A stretch of DNA of 38,122 nt from a virus: IMG/VR virus record IMGVR_UViG_3300008267_000133, positions 1 through 38,122 of that record; one strand, given 5' to 3'. Positions 1 to 38,122 of the stretch are shown here, piece by piece (positions within the stretch are counted from its first letter, which is position 1; each line of letters begins with the position of its first letter). The notes under the pieces are model-generated. The model was not told the origin of the DNA. It saw only the letters and a program-made list of their open reading frames with translations, and did no database searches. The translations under genes were made by a program, and so were the position numbers.

Positions 1-114
1 ATTGCCTGACGTTAAAAACAAAATCATGCGCCCTCGCAGTAATGCAGAAATTGCCGCGGCAATTAACCAATTTGCAGAAGTTCCGACGCATATAACACAC
101 CGGATCAACCCTAA
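1..114. repeat. Left copy of 114-bp terminal direct repeat (circular-assembly overlap)
   Basis: Bases 1-114 are identical to 38009-38122. The helicase reading frame continues in phase from the right end into position 115, so the repeat is the overlap of a circular or circularly permuted assembly rather than a separate element. One copy should be removed, giving a 38,008-bp circle. A headful-packaging phage of the P22/Sf6 type would assemble this way. Confidence 0.95.
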
Positions 115-193
115 AGGCTATTCAGTGATCAACCGCAAAAAGTTTAAGTCTGCTGACGAGGTCGTGACAAATGAAGTTGCTGAAAGTAACTAA
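1..193 (+). CDS. C-terminal end of SF2 helicase (continues from 36396-38122)
   Basis: This is the 3' end of the helicase gene that starts at 36396 and crosses the linear ends. Positions 1-114 duplicate 38009-38122 in the same frame, and only 115-193 are new. The joined gene has 602 codons including the stop (601 aa). An internal ATG at position 26 is not a real start. The tail is basic and polar and ends in VVTNEVAESN. The VRR-NUC gene starts 23 bp before this stop, indicating translational coupling. Confidence 0.9.
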   Translation, partial: LPDVKNKIMRPRSNAEIAAAINQFAEVPTHITHRINPKGYSVINRKKFKSADEVVTNEVAESN

Positions 194-617
194 ATTTTAT
201 ACTGCAGAAATACCCGATAACATTGCGATCGCTGGCGGTGATTATGCCGGCGCTTGCAATAGCGAGGATGCAGATTTAATCAGCTTTGTTTCTTGGTTGA
301 AGTTTAATTACCCACATCTGGGCAATTTGATTTACCACATTCCAAATGAGTCAATGAAGCCGGTGCAAGGCATTGTGATGGATAAAAAGAAAGGCGTGCT
401 AGACGGCGCGCCGGATGTTTGCATTGCAACTGTGCCGGCAGTCTATATCGAAATGAAGCGGCGATGTGCAAAGCAATCACTGAGCAGTAAGAAAAGCCGC
501 CAGCACTTCGAGCGGCAACTGCAGGTTTTATCTTCTATGGCCGCGGCCGGCAACCGGTGCTTTGTTGCGTTTGGCCTTGATGCTGCAAAAAACATTATAA
601 AAGAGCTTGCGTTATAG
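171..617 (+). CDS. VRR-NUC domain nuclease
   Basis: This 148-aa protein carries the PD-(D/E)xK signature of VRR-NUC phage nucleases: a Glu near residue 60 (HIPNE), G-x-PD at 79-82 (DGAPD), and E-M-K at 94-96 in the strand VYIEMKRR. A helix with a conserved Gln near 115 (RQLQVLSSMAAAG) follows. The family cuts structured or branched DNA and often sits beside phage helicases and recombinases. The start overlaps the helicase end by 23 bp, with GAGG at 159-162 as likely ribosome binding site. A role in resolving replication or recombination intermediates is inferred. Confidence 0.85.
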   Translation: MKLLKVTKFYTAEIPDNIAIAGGDYAGACNSEDADLISFVSWLKFNYPHLGNLIYHIPNESMKPVQGIVMDKKKGVLDGAPDVCIATVPAVYIEMKRRCAKQSLSSKKSRQHFERQLQVLSSMAAAGNRCFVAFGLDAAKNIIKELAL

Positions 618-635
618 TAGTGATTTGGCTACTAT
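607..635 (+). promoter_or_regulatory. Sigma70-like promoter with dyad operator, upstream of ERF gene
   Basis: The -35 is TTGCGT (607-612), the spacer is 17 bp, and the -10 is TACTAT (630-635). A 7-bp perfect inverted repeat (ATAGTAG at 614-620, CTACTAT at 629-635, 8-nt loop) fills the spacer and overlaps the -10, which suggests a repressor site or attenuator. The -35 lies in the last codons of the VRR-NUC gene. The recombination genes (ERF, YqaJ, HTH, SSB) follow. Confidence 0.6.
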
Positions 636-667
636 TCATGAGCGGTTTAACTTAATAGGAAATAGAA

Positions 668-1360
668 ATGACAACAAGCAAAGCGCAGCCAAGCGCTAAA
701 AACATTTTCCAGCGAATCAACGCTGTGATGCAAGAAATTGACTACATCAAGAAAGACAAAAAAGTCTCTGGCGGTGGCGCTAATTACTCTGCAGTCAGCC
801 ATGATCAAGTTGTCGCCATGGTGCGCGAGTCAGTTGTTAAAAATGGTATTGTGATTTATCCAGAGCAGCTTGAATCAAAAGTGTTAGTTGCTCGCGACAA
901 GTCAAAAGACATTGCAATGATGCTTTATGAAGGCGAGTTCAACATCCATTTTGTAAACATTGATGACGGCGCAGACCGGTTAATAGTTCGGATTGTAGGC
1001 CACGCCAACGACAACGGCGATAAAGCACCAGGCAAAGCAGTGACCTACGCAACAAAGTCGGCAATTCTCAAAGTGTTTGCAATTGAAACCGGCGAGAACG
1101 ACGAAAGCCGCAATTACAAAGAGCCTGAGATTGTTTACGCAACGGCGCAACAAATCAGCAGCTTTTACGTTTTACTTGCAGAGACAGCAACAGAAGAAGG
1201 CGCGATCATGCAGCACGCTTGCTTGAATGTGTTGAAATACGGCCAGGTGTACAGCTTTCAGCAATTACCTGAGCAGGCAGCAAACATTGTGATTGGCTTG
1301 CTAAATGAAAAGCTGAAACGCATTAACAAAGAAGCGGAGAAAGCAAATGAAGCTCAGTAA
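668..1360 (+). CDS. erf: ERF-family single-strand annealing protein
   Basis: This 230-aa protein reads as an ERF superfamily recombinase, which anneals complementary single strands at phage DNA ends (P22 Erf is the type). Visible features are the N-terminal helix with NIFQRINAVMQEIDYIKKDKK, a YSAVSHDQV segment, and the family signature around residues 118-145 (GDKAPGKAVTYATKSAILK, then FAIETGENDES). AGGA lies 8 nt before the ATG. The gene overlaps the downstream YqaJ exonuclease by 14 bp, forming a two-component nuclease/annealase system with SSB two genes later. Confidence 0.85.
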   Translation: MTTSKAQPSAKNIFQRINAVMQEIDYIKKDKKVSGGGANYSAVSHDQVVAMVRESVVKNGIVIYPEQLESKVLVARDKSKDIAMMLYEGEFNIHFVNIDDGADRLIVRIVGHANDNGDKAPGKAVTYATKSAILKVFAIETGENDESRNYKEPEIVYATAQQISSFYVLLAETATEEGAIMQHACLNVLKYGQVYSFQQLPEQAANIVIGLLNEKLKRINKEAEKANEAQ

Positions 1361-2015
1361 GGATTTAATTTTAGCTCAACTTGCAGAGCATTCAGGCCGG
1401 CTTGGTTTTAATCCTGCAGTTATTGAGCAGCGATCGCCTGAGTGGTTCCGCGCTCGGCTTGGCGTTATTACCGCCAGCAAAGCCAGTGATTTTTTGGCCG
1501 GCGAAAGCACCGACACTTACAAAAATTACATTGCAGAAAAAGCCGCGGAGCAGTTAACCGGTGAGCTGCCAGAAGAAATAAACGCCAAGGCTTTGCAATG
1601 GGGCCGCGATCATGAGTCAAGTTCCTACGCTGCGTTTGAATTCATTACCGGCTTAACTGTTGAGCAAGTGCCGTTTATCTATCGCGACTTAACCGGCAGC
1701 TTTGGTTGTTCGCCTGATGGCATATGCAGCGATGGCGCAGGACTTGAGCTGAAATGTCCATGGTCTAGCCGCGAATTCATCAAATTTGTGCGAGACAACA
1801 TGCCAAAGAAAGAAGAAGTGAAGCAAATCCAATTCTGTATGTGGGTTAGCGGTGCAGACTCTTGGTATGTTGCCAAGTATGACCCGCGGTTTAAATCAAA
1901 GCAGTTGCATGTTGTAAAGTTTGAGCGTGATGAAAAAATGATGCGTGAGTTTGACCAGCGCGCAGAAATTGCACTTCGCGACCTGCAGGAAATTTATGAG
2001 GCGTTTGAGCAATGA
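1347..2015 (+). CDS. YqaJ-like (lambda-exonuclease family) 5'-3' exonuclease
   Basis: This 222-aa protein has the YqaJ/lambda-exo core: QRSPEWFRARLGVITAS at 28-44, GRDHE with the first acid at E90, SPDG with D124, and the catalytic strand LELKCP with E134 and K136. A KQIQFCMWVSG helix at 159-169 carries the conserved glutamines. It would digest double-stranded ends to give ssDNA for the adjacent ERF protein. GGAG precedes the ATG, inside the end of the ERF gene. The 3' end overlaps the next start (ATGA). Confidence 0.9.
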   Translation: MKLSKDLILAQLAEHSGRLGFNPAVIEQRSPEWFRARLGVITASKASDFLAGESTDTYKNYIAEKAAEQLTGELPEEINAKALQWGRDHESSSYAAFEFITGLTVEQVPFIYRDLTGSFGCSPDGICSDGAGLELKCPWSSREFIKFVRDNMPKKEEVKQIQFCMWVSGADSWYVAKYDPRFKSKQLHVVKFERDEKMMREFDQRAEIALRDLQEIYEAFEQ

Positions 2016-2245
2016 TTGAAACAATTACAACCGCGGAGGCCGCCGACACTCTCGGCGTGCATCCGGTGACTTTGCGCAAGTGGCGCGTGAATTCTGAGGA
2101 ACTGCACAATTTTGGATTTGGTGATGACTGGATGGAAGATCAACAAGGTTTAACCTGGCGATTTGAACATCCTAAAAAAATAGTTTATTGCGCAAAAAGC
2201 GTTAATTGGTTGAAAAAAATCTTACAAAGAAGGAAAACAAAATAA
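2012..2245 (+). CDS. Small HTH DNA-binding protein
   Basis: This 77-aa protein starts with a MerR/excisionase-like helix-turn-helix: TTAEAADTLGVHPVTLRKWR at about residues 6-25, followed by an aromatic middle (FGFGDDWMEDQQGLTWRF) and a basic tail (KKILQRRKTK). It sits between the exonuclease (ATGA overlap) and SSB (TAATG overlap), so it is translated with the recombination operon. Excision needs an integrase, and none is seen, so a regulatory or recombination accessory role is more likely. Confidence 0.7.
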   Translation: MIETITTAEAADTLGVHPVTLRKWRVNSEELHNFGFGDDWMEDQQGLTWRFEHPKKIVYCAKSVNWLKKILQRRKTK

Positions 2246-2772
2246 TGGCAACAACAGTAGTCGGCAAGCTAAACAAAGCCGCAACGCAATTCCAAGCAAG
2301 CGAGTCAACGGGCTTCGGCATTCGTTTAGGTGTGAAGTATTATGACCGCGAAAGCAAATCTGACCAGTGGAGTAACTATGAAGCTGTAATTTTTGCCAAA
2401 GCTCCGGCGCAAGTGCAATTTTACCAGCAAGTATTGGTTGAAGGTGCAGTGGTTGAGGTTTCAGGCGACAAGCTCAAAATTCGCCAATTCCAAGGTCAAA
2501 ACGGATTAAGCCTATCTATTGAATTGCTTGATGCAAAATTGGGCTTTGTTCATGCGCCTCAGTCAAACACCAATCAAGCACAGGCACCGCAGCAGCAAAG
2601 TCCGCAGCAACAACAACCGCAACAGTCATACAATCAGCAACGCCAACAACCGCCAGCAGGTTATCAGCAAACGCCGCAAGGCTACCCAGTTCCGCCTAAG
2701 CAACCGCTCGCAGGTTATCAGCCGCAGATTGGGCAGCCGATGCAAGCGCCGGACTTTGACGCGCCTTTTTAA
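2245..2772 (+). CDS. ssb: Single-stranded DNA-binding protein with Gln/Pro-rich linker
   Basis: This 175-aa protein has an OB-fold-like N-terminus (residues 1-100: MATTVVGKLNKAATQF, YYDRESKSDQWSNYEAVIF, VEVSGDKLKIRQF), a long Gln/Pro/Tyr-rich disordered linker (about 110-165) and an acidic C-terminal tip ending DFDAPF, the usual SSB protein-docking tail. The ATG at 2245 is chosen over an upstream in-frame one because AAGGAAA precedes it and it overlaps the previous stop as TAATG. It is the last gene before a terminator, closing the recombination module. Confidence 0.85.
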   Translation: MATTVVGKLNKAATQFQASESTGFGIRLGVKYYDRESKSDQWSNYEAVIFAKAPAQVQFYQQVLVEGAVVEVSGDKLKIRQFQGQNGLSLSIELLDAKLGFVHAPQSNTNQAQAPQQQSPQQQQPQQSYNQQRQQPPAGYQQTPQGYPVPPKQPLAGYQPQIGQPMQAPDFDAPF

Positions 2773-2781
2773 TTAACTAGC

Positions 2782-2802
2782 AGCGCCAGAAATGGCGCTT
2801 TT
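2782..2802 (+). terminator. Rho-independent terminator after ssb
   Basis: Stem AGCGCC (2782-2787) and GGCGCT (2794-2799) with loop AGAAAT, followed by a short T run. It separates the recombination module from the small-gene block. The T run is short, so some read-through is likely. Confidence 0.75.
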
Positions 2803-2816
2803 ACTGAGGAAATAAC

Positions 2817-3443
2817 ATGGCAATAGTAAATTGGAATGATGCGCCAAAAGATGCGGTAGCTTTTGGGAGTGTCGGCGCTGCTGGTAAACCTGTGTTTGTT
2901 TTTAATAATGGCTATCAATACGCTGTCAGTGGCGAGCGATTTAAGTTCGGCAAAGGGGTCGCATTCAGAGAAGATGAAATAACGATAGAATCTGTGCGCC
3001 CAACCATTTCGTTGACTTCAACAGAATGGCCAGAAAACGAAGAGCGGATCACAGCGATAGCGCAGAATGGCAACACTGGCGAGCATTATGGAGAAACACC
3101 AAAGTTTATTTATACCAGTAACTCTGTCGAGCTTGTCAAGCCAACCGAACCAAAAACAGCAGTCGAATTTCTCAACGCCTGCGCTGCTGTGCAATCTGAG
3201 CGTGGCAAGCAATACGATGCAAGCGGTAAAGGTGAACGCAGCTTTGCAGCCGCTGCCAGTGCGTTTAATGCGGCAACAGGTAAATCACTGACAGGCTCAG
3301 ATGTTTGTTTGCTGCTGACGATGGTGAAGCTGGTTAGGCAGTACAGCTCGCCGGATAGACTGCACCAGGATAGCTTGCTAGATGGGGTTAGTTATCTCAG
3401 TCTATGGGCTGAAATGCTGACTAAGGAACTAGGCGAAAAATAA
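2817..3443 (+). CDS. Phage protein with DUF6378-like C-terminal domain
   Basis: This is a 208-aa protein. The N-terminal half (1-100) is beta-rich and unrecognised. The C-terminal half (about 115-205) resembles the all-helical DUF6378 domain of many phages: ERGKQYDASGKGERSF, then TGSDVCLLLTMVKLVRQYSS, a D-R-x-H-x-D-S motif, and DGVSYLSLWAE. I compare it with MazG-type helical bundles only by shape. Function is unknown. GAGGAA precedes the ATG. It is the first gene after the ssb terminator, with no strong promoter of its own seen. Confidence 0.7.
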   Translation: MAIVNWNDAPKDAVAFGSVGAAGKPVFVFNNGYQYAVSGERFKFGKGVAFREDEITIESVRPTISLTSTEWPENEERITAIAQNGNTGEHYGETPKFIYTSNSVELVKPTEPKTAVEFLNACAAVQSERGKQYDASGKGERSFAAAASAFNAATGKSLTGSDVCLLLTMVKLVRQYSSPDRLHQDSLLDGVSYLSLWAEMLTKELGEK

Positions 3444-3466
3444 TTCACCTTTTTTTGATTTATCGC

Positions 3467-3495
3467 TTGACCATGACCGGACATGGTACTATATT
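3467..3495 (+). promoter_or_regulatory. Strong sigma70-like promoter with 16-bp dyad operator in the spacer
   Basis: The -35 is TTGACC (3467-3472), the spacer is 17 bp, and the -10 is TATATT (3490-3495). A near-perfect 16-bp palindrome, CCATGACCGGACATGG (3471-3486, one mismatched pair), lies between the hexamers where a bound repressor would block polymerase. It precedes an HTH gene at 3527, so autoregulation is a reasonable inference. It would drive the overlapping genes to 6574. Confidence 0.75.
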
Positions 3496-3526
3496 GAGTT
3501 CAAGCAACAACAAACGAGGAAACAAA

Positions 3527-3862
3527 ATGAAAACACCACGCGAAATAGCAAAGCATTACAACCTATCGCACCACACAGTGCGTAAGTGGTCTAAAACGCG
3601 CTTAGAACGCGCATCAACCTTAATCGACATGCAAATCAACCCTGTAGTAATGCAGCTTGTAGGCGAGCTTCACGCGCTTTGTTTTGCCACTAGCAATATG
3701 AGCAACAAGTTAGTTGCTAACGTGTACAGCAAAGAAGGCTACGGGCATTTTGATGTGCTTATGCTTGACTCAAACGGCTATTGGTTTGTGCCAACAACTA
3801 ACCTGACAGTCGAAAACCTGCAAGCGGCAATCGCTAAAATTGAGGCAATAGTTTATGCGTAA
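3527..3862 (+). CDS. HTH regulator-like protein
   Basis: This 111-aa protein opens with a helix-turn-helix (TPREIAKHYNLSHHTVRKWS at about 3-22), followed by an unrecognised 85-aa alpha/beta region. The ATG at 3527 follows GAGGAAACAAA. An earlier in-frame start would lie inside the promoter at 3467-3495. It directly follows a promoter containing a dyad operator, so it is the best candidate for a repressor of this arm. It lacks a recognisable CI/Cro or Arc sequence. The next gene overlaps its end by 8 bp. Confidence 0.7.
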   Translation: MKTPREIAKHYNLSHHTVRKWSKTRLERASTLIDMQINPVVMQLVGELHALCFATSNMSNKLVANVYSKEGYGHFDVLMLDSNGYWFVPTTNLTVENLQAAIAKIEAIVYA

Positions 3863-3959
3863 AAATAACGAATTCTTACAAACAGTATTGCTCGCAGTGT
3901 TTGCAATCGCTGCTTACTTGTTGGTTATTTATATGTACTTGATGGAGATGGCAAAATGA
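3855..3959 (+). CDS. 34-aa single-pass membrane microprotein
   Basis: A short frame encodes a polar start (MRKNNEFLQ) followed by about 20 hydrophobic residues (VLLAVFAIAAYLLVIYMYL). It overlaps the HTH gene by 8 bp and the next gene by ATGA, the same stop/start packing used throughout this operon, which supports expression. Function is unknown. It is a candidate inner-membrane microprotein. Confidence 0.6.
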   Translation: MRKNNEFLQTVLLAVFAIAAYLLVIYMYLMEMAK

Positions 3960-4402
3960 ATAGCAAACTTGTTTCTGTTTACTCTGTAAGCTGCCAGCAT
4001 ATATCAATGCCTCAAGATGCAATAAATTTCGAGGTAATGAAATTTGCACCAAGATTTAGCTTAAGAGATTTTCATTCTATGCCTGATTTTGCTCAAAAAG
4101 TTTGCGTTGAGCGGTGGCCTGTTGTTGAGTTTAGAAATGCGGCAGATGGAGAGTGGCCGTTTAGAGATCAACCAGAATTCCCGCCTATATTCAAAAGCAC
4201 CTATATAGCCGTAGAACCTGAGCTTGAGAGGCTGATTGCAATAAAGTACAAAAGAGAAATTGATGCAGCAAAATCAAAAGCGCTGGTAGAAATAAGAAGT
4301 AGAGAGAAAATGCAGAGCAGTATTAATAAGTTCTTGATGCTGCCTTGGTATGTCCGCGTGTGGCAATCTGTATTTACTAAAAACTTGGAGCTAGCAAAAT
4401 GA
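3956..4402 (+). CDS. Hypothetical phage protein
   Basis: This 148-aa protein is not recognised. The N-terminal half has mixed strands (VSVYSVSCQHISMP, then FAPRFSLRDFHSMPDF). The C-terminal half is a charged helix (about 88-125) followed by an aromatic stretch (MLPWYVRVWQSVF). It is linked by ATGA overlaps on both sides, so it is part of the tightly packed operon 3527-6574. Confidence 0.6.
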   Translation: MNSKLVSVYSVSCQHISMPQDAINFEVMKFAPRFSLRDFHSMPDFAQKVCVERWPVVEFRNAADGEWPFRDQPEFPPIFKSTYIAVEPELERLIAIKYKREIDAAKSKALVEIRSREKMQSSINKFLMLPWYVRVWQSVFTKNLELAK

Positions 4403-4689
4403 ACGTCCAACAAATAGCAATAGAAATCGACACATTGCGCAGTGCAAAGAGAGAAATTGAAGAAGCGCAAGGAAAGCTTGTTTATCTGTGTGAAGGAATC
4501 ACATCAGAAAACGCGCTTCAAATTAGATCTAGCTATCGTGGTGTCGTTTCAATAATTGAAGATGAAAACCTGTCATCGCATGAAAAGTTAATTATTGAGT
4601 CGCTAAAAGCAATGTTAAAAGATGAAATTGCAAGACTTACAGAAACCTGCACAAAAGCTGAAAGCAACATAAAGGAGCTAGCAAAATGA
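4399..4689 (+). CDS. Hypothetical helical protein
   Basis: This 96-aa protein is almost wholly helical, with two charged coiled-coil-like stretches (residues 3-30 and 60-95, many E/K/L/I) around a polar middle. It is unrecognised. It overlaps its neighbours by ATGA at 4399 and 4686. Confidence 0.6.
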   Translation: MNVQQIAIEIDTLRSAKREIEEAQGKLVYLCEGITSENALQIRSSYRGVVSIIEDENLSSHEKLIIESLKAMLKDEIARLTETCTKAESNIKELAK

Positions 4690-4847
4690 TAGAATTCTTA
4701 ATCTTGTCAACAATAGTGCTGATTTATTTTGCGATCAAAGCAGCCCGCGAAGAAATGAAAAGAATCGAAGAATCTTCTCAAATCTCTGAGGACTGGGAGC
4801 ATTTTATAAAGACTGGCGATGATCGCAAATGGAGAAAGAGAAAATGA
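4686..4847 (+). CDS. 53-aa membrane-anchored small protein
   Basis: A short frame with an N-terminal hydrophobic segment (FLILSTIVLIYFAI) and then a charged cytoplasmic-type tail (AAREEMKRIEESS, ending KWRKRK). It starts by overlapping the previous stop (ATGA) and ends by overlapping the next start in the same way, which supports it as real. Function is unknown. Confidence 0.65.
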   Translation: MIEFLILSTIVLIYFAIKAAREEMKRIEESSQISEDWEHFIKTGDDRKWRKRK

Positions 4848-5056
4848 AAGGACTAGCCGAAGCCAAAGCCGCCATCATCAAAGCGCAGAACCAAGACCAG
4901 CTTTACAAAGCCGTCGAGTCAATCTGCTTTGATGCTGGCTATCGTTTTGCCGATGATTGTGATTTGCTAGAAAATGCAGAGTTTGCGCTGTTGCAAGGCA
5001 AACCTGGAGTTGCTGAATTATTGCGTTATGCTGATATTAAGGAAGGGAAGTTATGA
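4844..5056 (+). CDS. Hypothetical small protein
   Basis: A 70-aa protein starting at the ATG overlapping the previous stop (ATGA at 4844-4847). An ATG 15 bp upstream is less likely because it breaks that junction. It is helical, with FDAGYRFADDCDLLENAEFALL in the middle. No family is recognised. Confidence 0.6.
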   Translation: MKGLAEAKAAIIKAQNQDQLYKAVESICFDAGYRFADDCDLLENAEFALLQGKPGVAELLRYADIKEGKL

Positions 5057-5484
5057 GCTATAAAGTATTAACAGACGGAAACGGAAGCGGCCTTATTAAT
5101 GTCGTTGGCCTTGGTCACTTTATGCGGTTAGGCGACCACAATGAAGTTATAAAAGAGCTTCAATTTGCTAAACAGGAATTGATTGACTTAAAAGCCGAGC
5201 GCGATGCTTTGGCGGCTCAGTTGGTGAAAATTCAGGACGCAGCACTGAAGCCATGCGGTAGAACCCACCAGCAATGGACTAACAACATTAAGCGAAATGC
5301 TCTTGAGATTACAGCAAGGCAATGCCTAGCCGAAACCCGCGCCGAGGCTGTTCAATGCGCTGTCAATAACATTGCATCAATAGATATGAGCGACTTAAGC
5401 AGAGATTTTACGGATGGTTATGAATATTGCAGAGCACTAATTATCCAATACGCCGAGCAAATCCTGCAAGGCGGCACAAAATGA
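5053..5484 (+). CDS. Hypothetical phage protein with coiled coil
   Basis: A 143-aa protein. A short beta start (YKVLTDGNGSGLINVVGLGH) is followed by a coiled coil (about 30-62: EVIKELQFAKQELIDLKAE and on), the FKAERDALAAQL-type segment common in small phage accessory proteins. The C-terminal part (CLAETRAEAVQCAV, YAEQILQGG) also matches that class. No activity is assignable. Confidence 0.6.
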   Translation: MSYKVLTDGNGSGLINVVGLGHFMRLGDHNEVIKELQFAKQELIDLKAERDALAAQLVKIQDAALKPCGRTHQQWTNNIKRNALEITARQCLAETRAEAVQCAVNNIASIDMSDLSRDFTDGYEYCRALIIQYAEQILQGGTK

Positions 5485-5807
5485 ACACCAAAACCGCCAT
5501 AATGAACGCCATCGAGCTAGGCTTAAGCAATCAAGAAATCCTTGCAACCATTAAAACCACTATGAACTACATAGTGAAAACGCGAGTCGATTATAACAGC
5601 ATTGCGCCGGAGCCTATACGCTCGCCAAAGCCTAGCAAGCCGAAGGAAGGCACCATAAGCCGCACCGTTTATGATGCGATTATAGCCAATCCAAGCGCAA
5701 AATCTGGCGAGCTGGCAAGAATAACTGGCGCTTGTTTTGGGGTCATTTACTCAGTTAAAAAATACTACTTTGGACACAAACCAAGGTTTAATCGGTGGGC
5801 AGTGTGA
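5481..5807 (+). CDS. Two-unit HTH protein
   Basis: A 108-aa protein with an HTH-like unit at each end: AIMNAIELGLSNQEILATIK at about 6-25, and TVYDAIIANPSAKSGELARITGACFGVIYSVKKYYF at about 64-99. A basic Pro-rich linker (RSPKPSKPKEG) joins them. It starts by ATGA overlap and ends by TGATG overlap with another HTH gene. It is the first of three adjacent genes built from similar HTH units. DNA binding is inferred. Confidence 0.6.
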   Translation: MNTKTAIMNAIELGLSNQEILATIKTTMNYIVKTRVDYNSIAPEPIRSPKPSKPKEGTISRTVYDAIIANPSAKSGELARITGACFGVIYSVKKYYFGHKPRFNRWAV

Positions 5808-5989
5808 TGAACAGAAAAGCAAAGATAATTGAAATGACTCAACAAGGAAAGTCAATCAAGGAAATAGCTATCGCAGCGTTTTGCACAGAGAGCTATGTTA
5901 ATGAGGTTCGCGTAAAGTTTGGCATATCTCGCAAGCTAAAGAAGCGTAACTTTATGCAAACCGTAGAATTATCGGAGCTAAAGATATGA
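5807..5989 (+). CDS. 60-aa single HTH protein
   Basis: The start is the ATG at 5807 in the junction TGATG, 12 bp inside a possible longer frame. The protein is essentially one helix-turn-helix: KIIEMTQQGKSIKEIAIAAF, then TESYVNEVRVKFGIS, with a basic RKLKKRN stretch. It resembles the units of the gene at 6122-6574. A DNA-binding regulator is inferred. Confidence 0.65.
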   Translation: MNRKAKIIEMTQQGKSIKEIAIAAFCTESYVNEVRVKFGISRKLKKRNFMQTVELSELKI

Positions 5990-6129
5990 ACCAAATCAAA
6001 ACCGCAGTGATCCGCGTTATAGCAACTGGTGAACTGATAACCGTCCGAAGCTATGGCAACGGCTGGCTTGACGCAAAAGGCAATCTGTACCACAAAACAA
6101 CTGCAACATTGGTAAAAGTAAATGACTAG
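5986..6129 (+). CDS. 47-aa small beta-rich protein
   Basis: A short frame starting by ATGA overlap at 5986 and ending 8 bp inside the next gene. The sequence alternates like a small beta-sheet (TAVIRVIATGELITVRSYG, WLDAKGNLYHK). No family is recognised. The packing makes it a probable gene. Confidence 0.55.
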   Translation: MNQIKTAVIRVIATGELITVRSYGNGWLDAKGNLYHKTTATLVKVND

Positions 6130-6574
6130 ACTCCACTTAGTTTCTAATGAAGATAAATTCCTTGTAGCTGAACTCGCCAAGTCTGGAATGACAGCAAGTT
6201 TGATTGGCAACAAGTTTGGCTTTAAAGCGCCGAAAGTGCTGGCCATCTGTGAGTATATGGGCGTTAAAGTGCGCTACAACCAACGCAGCAGCAAAGATGC
6301 CAAGCTGCAAGACATGATTAAAGCGCAGAAGTATTCAGCCGCTTTTATCGCGTCAACGCTTGGACTATGCACAAGCACTGTTAGAGCAGCGCAGAAAGAG
6401 CTTGGTTTGACATACTCGGAAGCGACAAAGAAGCGCAATGAAAAAGTTAAACAGGTATTTATGCTGTGCAAGGATGGCATGAGTACAAAAGATGCCTGCA
6501 ACGTAATCGGCCTGCATGTGTCATCGTACAACAGACTTAAATACGAAATCGGGCTAGTAAAGAAAGGCACTTAA
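6122..6574 (+). CDS. Protein with three tandem HTH units
   Basis: This 150-aa protein consists of three similar units of about 40 aa: residues 10-46 (AELAKSGMTASLIGNKFGF, then YMGVKV), 60-96 (MIKAQKYSAAFIASTLGL, then KELGLTY) and 107-144 (MLCKDGMSTKDACNVIGL, then YEIGLV). Each reads as helix-x-G-hydrophobic helix-GL-recognition helix-xxGL. Triple HTH arrays can read extended DNA sites, and I infer DNA binding. It is the last gene of the plus arm and its stop codon lies in the loop of the shared terminator. Confidence 0.7.
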   Translation: MTRLHLVSNEDKFLVAELAKSGMTASLIGNKFGFKAPKVLAICEYMGVKVRYNQRSSKDAKLQDMIKAQKYSAAFIASTLGLCTSTVRAAQKELGLTYSEATKKRNEKVKQVFMLCKDGMSTKDACNVIGLHVSSYNRLKYEIGLVKKGT

Positions 6575-6582
6575 TGTGCCTT
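6564..6582. terminator. Bidirectional terminator between converging arms
   Basis: Stem AAGGCAC (6564-6570) and GTGCCTT (6576-6582) with loop TTAAT. The plus-arm stop TAA is in the loop, and the minus-arm gene ends at 6586, just outside. Both strands give short U-containing 3' flanks. This is where the two transcription arms of the circle meet. Confidence 0.75.
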
Positions 6583-6585
6583 ATC

Positions 6586-7005
6586 TTATGATGCAGAAAT
6601 CAAGTTGGCGTTCATGATCCACTGGAAAGTCTCACCAGCAGCCGGAGCAATGCTTGAACCGTAATCCCAATAACCTACCAGCAAACCACTGGCAGAAGTG
6701 TCGTTATACATAACCGCATAGCGAAACGAAGCAATACCTGAACCTGTAGCTGTCCAGGTTAAAGTCTGATTCACTGCCGCTGCATATGTTCCGCCAGATT
6801 GACTTGACGAAGTAATCGTTACAGCCTGTCCGCCAGAAGTATAACCGCCACCGTTTGCAATCTCTGCAATATCGCCCTTAACTGAATCCGCAGCTAGCGG
6901 TAGCTCGTTGCTTAGATACACTTTGAAGGTGTCAGATGCAAAGTTATGCTGCTTCTCAAAAACAGCTTCGATAAATGGGTTAAACTTGTTAAAAGCTGCC
7001 ATCAT
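6586..7005 (-). CDS. Hypothetical virion/appendage protein
   Basis: A 139-aa protein, Gly/Ser/Thr/Ala-rich and beta-type, beginning MMAAFNKFNPFIEAVFEKQHN and ending FQWIMNANLISAS. The middle (residues 50-110) looks like a small beta domain with SGGTYAAAVNQTLTWTATG. Such 130-150-aa proteins are common at the end of phage tail clusters. The start overlaps the previous stop (TAATG), and the second ATG 3 bp on is equally possible. It is the last gene of the minus arm. Confidence 0.6.
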   Translation of the reverse strand: MMAAFNKFNPFIEAVFEKQHNFASDTFKVYLSNELPLAADSVKGDIAEIANGGGYTSGGQAVTITSSSQSGGTYAAAVNQTLTWTATGSGIASFRYAVMYNDTSASGLLVGYWDYGSSIAPAAGETFQWIMNANLISAS

Positions 7006-7334
7006 TAAATCCTTGTCTTAATAAAATTGATTTTTGGCGATGATAAAACAACGCCTAGAAATTCATCGCCAGTTGTCGCTACTTTAAACTCTTGACTAAC
7101 TTGGCCGCATAAATGCTTTGTTTCTTCCGCGGTTAGCTCGCAAGTTAAAATGTTGACACCATCAAGCACAGCAACAGTTAAGCCACCATTAGCAATCGTT
7201 TTGTCTATGCGCTTTACATTGTCACAGTCAAAAATTGCATACTCAGCAGCCGTTAAATCTGCCGCGTCAATTGGGTTTCCGCTTGCGTCGTTAACTGGCA
7301 GATTAATAGTCTGATACCTAAATTGGTATGGCAT
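7005..7334 (-). CDS. Hypothetical small tail-cluster protein
   Basis: A 109-aa beta-rich protein (YQTINLPVNDASGNPIDAADLTAAEYAIFD, GGLTVAVLDGVNILTCELTAEET). The composition fits the Ig-like or BppU-type N-terminal modules that accompany phage fibres, but no diagnostic motif is visible. It overlaps the next gene by TAATG. Confidence 0.55.
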   Translation of the reverse strand: MPYQFRYQTINLPVNDASGNPIDAADLTAAEYAIFDCDNVKRIDKTIANGGLTVAVLDGVNILTCELTAEETKHLCGQVSQEFKVATTGDEFLGVVLSSPKINFIKTRI

Positions 7335-7897
7335 TAGTTTAGCCTCCCATTAAATTTAAAATCTGATTGCATCATAACATTATACGCAACATCCGGCGAT
7401 ATGCGCGAAGAATAAGCCAATGTAGGCTGAATGCTTGCTGTCACTGTAAAATCTTCAGGATTCGCATCAGGGAAGTTTTGCGTATATTCAAAGTCTGCAA
7501 CGCCGCCTGCATAAGAAAACGCCGCGCCATCAGCCACCAAAACAAAGCCAGTTATCTCAGTGTATGTAAGTGTTGCTGAGCCGCCAGCATAGCTAAATGA
7601 TGCACCATCTACTGCTATTGACCTGTTAAAAAACAGATCAGCAGCAGCGCCAGAATAAGAGTATGCAGCACCGCTGGCATTCAGCTTTCTATTGGCTCTT
7701 AGCGTTGCATTTCCGCCACTATAAGAGAATGATCTGCCGTTAGCGCTTAACTTTCTATTGAGCAACGTGCTGGAAGTGCCACCGGAATAACTAAACGCGC
7801 CGCCGTCAGCCGTTAGTGTATAACCGCCTGGCGGTGCAGCGCTTGGAGTTACTAGCTGCCCGTATGGATTGCGCCCATAAAAGCCTAGACCGTACAT
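7334..7897 (-). CDS. Appendage protein with five FSYSGG-type repeats
   Basis: A 187-aa protein with a Gly/Tyr-rich start, then five copies of a motif L-x-A-x-G-x-x-[FY]-S-Y-[SA]-G-G beginning at residues 28, 50, 72, 94 and 120. The first four are spaced by exactly 22 aa. The motif resembles the 'TADAGSFTLTG' repeats common in phage structural proteins, with FSYSGG in place of FTLTG. The C-terminus (140-187) is a separate beta segment. It overlaps the previous gene by 13 bp. Probably a beta-repeat tail or decoration protein. Confidence 0.7.
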   Translation of the reverse strand: MYGLGFYGRNPYGQLVTPSAAPPGGYTLTADGGAFSYSGGTSSTLLNRKLSANGRSFSYSGGNATLRANRKLNASGAAYSYSGAAADLFFNRSIAVDGASFSYAGGSATLTYTEITGFVLVADGAAFSYAGGVADFEYTQNFPDANPEDFTVTASIQPTLAYSSRISPDVAYNVMMQSDFKFNGRLN

Positions 7898-8379
7898 TTA
7901 AGCGCCCACAATTCGGTTAATCTGTGATAATCGCCATCATTAGGGAATGACTTTATTTTATCCTCGATAGCATCACGCTTGCCTTGGATTGTGCCGTAAT
8001 ACTCAGCGAATAGCTCAGCCTTGCGCTTAACCTTCTCAACCAACGTGTTAACGTCAATTCCTCGCGCCTCAGCCATTGATGCAAGCATAGATATTGGTCG
8101 AACGCCATAAGCCTCATTTACTTGCACGCTCCATGAATCGCGCTCCGTCTGCGTAGTGCCTTCGGTTAGCTTTGCAACCGCCGACTCAAACCATGCCGTA
8201 GCCTCTGCAATCTTTTTAGCCTTCTCTGCTGGCCAAGGATTGTAAGAAGTGATCAAGTTATTAGTGCGCTCATCGCTCGCAGTTGATACCCATTCACCGG
8301 ACTGTAGCTGTTCAATCTGAACCCCCTCTTTGGCAAGGAAGTCGTGTAAGCCAATGCCCTTTTCAATGTAGTTAATCAT
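7885..8379 (-). CDS. Hypothetical protein of the appendage cluster (possible fibre assembly factor)
   Basis: A 164-aa mostly helical protein. The N-terminus has LHDFLAKEGVQIEQLQSGEW. The C-terminal half (about 95-150) is a helical pair (AEARGIDVNTLVEKVKRKAELFAEYYG, KRDAIEDKIKSF) like the C-terminal helices of many tail-fibre assembly chaperones (DUF4376-type). It follows the beta-rich gene at 8376-9242 by ATGA overlap, the position expected for a fibre chaperone. This call is inference from shape and position. Confidence 0.55.
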   Translation of the reverse strand: MINYIEKGIGLHDFLAKEGVQIEQLQSGEWVSTASDERTNNLITSYNPWPAEKAKKIAEATAWFESAVAKLTEGTTQTERDSWSVQVNEAYGVRPISMLASMAEARGIDVNTLVEKVKRKAELFAEYYGTIQGKRDAIEDKIKSFPNDGDYHRLTELWALKCTV

Positions 8380-9242
8380 TGAATACCACCTCTTAACATT
8401 GCCTGCGGTGCGCCTGCGTTCATTGTTGCCGACATTGCGCCTGGTGTTGTTGCTGGCAATGCTGTGTGATATGCAGCGCTAGAAGCTGACCAGTAAGACA
8501 CTGGATTATTTTCAAAAGTGTTGCCTGCCGCACCAGTCCAAACAATGTTGGTGCCGGTTGCCATTATTTGTGGCGCTCCATTACTCACCACCGCAAATCC
8601 GTAGACGCCTTGACCAAGTTTTAAGTCCACTGTTATTGGCTTAATTCCAGTTGTGGAAGTGTCAACAGTACCCAAATCAGCAAGCAGTGTGAATGTGCTG
8701 TCGTAATCGTTGCCTGTGTCTGATTGCTTAGTTAAGTTGTAAATCCCTACGCGCATTGTTGAGCCAGCCGCAAGGGCTGTAACTCTAAATGCAATAGTTG
8801 TTAAACGGCATGGAGCAATAATTAAGTGAGGCGCAACATACATTGTGTTAGCTGTTAATGTTAGTGTACCTCTAATGCCAACAGCCTGCCCAGTCAGCGA
8901 GTACGCCACCTTGTTAAGCATCCTAGAGCCAAAAGCTCTAGCATCAGTTGGAACGTAAACGCGCTTGGCTCCAGCAGGGAAATCAATCTTTGACGTTGTG
9001 CCTAGCGAGTTATTAAACACGTTAACGCGCACAAGCGTAGTCGACGCGCTTAGGTAGCCTTCGCCAAGTTCCCAGTTGTTCGCGGTATCTTCTATGCGAT
9101 ATGGGAAAACATGATTCAAACCGTAAAAACTATTGAAAGTCTGACCGTATACATAGTTAGCAGCATCAACAATAGCGCCGGCAAGTGTTAAGTTGCCAGT
9201 GCCTGTGCTTGTGCTTGTTTCTGCAATGTTATTTGCGCTCAT
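8376..9242 (-). CDS. Tail appendage/fibre-like protein
   Basis: A 288-aa protein. Its N-terminus has the motif AETSTSTGTGNLTLAGA (6-22), seen at the start of many phage fibre-associated proteins, followed by an adaptor-like region (YRIEDTANNWELGEGYLSASTTLVRVNVF). The C-terminal 170 aa look like a jelly-roll beta domain (TLTLTANTMYVAPHLIIAP, MRVGIYNLTKQSDTGNDYDS). Probably a virion appendage with a carbohydrate-type beta domain. The receptor is unknown. Confidence 0.65.
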   Translation of the reverse strand: MSANNIAETSTSTGTGNLTLAGAIVDAANYVYGQTFNSFYGLNHVFPYRIEDTANNWELGEGYLSASTTLVRVNVFNNSLGTTSKIDFPAGAKRVYVPTDARAFGSRMLNKVAYSLTGQAVGIRGTLTLTANTMYVAPHLIIAPCRLTTIAFRVTALAAGSTMRVGIYNLTKQSDTGNDYDSTFTLLADLGTVDTSTTGIKPITVDLKLGQGVYGFAVVSNGAPQIMATGTNIVWTGAAGNTFENNPVSYWSASSAAYHTALPATTPGAMSATMNAGAPQAMLRGGIQ

Positions 9243-9244
9243 GC

Positions 9245-10039
9245 TTAACCCGCCGCAACTTCAAATTGAATTTCAGGAACGCCGCTTGTTGTGCCGTCAG
9301 TGTAGACGATTGTGCGAAGTGCTGATGTATCATAAATCACAGGCAAGCCAGTTTTCAAAAAGTCGTGAGCGTCGCCGTCATTGTTGATCTTGACTCGACC
9401 ATTCCACAGTCTGCGCATAACATGCACATTGAACGTGCCAGCCGTTGCAACCGTACCAACCACGCGCTCTATTTTTTGTATTCCGGTGTCACCTGACTGT
9501 AATGGCATGTAGAACATACGACCGACAGCCATGCCGCTAAATGCAGCCACTGCGCTAGTGGTGCGACCTGTAGTACCATTTTGGTTTGTGTAAAACACTT
9601 GGAAAGATGGAGTGCCTGTAAAAGCTGTTACCGCTTCAATCCAAATTTCTGTATTCAAGTAACTGCCGTCAGGAATTCTCGCGGCATAACTTGGTTGACT
9701 TGCAAGCGTGGTGTCAGCGTTAAACGCATAAGCGCCGCAACTAAACACGCAATCATAAACAGAGAAGCGACATGCAACGCTTGAGCTAAACTGAACTCCT
9801 GACAAATAACCAGTTGAGCTTGCAGGAAATGCGTTTAATACCGGATAGCCAGCGTCGGTATCTGTTGGCACTACGCCCGCTGCCGTGTTACCAATCGCCA
9901 AAGTGCCCGCGCCTGGATTGCCAGCTAAGTCAAAAAGTGAAAACGGAAAACCTGCAACAGTTGTGCGTGATGCGGTTTTTAAATAAGTTGGTCGCTGAGA
10001 CTGTGCCGCGATTAGTTGATCTAGTGATGTGATTGCCAT
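9245..10039 (-). CDS. Phage structural protein (unknown role)
   Basis: A 264-aa protein starting MAITSLDQLIAAQSQRPTYLK, then TASRTTVAGFPFSLFDLAGNPGAG. I recognise this type of start from hypothetical virion proteins of many tailed phages. The body is beta-rich with an aromatic centre (VSSSVACRFSVYDCVFSCGAY). No enzymatic motif is seen. It sits between the holin and the appendage genes and abuts both, so it is probably late and virion-associated. Confidence 0.6.
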   Translation of the reverse strand: MAITSLDQLIAAQSQRPTYLKTASRTTVAGFPFSLFDLAGNPGAGTLAIGNTAAGVVPTDTDAGYPVLNAFPASSTGYLSGVQFSSSVACRFSVYDCVFSCGAYAFNADTTLASQPSYAARIPDGSYLNTEIWIEAVTAFTGTPSFQVFYTNQNGTTGRTTSAVAAFSGMAVGRMFYMPLQSGDTGIQKIERVVGTVATAGTFNVHVMRRLWNGRVKINNDGDAHDFLKTGLPVIYDTSALRTIVYTDGTTSGVPEIQFEVAAG

Positions 10040-10482
10040 TATTTGCCCGTCCTATCCGTTTGCACTTCTTTTGTTTTTTCGTAAGTGCGATATGCGCCAA
10101 GTCCTAGTATACCAAAAAGTATCTGCATTGTTATCGTGGTGTCTAGCGCAGGAAACTCGCCAACATAATCAAACACGACTCGCGCCACAAAACGCGCTAT
10201 TGGCTCAATTACAGCAGCATAAGCTAGGCCAAAAGCGCCAATCCACATTACAGCAGGACGCGCGCCAGCAACAAACACTGAAGGATGCTGAGCTTCCACT
10301 TTGTTAATCTCAATCTGACCAAGCATCAAGTTAACTTCTGCCTGTAGTTTTGCTAAATCTCCGTCTTGCTTCAGCTTTTCGAGCTTATAAAGCTCTTCTG
10401 CTCGCTTAGATGGATCCGGCCAAATCTTTTCAATCGCAGTCTTGCCAATTTCAAACAGTGCGCTCAGTGGGTCGAAGCTCAT
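10039..10482 (-). CDS. Three-TM holin (GTA_holin_3TM-like)
   Basis: A 147-aa protein. The N-terminus is amphipathic and helical (residues 1-60, including KIWPDPSKRAEELYKLEKLKQ). Hydrophobic segments follow at about 68-95 (SVFVAGARPAVMWIGAFGLAYAAVIEP) and 115-130 (MQILFGILGLGAYRTYEK). The RP-x-x-W and GLGAYRTYEK motifs match the 3-TM holin superfamily. It lies two genes downstream of the endolysin and overlaps the small membrane gene by ATGA. It would permeabilise the inner membrane at lysis. Confidence 0.85.
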   Translation of the reverse strand: MSFDPLSALFEIGKTAIEKIWPDPSKRAEELYKLEKLKQDGDLAKLQAEVNLMLGQIEINKVEAQHPSVFVAGARPAVMWIGAFGLAYAAVIEPIARFVARVVFDYVGEFPALDTTITMQILFGILGLGAYRTYEKTKEVQTDRTGK

Positions 10483-10676
10483 TTAGCCCCCACTGGAGCC
10501 TTTGTAAGCTCTCGCACAAATGCGCCTAATACGCTGATGACGATAAACGAAACGCCGTACCACGCGCCCAAATATTGCTGTAACAGGCTAAAGTTAAGCT
10601 CTAAAACACCAAGCACCAAGACAAGAATTTGCAGCATGTAAGTTTTACTTTTGAGTCTAGCTATGATTGCACTCAT
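10479..10676 (-). CDS. Small two-TM lysis-cassette membrane protein
   Basis: A 65-aa protein with the pattern LKSKTYMLQILVLVLGVLEL, then LGAWYGVSFIVISVLGAFVRELT: two hydrophobic segments (about 13-32 and 37-55) between charged ends. This is a widespread phage type (DUF7940-like) found next to endolysins. It overlaps both the endolysin and the 3-TM holin by ATGA, so a holin or antiholin role is inferred. Confidence 0.7.
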   Translation of the reverse strand: MSAIIARLKSKTYMLQILVLVLGVLELNFSLLQQYLGAWYGVSFIVISVLGAFVRELTKAPVGAK

Positions 10677-11047
10677 TGTTTCACCTCGATTTGATAGTGT
10701 GGTAAGTCTTTAAATGTTTTCCAATCTCCGCCCCAAGTAATTTTGACACCAAGCTCATCAGCCGCTTTTTTCATTGCCTCAGCAACTAAGCCAAAAGGCT
10801 TTGGGTTATTCCAATCAACAGGTAAAGGCACAATGTCAACAGCTTGCCCGATAATATGGCGACTGCTCATTGTGCGAGTGAACCCTTTTTCAAGCAACTC
10901 AGCTTGGCGCTCTTTGGTGCGCAGCCCTTCAATGACAGTGAAGTCAACAGGCGACAACTCTAGCGCACGCTTAACAACCTTAACCAAGTCGGCATTTACG
11001 CCGACAAGGTTTTTTGTTGATCTATCTCCGAGAATAAACTTAGCCAT
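10673..11047 (-). CDS. Endolysin, M15 family L,D-/D,D-peptidase
   Basis: A 124-aa protein with the full zinc peptidase M15 motif set: EGLRT (41-44), SSRHIIGQAVDI with H64 and D71, and the C-terminal DLPHYQI with D114 and H117. The zinc ligands are H64, D71 and H117. It would cut peptidoglycan cross-link or stem peptides. It is short, with no signal peptide or wall-binding domain, so export depends on the adjacent holin. It overlaps the tailspike end by 8 bp. Confidence 0.9.
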   Translation of the reverse strand: MAKFILGDRSTKNLVGVNADLVKVVKRALELSPVDFTVIEGLRTKERQAELLEKGFTRTMSSRHIIGQAVDIVPLPVDWNNPKPFGLVAEAMKKAADELGVKITWGGDWKTFKDLPHYQIEVKQ

Positions 11048-13067
11048 AAACCCACCCCGAAGATGTAAAACAGAAAGTAGATTGCCCGCCAGCAGCAGGC
11101 GTTGCGTTTGTCAGTATGTCACCAATCGCCCAAGTTCCCGTAGCTGGAGTTGAAGTTACTGAGTTTAGAGCAAGACTATTCACATAAGGCCGCACGCTAT
11201 TAACTGACGAACAGGAATAAGCAGTTATGCCGCTAAACTCTACATTTATGCCAGCTACGCTAGGCGCTCCGTAAGGATAAATGCGAAGAACAATTGATGT
11301 GACTGCAACAGATGGCCTAACGGCCACTGTAAACAATTTCCAATCGCCCTTCTTAATGTGTAAATCTTCATCACCAAAGCTGTAATCACGACTACCCGCC
11401 GCATTTGTACCGTTTACATCAACTGTAAAATAGCTTGCAGCCGCTGGCGCTCCAGTGTGCTTAATCATCATCGTTAACACAACATAGTCATTTGCCGCTG
11501 CGATAATTGGCACAGTCCTAGACGCCGGAGATCCAGACGTAACGAAAGATTCTGTTACCATTGCCTTTCCGTCCATTGGTGATGTTCCGCGCTCAACACC
11601 TACGGAAGCCCTATATATTGCACTTGTTTTGACGCTTGGCGGAACTGTTGTAAATCTACTCTCCATTTTAGAGCAGTAACTAAGGCCGATTGATGCCGTG
11701 TTTATTTCAGGAATACTATTCACGATTCCGTCTAGGTTTGGAAAAGTTGCGTTGTAGCATGGCTCTCCAACTACTTGGTATGGCGAATAAGTTTCGCTGC
11801 TGTTGCCGCATAAAACATACGTGCTAACAGATGATGCGGCTAAAATAGTGCATGGATCAATACTGTACGGGCCGCGCAGAGACTGGATATTGTAAAGCGC
11901 TAAACCTGTGTTAGCTTCAAAGTAACTCCCGCCTAGGTTTGCCCCTTCATAACCCCCTGTGATTTTTACCGGATTTGGCATACCCTCAAGTAGATTCCCA
12001 CTTTCAATGACAGAATGCGCAGATATATCAAGCCCTCCATTTATTTGCTGCCCAGCTTTGTTGTCGATAAACCTAAACATATTCCAAGCTGTGCCGTTTA
12101 AATTTCGACAAATCCATCCGTTTCGGTTAATCACACTGTCTTTGATTGTGATATCTGCCATTGTTGGCTCTATTGATGTAGTGCCAATGTACATATCAAA
12201 AGCAGATGTAAAGTCAAAAACGCCGATGCGCTCAAATGTGCAGTCATAACCGTATAGCGGTCCGCTAGTCACAACGCCAGATACGTCAAAGCCAAACGCC
12301 CTAATGCAAGTAGAGCCTGGCTTTCTGATGACGTTAAAGCCAAAAAAATATGAGCCTCGAGCAGAGCTATTTTGCCTAAATCTAAACGCATCCGAGCCAT
12401 TGTGATCAATATAAAATGTTGGCAGCTTTTGAACATCGTTAAAAATTGGAAGCTCATACGCATAAACAGGTAGCCTGCCAAGGCCAACAATAATTATTGG
12501 ATTAGCAGGCATGTTTATTTCGCGAGTCAATCTGTAGGTGGCAAGCCTGATAAGAGCCAAAGGCTTGTTGGATGCTAGCCAATTTTCGATAGCTGTCGAA
12601 TCATCAGCAACCATATCACCAACAGCGCCAAACTGCTCTGGCGTAACGTAAGAATCTGCAACCCGCCCAACATGACTAGCCAGCACACCCGATATTGATA
12701 CGGTTGATGTTTGGCTTGCAAGGCTTGCAACATCTATTAAGCCGCTAACCCGTGGTGAATATCCTTTTTGCGAACCGCTTTTATTAAAAAGCTGAATCGA
12801 ATATGCAGACTCTCCGGCATAAAGCCCAACCTTTATTTGCTTCACACTGCCGCTGTATTGTGGTTGTCCTGCGCCGTTTAGTGTAATTGGCTGAGAAAGT
12901 AAAACCTCGCTGCCGTTATCCTGCACAGCGTATACATTAATGCGATTAGCTGGCTGGTTTTTTGGATCTGAGTCTTGGCGGCCAAAATAAACAGAACCCG
13001 CCGAAAGCGGATTGCCGTTAGTCGGATCAACAAACTGAATAAATGGATTTATAACTTGGTAGCTCAT
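11040..13067 (-). CDS. Tailspike with P22-type head-binding domain
   Basis: A 675-aa protein. Residues 1-115 match the P22 tailspike head-binding domain (INPFIQFVDPTNGNPLSAGS, YFGRQDSDPKNQPANRINVY, SQPITLNGAGQP, SGSVKQIKVGLYAG, YSIQLF). A linker follows, then the beta-helix entry motif TPEQFGAVGDMVADDSTAIENWL (142-164), like pectate-lyase-fold spikes. The C-terminal 200 aa look like a trimerisation or carbohydrate-binding beta domain. It would bind, and possibly cleave, host surface polysaccharide. Catalytic residues cannot be picked by eye. It has its own promoter after the terminator at 13120-13142. Confidence 0.9.
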   Translation of the reverse strand: MSYQVINPFIQFVDPTNGNPLSAGSVYFGRQDSDPKNQPANRINVYAVQDNGSEVLLSQPITLNGAGQPQYSGSVKQIKVGLYAGESAYSIQLFNKSGSQKGYSPRVSGLIDVASLASQTSTVSISGVLASHVGRVADSYVTPEQFGAVGDMVADDSTAIENWLASNKPLALIRLATYRLTREINMPANPIIIVGLGRLPVYAYELPIFNDVQKLPTFYIDHNGSDAFRFRQNSSARGSYFFGFNVIRKPGSTCIRAFGFDVSGVVTSGPLYGYDCTFERIGVFDFTSAFDMYIGTTSIEPTMADITIKDSVINRNGWICRNLNGTAWNMFRFIDNKAGQQINGGLDISAHSVIESGNLLEGMPNPVKITGGYEGANLGGSYFEANTGLALYNIQSLRGPYSIDPCTILAASSVSTYVLCGNSSETYSPYQVVGEPCYNATFPNLDGIVNSIPEINTASIGLSYCSKMESRFTTVPPSVKTSAIYRASVGVERGTSPMDGKAMVTESFVTSGSPASRTVPIIAAANDYVVLTMMIKHTGAPAAASYFTVDVNGTNAAGSRDYSFGDEDLHIKKGDWKLFTVAVRPSVAVTSIVLRIYPYGAPSVAGINVEFSGITAYSCSSVNSVRPYVNSLALNSVTSTPATGTWAIGDILTNATPAAGGQSTFCFTSSGWVYG

Positions 13068-13086
13068 GGCTTTGTCCTAAATTAAT

Positions 13087-13114
13087 TTTGTACAGTATAG
13101 CGCCAATTTAGCAA
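13087..13114 (-). promoter_or_regulatory. Late promoter region upstream of tailspike
   Basis: On the minus strand a TTGCTA (13109-13114), 16-bp spacer, TACAAA (13087-13092) pair overlaps the element GCGCTATACT (13094-13103). That element also occurs upstream of gp4 (19677-19686) and the small-terminase-like gene (30059-30068). Which -10 is used is unclear. It lies just beyond the upstream terminator, so it allows separate spike transcription. Confidence 0.5.
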
Positions 13115-13119
13115 TGAAA

Positions 13120-13142
13120 AAAGCCGCTATTTTTGCGGCTTT
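13120..13142 (-). terminator. Rho-independent terminator after gp16/microprotein
   Basis: Minus-sense stem AAAGCCGC and GCGGCTTT with a 7-nt loop, followed by further Ts (complement 13117-13120). It separates the ejection-protein operon from the tailspike. The stop codon of the 27-aa frame 13127-13210 is inside the loop. Confidence 0.85.
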
Positions 13143-13210
13143 CTCAGTTTAAAAAAGTCTATGACATACCAGAACCATGCTAGACACAACCAACAAAGCC
13201 ATATACTCAT
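13127..13210 (-). CDS. 27-aa hydrophobic microprotein after gp16
   Basis: A short frame starting by ATGA overlap with the gp16-like stop and ending in the terminator loop. It reads MSIWLCWLCLAWFWYVIDFF followed by a basic tail KLRKPQK, a single membrane segment very rich in Trp and Cys. The stop/start overlap supports translation. No homologue is known to me. Confidence 0.5.
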   Translation of the reverse strand: MSIWLCWLCLAWFWYVIDFFKLRKPQK

Positions 13211-15030
13211 TTTAGTGCTTCCTGTACTCGTTTTTCGGTTTTTCTGCGACCTGCAGCATCTTTAGCGAACTTTATACCTGATAATACCGGAGTTGGGACG
13301 CCAGTGCCAGCAGTCATCATCATATCCATTGCGGCAAGTAATGCAGATGATGTGTTTGAATTGTTGACAGCGTTAGGCTGGGCAACAAAAACATCACGAG
13401 CAATGTCATTTAAATCCTTTAATTGTTCAGCACCTTTTTTGCCAAAAATCTTTTGCAGCTTGCCGTTTTTATCTAGTGACATGATTGTGCGGTTAAGTTG
13501 TGCGGGGCTAATCATTGGATTGCCATTTGGATCTCTGCCAACGCCTTTTGTTGCTTCGTCGCGTATATGGCGAACCGTTGCGGCTTGCATTTCTCTCCAA
13601 GCTGCCATGCCTTCTTGACCTTGAGTTTGCAGCAATCTGCGAACTTCGTTCAAGTCATTAACTGAGCCATTGGTGACAACTTTATCAACAATGTTTTCAA
13701 GCGCTATTTGACGATCATCAGAGCCGCGCTTAGTGCCAAGAATATTCTTGATTATGCCAATACGCTCGTAGTTGTCGCCGTATTGCTTGCGCAGCTTTCT
13801 AGCGGCTTGATACTTTTCACCGCCTGCGTTAGCTGTTGACTCGTCAATGATGCTTTTAAGTTCAGCAGCTACTCGCAAGTTATTTGCGTCAGCGCCTTTT
13901 GAAAACTTATTGATCGACTTTCTCAAGCGCTCAGCATCGTTTAGCGTCATATCTCCAATCTGTAAAGTGCCGTCCATCAGCGAGCCTTTGCCAACTCCCT
14001 GCACTTCAATTTGCTTTGCTACTGCTTGCATGATTGGAGCTAAACCAGCCTCTGCTCTGTTGTCGTTTAAGTATTGAGCCACTGATTGCAAAGAAACTGG
14101 CTCGTTAGTTTCGCCCGCTTTCTCCGCTTCTTTATATGCAACGCGGATCCTAACCTTGTCAGCAGCAGCGCGTTTACGCAATGCCTCATCAACCTTCTGC
14201 CCAGTTTGCAGCTTGTATGCTGTTTCAGGAAGCTCTGTGCCAGTTTCATCAAGGAAAGCATCAAAGTTTTGCACAAGCGCTTGATTCTGCTCATTCATGC
14301 GCTGACGTATTGGTGCGCCTGCATCAGCTTGTTTTGCTGTCTCGCGCTCAAACTGTTGTTGTGCAAAGTCTTGCGTTGCTTGACCTTTAGTTAGCTTAAT
14401 TGGTACCGGTAGCGATTCAGCCCTAGCTAGTCTCTGAGCTTCTAAACCGCCGGCAGCTTCAGCAGCGCCGATTGATCTAGCCGGCGCTTGTTGTGCTGGC
14501 ATGATTGATTGTGCAGCTTCAGTAACGACAGGTTTGGCAGCTTGCATTGACGCTCTAGCAGCCTGACCAGCGCCAGCAACCTGAGCAGGGCTAAACGCCG
14601 CCAAAGTAGGCGGTAGCAATGCGGCAGCCTCGCCAACAGCGCCAGCAATCTCTTGGCCTGCTTGTGTCCTTGGTGCGTATGTTCCGCGCTCAGCGTAGCG
14701 CTGCGCAGTGTCAGCCACTCGCTGTACGCCTTGCTGTGTGCCAAACTCGCCTGCCGAAATTGCATCAACTAAACCAGTGCCAACCCCTTGCGCATAACCT
14801 AAAGCACCAGTTGTTGCGCCAGTTCCTAAAGTGCCGATTGTTTCAGCTAAGCCTACAACATCTTGAATAAAGTTGGTTTCAGGTTTTACCCTCGGCTCAT
14901 CTGCTTCAATAGGGTTGCCAGCATCGTCAAATAATGGAATATCTGACGACGCCGACTGCTTTTTTGCATCAAACTGATCAAAAGGATTGGCAGCCGATGC
15001 AGTATCAAACTGATCAAATGGATTAGCCAT
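13207..15030 (-). CDS. DNA ejection protein, P22 gp16-like
   Basis: A 607-aa protein, close in length to P22 gp16 (609). It begins with three copies of NPFDQFD-type repeats (residues 3-9, 15-21) and a Pro/acidic segment. An Ala/Gly-rich hydrophobic region follows (about 45-90, GTLGTGATTGALGYAQGVGTG) that could insert in membranes. The long helical body has repeated Q/A/R-rich helices. Position after the gp7- and gp20-like genes matches the P22 order 7-20-16. The three internal proteins are expelled into the host envelope to carry DNA. Confidence 0.8.
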   Translation of the reverse strand: MANPFDQFDTASAANPFDQFDAKKQSASSDIPLFDDAGNPIEADEPRVKPETNFIQDVVGLAETIGTLGTGATTGALGYAQGVGTGLVDAISAGEFGTQQGVQRVADTAQRYAERGTYAPRTQAGQEIAGAVGEAAALLPPTLAAFSPAQVAGAGQAARASMQAAKPVVTEAAQSIMPAQQAPARSIGAAEAAGGLEAQRLARAESLPVPIKLTKGQATQDFAQQQFERETAKQADAGAPIRQRMNEQNQALVQNFDAFLDETGTELPETAYKLQTGQKVDEALRKRAAADKVRIRVAYKEAEKAGETNEPVSLQSVAQYLNDNRAEAGLAPIMQAVAKQIEVQGVGKGSLMDGTLQIGDMTLNDAERLRKSINKFSKGADANNLRVAAELKSIIDESTANAGGEKYQAARKLRKQYGDNYERIGIIKNILGTKRGSDDRQIALENIVDKVVTNGSVNDLNEVRRLLQTQGQEGMAAWREMQAATVRHIRDEATKGVGRDPNGNPMISPAQLNRTIMSLDKNGKLQKIFGKKGAEQLKDLNDIARDVFVAQPNAVNNSNTSSALLAAMDMMMTAGTGVPTPVLSGIKFAKDAAGRRKTEKRVQEALK

Positions 15031-16247
15031 TATTGGCCCTCCGGCAAATAGCCATACTTAGCCCTGAATTGCTCTTTAAGTTGTGGGTTTTGTCGCAAGT
15101 ATTCAATTGCCTGAGCTGGTGCCTGCATTTGCGGCTGTGATTGCTGCTCTGCTTGCGGAGCTTCAAACAATGGATTGGCTTCTTTCCACTCGTCTAGATA
15201 AACCTGAAACTCTCCAGAATCAAAAGATCCGCCATTAGCCCTTCTAAACTCAGTAGCAAGTTTTGCAACTTCTTTCTCACGCTTAGCGAGCTTTTTGCTA
15301 ATATCAAAAGTCAGCTTTCGGCCTTCTTTTGAAGTGGTCAAATCTGGAACTGTTTGCTGCAAGAAAATCATATCTGAGTTAGATAGCGCACCTGACATTT
15401 GCTGAGATTTATCTAAAACAAGAGTGTTGGCCACTTTTTCGTAAACCTCAGACTCAGTAAGTCCTTCAGTTTCTATGCCAGCTTGCTTGAGTATTTTAGC
15501 GCCAGCAAGCAAAGTGCCAGCAGCAGCACCGCTAAATGCTTTATCTGAAAGCGTTTCAAGCGTATTAATCGTGGCGATCTCTTTGTTTGCCTTAGATGCC
15601 TTTCCGATTATATCTTGATAGTCTTTTGCACTTAGCTTGGCAATCTCTGTATCTTGCTTGTTGTCGATAGTAACTTGAGTGTCTGGCCTGCCTGCGCGCT
15701 TTTCTGCTGCCGCAACTTCACGCTCTCGCAACCCTAGCTGCGCCTCTTGGTATGGCGTAATTCCTTCAGGTTTTTCAGCAAAGATGCCAGTCTTAAATCC
15801 CTGCGCTTCTAAGCCAGCGCCAACACTACGCATGACTTGCTTAGCTTGCTCTGGGTTCTCGCGGTACATTTGACCAAGTTTAATGGTATCAGCCGCATTG
15901 CCGCCGCGCTGCATGATGGAGTCAATTCGCTTAGCAATCACTGACTCGAATGCTTGCTGATCATCTTTAACTTGCCATAGCTGAGCCATGTCAGCAGCAG
16001 CTAGTTGCTGCTTGCGTTGATCATCAAGCCCAGACGCAGCTAAAACCTGCTGCGCTAGCTGAGGACTTTTCATCGTTGCGTTAATCAATGACTCTTGATT
16101 GCCTGTCTTGTAATAGTCGCGCAGTGCATTTGATGCTTCTGACATATCAGCTTTTTTAGCTTCATAATCAGCCATTTCCATCTTCTGAGCTTTTAACCCA
16201 AGCAAGCCTTGCGCACCAGGAAGGATTTTATCGAAGTAAGTAGCCAT
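15030..16247 (-). CDS. DNA ejection protein, P22 gp20-like
   Basis: A 405-aa, highly helical protein starting MATYFDKILPGAQGLLGLK, with long Gln/Ala/Lys-rich helices (30-330) and a Gln/Pro-rich linker before the C-terminal segment YLRQNPQLKEQFRAKYGYLPEGQ. P22 gp20 is 471 aa. It is assigned mainly by composition and position between the gp7-like and gp16-like genes, which it abuts at both ends (shared bases at 15030 and 16247). Confidence 0.75.
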   Translation of the reverse strand: MATYFDKILPGAQGLLGLKAQKMEMADYEAKKADMSEASNALRDYYKTGNQESLINATMKSPQLAQQVLAASGLDDQRKQQLAAADMAQLWQVKDDQQAFESVIAKRIDSIMQRGGNAADTIKLGQMYRENPEQAKQVMRSVGAGLEAQGFKTGIFAEKPEGITPYQEAQLGLREREVAAAEKRAGRPDTQVTIDNKQDTEIAKLSAKDYQDIIGKASKANKEIATINTLETLSDKAFSGAAAGTLLAGAKILKQAGIETEGLTESEVYEKVANTLVLDKSQQMSGALSNSDMIFLQQTVPDLTTSKEGRKLTFDISKKLAKREKEVAKLATEFRRANGGSFDSGEFQVYLDEWKEANPLFEAPQAEQQSQPQMQAPAQAIEYLRQNPQLKEQFRAKYGYLPEGQ

Positions 16248-16891
16248 TAAAAGCCCCCAAGAATAAACTGGCCGATGCCACCAAGAAGGTCTTGACGTGC
16301 TTGGCCTTGCTGCTGATATTTGTTTGCCTGCACGTTGCCAGCTTGCAATGCGTTATTGCCTGCTTGCATCCCGAAGTTTTGCGCAGCGTTGCCGACCTGA
16401 TTTGCTGCACCAGTTCCCAATCCAGCAATTCCCATCAATTGGTTATAGCGGTTAGTTTGCGCACCCTGATTGAGACTAAACTCGTTTTGTGCATTCTGCC
16501 GCGCTTGCTGCGCCAGCTGTGGCGCAATAGTGGCTAATGCCGCTTGTGTGTCGCCACCGCGAATGCCGCCAGTTGCAGAACCCATCCGAAGCGCTTGCTC
16601 GTTTTGCTGTTGGCTTAACGCTGCATATTCTGGGGACTTAAAGTAGGCGCCGTAGTCAAAGTTAAAATTCTGCGCTGGCTGGTTAATATATGCGCTCAAC
16701 ACTGGCAAAGCCGCTTGCCCTGCTTGTTGGTATGGGGCCATGATCGACTTAATGTAGTCAAGCTGCTCGCGCTGCAATGCTGTTGATTGGTCAATTCCGT
16801 ACATTTGCGCTTTCGCTGCGTCTTTGGCTGTCTTGTTGGCAGTATAAGCGCTTCCGCCTAGCGTGCCAGCCAGCATTGTTTCAATGCCCAT
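16247..16891 (-). CDS. DNA ejection protein, P22 gp7-like
   Basis: A 214-aa protein (P22 gp7: 229). A small Ala/Gly-rich start (MLAGTLGGSAYTANKTAKDAAKAQ) leads into helices rich in Gln, Ala and Asn (QQAGQAALPVLSAYINQPAQ, RMGSATGGIRGGDTQAALA), and the C-terminus is hydrophobic (LLGGIGQFILGGF). This is the pattern of phage DNA-transfer proteins, which form the periplasmic channel on ejection. It is the first of three ejection genes. Confidence 0.75.
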   Translation of the reverse strand: MGIETMLAGTLGGSAYTANKTAKDAAKAQMYGIDQSTALQREQLDYIKSIMAPYQQAGQAALPVLSAYINQPAQNFNFDYGAYFKSPEYAALSQQQNEQALRMGSATGGIRGGDTQAALATIAPQLAQQARQNAQNEFSLNQGAQTNRYNQLMGIAGLGTGAANQVGNAAQNFGMQAGNNALQAGNVQANKYQQQGQARQDLLGGIGQFILGGF

Positions 16892-17245
16892 TTATAACTC
16901 CTTGAAAAAGATTATTTGGTTATTGTAGCAGTGTACGCGCTTAAATCCTATGCGCTCGCATAACTTGATAGATGGCTTGTGCTGTGGCTCTATGGCTGTC
17001 ATCATGGCTTCATACCCATTAAACCGTAAATGCCTCTCGCCTTCTTCGATTAATCTGCTTGCGTGCCTGACGTAACGCTTTTTTACGCATATATGCACCT
17101 CACAAGTTAGCGGTTCAACATCTAGGTAAGCGACTAGCATAGACTCATCAACGACGAATGCGCTACAGTTAAGCTCATCCGGCGCAGATAATCCGCGCTC
17201 AGAAAAGAATTCTTTAACGTCATCAATCGTGGCCTGCCTAATCAT
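16892..17245 (-). CDS. GNAT-fold protein in the P22 gene 14 position
   Basis: A 117-aa protein with a GNAT-like layout: N-terminal TIDDVKEFFSERGL, beta strands (SAFVVDESMLVAYLDVEP, CEVHICVKKRYVR), a helix A region with HASRLIEEGERHLRFNGYE, and the C-terminal motif SIKLCERIGFKRVHCY typical of motif B. In the P22 order the gene after the needle is gene 14 (head assembly, DUF2824-type), so this is its likely equivalent. The acetyl-CoA pyrophosphate loop (Q/RxxGxG/A) is not evident, so catalysis is doubtful. Confidence 0.7.
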   Translation of the reverse strand: MIRQATIDDVKEFFSERGLSAPDELNCSAFVVDESMLVAYLDVEPLTCEVHICVKKRYVRHASRLIEEGERHLRFNGYEAMMTAIEPQHKPSIKLCERIGFKRVHCYNNQIIFFKEL

Positions 17246-17823
17246 GTAGCACGCTGCTTAGCTGTTCGCTCAGTTACTAGCGAGCTATTGATAACATCAA
17301 CGGCAGAGTTGAGCGCGTTTGCAAGGTCTGTGATGTTGTTGATTAATGCGTTGATCGCGTCAGTTTGGCTCTGTGCGTAAGTCTGATTATAAGCAGCCGG
17401 AGCAGCGCCAACAGCGCTTGGCGGTAAAGTAGTTGTCTCTGCTGCATCGCCAACGGCAGTTGCCAACAGCACCACGCCGCCTACAATTGCAGTGCAATAG
17501 TCAAGTGTGCCAACAATATCACCCGATGCACCGTGAGCAGACTGAGCAGCAATGTGCGCATTCAGTGACGAAGTAACAGCGCTAACATCAGTTTGCAGCG
17601 TGACAATCTGACCGTTAATCACAGTGATTTGGCCGTTGATAACCGTTAGCTGTAATTGAATGTCTTCAATGTCAGCAGTGTTTTCGTCAATTGTCACAAG
17701 CAGCGCTTCGGTGTTAGCTTTGCCTGCAATGTAATCTTTTATGAATTGGTCAGGAAACTTGCCACCAAGTACCCTTTGCAATTCTGCCTCAGTAAAAACG
17801 TAATTTCGCAATCTATTAGCCAT
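17242..17823 (-). CDS. Probable tail needle (P22 gp26 position)
   Basis: A 193-aa protein with a short N-terminal domain (FTEAELQRVLGGKFPDQFIKDYIAGKANTEAL), then a trimeric coiled-coil-like stretch of repeated heptads (about 45-92: TVINGQITVINGQIVTLQTDV). A Gly/Ala-rich central segment (HGASGDIVGTLDYCTAIVGG) and a second helical region (150-185) follow. P22 gp26 (233 aa) plugs the gp10 exit with its N-terminus and forms a fibre. Length and position fit, but the sequence is divergent. Confidence 0.6.
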   Translation of the reverse strand: MANRLRNYVFTEAELQRVLGGKFPDQFIKDYIAGKANTEALLVTIDENTADIEDIQLQLTVINGQITVINGQIVTLQTDVSAVTSSLNAHIAAQSAHGASGDIVGTLDYCTAIVGGVVLLATAVGDAAETTTLPPSAVGAAPAAYNQTYAQSQTDAINALINNITDLANALNSAVDVINSSLVTERTAKQRAT

Positions 17824-19216
17824 AACGCACCTTCAGCCCTGAGAAGTTAACGCGGTCTTTTGTCAGCGCTCGACACTTGATAGAGAATTGCTGATTGAAG
17901 TAACCGAAGCCGAAAGCAACAAAGCGTGTATTGTAGTTGCCTGCCTCGCCATAAAGTTGCACGTATTCAGATGAGTCTGTGACACCATTGTCTGAGACAG
18001 AAATAAATACGTTAGTATTTGAAGACTCAAAGCCCGTAATTGTATTAAGCTCAATTAAGCCAATCCTTACTGATGGGGCGTAGACAAGCGGAGTTTTGAA
18101 CTCGCATTCTGTGTACTCGCCATCTTGAGCGGCAGATGTATAGTCAAGCGCATAAATAGCGCCGTCAGTTGTTGAGCCGTAAACCCACTTGGCAAGCAAT
18201 GGATGATAAGCTCCATTACAAGCAATCCACGGATCGCCATCAACGCCAGTTGAAAGCTCTGACCATGAGTTATCAACACCAATTAGCTTTAATGCAGTTA
18301 AGTTTAATGCGTATGTTTTCTGTGGCAGTCTGACAATCAATAGCTGCGTATCGCCATCAGTGCGAGCCTCTAACACCGATTGCGCAAGCTCAGCATCAGA
18401 CAGTGATTGCAGGTAATCGTTAATTGTTGGAGTTGATAATAACTGAGCATCACCCGCGCCAATTGTGTATATACCTGGCGATTCGTATCTGCGCGAGCCA
18501 AGAATAAACACGCCGCCAGCAACGCGAGTTTTGCAGTGCGTTCCGCATATACCAATCTCTAGCGACTTTTGCGCAATGCGAGAAAATGCAAAGTTTGTTG
18601 AACCGTCATTTTGAAAGAATTCTGTTGAGTACCGTCCAAAAACCATCATTAAGTCATCTGGTGTACGCATATTGCCAAGCGACTTATCCGGCATAATCTC
18701 CGCAACTGCGTAATCAGTTGGAGCAACCTGCGTTTCATCAGCTAGCAGAGTGTGATACAAGTATTCGCCGTCGGTAAAGAAGTAATACCCATCAATCCAA
18801 TCTCCGTCAATTGGACGGCCAAAGTCTGCATCAGTCAGTAGCGTTAGTGTGCCGCCTGCATAGCGGTATACATTGCCACCAGATATAACTAACTGCGATT
18901 GAAAGCTGTACGGCATAGAGCATTGACCGGAGCCGTTAATAGTGCCAACAGTCGAATAACTGCCTGCGCTATCAACTGTTATCAACTTATTTCCTGACAC
19001 TTGAAACAACTTGCCAAGCCTGTCGTTAAAGAATGAGCCGCGACAAGGGCCGCTTGCTGTCATTAGCCGCTTAACACCTGGATGAGAAATAAGATAACCT
19101 TGCGCACCTCGAATTTCTTTGGGTATGGCAAGCATATTCTTTGGCATAAAGTCGCGGTAATCAGTTTGTGCGTTCAACTTATCGCCGCGCACAATTGGAA
19201 CTTGGATCTCAGGCAT
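17816..19216 (-). CDS. Packaged-DNA stabilisation/tail hub protein, P22 gp10-like
   Basis: A 466-aa protein (P22 gp10: 472). The N-terminus matches the family: MPEIQVPIVRGDKLNAQTDYRDF, then MPKNMLAIPKEIRGAQGYL and HPGVKR, corresponding to P22's 'LPVNMLATPKE...GYLRSFPG'. The rest is beta-propeller-like. The start at 19216 (TAATG overlap with the gp4 stop, AAGGA 9 nt before) is preferred to an ATG 6 bp upstream. It forms the tail tube extension between gp4 and the needle. Confidence 0.85.
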   Translation of the reverse strand: MPEIQVPIVRGDKLNAQTDYRDFMPKNMLAIPKEIRGAQGYLISHPGVKRLMTASGPCRGSFFNDRLGKLFQVSGNKLITVDSAGSYSTVGTINGSGQCSMPYSFQSQLVISGGNVYRYAGGTLTLLTDADFGRPIDGDWIDGYYFFTDGEYLYHTLLADETQVAPTDYAVAEIMPDKSLGNMRTPDDLMMVFGRYSTEFFQNDGSTNFAFSRIAQKSLEIGICGTHCKTRVAGGVFILGSRRYESPGIYTIGAGDAQLLSTPTINDYLQSLSDAELAQSVLEARTDGDTQLLIVRLPQKTYALNLTALKLIGVDNSWSELSTGVDGDPWIACNGAYHPLLAKWVYGSTTDGAIYALDYTSAAQDGEYTECEFKTPLVYAPSVRIGLIELNTITGFESSNTNVFISVSDNGVTDSSEYVQLYGEAGNYNTRFVAFGFGYFNQQFSIKCRALTKDRVNFSGLKVRYG

Positions 19217-19653
19217 TAGCATTCATCCTTTGTGTGCGGGTAGAATGGCTCAGGATAACCAAAGTCTTTCCATCCTTGACCATGCGGCATGTCTGGGCGG
19301 CGTTTAAGTTCTGGAACTTTAATCATTAGAACCTGTAAGTTTTCCATGCTTTCGCGTGCGTTGTCCATGTAGCCATCTGTTAGCATCACTTGATAGATTG
19401 GCGCGATACGCTTGCCTAGCTCGTAGCTAATGGCAGACATTGCTTGGTCAGGGAATCCGGCTATAAAATCCATGTCAGCAGATTGAACGTCAGTAGTCTC
19501 AAGCCGCATCACTGGCGCAAGCTCAAGCATCATTTCTTTGTATTCTTCAAAGCCAGTTTCAAGCATGTCTGGCGTAGGCTGTCTCATGCCGTTAGCGGCA
19601 GTTATGCCAGCCTTGCGAAACGCTGAGTTGATAACATCTTTAATTGTGTACAT
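19216..19653 (-). CDS. Tail accessory/head completion protein, P22 gp4-like
   Basis: A 145-aa protein with the gp4 signature: TIKDVINSAFRKAGI, then PDMLETGFEEYKEMMLELAP, then the C-terminal AISYELGKRIAPIYQVML. P22 gp4 is 166 aa and Sf6 gp7 is similar. It assembles on the portal after packaging and links to gp10. It is the first gene after the coat terminator, behind its own promoter at 19677-19705. Confidence 0.85.
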   Translation of the reverse strand: MYTIKDVINSAFRKAGITAANGMRQPTPDMLETGFEEYKEMMLELAPVMRLETTDVQSADMDFIAGFPDQAMSAISYELGKRIAPIYQVMLTDGYMDNARESMENLQVLMIKVPELKRRPDMPHGQGWKDFGYPEPFYPHTKDEC

Positions 19654-19676
19654 TGGTGCGCCCTCAAGTTTTGATT

Positions 19677-19705
19677 AGTATAGCGCAATAAAAAGGGCGC
19701 ATAAA
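19677..19705 (-). promoter_or_regulatory. Late promoter whose -35 is the terminator loop
   Basis: The minus-strand -10 TATACT (complement 19677-19682) sits within GCGCTATACT. A 17-bp spacer leads back to TTTATG (complement 19700-19705), which is the loop plus closing base of the terminator at 19694-19712. The same geometry recurs at 30059-30087. It would start transcription of the tail operon immediately after coat-gene termination. Confidence 0.55.
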
Positions 19706-19712
19706 GCGCCCT
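19694..19712 (-). terminator. Rho-independent terminator after coat gene
   Basis: Minus-sense stem AGGGCGC and GCGCCCT with loop TTTAT, followed by TTTTATTG. It lies 19 bp after the coat stop and would make the coat gene the last in a high-output scaffold-coat transcript. Confidence 0.85.
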
Positions 19713-19730
19713 CTTGATAATGACAATCTA

Positions 19731-21014
19731 TTATGGATTGCCGAAGAACTGACCGCAGCCATGCGGGATCAATGTGGCGAACGCTGGCAGCAAGTCAATC
19801 CGAACTCCTTGGACGTTTGTGATTGGGTTTGATGACATTGTTGCGCGCATTGACAAGCCAGAGCTTGCAGAAGTAAATACGCTCGAATCCCAACCTTGCA
19901 GCTTAGGCAGCTCAACAGTACCCATTGCAATCGCTTTTTCGTGCATGAAGATGTTTGGCTTGTAAGTGGTGCTTGCAACACCAAGGATTACAACCGCATC
20001 GCCAGCAGTGATTTGGCGGTTAACAGTGTTGAACTGCGGGTTAGTGGCATCAAACACACCAGCAACTGACAGAGTTACAGTAATGTCGTTACCAGATGCA
20101 GCCGCAGCAGAAACAACAGTTGCAGTGAACGGAACAGCAGCACCATTGCGGAACAGCACTTGTTTGGTTTGTTGGTTGATCCAAGAAGTAGCAGTGAACT
20201 GCACTTGGTCTCCAACAGCCAACGCTTTAGCGGCTAATGATGCGCCAGTTAAGGTTACAGTCATTTGCATGGTGTCTTTAACTGTGCTGTAAGTCAGTGT
20301 TGGAGTTGTCTTAACTGTAACAGTCGCAGCACCAGCAGCAGAGCCAGCAGTACGGTTTGATAATGCGTTAGACATTAACGCACGCACGCCAGCAAAGTTA
20401 CCAGCAATTTGAGCATCTTCCCACGCTGAGCGGATCAACTCGACGTTAGCAGAGCCTAAAGCGCCCTGTTTGTCAGCTAATGCTTGAGCAGCCCAAGGAT
20501 CCATGATTGCATACTTGCGACCAGTATTTAAGCCTAAGTCACTCAGGAATGAACCGCATTGTGCAACGTCTGACCACTTAGTGATAGCAGTGCCAACAGT
20601 ACCCAATTGCAGTGAGCCGTTTTTCAGGATGTAAGCGCCTAACTCTAACTCAAGCTCGGTATTCATCTTCTCATAAGCCGGAGCAAGAATCTCATCCCAT
20701 TGGTTCAGCTTTAACGCTTGCTCGATTTGGTCGTATTCGATCCAAACAGTACAGTAGTTGCTGATACGGGCTTCAATCTTGCCAGACAATAACGCGCTTG
20801 AAGTCTGAGCGGTCAAGTCACCTGTTGCAGTGCGGCTTGCTTTGTACTGCATAGGGCGTTTCAGGAATACAGCTTCACCTGTGTTCGGGTTTAACTCGCC
20901 TTGGATAACTTGGCGATCAACTGCGTTCAGTAAAACGTTTGTGCTTTTGAAACCTTCAGCAAATTTTTTAAGTGTAATCTGACTGACGTTACTATTTAAA
21001 TTATTCGATGGCAT
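19731..21014 (-). CDS. Major coat protein, Sf6/P22 type
   Basis: A 427-aa protein (Sf6 gp5: 423; P22 gp5: 430). It closely follows Sf6 coat: NLNSNVSQITLKKFAEGF, then DRQVIQGELNPNTG, QMKLNQWDEILAP-like ALKLNQWDEILAPAYEKM, AITKWSDVAQCGSFLSDLG, YAIMDPWAAQALADKQ, NFAGVRALMSNALSNRT and the terminal CGQFFGNP. The middle (about 220-330) is the beta-rich insertion (I-domain) of this lineage. It forms the HK97-fold capsid. TAGGAGG precedes the ATG. This is among the clearest lineage markers here. Confidence 0.95.
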   Translation of the reverse strand: MPSNNLNSNVSQITLKKFAEGFKSTNVLLNAVDRQVIQGELNPNTGEAVFLKRPMQYKASRTATGDLTAQTSSALLSGKIEARISNYCTVWIEYDQIEQALKLNQWDEILAPAYEKMNTELELELGAYILKNGSLQLGTVGTAITKWSDVAQCGSFLSDLGLNTGRKYAIMDPWAAQALADKQGALGSANVELIRSAWEDAQIAGNFAGVRALMSNALSNRTAGSAAGAATVTVKTTPTLTYSTVKDTMQMTVTLTGASLAAKALAVGDQVQFTATSWINQQTKQVLFRNGAAVPFTATVVSAAAASGNDITVTLSVAGVFDATNPQFNTVNRQITAGDAVVILGVASTTYKPNIFMHEKAIAMGTVELPKLQGWDSSVFTSASSGLSMRATMSSNPITNVQGVRIDLLPAFATLIPHGCGQFFGNP

Positions 21015-21026
21015 GATAGCCTCCTA

Positions 21027-21872
21027 TTATCGAATGATGGCGTCTGGAAACATATTTTTAAATTTGGACTCACTAGCCGAAACTGGCTTGGTTGATCCCG
21101 CTTTAACTTGTGGCGTTGCTGAAACGGATGCCTTGACCTTTGGAGCCGACTTAACCATTTTCGACAACTTGCCAATTTCTACACCAAGCCCCACTGGGTC
21201 AGATGCAAGCTCGGCGAGCCGCTTCATAATTTCCGGCTTTCTGCCTGCTACTAAAACGATTAACTCTGGGTTATCAGCGTGCATCAAAATTGCGTTTTGA
21301 GCCGCCAACGGCAGTGAGTCAATCACGTTTTTCTCAGCAGTAGCGTAATCAGGAAACTTGCTAGCAACTTTTGTTTTGCGCTCGTTGTATTCAGATAACT
21401 TAACATTGTACGCTTGTTGCAGCTTCTCAACTTCAGCGCTTTGCTGTTTCTGAGATTCTTCAAACTCGCGCTTTTTGGTAAAGTAAGCAGCCATCTTTTG
21501 CGCTAGCTTGTCTTTATCCCAATCAACATCGGTATCTTCTAGGTCAGGCATCTTTTCAGAGAATTCAGCTACCGCTTGCACTGGCTGTTGCGCTACAGCT
21601 TGCGCTTGCTTCAACTGTTTATTCTCTCGCGCTAGCTCTTTGTATTGCTGGCGAAGATTCTTAGCCCAATTCGGCGCATCTTCAGGAATTTCGTCATCGC
21701 TGCCCTGCTCAGCGTCTGAAGTTGGTGAAACTTCATCATCACCGATTAACAACGCTTCTTCAGTTTCTTCAAGTTCTGCTGGCTCATCGGCTTGCGCTTC
21801 AACTTCTACCTGCTCGACTTCTTCAACCGTTTCAACTTCATCAATCTCGATGCTATCTACCTGTTCTGACAT
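21027..21872 (-). CDS. Scaffolding protein, P22 gp8-like
   Basis: A 281-aa protein with a very acidic N-terminal third (residues 1-65, runs of E with V/A), a central coiled coil (about 68-160: LRQQYKELARENKQLKQAQ, KREFEESQKQQSAEVEKLQQ) and a basic C-terminal helix-turn-helix end (KVKASVSATPQ, SKFKNMFPDAIIR). P22 gp8 (303 aa) has the same plan, with a basic C-terminus that binds coat. It lies between portal and coat, as in P22. Confidence 0.85.
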   Translation of the reverse strand: MSEQVDSIEIDEVETVEEVEQVEVEAQADEPAELEETEEALLIGDDEVSPTSDAEQGSDDEIPEDAPNWAKNLRQQYKELARENKQLKQAQAVAQQPVQAVAEFSEKMPDLEDTDVDWDKDKLAQKMAAYFTKKREFEESQKQQSAEVEKLQQAYNVKLSEYNERKTKVASKFPDYATAEKNVIDSLPLAAQNAILMHADNPELIVLVAGRKPEIMKRLAELASDPVGLGVEIGKLSKMVKSAPKVKASVSATPQVKAGSTKPVSASESKFKNMFPDAIIR

Positions 21873-21921
21873 TTTTTAACCCTTTTAAATTACTCGATGT
21901 AACGCCATCGGAGGCGTCAAT

Positions 21922-21950
21922 ATTATGGCGCGTCAATAAACCGCCGTCAA
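21922..21950 (-). promoter_or_regulatory. Strong promoter upstream of scaffold and coat
   Basis: Minus-strand TTGACG (complement 21945-21950), 17-bp spacer, CATAAT (complement 21922-21927). It lies in the 79-bp gap between portal and scaffold. Three GTCAA copies (21916-21920, 21932-21936, 21946-21950) span the promoter, including the -35 itself, and may be activator or repressor sites. It would boost scaffold and coat relative to portal. Confidence 0.75.
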
Positions 21951-21951
21951 G

Positions 21952-24042
21952 TTATTGACTAAAATCCCTACTCATTGCATTAGCTGTAGTGCTAATGGCG
22001 TCTTGATTAGTCTTGAATGCCTGCGCTTCTTTCAAGTTAATCTCAGCGCCAACTCGCTGAGCCTCAAGCTGTAGCTCTGCTCTGCGTAGCTCATACTCCA
22101 TCAAAAACTTCTGGTATTCCATTTGGTTTTTCTGCTCAGCTACTGCGGCTTTCTGCATCTCAGCTTGCGCCAGTAATACGTTTGGATCAACCGGAGGCTG
22201 CTGTGCCTGCATTTCTTGCTGAAGCTCTTGCATAATTTCAGCATCTTCTTCTTCAGCTTTCTTGACGCCATTCTTAAGCATCTGCTTGCGGTTGAAGCGC
22301 TGCAAGTCTTCCACACCTTCTCCTTCAGTGTTAGCAATAACCATTGACATAAGCACAGAATAATAAGGGTCTGTTGGCGGTATCATCTGAAGCATTGCGG
22401 TCAACTCTCTGCGCGTCTGAGTGCGCCTTGCTGAAAATGACTCGCCAACATCAACATCAACATCAAACTTGCCTTGCGTAATGTCATTCAACACAGCAAT
22501 CTTGCCCGTTTGTCTGTCAGTGATCGTGCCTGTCAGTGTGCCAAAGCTGCGGTTTCCTTCTTCATCTTCCATCGCAACTGTGAACTCTGAGCCGTAAATT
22601 TCACGCGCCATAGACAGCCACACTTTGCCGATGTATTTCATCGTCATTGCTGCATTGTCCATGTAAACGAATGACTGAGCATCTGAGCGGCTAAAGATCG
22701 CCTCGACAGTATCTTGCGCAAGGTTAGACGGCATCTGCTGCATGTTCTCAGCGCCAGTGATTTGCTGGATGTTCTGCCCTGCGTATTCCATCAGCGTCAT
22801 TAATGCTGGTGAAACCTGGGCGGGCTGCAGATAGCTAGCAACAGCGGCAGGCTGAATGATATTGCCGTTTTTATCCTTAACTGAACGAAGTGGCAGATAG
22901 GCGTTGCGCTTCTTGTTGCGATTGGCCCAATACTTTTCTAGCCCCTGTACGTTTTCAACGTCTAGCACCGGAGTATTTTCAGAGCCAATAGTTGCAGCAT
23001 CTGCAAGCATTGAAACCATCAAGTTATCCAAGCGTTGCGCATCCATCGCTTTTGTTACATGGCCTTCAATGCGCTCTTGATTGTCAATAAAGTAACGCTT
23101 GCCGTATTGCATAGCGATTGGGATGAACTCGCCTGGAATACGCTTAGGCGGTTCTAGCCATTCATCGCCATCAAACACGCCTGAGTAAACTCGCCGCTTT
23201 TTGATTGTTCTGCGCTCAACCTCAAAGAATCCAGACTCTGCCAATTCGTCAATTACGTCCTCGACTTCATCAGACAGATAGACAGCTTTTTCATTAGTCA
23301 CTGGATTAAAGAAAGCAATCGCATCAACCTTTTCAACGCGAATTTCAAACCACTTACAAAGCGTGACAGCATCTTGAGTACACCAGTCATTCCAGATGCC
23401 TGACTCGATTTTAACAACGCTTGCAGGCTCTTTTTCGTATTCAGTGCGGAAGTCATCAGGCGTCATCGTGTACGCCATACCACACCACATAGCATCAGAC
23501 TTATCGTAAGACTTAGCAGAGTTATCCCAAAACAGGCAGCTTTGTGAATCGTAGACAGGATAAAACATTGGGCGTAACTGCTTGTTGGTCGGATCTTCTG
23601 GATCTGCATATTCTGCGCAGACTTCAATAGCACCCATACCACCAGTTACAGCATCATCAAAACAGTTTATTGCGGCAAAGTCACCGTTAGAGCGGATCCA
23701 ATCAGCCCTGAAAGCCTTGTTCATTTTCTCGGCTAACTCAATGCTTGTATGCTCATCAGATGGCCGAAACTTAACCGTGATTTTATTGCGTCGATATTCA
23801 GAGATAATCCGGTCAACTTCTCGCGCTACCTTGTTTAGTTCGAAGCGTGGGTATTTATCCATGTTTTCGGCTAGGTCAGTGCCTGCGAATGTTGAACCTT
23901 CCCACTGTGCGCCAGGTATGCGCGCAAATCGAATTGATTCGATAATCTTTTCACGCACTTGTCTTGTTGACTCATCGCCAACCGCTTTTGTGAATCGCTC
24001 TTTTGCTGACTCGTACCAGTCTTGTCTAGTCATTCGTGCCAT
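21952..24042 (-). CDS. Portal protein, P22 gp1/Sf6 gp3 family
   Basis: A 696-aa protein (P22 725, Sf6 708). Recognisable portal segments are the N-terminal QWEGSTFAGTDLAENMDKYPRF, VDRIISEYRRNKITVKFRPS, FAAINCFDDAVTGGMGAIEV and SQSCLFWDNSAKSYDKSDAMW. The C-terminus is a long Gln/Glu-rich helix (about 590-690) equivalent to the P22 portal barrel. It forms the dodecameric packaging vertex and contacts the large terminase encoded 4 bp upstream. Confidence 0.93.
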   Translation of the reverse strand: MARMTRQDWYESAKERFTKAVGDESTRQVREKIIESIRFARIPGAQWEGSTFAGTDLAENMDKYPRFELNKVAREVDRIISEYRRNKITVKFRPSDEHTSIELAEKMNKAFRADWIRSNGDFAAINCFDDAVTGGMGAIEVCAEYADPEDPTNKQLRPMFYPVYDSQSCLFWDNSAKSYDKSDAMWCGMAYTMTPDDFRTEYEKEPASVVKIESGIWNDWCTQDAVTLCKWFEIRVEKVDAIAFFNPVTNEKAVYLSDEVEDVIDELAESGFFEVERRTIKKRRVYSGVFDGDEWLEPPKRIPGEFIPIAMQYGKRYFIDNQERIEGHVTKAMDAQRLDNLMVSMLADAATIGSENTPVLDVENVQGLEKYWANRNKKRNAYLPLRSVKDKNGNIIQPAAVASYLQPAQVSPALMTLMEYAGQNIQQITGAENMQQMPSNLAQDTVEAIFSRSDAQSFVYMDNAAMTMKYIGKVWLSMAREIYGSEFTVAMEDEEGNRSFGTLTGTITDRQTGKIAVLNDITQGKFDVDVDVGESFSARRTQTRRELTAMLQMIPPTDPYYSVLMSMVIANTEGEGVEDLQRFNRKQMLKNGVKKAEEEDAEIMQELQQEMQAQQPPVDPNVLLAQAEMQKAAVAEQKNQMEYQKFLMEYELRRAELQLEAQRVGAEINLKEAQAFKTNQDAISTTANAMSRDFSQ

Positions 24043-24046
24043 TTCG

Positions 24047-25705
24047 TTACCATCCCATCGTTGGAATATTTATATTTGAATAGTCTACCACAGGAACCGG
24101 ATTATAGTCAGTTTCTGACATCATCACGCAATCCGCTAAGTTTGGCGAGTTAATGCCGAGCTTTTTCATTTCCTGCTTAGATGCAATCTGATAACCATTT
24201 CCAGAGCCGCGCTTTCTTGGAATGCGGCAAAGCTCAGTGCGCAATTGCGCCAAGTCTTGGCAATCAGAGCTAAAGCTAATCATCTCTGCGGGGTCTGTGT
24301 ATTCGCCGTGAATAACTGCGCGATATGTTCTGAAAACCCTTTGAGCTAGTCGAAAGTATCTCTGTGCGCGTATGTTGGCGAAAAACTCTTTATTGCTGAT
24401 TTGCTTGGTTGATTGTTCAATATAGTTTTCAGCAATGCCATCAGGATCATCAACTGAGCCAGAGCCGAAGAATTCCTCAATCTCCATACGTGCAGCGCTG
24501 AAAGCATCGCCAACTTGTCTGCGTAGTGATAAGCCAATACCTGTGGCATCATAAACGAATTTATCTGCACCAACTGCCAAAGCTGTCTCTGTGGCGATAT
24601 CGCAAGCGCTGTTTACATCTCCGCCGATGATGTTAATCAGGTTCGTTATGACTGAGCCATGACGCACGCATACTCCCTTTGCATCACCTGAGTCAGCAGG
24701 GTCATGTGCAACAATCTTAGCGCCTTTCTGACGCCAGCCTAACTTGACATGCGCGTCAATGCAGGCATCGAACCATTCAGCAGTTATGATTGCATCCGGC
24801 AAGTGATCGTTAAACTCACCAAGCCATATATGGTCGTACAATGCGCGGCTAAAGTTAGCGTAAGCGAATTGCCTTTCACCTTCTAAACCTGAGTCATCAA
24901 ACCACGGATTGTCTTCAAAGTTCATCTTGATAATTGTATGCAGTTCATCAATATAAACGCCATCTGCGTCAAGATGTGCCTTGTATGGCGCTATAAAGCG
25001 TTTACTAAACGGGTCATTGGCTGACTGAGGGTTTCCTATAAAAACAAGCTGCACGCTGCGCAATGTGTCTTCATCAATGATTTCTTTCTTGCCGCCGAAC
25101 TTTGTTGGCAAGCCAGCCTTTGCAATGTTCCGCGCTGTCGGCGTCAATACGTTCAAAGACTTTTCAGAAAGAAATTGGCTTTCTTCAATAACAAAGCGAT
25201 TAAAGCCAGCAGCAGACTTAACTGACTCAGGATTTCTTGCTAAGCCCTGAAAGCTAAATGAGCCGCCGTTCTCATGGTATATGCCGTCATTCTGTGACGT
25301 ATAGCCACTCATTGCTAAGCGCTGTATCTCGATGTTAAGCAGTGAATAAACAGAATCGCGCATCGAGGCCTGGAACTCTCGAAGCTCCATGACTTTGTAC
25401 TGAGCATCTTTAACTAAAACTAGGTCAATGTCAGCTTGGTTGTTTGACTTACCAGAGCCGCGTCCGCCGACAATAACGACGAAACGAGTTTTTGCCCTTA
25501 ATGCAATTTCCATCTTTGCGGGAATGAATATAGTAGGCGGCCTGCCTGTCTTTTCCCAATCGCCACCAGAATACATTATGGAATGTGTCAAACCCTTTAC
25601 AGGGCAGACAACGCCAAAGACCTCTTTAATGTCAGTTGATGCTTGAGCAACTACCTTCTTTGTTTCTTGCTCTAGCTTTTCGAGTCTGGCTTTTGTTATG
25701 CGCAT
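24047..25705 (-). CDS. Terminase large subunit, Sf6 gp2-like
   Basis: A 552-aa packaging ATPase/nuclease. Walker A is GGRGSGKS (80-87) and Walker B FVIEES (171-176, E174/E175). The C-terminal RNase H-like nuclease matches Sf6 gp2: KLGWRQKGAKIVAHDPADSG with D335, FVYDATGIG with D386, and SPNLADCVMM with D525, the counterparts of Sf6 D244, D296 and D444. The nuclease half ends YRAVIHGEYTDPAEM, also Sf6-like. About 60 extra N-terminal residues precede the ATPase. It packages DNA by the headful mechanism typical of this family. It overlaps its upstream neighbour by TAATG. Confidence 0.95.
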   Translation of the reverse strand: MRITKARLEKLEQETKKVVAQASTDIKEVFGVVCPVKGLTHSIMYSGGDWEKTGRPPTIFIPAKMEIALRAKTRFVVIVGGRGSGKSNNQADIDLVLVKDAQYKVMELREFQASMRDSVYSLLNIEIQRLAMSGYTSQNDGIYHENGGSFSFQGLARNPESVKSAAGFNRFVIEESQFLSEKSLNVLTPTARNIAKAGLPTKFGGKKEIIDEDTLRSVQLVFIGNPQSANDPFSKRFIAPYKAHLDADGVYIDELHTIIKMNFEDNPWFDDSGLEGERQFAYANFSRALYDHIWLGEFNDHLPDAIITAEWFDACIDAHVKLGWRQKGAKIVAHDPADSGDAKGVCVRHGSVITNLINIIGGDVNSACDIATETALAVGADKFVYDATGIGLSLRRQVGDAFSAARMEIEEFFGSGSVDDPDGIAENYIEQSTKQISNKEFFANIRAQRYFRLAQRVFRTYRAVIHGEYTDPAEMISFSSDCQDLAQLRTELCRIPRKRGSGNGYQIASKQEMKKLGINSPNLADCVMMSETDYNPVPVVDYSNINIPTMGW

Positions 25706-26052
25706 TACTTACCGCTGAAAGCAAACAAAGCTGCAATAGCTGCCGGACTTAGCAAGGTAGAAACCAACAGCCAGCTAATCTTTCCGCCGAAGTTTCTGAT
25801 TGAATCAATCATCGGCTGATTAGCTGCGGCTTGCTCGCGTAAAGCTCTGACATCTTTTGTTAGCTCTGCCGATTGTGCTGCTACATGATCATGCTTAACC
25901 ATGTATCGCTCTAACGTTGCAACTAACTCTTGAATGGCCTTGGTCGATGACTTTTGGCCGTCTATCATTTCACGCGTCGAGGTTTGAATTGCGATAATCT
26001 CGCGCTCGTGTTGGTCTACTTTCTGCCGCAGGTTGTTCAGTTCGTCGCTCAT
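25705..26052 (-). CDS. Coiled-coil protein with C-terminal membrane anchor
   Basis: A 115-aa protein, coiled coil over residues 1-90 (LNNLRQKVDQHEREIIAIQ, AIQELVATLERYMVKHD, LTKDVRALREQ), then one hydrophobic segment near the C-terminus (ISWLLVSTLLSPAAIAALFAF). The layout resembles XhlA-type lysis-associated proteins, or a tail-anchored partner. It does not look like a small terminase even though it lies directly upstream of the large subunit. AAGG lies 9 nt before the start. Confidence 0.6.
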   Translation of the reverse strand: MSDELNNLRQKVDQHEREIIAIQTSTREMIDGQKSSTKAIQELVATLERYMVKHDHVAAQSAELTKDVRALREQAAANQPMIDSIRNFGGKISWLLVSTLLSPAAIAALFAFSGK

Positions 26053-26149
26053 GTTTCATAGCCTTGAATAAGTTAATAATCACAATAAGAGCGATTATAG
26101 TTTGAACTGTCACCAGTACGCAAACGACGATTAATATTTGTTCGCTCAA
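25970..26149 (-). CDS. 59-aa nested membrane protein (TTG start)
   Basis: A frame overlapping both neighbours by about 80 bp. It encodes SEQILIVVCVLVTVQTIIAL-type hydrophobic residues (2-28), then a charged tail (MKHERRTEQ, RPTRARDYRN). AGGGAG lies 8 nt before the TTG at 26149. A GTG 9 bp upstream is too close to that site. The clean membrane/charged split argues for coding, and the unusual start and double overlap leave doubt. It could be a lysis or regulatory membrane protein. It has no lipobox, so it is not an Rz1. Confidence 0.45.
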   Translation of the reverse strand: MSEQILIVVCVLVTVQTIIALIVIINLFKAMKHERRTEQPAAESRPTRARDYRNSNLDA

Positions 26150-26564
26150 CGGCTGCACTCCCTAGCACCGCAAACAGCACATCAAGCGGTATCGAAAACT
26201 CTTGACGTATAGCGTGCGCTTGATAAATCACTGATAAGTCCGCCAATTGATCTAACAGCATCGCGCCGTTTAGCAATAAGCTCGCTCCAATGATAGCGCC
26301 ATACGCTAAATAAATCCTTTTAAAGTTGTGATGAAAACTTGATAAAACAATGACTAACATTAAAAACAAGCTATCCAGGCTGCATTGTATTGCATAAGTG
26401 CCGTATGTTGTTTGACTGATAGCTTTGAAGTAGCCATTTTCGGGAGTCAGGTCAACCAATAGAAATGAAACATAGTAGGCAATGATTAAAAAGCAGAGGT
26501 TTAACCCTCTGCCACTAAACAGCCAGATTGCCACAATGACAATTAAAGCTGCTTCATTACTCAT
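26073..26564 (-). CDS. Multi-pass membrane protein
   Basis: A 163-aa protein with about four hydrophobic segments: ALIVIVAIWLFSGRGL (5-20), LCFLIIAYYVSFLLV (23-37), SLFLMLVIVLSSF (65-77) and IYLAYGAIIGASLLLNGAML (83-102). A polar C-terminal tail (SSNYNRSYCDY) follows. It is not recognised. It could be a lysis-timing or superinfection-exclusion protein, both by analogy only. Its start overlaps the stop of a 23-aa lysine-rich peptide (ATGA). Confidence 0.65.
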   Translation of the reverse strand: MSNEAALIVIVAIWLFSGRGLNLCFLIIAYYVSFLLVDLTPENGYFKAISQTTYGTYAIQCSLDSLFLMLVIVLSSFHHNFKRIYLAYGAIIGASLLLNGAMLLDQLADLSVIYQAHAIRQEFSIPLDVLFAVLGSAAVERTNINRRLRTGDSSNYNRSYCDY

Positions 26565-26632
26565 TTTTTATAAGCCTTTTTCTTGTTGGCTTTTGGTGGA
26601 TTTTCTTTAACTGGCGTATCTTGCTTAGGCAT
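26561..26632 (-). CDS. 23-aa Lys/Pro-rich leader peptide
   Basis: A short frame, MPKQDTPVKENPPK followed by a lysine-rich end (AKKAYKK-type), preceded by TTGGAGATAAGTA as a good ribosome site. Its stop overlaps the start of the membrane gene (ATGA). It is the first frame of the transcript from the promoter at 26694-26723, so it may couple or gate translation of the membrane cluster. Confidence 0.55.
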   Translation of the reverse strand: MPKQDTPVKENPPKANKKKAYKK

Positions 26633-26657
26633 TACTTATCTCCAATAATTAAAAGTT

Positions 26658-26691
26658 ATCGCCGTGACTCATCCTGAGAAGCTCCGGCGAT
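26658..26691 (-). promoter_or_regulatory. 5'-UTR hairpin before the membrane cluster
   Basis: A 7-bp perfect inverted repeat (ATCGCCG at 26658-26664, CGGCGAT at 26685-26691) encloses a 20-nt loop that contains a smaller inverted repeat, CTCA-tcc-TGAG. The minus transcript from the -10 at 26694 would begin at or just inside it. There is no U run, so it is not a terminator. It may protect the 5' end or control the 23-aa leader. Confidence 0.45.
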
Positions 26692-26693
26692 TT

Positions 26694-26723
26694 AGTATAA
26701 TTGTTATTTGTTGGCAAGTGCAA
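26694..26723 (-). promoter_or_regulatory. Late promoter for membrane/packaging/head operon
   Basis: Minus-strand TTGCAC (complement 26718-26723), 18-bp spacer, TATACT (complement 26694-26699). It lies between the fibre-like gene and the membrane genes, and would read through the large terminase and portal. Confidence 0.65.
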
Positions 26724-26729
26724 GTAAAT

Positions 26730-26745
26730 GCGCCTTCCTTGGCGC
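26730..26745 (-). terminator. Weak terminator after the fibre-like gene
   Basis: Minus-sense stem GCGCC and GGCGC with a 6-nt loop, followed by ATTTACTTG. The U run is interrupted, so partial termination is likely. It sits directly before the promoter at 26694-26723. Confidence 0.5.
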
Positions 26746-26767
26746 GTGTGTTATGAGCCTAATCAAA

Positions 26768-28234
26768 CTAGCTCACTTTTGGCCCGTAATACTCGATGAT
26801 GATGTTGAGTGTTGAGCTACCAGTACTGCCAGCCCATACGCGCCATGCAGTGCCTGAGTACGTTGCGTCAGAAGCGGTTGAGCGCGTTACCATTGTCATT
26901 TCAGCGGTGTTATATCCGCCACCTAGTGATATTAGCGTGTTTATCCAATCAGTTGGCCATGCAAGTTGGTTGTCACTGCTAAACGTGTTGTTAGCAAGCC
27001 GATAGAATTGTGTCGCCTGCTTGGCTGCTTGACTGTTGCTTTTGTACTGCAATACGCCAGTATTTGAAGCTGCAGCAGACCATTGAAAAATAGTTCCGCC
27101 AATTACGACTGACTTTGCGTTCCAAGCGCCGCTATCACATTGTAAGCTGACAAACTCTCGAACCCACGTTGTTGAGCCAATCGGACCTTTGTTGTTATAA
27201 CCCCAGCGCCAGCCTGACGGCGTCAGCACTTGCTCGGTGTTTTCGTATGACGTTGTTGGCACCAATCCGGAGCTGTTCCAGCTGAATGTAGTGGTTAGCT
27301 TGTTTACTTGGGTTTCAGTCGCTTGTGCGTATGTAAAGCCGCCATTGGCCGACACAGTAACTACCCGCCCAGCTGTTAACGCGCCATTTGCAACAAGTTT
27401 GCCGTTAGCGTTAGTGACTACTGGCTGATTAGCGCTCAAGTTGCTGGTCAGCACAGTAGATACCGCGCCAGCGTTTAAGTCTGGAATTTGAACATCTACA
27501 AAGCCTCGAATTGACATCTGACGCCAAGGCTGAGCTGTGTTGCTAGAGCCTCGCCTTACAACAAGATTTACATCGTTTTCCGTTGTCACTCTATACACTA
27601 AGTTGTCGTTAGTTCTGGCAAAAAACAGGCTGTCTAGAGTTATCGTAAATAATGATCCTGCTGAAACTGTCAGCGGCTGCTTTGTTTCATGTACTTTAAC
27701 TCCTGCTGTCGTTGTTATCGTAAAAATTACAGGCTCGTTGTAGGTCTGGTGGGCTTGAAAGGTAATGCTACGCAAAACGCAGTTAAGTGGAGTGCTGACT
27801 GTGTAGATACACTGAACCGCTAACGTTTGTGCATTGCCATTTTGTAAATAGTTATTATCTATATCTTCAAACTTCAGGAACGTTGGCGCATATAACGTTG
27901 ACAGGTCAGCGCTAACCCCTTGCCAAGCAGGGAACCACGAAACTTGCTCCCCAGTAGTGTCAGTGTATCCATCGTTAGAGAAAATAACATTTTGTCCGGC
28001 GCTTGATATGTTGTGCGCATGCCCACCTTCAGTGTCACCGCCAAGGTGCAAAGAGCCAACGCCAGTGCTGACCGCAGTTTTAAACCATGAGCCGTCTGAG
28101 TTTTGCTCGGCAATCTTTTCCTCGCCTTTCCAAAGCTCAAGCGCCCCATTTGTCTGGTTAATCTTGTATTGATAAGTGCCGACAAGCGAGCCAGCCTCGC
28201 CGCCAGCGCTATTATAGGGAATAAATGGCATCAC
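26768..28234 (-). CDS. Fibre-like/appendage protein
   Basis: A 488-aa beta-rich protein. Residues 15-80 have a fibre-type opening (YKINQTNGALELWKGEEKI, SLHLGGDTEGGHAHNISSAG). The region 140-250 looks like a beta-sandwich. At 265-310 there is a repeat-like linker (SNLSANQPVVTNANGKLVAN, ALTAGRVVTVSANGG), a style typical of phage fibre shafts. No catalytic motif is seen. It is translated with the 84-aa gene upstream (overlap at 28231-28234). It may be a second receptor-binding or decoration protein besides the P22-type spike. Confidence 0.6.
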   Translation of the reverse strand: MMPFIPYNSAGGEAGSLVGTYQYKINQTNGALELWKGEEKIAEQNSDGSWFKTAVSTGVGSLHLGGDTEGGHAHNISSAGQNVIFSNDGYTDTTGEQVSWFPAWQGVSADLSTLYAPTFLKFEDIDNNYLQNGNAQTLAVQCIYTVSTPLNCVLRSITFQAHQTYNEPVIFTITTTAGVKVHETKQPLTVSAGSLFTITLDSLFFARTNDNLVYRVTTENDVNLVVRRGSSNTAQPWRQMSIRGFVDVQIPDLNAGAVSTVLTSNLSANQPVVTNANGKLVANGALTAGRVVTVSANGGFTYAQATETQVNKLTTTFSWNSSGLVPTTSYENTEQVLTPSGWRWGYNNKGPIGSTTWVREFVSLQCDSGAWNAKSVVIGGTIFQWSAAASNTGVLQYKSNSQAAKQATQFYRLANNTFSSDNQLAWPTDWINTLISLGGGYNTAEMTMVTRSTASDATYSGTAWRVWAGSTGSSTLNIIIEYYGPKVS

Positions 28235-28485
28235 AGCACCTCTACGAATAGTTGACCAGCTGTAGCATCAACGCGCACCCACGTTGCAACGCTGCCACCG
28301 GTGACTTGCCACACCTGTAACGGGTCAAGGATAACCGCGTCGATACTGCCAACCGCAGGCTGTGATGCTTGTTGTTTGACATAAACGCGGGAGCTTGATT
28401 GTGATTGAACTAGCATTGAAGTGCCAACGGCCTGCCCTGAAAGTGCATTCAAGGATTGCCAATTGTTTGAAATTTGAATAAGCAT
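28231..28485 (-). CDS. Small fibre-associated protein
   Basis: An 84-aa protein starting MLIQISNNWQSLNALSG, beta-rich (MLVQSQSSSRVYVKQQ, VWQVTGGSVATWVRVDATAG). The ATG at 28485 follows GTGAGGTTTTT. A longer in-frame start at 28545 would run back through the structured leader and is rejected. It resembles the short adaptor domains that precede phage fibre proteins. It is coupled to the 488-aa gene by overlapping start and stop. Confidence 0.6.
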   Translation of the reverse strand: MLIQISNNWQSLNALSGQAVGTSMLVQSQSSSRVYVKQQASQPAVGSIDAVILDPLQVWQVTGGSVATWVRVDATAGQLFVEVL

Positions 28486-28512
28486 AAAAACCTCACTGTT
28501 GATTGACAAGTA

Positions 28513-28572
28513 AGGCTGCGAGTTGGTATAGACTGCGAGTGGCACAATCCGTTGCGCCTAGCCTCGCAGCCT
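28513..28572 (-). ncRNA. Structured leader RNA with alternative pairings
   Basis: In the minus transcript, AGGCTGCGAG (complement 28563-28572) can pair with CTCGCAGCCT (complement 28513-28522, 10 perfect bp) or with the nearer CTCGCAG (complement 28533-28539, 7 bp). Between them is an inner hairpin, GGCGCAA-cgga-TTGTGCC (7 bp with one G-U). The promoter at 28578-28606 would start the RNA at about 28571, at the first arm. It ends about 28 nt before the start of the 84-aa gene, so it probably controls expression of the fibre pair. Confidence 0.55.
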
Positions 28573-28577
28573 CTTTG

Positions 28578-28606
28578 ATTATAGAGCTTTGTTTCTTAGA
28601 TGTATA
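28578..28606 (-). promoter_or_regulatory. Promoter for the leader RNA and fibre pair
   Basis: Minus-strand TATACA (complement 28601-28606), 17-bp spacer, perfect TATAAT (complement 28578-28583). It is just downstream of the gene 28620-29309, with no terminator between them. Confidence 0.65.
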
Positions 28607-28619
28607 TTTTAGTTATAGC

Positions 28620-29309
28620 TTAAGTAATTTGATTCGGCATGCGCAAGTAGCCTGCGTCGTATAGTGCGCTAAGTCCATCAAGAAATGGCTGGCCGCTGTA
28701 ATCGTGCATAATGCTGGCGTGAAACTTCTTGGCGGCAGCATCAACCACGCGCTTTTTCTCCGCTTTGGCTTTGCTGTTCCAATCAAGTGGGCGGAAGTTA
28801 ACTGACCACCCCAAATGACCAGCATCATGATCTTTTACTTGCGGATATTTAAACGCCGCTACAACTGATAGGTGATTGTTAGCATGATGAATAACAGTGC
28901 AGTTAGTGAACTCGTTATCAATCAAAACCTGGCATTTAGTACCAACTGGCGGCAAAGCAACAGCCTTTTGCGTTTCGTAGCAATACCAATCATTTACACT
29001 TTCAGCATTTGACTTACTTTCTGGAATTTCACTTACGAGATAGCTCGTATCTGCTGGCTTGTAACGGTCGTCGGTGATTTTGAATGATTTCGTGTTCGGC
29101 CAAAAATTACTGATAACCATACGCTCATCACACCATAGCCCAGTGTTTGTAGATCTAACCATTATATCCAAATCATCCGGCAGCAAATCAGGCTTCTTGC
29201 CATTGGTCGGGTACTCAACGCCCCAGCGATAGTCGTTGATGTAGCCTAGTTCGCGTGCGCGCTGCTTTATTTCTTGAAATAGATTATCAATCAATTCCTG
29301 CTTATTCAT
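28620..29309 (-). CDS. Hypothetical phage protein
   Basis: A 229-aa protein starting MNKQELIDNLFQEIKQRAREL, with GAGGTTGAAGAA before the ATG. An earlier in-frame start at 29420 would cross a promoter and terminator and is rejected. It contains ALPPVGTKCQVLIDNEFTNC and FRPLDWN, a segment recurring in phage accessory proteins, and a C-terminal helical repeat (VDAAAKKFHASI, FLDGLSALYDAGYLR). Function is unknown. It has its own promoter (29341-29368), nearly identical to that of the early HTH operon, so it is likely co-regulated with early genes. Confidence 0.6.
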   Translation of the reverse strand: MNKQELIDNLFQEIKQRARELGYINDYRWGVEYPTNGKKPDLLPDDLDIMVRSTNTGLWCDERMVISNFWPNTKSFKITDDRYKPADTSYLVSEIPESKSNAESVNDWYCYETQKAVALPPVGTKCQVLIDNEFTNCTVIHHANNHLSVVAAFKYPQVKDHDAGHLGWSVNFRPLDWNSKAKAEKKRVVDAAAKKFHASIMHDYSGQPFLDGLSALYDAGYLRMPNQIT

Positions 29310-29340
29310 TTCTTCAACCTCATCAATTAATCCAGATTTA

Positions 29341-29368
29341 AATGTATCACATAAGCGCCACTTGTCAA
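29341..29368 (-). promoter_or_regulatory. Early-type promoter, twin of 33721-33748
   Basis: Minus-strand TTGACA (complement 29363-29368), 16-bp spacer, TACATT (complement 29341-29346). The spacer shares GGCGC-nn-ATGTGA with the promoter at 33721-33748. A dyad ATGT-GAT-ACAT overlaps the -10. It drives the gene 28620-29309. Confidence 0.75.
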
Positions 29369-29372
29369 CTAG

Positions 29373-29398
29373 AAAAACAAAACCAGCACAAGGCTGGT
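29373..29398 (-). terminator. Rho-independent terminator after the small-terminase-like gene region
   Basis: Minus-sense stem ACCAGC and GCTGGT (29382-29398) with loop CTTGT, followed by TTTGTTTTT (complement 29373-29381). It lies about 190 bp after the gene 29586-30026 and immediately before the promoter at 29341-29368. Confidence 0.85.
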
Positions 29399-29585
29399 CT
29401 GTTTGCTGCGGCTTCGGCATCGAGCAGCTACGACGGAAAGGTAGAAACCGTACTATGTCAACGGAAAGAACCTGCCTTCAACAATTTCAAACGGGAAGCT
29501 ATAACAAGCTGAGGAAGCAACTTTAGTCTGTAACCCGTCATCATGGCATTGTTGCCAACCAGTGAGTGCGTTAATACTACAACAA
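29399..29585. other. 187-bp region without a convincing gene
   Basis: It lies between the small-terminase-like stop and the terminator at 29373-29398, so it would be the 3' end of that transcript. Only very short frames occur: 28 aa on the minus strand from an internal ATG, 23 aa on the plus strand. The minus sense has short inverted repeats (GCTGC/GCAGC, CCGT/ACGG). It could be a 3'-UTR-derived small RNA, a packaging-site region, or a decayed gene. Confidence 0.5.
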
Positions 29586-30026
29586 CTAAACCTTTCCTGC
29601 TAGTGATTGCTCAATCTTTTCAAGTCGCTCAAGTAGTTCAGTTGATTCGGCTATTGCTATTGAGTCTTTTATCATGCCGATTAGCATTTGGCCATGCTCT
29701 GCACTAATGCCGCCGCTCGTCACTGCCAGGAAGATAGACTCGCATTTCTCTGTGTGCGTAGCGCCTTCTGCAATGTTTAAAGTTATCTTCTCTCCTGTTG
29801 GCTTAAGTGGTGGCTGTAATCGCTTCATAGCCTCACTGAGAAGCATTGGCACAGGTGGTTGACCGTCTGCCGTATTGCCTAAGCCGATTCGGATAACCTT
29901 TTTAAAAAACTCTTTCTCATCGCCGCCGGTCTCTTCTTCGATGGCCGCTAGCATAATAGTCTTCTTGCCAAGCCCTCTCGGGAGCCTGTCTTCATAGTCT
30001 GGTTGTCTGTCTGTTGCGAATGTCAT
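29586..30026 (-). CDS. Probable small terminase (DUF5681-like)
   Basis: A 146-aa protein. The N-terminus is polar with RLPRGLGKKTIMLAAIEE. The middle is helical (KEFFKKVIRIGLGN), and the C-terminal segment has GGISAEHGQMLIGMIKDSI, then ESTELLERLEKIE, the helix pair typical of the DUF5681 proteins often found at the small-terminase position. A small terminase would recognise the packaging site and start headful cutting. It lies 3.9 kb upstream of the large subunit rather than next to it, so the role is inferred. It has its own promoter. Confidence 0.55.
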   Translation of the reverse strand: MTFATDRQPDYEDRLPRGLGKKTIMLAAIEEETGGDEKEFFKKVIRIGLGNTADGQPPVPMLLSEAMKRLQPPLKPTGEKITLNIAEGATHTEKCESIFLAVTSGGISAEHGQMLIGMIKDSIAIAESTELLERLEKIEQSLAGKV

Positions 30027-30058
30027 TTGTTAACTGTCTTTTTTGCTGAGATGTTAAA

Positions 30059-30087
30059 AGTATAGCGCACAAAAAAGCCCCGATAAA
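30059..30087 (-). promoter_or_regulatory. Promoter whose -35 is the terminator loop
   Basis: Minus-strand -10 TATACT (complement 30059-30064) within GCGCTATACT, a 17-bp spacer, and -35 TTTATC (complement 30082-30087), which is exactly the 6-nt loop of the terminator at 30077-30092. It has the same arrangement as 19677-19705. It would mark the switch from early to late transcription before the small-terminase-like gene. Confidence 0.55.
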
Positions 30088-30092
30088 GGGGC
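30071..30092 (-). terminator. Rho-independent terminator ending the early block
   Basis: Minus-sense stem GCCCC and GGGGC (30077-30092) with loop TTTATC, followed by TTTTTT (complement 30071-30076). It follows directly on the stop of the gene 30092-30304, and is one of the clearest terminators in the window. Confidence 0.9.
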
Positions 30093-30304
30093 TATTTACT
30101 CAGTATCTTCATAAGCAGAATCGGCCACAATATCAAGCAGATTAGGAATATGAAAATATCAGCAAGCATTGAGCGGTCTAGCTCTTTGTCATCAATTTTC
30201 ATTTCGTCAATAAGCATCTCTTTAATTGTCTTACCGATAAAGCTGGTCTTTGCCCAATGATTACACATTGCTGCACCGATTAAATACATGATTGCGTATT
30301 GCAT
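30092..30304 (-). CDS. 70-aa membrane protein
   Basis: A weakly hydrophobic N-terminus (MQYAIMYLIGAAMCNHW), a charged middle (KEMLIDEMKIDDKELDRS) and a strong C-terminal membrane segment (LADIFIFLICLILWPILLM). Function is unknown. It is the last gene of the early minus block, touching the previous gene at 30304. Confidence 0.6.
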   Translation of the reverse strand: MQYAIMYLIGAAMCNHWAKTSFIGKTIKEMLIDEMKIDDKELDRSMLADIFIFLICLILWPILLMKILSK

Positions 30305-30474
30305 TATTCCAACTCCGTTATATCTAATTCAACAACATCATCAATAGCAACCTTATGCTCAACTGCAAACTCGTAAACCATAGGCTGCACAAGTGCTAGC
30401 ATGTTGCTTGCTGTGATTTCTGTTTGTATAAAGTCGCCTGCGCGTGTTGTTGCTGCTATGCGGTAGATGTTCAT
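30304..30474 (-). CDS. Hypothetical 56-aa protein
   Basis: The start at 30474 follows AAGGAGATAAA and overlaps the previous HTH gene stop (ATGA). The sequence MNIYRIAATTRAGDFIQTEI, then an acidic tail (DDVVELDITELE), suggests a small alpha/beta protein. No family is recognised. Confidence 0.6.
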   Translation of the reverse strand: MNIYRIAATTRAGDFIQTEITASNMLALVQPMVYEFAVEHKVAIDDVVELDITELE

Positions 30475-30638
30475 TTTATCTCCTTGCTTGCTGCTACTGA
30501 GCCAATGCAAACAACTTTAAAAAGCTCAGGCTTGTCTTTGTGCCAGTTGCTTAGAGTTTGCAGCGATACGCCTGTTAGCTGAGTTACTTGTGAAAGGCTT
30601 TTGCAGCCTAGCGCTTTTGCTTGTTGCGATGGGGTCAT
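30471..30638 (-). CDS. 55-aa HTH protein
   Basis: A short frame with MTPSQQAKALGCKSLSQVTQ, then TGVSLQTLSNWHKDKPELF, a compact helix-turn-helix like the small YdaS/Cro-type proteins of phages. Its start overlaps the upstream stop and its end overlaps the next start (both ATGA), so it is well supported despite its size. A DNA-binding regulator is inferred. Confidence 0.7.
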   Translation of the reverse strand: MTPSQQAKALGCKSLSQVTQLTGVSLQTLSNWHKDKPELFKVVCIGSVAASKEIK

Positions 30639-30934
30639 TTATAAAGCGCCTCAAACTCTAAAACGCACTCCATAACTCGCGGAGTTGCAACGTCATTTGC
30701 CATTATGTGGTTTTTTAAATTGTCAACCATCCACAGGGCAGAGTTTAATCTTTGATCTGCGCCTATCTTGCAAGTTTCTTTGTGAACTACGACGCCGCCC
30801 TTATTTGCAATATCTCCACAGTGGTAGCATCTGTAAATAACGTGAATTACACACTTGCCAAAATAGTCACTAAGCTCGCTTTCTTTTATTTGAGTTTTAG
30901 CGCCGCAATCTTCAACCACGTAAAATATATTCAT
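30635..30934 (-). CDS. Hypothetical protein with zinc-ribbon-like cysteines
   Basis: A 99-aa protein. Four Cys/His positions (C28, then CYHCGD at about 36-41, H51, C55) suggest a small zinc-binding site between a beta start (MNIFYVVEDCGAK) and a helical C-terminus (SALWMVDNLKNHIMA). The role is unknown. It overlaps the HTH gene by ATGA. Confidence 0.55.
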   Translation of the reverse strand: MNIFYVVEDCGAKTQIKESELSDYFGKCVIHVIYRCYHCGDIANKGGVVVHKETCKIGADQRLNSALWMVDNLKNHIMANDVATPRVMECVLEFEALYK

Positions 30935-30940
30935 TTCTGA

Positions 30941-31153
30941 TCACTCCATAATTTCTATTACGCTAACGGCAGCCATGAAGCCTCGCTCCCATTCTTTCGG
31001 TATTGCTCTTTTTTTGCTAATCATCTCTGCGCGTATCTCTTTTAGTAATTGTTGGCGAGCCTCTGCCACCTGCTGCTTTGCGCTTTTTCTCTTAGCTTTT
31101 GGCGCGGCGTGGCGAGCTTTGAAACTCGCCATAAATTCGCTTGCTGTTGTCAT
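30941..31153 (-). CDS. 70-aa basic helical protein
   Basis: Strongly basic and helical (FKARHAAPKAKRKSAKQQVAE, RQQLLKEIRAEMISKKR) with a hydrophobic C-terminus (FMAAVSVIEIME). Nucleic-acid binding is possible from charge alone. Its start overlaps the previous stop (ATGA). Confidence 0.6.
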   Translation of the reverse strand: MTTASEFMASFKARHAAPKAKRKSAKQQVAEARQQLLKEIRAEMISKKRAIPKEWERGFMAAVSVIEIME

Positions 31154-31299
31154 ACAATAAAGATTCCTTTTTCTGCGAATTCTGCTTTAATTTCTTCAAG
31201 TTCTTGCTTCGCTGCGTCTGCCCACTCTTGATTTTTGTGACCCATCATTTCGCGCAAGTATTCAATGTGCATTTCAGTCATTTTGTTCATTTTGTTCAT
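31150..31299 (-). CDS. 49-aa helical small protein
   Basis: A short frame beginning MNKMNKMTEMHIEYLREMMG, with a charged helix (ADAAKQELEEIKAEFAEKG) after it. GGAAATTAAA precedes the start. A tandem AACAAAATG repeat gives three possible ATGs, and the first is chosen for its spacing. It is the first gene of the transcript from 31346-31373 and overlaps the next start by ATGA. Confidence 0.6.
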   Translation of the reverse strand: MNKMNKMTEMHIEYLREMMGHKNQEWADAAKQELEEIKAEFAEKGIFIV

Positions 31300-31345
31300 T
31301 TTAATTTCCTTGCTTGCTTCGGCGTTATTGCCTTGGTATGTGTTT

Positions 31346-31373
31346 ATTATAGCAAACTATTTTATCCTTGCAA
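31346..31373 (-). promoter_or_regulatory. Strong internal early promoter
   Basis: Minus-strand TTGCAA (complement 31368-31373), 16-bp spacer, perfect TATAAT (complement 31346-31351), in a 87-bp AT-rich gap. It drives 31299 to 30092, ending at the terminator 30071-30092. Confidence 0.75.
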
Positions 31374-31386
31374 GCATTATTTCAAA

Positions 31387-31842
31387 TTATTTTAAAATAT
31401 TTATTAGATTGTCGATTAATAGAGTTTCAGTAACATCATCAACAAAAGCTGGCGGTGTAGGAACTGCTACCCATCCGGCGTCTATCACTTCGCATTTGCC
31501 TTTGCACTCGTCAATCATCGCTTGATGCTCGACTCTCAGCCACTCAGTTAACGCGCTGTGCTTATACGGCGCTGCTAATCGCGTCCACTTGGTTAGCGTT
31601 TTTGTCTTTCCGTTGCGCTCTACTGCATTAACCACTAATAAGATAGCCCATTTAAACGCTGTGCGGCCTAAAGCCTGCACAACTGACTGACCTACCGCTT
31701 CAGGCTTCGACGTCTTGTAGTTGATTACATCAACGCCCTTGTCTACTTCGGACAGCTTCATAGTCAACGCCAAGTTGCGCATTGCTATGATTGATTGTGT
31801 TATGAGCCGTTTGTTTTGGTTGTGTGGTTTTCGTTTAGTCAC
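31387..31842 (-). CDS. Hypothetical phage protein
   Basis: A 151-aa protein with a basic N-terminus (MTKRKPHNQNKRLITQSI), a helical centre (GQSVVQALGRTAFKWAILLVV) and an acidic end (FVDDVTETLLIDNLINILK). No domain is recognised. Position at the end of the first early operon could fit a late regulator, but nothing in the sequence shows it. Confidence 0.6.
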   Translation of the reverse strand: MTKRKPHNQNKRLITQSIIAMRNLALTMKLSEVDKGVDVINYKTSKPEAVGQSVVQALGRTAFKWAILLVVNAVERNGKTKTLTKWTRLAAPYKHSALTEWLRVEHQAMIDECKGKCEVIDAGWVAVPTPPAFVDDVTETLLIDNLINILK

Positions 31843-32167
31843 TGTGCAGCTCCTTCAGCAGCTCTTGATAAGAGATTGACCCGAAGCGCTTGCAGACTAA
31901 ACGCTTAAACTTTTTAAACTTCTCTGCCGTTTCGATAAGCTCAGCCATTTTATTTTTATTGCCAATCTTCTGTTTGGCGATTGCGGTGTCACATTCTTGG
32001 ATAACTGCGCTTAGAAAGTTTATTTTCTTCTGCGGTGCATTCGCCAGCATTCTTAAACTTCCAAGTTGAACTGATGCAGCGTTGCGCAATTCAATCAGCT
32101 GCTCCCGCGTTGCCGTCGATGTGTATTCGTCAAGTTTCTTATCTTGCAATATGTCTCTGACGTTCAT
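31835..32167 (-). CDS. Hypothetical helical protein
   Basis: A 110-aa all-helical protein (MNVRDILQDKKLDEY, REQLIELRNAASVQLGSLR, KMAELIETAEKFKKFKRLV). It is unrecognised. GAGGAAGAAGAA precedes the ATG, just after a UUCG hairpin (32181-32194). It overlaps the next gene by 8 bp. Confidence 0.6.
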   Translation of the reverse strand: MNVRDILQDKKLDEYTSTATREQLIELRNAASVQLGSLRMLANAPQKKINFLSAVIQECDTAIAKQKIGNKNKMAELIETAEKFKKFKRLVCKRFGSISYQELLKELHSD

Positions 32168-32180
32168 TTCTTCTTCCTCA

Positions 32181-32194
32181 AGCGCCGAAGCGCT
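32181..32194 (-). promoter_or_regulatory. Intercistronic UUCG tetraloop hairpin
   Basis: In minus-sense RNA, AGCGC-UUCG-GCGCU forms a C(UUCG)G-capped stem, overlapping the stop codon of the gene 32193-32474 and lying just before the ribosome site of the next gene. There is no U run, so it is probably a stability or processing element rather than a terminator. Confidence 0.55.
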
Positions 32195-32474
32195 ATTTAT
32201 ATTCTTGAGCCAACTTCATAGCCTGCCTGGTAAGCCATGCATCCGCATAATCACTAAGCACTTTCGCGCAAGTTACCGGATCTCCACCTAAGAACAACAT
32301 CTGAATTGCCTTGTTGCAGTCAGTGTCAAAGCTAGCATCAACCTCGATTTCATTTATAAAATCCGACGGCTTCATATCCGCGCGAATGTTAGCTGCTAGT
32401 CGCTCCAGCTTGGCTTGTTCGATGCTGTCGTCGGTGTGGTCGATAAACTTCCACACATCATAAATTGCGTTCAT
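32193..32474 (-). CDS. Hypothetical 93-aa protein
   Basis: Mainly helical (IYDVWKFIDHTDDSIEQAKLE, CNKAIQMLFLGGDPVTCAKVL, AWLTRQAMKLAQEYK). No family is recognised. Its start overlaps the previous stop (ATGA). Confidence 0.6.
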   Translation of the reverse strand: MNAIYDVWKFIDHTDDSIEQAKLERLAANIRADMKPSDFINEIEVDASFDTDCNKAIQMLFLGGDPVTCAKVLSDYADAWLTRQAMKLAQEYK

Positions 32475-32659
32475 TCTGCCAACTCCAAACCATTAAGAAA
32501 CTCAATCAACGCCGCAACGTCCGACTTTTTCAGTTGAACAATCGAAGAATCGCCATGATCTCTATCCATCACGATTTCAACAAATAGCTTTCCGTTCCAC
32601 TCTTCGAACTCGATATTCTCGCAACGGTTAGCGTTGCATGTTAGTTTTAGCTTTTTCAT
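32471..32659 (-). CDS. Small protein, tandem paralogue A
   Basis: A 62-aa protein: K-K-L-K-L-T-C start, EFEEWNGKLFVEIVM middle, and a helical end (SDVAALIEFLNGLE). It aligns with its neighbour 32656-32838 over its whole length (KxxLxC, N-G-x-L-x-V/I, L/V-x-FL). The two arose by tandem duplication or are kept as a pair. Function is unknown. Confidence 0.6.
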   Translation of the reverse strand: MKKLKLTCNANRCENIEFEEWNGKLFVEIVMDRDHGDSSIVQLKKSDVAALIEFLNGLELAE

Positions 32660-32838
32660 TCTTCAACCCCAATGTTTTCAGCAAGAAACTTAACCAACTC
32701 TACAGCCCACCTTCTATCTATAAAAACATCAGAATATCCTTGGCCTTCATTTGTCATACATATATACAAATTGCCGTTTTCAGCTGAAAATTCGACGCTA
32801 TCATTTTTGTTTGAGTCGCAAATAAGTTTAATTTTCAT
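32656..32838 (-). CDS. Small protein, tandem paralogue B
   Basis: A 60-aa protein with the same plan as the downstream neighbour: MKIKLICDSNKNDSVEFSAE, NGNLYICMTNEG and a C-terminal helix (AVELVKFLAENIG). The order of elements is preserved and identity by eye is moderate. Its end overlaps the paralogue's start (ATGA). Confidence 0.6.
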   Translation of the reverse strand: MKIKLICDSNKNDSVEFSAENGNLYICMTNEGQGYSDVFIDRRWAVELVKFLAENIGVEE

Positions 32839-32839
32839 T

Positions 32840-32998
32840 TCAATCCTCGTTAACCTTCAAAAATCCGTTGGCATCTTTATACAAAACACCTTCAGCAAGT
32901 AACCGCTGTGCCAACTCCATCGAGTTTGGCTTAAGTTCGCTTAGCTTTACTGCGCCATGCTTGATGCGTTGTTTTAGTTGATAGTGTAAGTCTTTCAT
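32840..32998 (-). CDS. Hypothetical 52-aa protein
   Basis: A short frame, MKDLHYQLKQRIKHGAVKLS, then LAQRLLAEGVLYKDANGFLK, resembling a small winged-helix-like unit (two helices and a beta hairpin). It starts by ATGA overlap with the upstream gene. It is 1 bp from the next start and its own 3' end carries GAGGATTGAA, which can serve the next gene as ribosome site. Confidence 0.6.
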   Translation of the reverse strand: MKDLHYQLKQRIKHGAVKLSELKPNSMELAQRLLAEGVLYKDANGFLKVNED

Positions 32999-33258
32999 TC
33001 GTGCGATACTCCTGCCTTGTTCAATACTGCAATAACTTCATCGCAATAAAATGCGGAGTCAATGCCATGTACAGTAAACCAATCCGGCAACTCAACAACA
33101 ATAGCCGCTCGGCTGGCTTGCCATGCTTGCCAAGATATTTCTGCGGCATGGTCAATATACTTTCCTTGCTCATCTTTCATCACGAAAAATGGCAAACCGA
33201 ATTGATCTTTTGTTGCAACTGCCCAATTCTCAAACTCTTTCCGCATTTGTTCGCTCAT
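32995..33258 (-). CDS. Hypothetical phage protein
   Basis: An 87-aa protein with the phrase AEISWQAWQASRAAIVVELP (about 39-58), which is widespread in small proteins of phages of Gram-negative hosts. N-terminal FENWAV also fits this class. No function is known. It is ATGA-linked on both sides. Confidence 0.65.
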   Translation of the reverse strand: MSEQMRKEFENWAVATKDQFGLPFFVMKDEQGKYIDHAAEISWQAWQASRAAIVVELPDWFTVHGIDSAFYCDEVIAVLNKAGVSHE

Positions 33259-33518
33259 TTCGTTCTCTCCAATTCTGCAAGTAGTGCGTCGGCATGTTCA
33301 ACTGAAGACTCTGCAATGTTTTTTAGTAAATCGCTAGCCGATTCGTAAAGCTCAACATCTTTCCAGCAAGCGCCAATTAAACCCTGCATAGCCGCCATAG
33401 CAAACATTTCGCGTTTGGTTAAACCTACTTCAGTGCAGTAAATTTCCCTCTGACAATTTGCAGCCATATCTGCGTAAATTGTAGGAGCTGCTGGCAAATT
33501 TCCGTTGTTAGTTTTCAT
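33255..33518 (-). CDS. Hypothetical phage protein
   Basis: An 87-aa protein with the segment GLTKREMFAMAAMQGLIGA (about 33-51), another widespread phage early-protein motif, and a C-terminal helix (HADALLAELERTK). Function is unknown. It is second in the early minus operon, overlapping the HTH gene's stop (ATGA). Confidence 0.65.
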   Translation of the reverse strand: MKTNNGNLPAAPTIYADMAANCQREIYCTEVGLTKREMFAMAAMQGLIGACWKDVELYESASDLLKNIAESSVEHADALLAELERTK

Positions 33519-33691
33519 TCTTCTTCCCCTTTATAGTTAGTCTCTGCCGTCTTAATCCAAACAGCGCCTTGCTCGTCAATCTTTGCGCCTGCCTTAACCC
33601 ATCGATCAACAGTCGCATGGCATTTGTTTAACACCTTGCCAGTTTTGCGCAGGCTGCCGTATTTGCGCACTAGGTCTGATACTGGTTTCAT
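33515..33691 (-). CDS. 58-aa Cro-sized HTH protein
   Basis: The first gene of the minus arm. It reads MKPVSDLVRKYGSLRKTGKV, then NKCHATVDRWVKAGAKIDEQ and GAVWIKTAE: a helix-turn-helix whose recognition helix (HATVDRWVK) is followed by a beta hairpin, as in small Cro-like proteins. It lies immediately downstream of the dyad-bearing promoter at 33721-33748 and opposite the RHH-like gene, like the two regulators of an early switch. Autoregulation is inferred. Confidence 0.7.
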   Translation of the reverse strand: MKPVSDLVRKYGSLRKTGKVLNKCHATVDRWVKAGAKIDEQGAVWIKTAETNYKGEEE

Positions 33692-33720
33692 TTCATCTCT
33701 CAGTTGTTGTTTGTGATTCT

Positions 33721-33748
33721 AATGTATCACATCTGCGCCAATGGTCAA
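33721..33748 (-). promoter_or_regulatory. Main early minus-strand promoter with operator
   Basis: Minus-strand TTGACC (complement 33743-33748), 16-bp spacer, TACATT (complement 33721-33726). The dyad ATGT-GAT-ACAT overlaps the -10. The promoter is nearly the same as 29341-29368. A third copy of the dyad (ATGTA-A-TACAT) lies upstream at 33825-33835. Confidence 0.8.
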
Positions 33749-34092
33749 GCTGAAAGTTGCTTTATTTTGTAAGATTTGCAGCGCCATGTCAGGCCATGTA
33801 AGGCTCATGTCAGATTAGTTTTTGATGTAATACATTGATTTATATGGGTTTTATGTGTTTCTTGTAAGAATTACAGCAAGCCACACATATATCTATATAT
33901 TTTCATGCCGGCATAACCAGGTTAATGACAGTATAAATTTATAAAATATATATGGTAGGTATAAATCCTTACATAATTAATTATTATTAGTATATATCCC
34001 TTATATATCAACAGTTTAAGTGTGTAGCGACAATCTTACAAAGTCGCTACACGGCGCTACAAGGATTAGCGAGCTAATTGAGCGAAAACGGC
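33749..34092. other. Gene-free AT-rich repeat region: candidate replication origin/early switch
   Basis: There are 344 bp without a gene between divergent operons. It holds: TTTGTAAGATT (33766-33776), CTTGTAAGAAT (33861-33871) and an inverted exact copy AATCTTACAAA (34032-34042); three CATGT(C/A)AG repeats at one-turn spacing (33785-33813); palindromes ATGTA-A-TACAT (33825-33835) and ATGCCGGCAT (33905-33914); a roughly 200-bp very AT-rich stretch (33815-34020); and a perfect 10-bp hairpin (34022-34052). Iterons next to a melting region, beside primase/ATPase genes, suggest an origin. No clear DnaA box was seen. Confidence 0.55.
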
Positions 34093-34121
34093 TTGCATTT
34101 TATAAAACGCTGTTTTACTAT
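34093..34121 (+). promoter_or_regulatory. Main plus-strand promoter for replication genes
   Basis: The -35 is TTGCAT (34093-34098), the spacer 17 bp, the -10 TACTAT (34116-34121). A palindrome AAAAC-GCT-GTTTT (34104-34116) fills the spacer. It has the same -10 and a spacer dyad like the promoter at 607-635. The RHH-like gene begins 25 bp downstream. Confidence 0.75.
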
Positions 34122-34145
34122 TGTTAGACATTAACCGGAGGACTT

Positions 34146-34292
34146 ATGAAAGAAACCCACGTTTTTAAAGGTGTTAAGCTAACTGAAAAGCAAGTTCGAT
34201 TCGTGCAAGCCATGGCAGATAAAAGCTATGAAGGCAACTTCAGCATGGCGTTGCGCACCATTCTTGCGAAAACAATGAAGGATGCAAAGTAA
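34146..34292 (+). CDS. 48-aa ribbon-helix-helix-like protein
   Basis: A short frame after GGAGG (spacing 5-6). It has a beta strand with K/V/L alternation (FKGVKLTEKQ), then two helices (VRFVQAMADKSY and SMALRTILAKTM) joined by a short turn, the plan of Arc/MetJ-type ribbon-helix-helix regulators. First gene of the replication operon, it shares the TAATG junction with the next gene. It could bind the dyad at 34104-34116. The fold is inferred from the pattern alone. Confidence 0.6.
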   Translation: MKETHVFKGVKLTEKQVRFVQAMADKSYEGNFSMALRTILAKTMKDAK

Positions 34293-34867
34293 TGGCACTA
34301 ATAGACCAGCACTTAAGGCTGTGCAAGCCGGTGCAGCCTGGCAACAGCATTTTGCAAAGCGTAGGCGTTGATCCAAATTCATGGCCTGATTTGATGGATT
34401 ATCAAGGATTAATCGCTGCGCCAATGTTTGACTTCCACACTGGCAATATTACTGCAGTTGCTTGCACTGATGGAGTTAATCGCGTTAGCTACGCAGGAAG
34501 CGGCAGAGCGCGTCAGTGCGGTTTTTATGTTGGCTCTGCTATTCGCCTTAACTCTGAATTTGCAGAACTTACAGGCTCGGATAAACCTCTTATTTTTTGC
34601 ACTGACTTAATAACGTCAATTCTTGTGAACTTAATCACTCGATTGCCGGTTATGTTTTCCACTGATGTGACAGCTTTTAAGTTCTCCGGTGCAACTGAGT
34701 GCTATATTAGACAACCCACGTCAAGATCAATTGAAAATGCACTGAATGCTTGCGGTGATGTTGATTTGTGGTTTCCTGTTGGAAGTATCGAAAGCACAAG
34801 ACACGTCAAATGGATGGATGCTGTACAAGCTGCAGCAATGATTGAGGTTAATTATGATCACGCCTGA
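34292..34867 (+). CDS. Degenerate TOPRIM-like primase-associated protein
   Basis: A 191-aa protein. Its order of segments follows phage/plasmid TOPRIM primases: YQGLIAAPMFDFHTGNITAV (38-57), GFYVGSAIRL (77-86), then KPLIFCTDLITSILVNLITRLPVMFS (98-123), where the family has 'hhxxEGxxTALxhxxxTGxPVhxA'. The catalytic Glu-Gly is replaced by Thr-Asp (104-105), and the later DxD is not clear. With the DUF3987 ATPase directly downstream it probably forms a split primase-helicase unit, active or not. Confidence 0.55.
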   Translation: MALIDQHLRLCKPVQPGNSILQSVGVDPNSWPDLMDYQGLIAAPMFDFHTGNITAVACTDGVNRVSYAGSGRARQCGFYVGSAIRLNSEFAELTGSDKPLIFCTDLITSILVNLITRLPVMFSTDVTAFKFSGATECYIRQPTSRSIENALNACGDVDLWFPVGSIESTRHVKWMDAVQAAAMIEVNYDHA

Positions 34868-36377
34868 TTACGCAAAAGCGCAACAACACGCACGAAAAGA
34901 AAACTTACCGCTGCCGATCGCCGCGATGGATTTGCATAACGCAAACATTAAAAACCCTATGTATTGGGAAGATGTTCAGTATTTTACAACTGAAGATGAT
35001 AACAACAAAACGCCAAACATTATTACTCATGGCGGTTATGTTGCAGATCTGGCAAAGGCTAAAGCTGCAGAAGTTATTTTCCCAGAAAACAGCGCTTTTT
35101 TGCATGGCCTTGGAGTGATTGCCGGCGCTGCAGGTTATAACTTTAAATACCAGTATTACACTGAACAAAAAGCTGTAAACCTGTTTTGTGTAGCAAGCCA
35201 GCCGCCATCAACCGGTAAAAGCTCGATATTCAGTTTTTTCAGCAAGCCGTTTGCTCATGCTTTTTCTGAAATGAATACGCGCAACCGGTCAAAGCGTAAG
35301 CTATTAGAAAAAGAACTTAAAGAGCTTTACGATGCGCAGGAAGAAGGGCGCAACGTCGGCATTGAGTTAGAGCATACAATTGCAGCTTTGCGCGATGTGG
35401 CGCACATCAAATGGTATTTAGATGACGTAACACCTGAAGCTGCAGAAGCGATCGCCGGCAAACAATCTGGCTATTTAAATATCCTTTCTCCTGAGTCTGA
35501 TGCGGTCAACGTCATTCTTGGAAATGTGTACGGCGACGGGAAAGGCAAAGCTAACCACGGCTTATTCCTGAAGATGTGGGACACCGAATGGCACAGCTCC
35601 GCTCGCGTTACCCGTGACGGCTTTGAAGGTGAGCTTTACGGATCTGTTTCAGTGCTAGCACAAGATGAGTCAATCGACACAATCTTGCGCATTGGCCAGG
35701 ATAGCGGCCGCGGCATTTCTGAACGCTTTTTGTTAATACGTGAACCAAATCTTTTCGGTAAGCGCAAAAGCTCAAGCCGAGTTAAGGCAGACCAAACGCT
35801 GGTAAATGAATTTAACGACACTGCAAAAAATATTGTTTCAGCACCTAAAACAGTTTTGACATTTAGCGCTGCAGCGTTTGCTATGGTAAACAAAGTCACC
35901 GATGAACTAGATAACAAGATGAGCGACGGAAAAGAATTTAGCAGCTCGATGATCCGCGGAGCTGCAGGCAAGGCTGATAAACAGATTTATAAAATAGCCT
36001 CAATTATGCACATTGCAGAAGATTGGCGGCCGGCCGGCAAAAAGCGAAGCAAGGTCGATGACAAGCATGTAAAAAACGCCATTCAGATTTTTATGGAGCT
36101 ATTAAAGACGTATTTAAGCGCTGCAGATGACATGCGGATTTCTGGACAGTCAACAGAGGTTAGCTTTGTTGCCGATCGCATTGTTGAACTTAGTCGGAAA
36201 AAGACTATAGCATTAAGCACTGCCAGGTTACGAGATGAAGTTAGAAACCGCGGCCCATTGAAAGGCGTTAGCGGGATTACTGACAAAATCAAGACGGTTT
36301 ACATTCCAGAGCTGCAGAAACGCGGTTATTTGGTTGAGCATAACGGCATGGTTTACATCAATCCGAAATTAGCATAG
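34854..36377 (+). CDS. DUF3987-type replicative ATPase/helicase
   Basis: A 507-aa protein. P-loop SQPPSTGKSS (115-124) is in the style of DUF3987/YfjI-like ATPases. A Walker-B-like acidic pair is at D190-D191 (WYLDDVTPEA), followed by the family's 'TxExL/I' region. Later motifs include YGSVSVLAQDESI and GISERFLLI, where the latter contains an arginine like an arginine finger. The C-terminus has a winged-helix-like end. The ATG at 34854 follows GAGGTTAATT, and an alternative TTG is 12 bp upstream. It is probably the fork helicase or primase partner. Confidence 0.75.
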   Translation: MITPDYAKAQQHARKENLPLPIAAMDLHNANIKNPMYWEDVQYFTTEDDNNKTPNIITHGGYVADLAKAKAAEVIFPENSAFLHGLGVIAGAAGYNFKYQYYTEQKAVNLFCVASQPPSTGKSSIFSFFSKPFAHAFSEMNTRNRSKRKLLEKELKELYDAQEEGRNVGIELEHTIAALRDVAHIKWYLDDVTPEAAEAIAGKQSGYLNILSPESDAVNVILGNVYGDGKGKANHGLFLKMWDTEWHSSARVTRDGFEGELYGSVSVLAQDESIDTILRIGQDSGRGISERFLLIREPNLFGKRKSSSRVKADQTLVNEFNDTAKNIVSAPKTVLTFSAAAFAMVNKVTDELDNKMSDGKEFSSSMIRGAAGKADKQIYKIASIMHIAEDWRPAGKKRSKVDDKHVKNAIQIFMELLKTYLSAADDMRISGQSTEVSFVADRIVELSRKKTIALSTARLRDEVRNRGPLKGVSGITDKIKTVYIPELQKRGYLVEHNGMVYINPKLA

Positions 36378-36395
36378 CAACAGGAATAAAAAGAA

Positions 36396-38122
36396 ATGAC
36401 TTATCAACTGCGGCCGGAATATCAACTGCCGGCACATATCGCAACCATTGAACACTGCAAAGCAAGCGCAGAGCCAGCATTTCACAACATGAGTGTTGGA
36501 GCCGGCAAAACTATCAACATCGCTTTTATGTGTCAGCATGTTGTCAGTAAAGGCGGTAAAGTGCTGGTATTGGCTCGCCAAGGTGAGTTGATTGAGCAAA
36601 ACGCTGATGATGCCTGGTCGATTGGTGTTAAGACTTCAATTTTTAGCGCAAGCCTAAACAAGAAAAGCACAGTATTCAATTGTGTTATGGGTACAGAAGG
36701 CACTGTAAGCAATCACTTGCTTGATGTGTTTAGTGAATGGCTGCCTGATTGCATTTTTATTGATGAATGTCATATGGTTGATTGGCAGGATATTTTGGCC
36801 GATGAGCCAGAGACTCAGTACGGCAAAATAATTAGTCACTTTAAGCGGCTAAAACCAAAGCTGCGAGTTATTGGTTACACTGGCTCGCCATACCGCGGCA
36901 CTGAAGCAATCAAAGGCCCATACTGGAAGCATCAGCTTTCCGATGTTGGCACAATGCAACTTATTCAGCTTGGCTTTTTGGTTCCGCCAATTTTCGGCTT
37001 TGGCGATGATGATCATCATTATGATCTTGGTGAGTTTAAGCCGGCCGGCGGTGAAGGTGCGCACGATTTCACTGCAAAAGAACTTGCAGCAATGGGAAGG
37101 AAACTTACCAAAGACAAAACAATGACTCAGCAAATCATGGAGCAGGTGCAAGCAATTGCAGCCGGCAGAAATGGCGTGCTAATAACATGCGCCAGCAAAA
37201 AGCACTGTGAGCAGGTAGCGGAGTGTTTACCTGAAGGAACTTGGGGTATTGTTACCGATGACACCAGCACAAAAAACCGCAAAGCAATTTTAGATAAAGC
37301 AAAAAGCGGTGAGATTAAATATGTAATTCAAATTACCTGTCTAACAACTGGAGTTAATGTGCCGCGGTGGGATTTGCTTGTTATTCTGCGCAAGATTGGC
37401 AGCTTAACATTGCTTATACAGCTAACCGGTCGAGTGCTGCGACAATTAAAGCCTGAGCAGATAGCACAAGGCGTTAAAAAGTCTGATGCGCTTGTATTGG
37501 ATTTCACAGACACTTTTGAATCAATGGGCGATATTTACGATGACCCGATTGTCAACCAAGCGCTGCAGCAAAAATTACAAGGCAAGCGTGATGACTCAAT
37601 TGAATGCCCAAAGTGCAGCACGTTAAACAGCAAACATGCGCGCCGCTGCAGCGGCATTGATGCTAAAGGCCAACGCTGTGATCACTTCTGGATTTCTCGC
37701 CAGTGCAATAACTGCGGAGCTCATAACGATACAACTGCAAAAGATTGCCGCGACTGTGGCGCTGTGCTGATTGATCCAAACGCAAAGCTGCTGAACAAAG
37801 CATATACTGATGCAGATTTTAAACCGGTGAAGTCATTCAAGGCATCGCCAGGTAAAGGCGATAACTTGATCATAACTTATCAACTTGATAGCACTTACTT
37901 TGATGATGGAGTAGAAAAGCCAGAAGTTGCACGCGAGTTTTTCAGCCCATTTAGCGCACAGCCGCACATTAAAAATATGTGGTATAGATGGCTGCAGCAA
38001 CATGCGCCATTGCCTGACGTTAAAAACAAAATCATGCGCCCTCGCAGTAATGCAGAAATTGCCGCGGCAATTAACCAATTTGCAGAAGTTCCGACGCATA
38101 TAACACACCGGATCAACCCTAA
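36396..38122 (+). CDS. SF2 DNA helicase with zinc ribbons (continues at 115-193)
   Basis: The open frame leaves the right end and rejoins at the left end (601 aa in all). Motif I is SVGAGKT (33-39), II is DECH (123-126), III TGSP (162-165), and VI QLTGRVLR (342-349). Helicase domain 2 includes GVLITCASKKHCEQVAECL and TTGVNVPRWDLLV. After it come two Cys-rich ribbons: C404/C407/C418/C428 and C437/C440/C451/C454. It resembles phage DEAD/H-box helicases that remodel forks or recombination intermediates. The start follows AGGAATAAAAAGAA, 18 bp after the ATPase stop. Confidence 0.9.
   Translation, partial: MTYQLRPEYQLPAHIATIEHCKASAEPAFHNMSVGAGKTINIAFMCQHVVSKGGKVLVLARQGELIEQNADDAWSIGVKTSIFSASLNKKSTVFNCVMGTEGTVSNHLLDVFSEWLPDCIFIDECHMVDWQDILADEPETQYGKIISHFKRLKPKLRVIGYTGSPYRGTEAIKGPYWKHQLSDVGTMQLIQLGFLVPPIFGFGDDDHHYDLGEFKPAGGEGAHDFTAKELAAMGRKLTKDKTMTQQIMEQVQAIAAGRNGVLITCASKKHCEQVAECLPEGTWGIVTDDTSTKNRKAILDKAKSGEIKYVIQITCLTTGVNVPRWDLLVILRKIGSLTLLIQLTGRVLRQLKPEQIAQGVKKSDALVLDFTDTFESMGDIYDDPIVNQALQQKLQGKRDDSIECPKCSTLNSKHARRCSGIDAKGQRCDHFWISRQCNNCGAHNDTTAKDCRDCGAVLIDPNAKLLNKAYTDADFKPVKSFKASPGKGDNLIITYQLDSTYFDDGVEKPEVAREFFSPFSAQPHIKNMWYRWLQQHAPLPDVKNKIMRPRSNAEIAAAINQFAEVPTHITHRINP
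38009..38122. repeat. Right copy of 114-bp terminal direct repeat
   Basis: Identical to 1-114. It lies inside the helicase coding frame. See the left copy: it shows the molecule is circular or terminally redundant, not that it carries functional repeats. Confidence 0.95.

Follow-up and report, generated by a model that had tools for sequence, protein, structure and literature searches.

Genes and composition around the gap

The window, meaning the whole stretch of 38,122 nucleotides analysed here (IMG/VR record IMGVR_UViG_3300008267_000133), carries phage portal, capsid, terminase, head and tail genes, a gene set of the virulent type. Its first and last 114 bases (1-114 and 38009-38122) are identical, and the record is either a full circle of about 38,008 bases or a genome with terminal repeats. 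Two operons run divergently out of a gap of 454 bp (33692-34145), the longest ORF-free stretch in the genome; the rightward operon comprises a 48-aa ORF, a 191-aa ORF, a DUF3987 protein, an SF2 helicase, an Erf-like annealing protein and a RecE-like exonuclease. The 48-aa protein, a possible regulator judging from its predicted fold, had only three relatives found and none in the genome collection searched. The 191-aa protein has no match in Pfam or PHROG; on visual inspection it looks like a degenerate TOPRIM domain.

The AT-richest 60-, 100-, 150- and 200-bp segments of the genome all fall within the gap, where the 200 bp from 33814 are 75.5% AT compared with 54.8% for the genome. A second AT-rich stretch, at 31247-31446 (71.5% AT over 200 bp), overlaps predicted genes. 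Candidate promoters can be placed on both sides of the gap; promoter-like matches in the region occur at chance level (3 against 2.5 expected), and the rightward candidate, which has equal spacing in the close relatives L003 and L005, is not among the promoter-scan matches. The cumulative GC skew, suggested by the earlier note as a check on an origin, does have its minimum at the gap, but it merely tracks gene direction (third-position skew of minus-strand genes is -0.015 and 0.022 on either side of the point opposite the gap), so that it is uninformative on the origin.

The gap is dense in short repeats, and every element that the earlier note had described was confirmed on the sequence. The 11-mer TTTGTAAGATT at 33766-33776 recurs as an exact inverse at 34032-34042, between perfect 10-bp arms at 34022-34031 and 34043-34052; a near copy, CTTGTAAGAATT, lies around 33861, and GGCGCTAC follows at 34053-34060. 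The words CATGTCAG, CATGTAAG and again CATGTCAG, at 33785, 33795 and 33806, succeed one another in steps of 10 and 11 bp. An exact 11-mer repeat is by itself not rare, being found in 26% of shuffles of such AT-rich DNA. The shorter words are far in excess: TGTAAG occurs five times in the gap against 0.34 in shuffles (none of 2000 had as many), TGT(A/C)AG(A/G) seven times against 0.19, and TGTAGCG three times against 0.04. The features are collected in Table 1.

Table 1. Genes, sites and predicted elements at the gap. Signed numbers are offsets in bp from the symmetry centre.
Feature	Position	Strand	Remarks
58-aa HTH protein	33515..33691	-	first gene of the leftward operon
Predicted replication origin	33692..34145		symmetry centre ~33918; layout common to relatives
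Candidate leftward sigma-70 promoter	33721..33748	-	TTGACC-N16-TACATT, TG before -10; similar in L003, L058
Outermost TGTAAGA, TGTAAGATT (-148)	33768..33774	+	doubtful array member
Left distal array	33787..33814	+	TGTCAGG 33787 (-128), TGTAAGG 33797 (-118), TGTCAGA 33808 (-107)
IHF-consensus site AATCAATGTATTA (-84)	33828..33840	-	predicted
Left inner iteron TGTAAGA (-52), inward	33863..33869	+	kept in L003; as TGTAAGATT in L005
AT-rich core, predicted melting region	33870..33966		72% AT, between inner iterons
Right inner iteron TGTAAGG (+52), inward	33967..33973	-	kept in L003, L005
IHF-consensus site TATCAACAGTTTA (+94)	34006..34018	+	predicted; kept in L003, L005
TGTAGCG (+108), outward	34023..34029	+	left arm of the noted hairpin; TW1 +106, L078 +108, same orientation
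Right distal iteron TGTAAGA (+119), inward	34034..34040	-	loop of the noted hairpin; kept in L003, L005
TGTAGCG (+130), inward	34045..34051	-	right arm of the noted hairpin
TGTAGCG (+140), inward	34055..34061	-	noted partial third arm; CGCTGCA in L003
Weak candidate rightward promoter	34093..34121	+	TTGCAT-N17-TACTAT, 7 of 12, by sequence reading
48-aa protein	34146..34292	+	strand-helix-helix, ribbon-helix-helix-like in a low-confidence model (pLDDT 67)
191-aa conserved protein	34292..34867	+	between gap and DUF3987 in close relatives too
DUF3987 protein	34857..36377	+	predicted AAA+ ~residues 60-430; predicted winged helix 431-506 (nt 36147-36374)

Iteron arrangement among DUF3987 loci

A profile search yielded 79 DUF3987 loci, many of them akin to each other. 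L003 and L005 are close relatives by their DUF3987 proteins (99% and 88% identical), and the cultured phages TW1 (L035) and XCL1123 are relatives at ~35-36% identity. When the 1.5 kb upstream of DUF3987 was searched blindly for repeated 8-mers, 28 of 54 regions gave a word array that beat all 60 shuffles; among controls taken downstream of the gene, which are coding, 4 of 49 had an array, and one of these, in L057, is an array of this kind just 3' of the gene. The loci are partly redundant and form 33 groups at 85% identity. For the window itself this search gave nothing exceptional (21 of 60 shuffles were equally good), and the significance of its repeats comes from the word having been found blindly in relatives. 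In L042, L045 and L057 the arrays lie elsewhere near the DUF3987 gene. Delimiting the gaps by their ORFs was tried and dropped because too many regions were cut (7 of 28 significant, 0 among controls).

The geometry tests took their words from the blind search and hence describe loci already known to carry arrays. Within these, a spacing of 9-11 bp between same-strand neighbours is seen 72 times and a further peak falls at 19-21 bp; inward-facing sites peak at 50-60 and at 110-160 bp from the centre, a pattern reached in 0 of 1000 runs of a random-position null. The shared layout consists of inward iterons flanking an AT-rich core of ~100 bp, tandem distal arrays ~105-165 bp out, and IHF-consensus sites between the two. 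The 22 origins examined contain 12 matches to the IHF consensus where shuffles give 0.87 (none of 300 had as many), an enrichment of about fourteen-fold, and most of them lie 72-107 bp from the centre. In the window, the putative sites matching WATCAANNNNTTR between inner and distal iterons, at 33828 and 34006, account for two of the three such matches in the whole genome, as would be expected of an IHF-assisted origin. The idea that initiator-type iterons flank an AT-rich melting region, advanced in the earlier note, holds up in this comparison: the repeats are conserved when the interval is compared in related phages, and the position of the putative iterons is retained down to ~35% protein identity.

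As judged from sequence, the iteron word varies from phage to phage and the layout stays. The TGTAAGA word is used by the window, L003, L005, TW1, L061 and L107; other loci have TCGGTAAG (L039), CGGACACT/CGGGCACT (L058, L041), AAGTAAGA (L046), AGGGTAAA (L067), TGGGTATG (L081) or CGGGCGAT (L097), with further words elsewhere. Searches with longer strings reach less far: the exact pattern GTGTAGCG..CGCTACAC..CGCTAC was found among viral contigs in the L005 group only, and the 15-mer TTTAAGTGTGTAGCG gave mostly chance matches. The gap of L003 is 94% identical to that of the window over most of its length, including an identical left distal array; at 4337-4930, L003 has ~500 extra bases left of the origin, with a copy of the leftward promoter region. 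L005 retains the inner iterons together with the IHF site and array of the right side, and TGTAGCG sites replace its left array. TW1 has 9 of its 10 TGTAAG words in 13 kb within the gap; a GTAA tetranucleotide tract at 2606-2646, beside its left inner iterons, may represent decayed or expanded iteron cores. A literature search returned no paper about where replication starts in TW1 or Vi II-E1. The outermost copy in the window (33766/33768) is absent from L003 and is present in the left flank of L058 beside different iterons; the copy may therefore lie outside the array, and it is probably not part of it.

By the blind 8-mer test, roughly half of the DUF3987 loci yield no array. Among eight cultured phages checked, a convincing array was seen in Vibrio phage D93 only, where a ATTACCCC array is accompanied by two IHF-consensus matches. 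In five of the eight (L121, L122 and L124-L126, four of them annotated as Drexlerviridae), the DUF3987 gene lies within an operon that ends at lysis genes; no divergent gap adjoins it, and no array there is convincing. T1-like phages (TLS, which is L091, and others) have no array within ~4 kb of DUF3987, and the TLS paper likewise found no iterons (PMC11447400).

The DUF3987 protein as the likely reader of the iterons

The DUF3987 protein of the window belongs to its family by profile (PF13148; 109.1 bits against a cut-off of 27, and 110.2 in a repeat), and no solved structure was matched by sequence. Its predicted model (pLDDT 88.5) appears to have the AAA+ fold of the MCM group: the best VIA-align match is MCM 6mii (Z 17.4 over 267 residues at rmsd 3.6), and the alignments to MCM proteins fall mostly within residues 60-430. 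A Walker A-like PSTGKS at residues 117-122 is invariant among the five proteins compared. The C-terminus runs helix-strand-helix-helix-strand-strand, an order of secondary structure from which a winged helix is predicted. SaPI Rep, Cch and Cch2 are absent among the 50 fold matches listed. Across 28 loci, similarity of the iteron word correlates with identity of the winged helix (r 0.37, permutation p 0.0002) and with that of the core (r 0.30); among pairs with core identity below 60%, core identity and word are uncorrelated (r -0.006).

The locus L058 bears on which protein reads the iterons. At 2764-5515 it has a window-like left flank and 191-aa gene together with iterons and a DUF3987 gene like those of L041. 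Compared with the window, its HTH protein is 81% identical, its 191-aa protein 86% and its SF2 helicase 89%, against 43% for the DUF3987 core; its DUF3987 protein shares 89% identity with the L041 protein, and the iterons belong to the L041 class (CGGACACT/CGGGCACT). Between L041 and L058 the small ORFs show no relationship. In this pattern the iterons travel with DUF3987 and not with the HTH, small or 191-aa genes, and since they co-segregate with it, the DUF3987 protein is the likely reader. L058 is a natural recombinant, which implies that origin and initiator are exchanged as a matched pair.

The same comparison weighs on the alternative in which the repeats serve as operators for an early switch in transcription, with the HTH protein or the 48-aa ribbon-helix-helix-like protein controlling divergent promoters and the gap having no origin function. 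The arrangement of the locus would suit such a switch: the gap separates divergent operons with candidate promoters on either side, both neighbouring genes encode apparent small DNA-binding proteins, TGTAGCG sites and the 48-aa ORF co-occur in the window, L003 and L005, and regulators of the ribbon-helix-helix and HTH kinds frequently bind at sites spaced by one turn. The HTH protein, however, stays 81% identical in L058 beside quite different iterons and is thus unlikely to be the iteron reader, so that binding by a regulator only, which the earlier note had named as an outcome that would count against an origin, is not borne out for this protein. Conversely, L041 and L058 share an iteron class but have unrelated small ORFs. 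TGTAGCG is also present in the origins of TW1, L107 and L042, where no relative of the 48-aa protein was found, which weakens that protein as a candidate TGTAGCG binder. Symmetry about an AT-rich core and a link to DUF3987 are not expected of operators either, and we consider a pure operator function unlikely; the early switch that the earlier note placed in the gap together with an origin may exist. TGTAGCG itself is the strongest 7-mer common to the origins (5 loci including the window, against 0.3) and may be either a variant iteron or a cofactor site.

A second alternative takes the 10-bp stem at 34022-34052 as a functional single-strand hairpin, serving as a priming or nicking site or letting the initiator dock on its loop. 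No other perfect stem in the genome reaches 10 bp with a loop of 3-15 nt (0.0025 such stems are found in the shuffled intergenic region), the region folds as DNA at -10.8 kcal/mol (z -3.5), and the stem can be drawn in L003 and L005 as well. Yet in L005, among the few relatives compared, the inner stem pairs are lost without compensation and the best fold joins different arms; in a second copy within L005 the arm spacing changes from 22 to 11 bp, closer by one helical turn. The stem also lies upstream of the candidate rightward start and would thus be absent from that transcript. An outward site at ~95-115 bp followed by inward sites in steps of 10-12 bp recurs in L069, L072, L066 and TW1, which makes the left arm, loop, right arm and partial third arm four duplex sites of one array. 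The noted hairpin is better explained as the right distal array, TGTAGCG (outward), TGTAAG (inward), TGTAGCG (inward) and TGTAGCG (inward) at one-turn steps. Array spacing as in relatives and poor conservation in L005 speak against it as a functional unit, leaving this alternative highly improbable, and the earlier proposal of an iteron displayed in a hairpin loop is not supported.

A role of the region in phage attachment, site-specific recombination or packaging, at whose sites IHF sites and inverted repeats also occur, has a very low probability, given that the genome has no Phage_integrase match (14 of 14 control genomes were positive in the same search), its genes are of the virulent type and the large terminase gene (24047-25705) is ~8 kb away.

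Proposed initiation and comparison with known origins

From the geometry, its conservation and the co-segregation with DUF3987, we infer that the gap is probably the replication origin of the phage and is read by the DUF3987 protein along the following lines. The protein, a predicted MCM-like AAA+ ATPase, would bind the iterons through its C-terminal winged helix. The inward iterons, ~50 bp to either side at the AT-rich core, would seed one hexamer each, and the tandem distal arrays at ~+/-107-140 would supply further subunits. IHF would bend the DNA at -84 and +94 and so bring each distal array to its own inner iteron. ATPase action would then melt the AT-rich core, the two hexamers moving apart, and the host polymerase and replisome would be recruited for copying, the genome having no profile match to polymerase A or DnaB. 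A broader proposal, which we regard as an even call, is that such loci form a widespread origin class in virulent phages, where a stand-alone MCM-like DUF3987 protein would recognise its origin unaided and load itself as the helicase. The iterons, specific to each phage, would form two mirror-image sets, the inner site and distal array of each folded together by host IHF and each loading one hexamer around the AT-rich core, and origin and initiator would be exchanged as a pair.

For many DUF3987-carrying phages both origins and origin-binding proteins are unknown; the authors describing Pantoea phage AAS23, for instance, could find no origin-binding protein (PMC8004638). For about twenty phage groups, the arrangement described here offers a candidate origin, a named candidate initiator and a readable site word. 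If the proposal is true, an MCM-like phage protein that recognises its own origin would be a simple system for studies of helicase loading.

Several known origins share parts of this arrangement. Iterons beside an AT-rich stretch are found at the lambda ori, read by the O protein; in the window, the iterons lie outside the initiator gene, the candidate initiator is itself a predicted ATPase, and the genome has no match to the O-type initiator profile Phage_rep_O (PF04492). Iteron plasmids such as F and R6K, of the Rep_3 type, likewise combine iterons, an AT-rich region and IHF sites, but here the iterons form two opposed sets, with no Rep_3 match (PF01051) in the genome, and the gap has no DnaA boxes. 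For DUF3987 ATPases that are fused to PrimPol primases, a role as helicases of mobile elements has been predicted, and a C-terminal winged helix was suggested for origin recognition in their supergroup (PMC5862659); the ATPase family is the same, whereas the protein of the window stands alone beside its proposed origin. In SCCmec elements, as here, a helicase with a C-terminal DNA-binding domain is combined with short repeated iterons, but Cch is a DUF927 protein, Cch2 is D5-like, and three iterons lie downstream of the gene (PMC7581432).

The nearest parallel is with the origins of phage-inducible chromosomal islands, both SaPI and Gram-negative PICI, which have element-specific iterons and a helicase initiator, the C-terminal domain of SaPI Rep recognising them (PMC6092414, PMC7581432); SaPI Rep and SCCmec Cch2 both bind iterons via C-terminal domains (PMC7581432). 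The two-set iteron layout was described as unique to these phage satellites (PMC6092414), and it is seen here in virulent phages too. For the protein of the window, the corresponding evidence is a predicted AAA+ and winged-helix model and the co-segregation with iterons. PICI and SaPI are integrated satellites with an integrase, in contrast to the capsid, portal and terminase genes of this virulent phage, which lacks one; their origin lies directly 3' of rep, that of the window 5' of DUF3987 and two small genes away. Because the host element, the origin position, the initiator family and the inner/distal iteron arrangement with its intervening IHF-consensus sites all differ, we do not count the predicted origin as a PICI member. 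The usual position among DUF3987 loci is 5' of the gene in a divergent gap; L057 (5619-6017) and L045 (5524-5958) are the only loci with iteron arrays 3' of DUF3987, as in PICI satellites.
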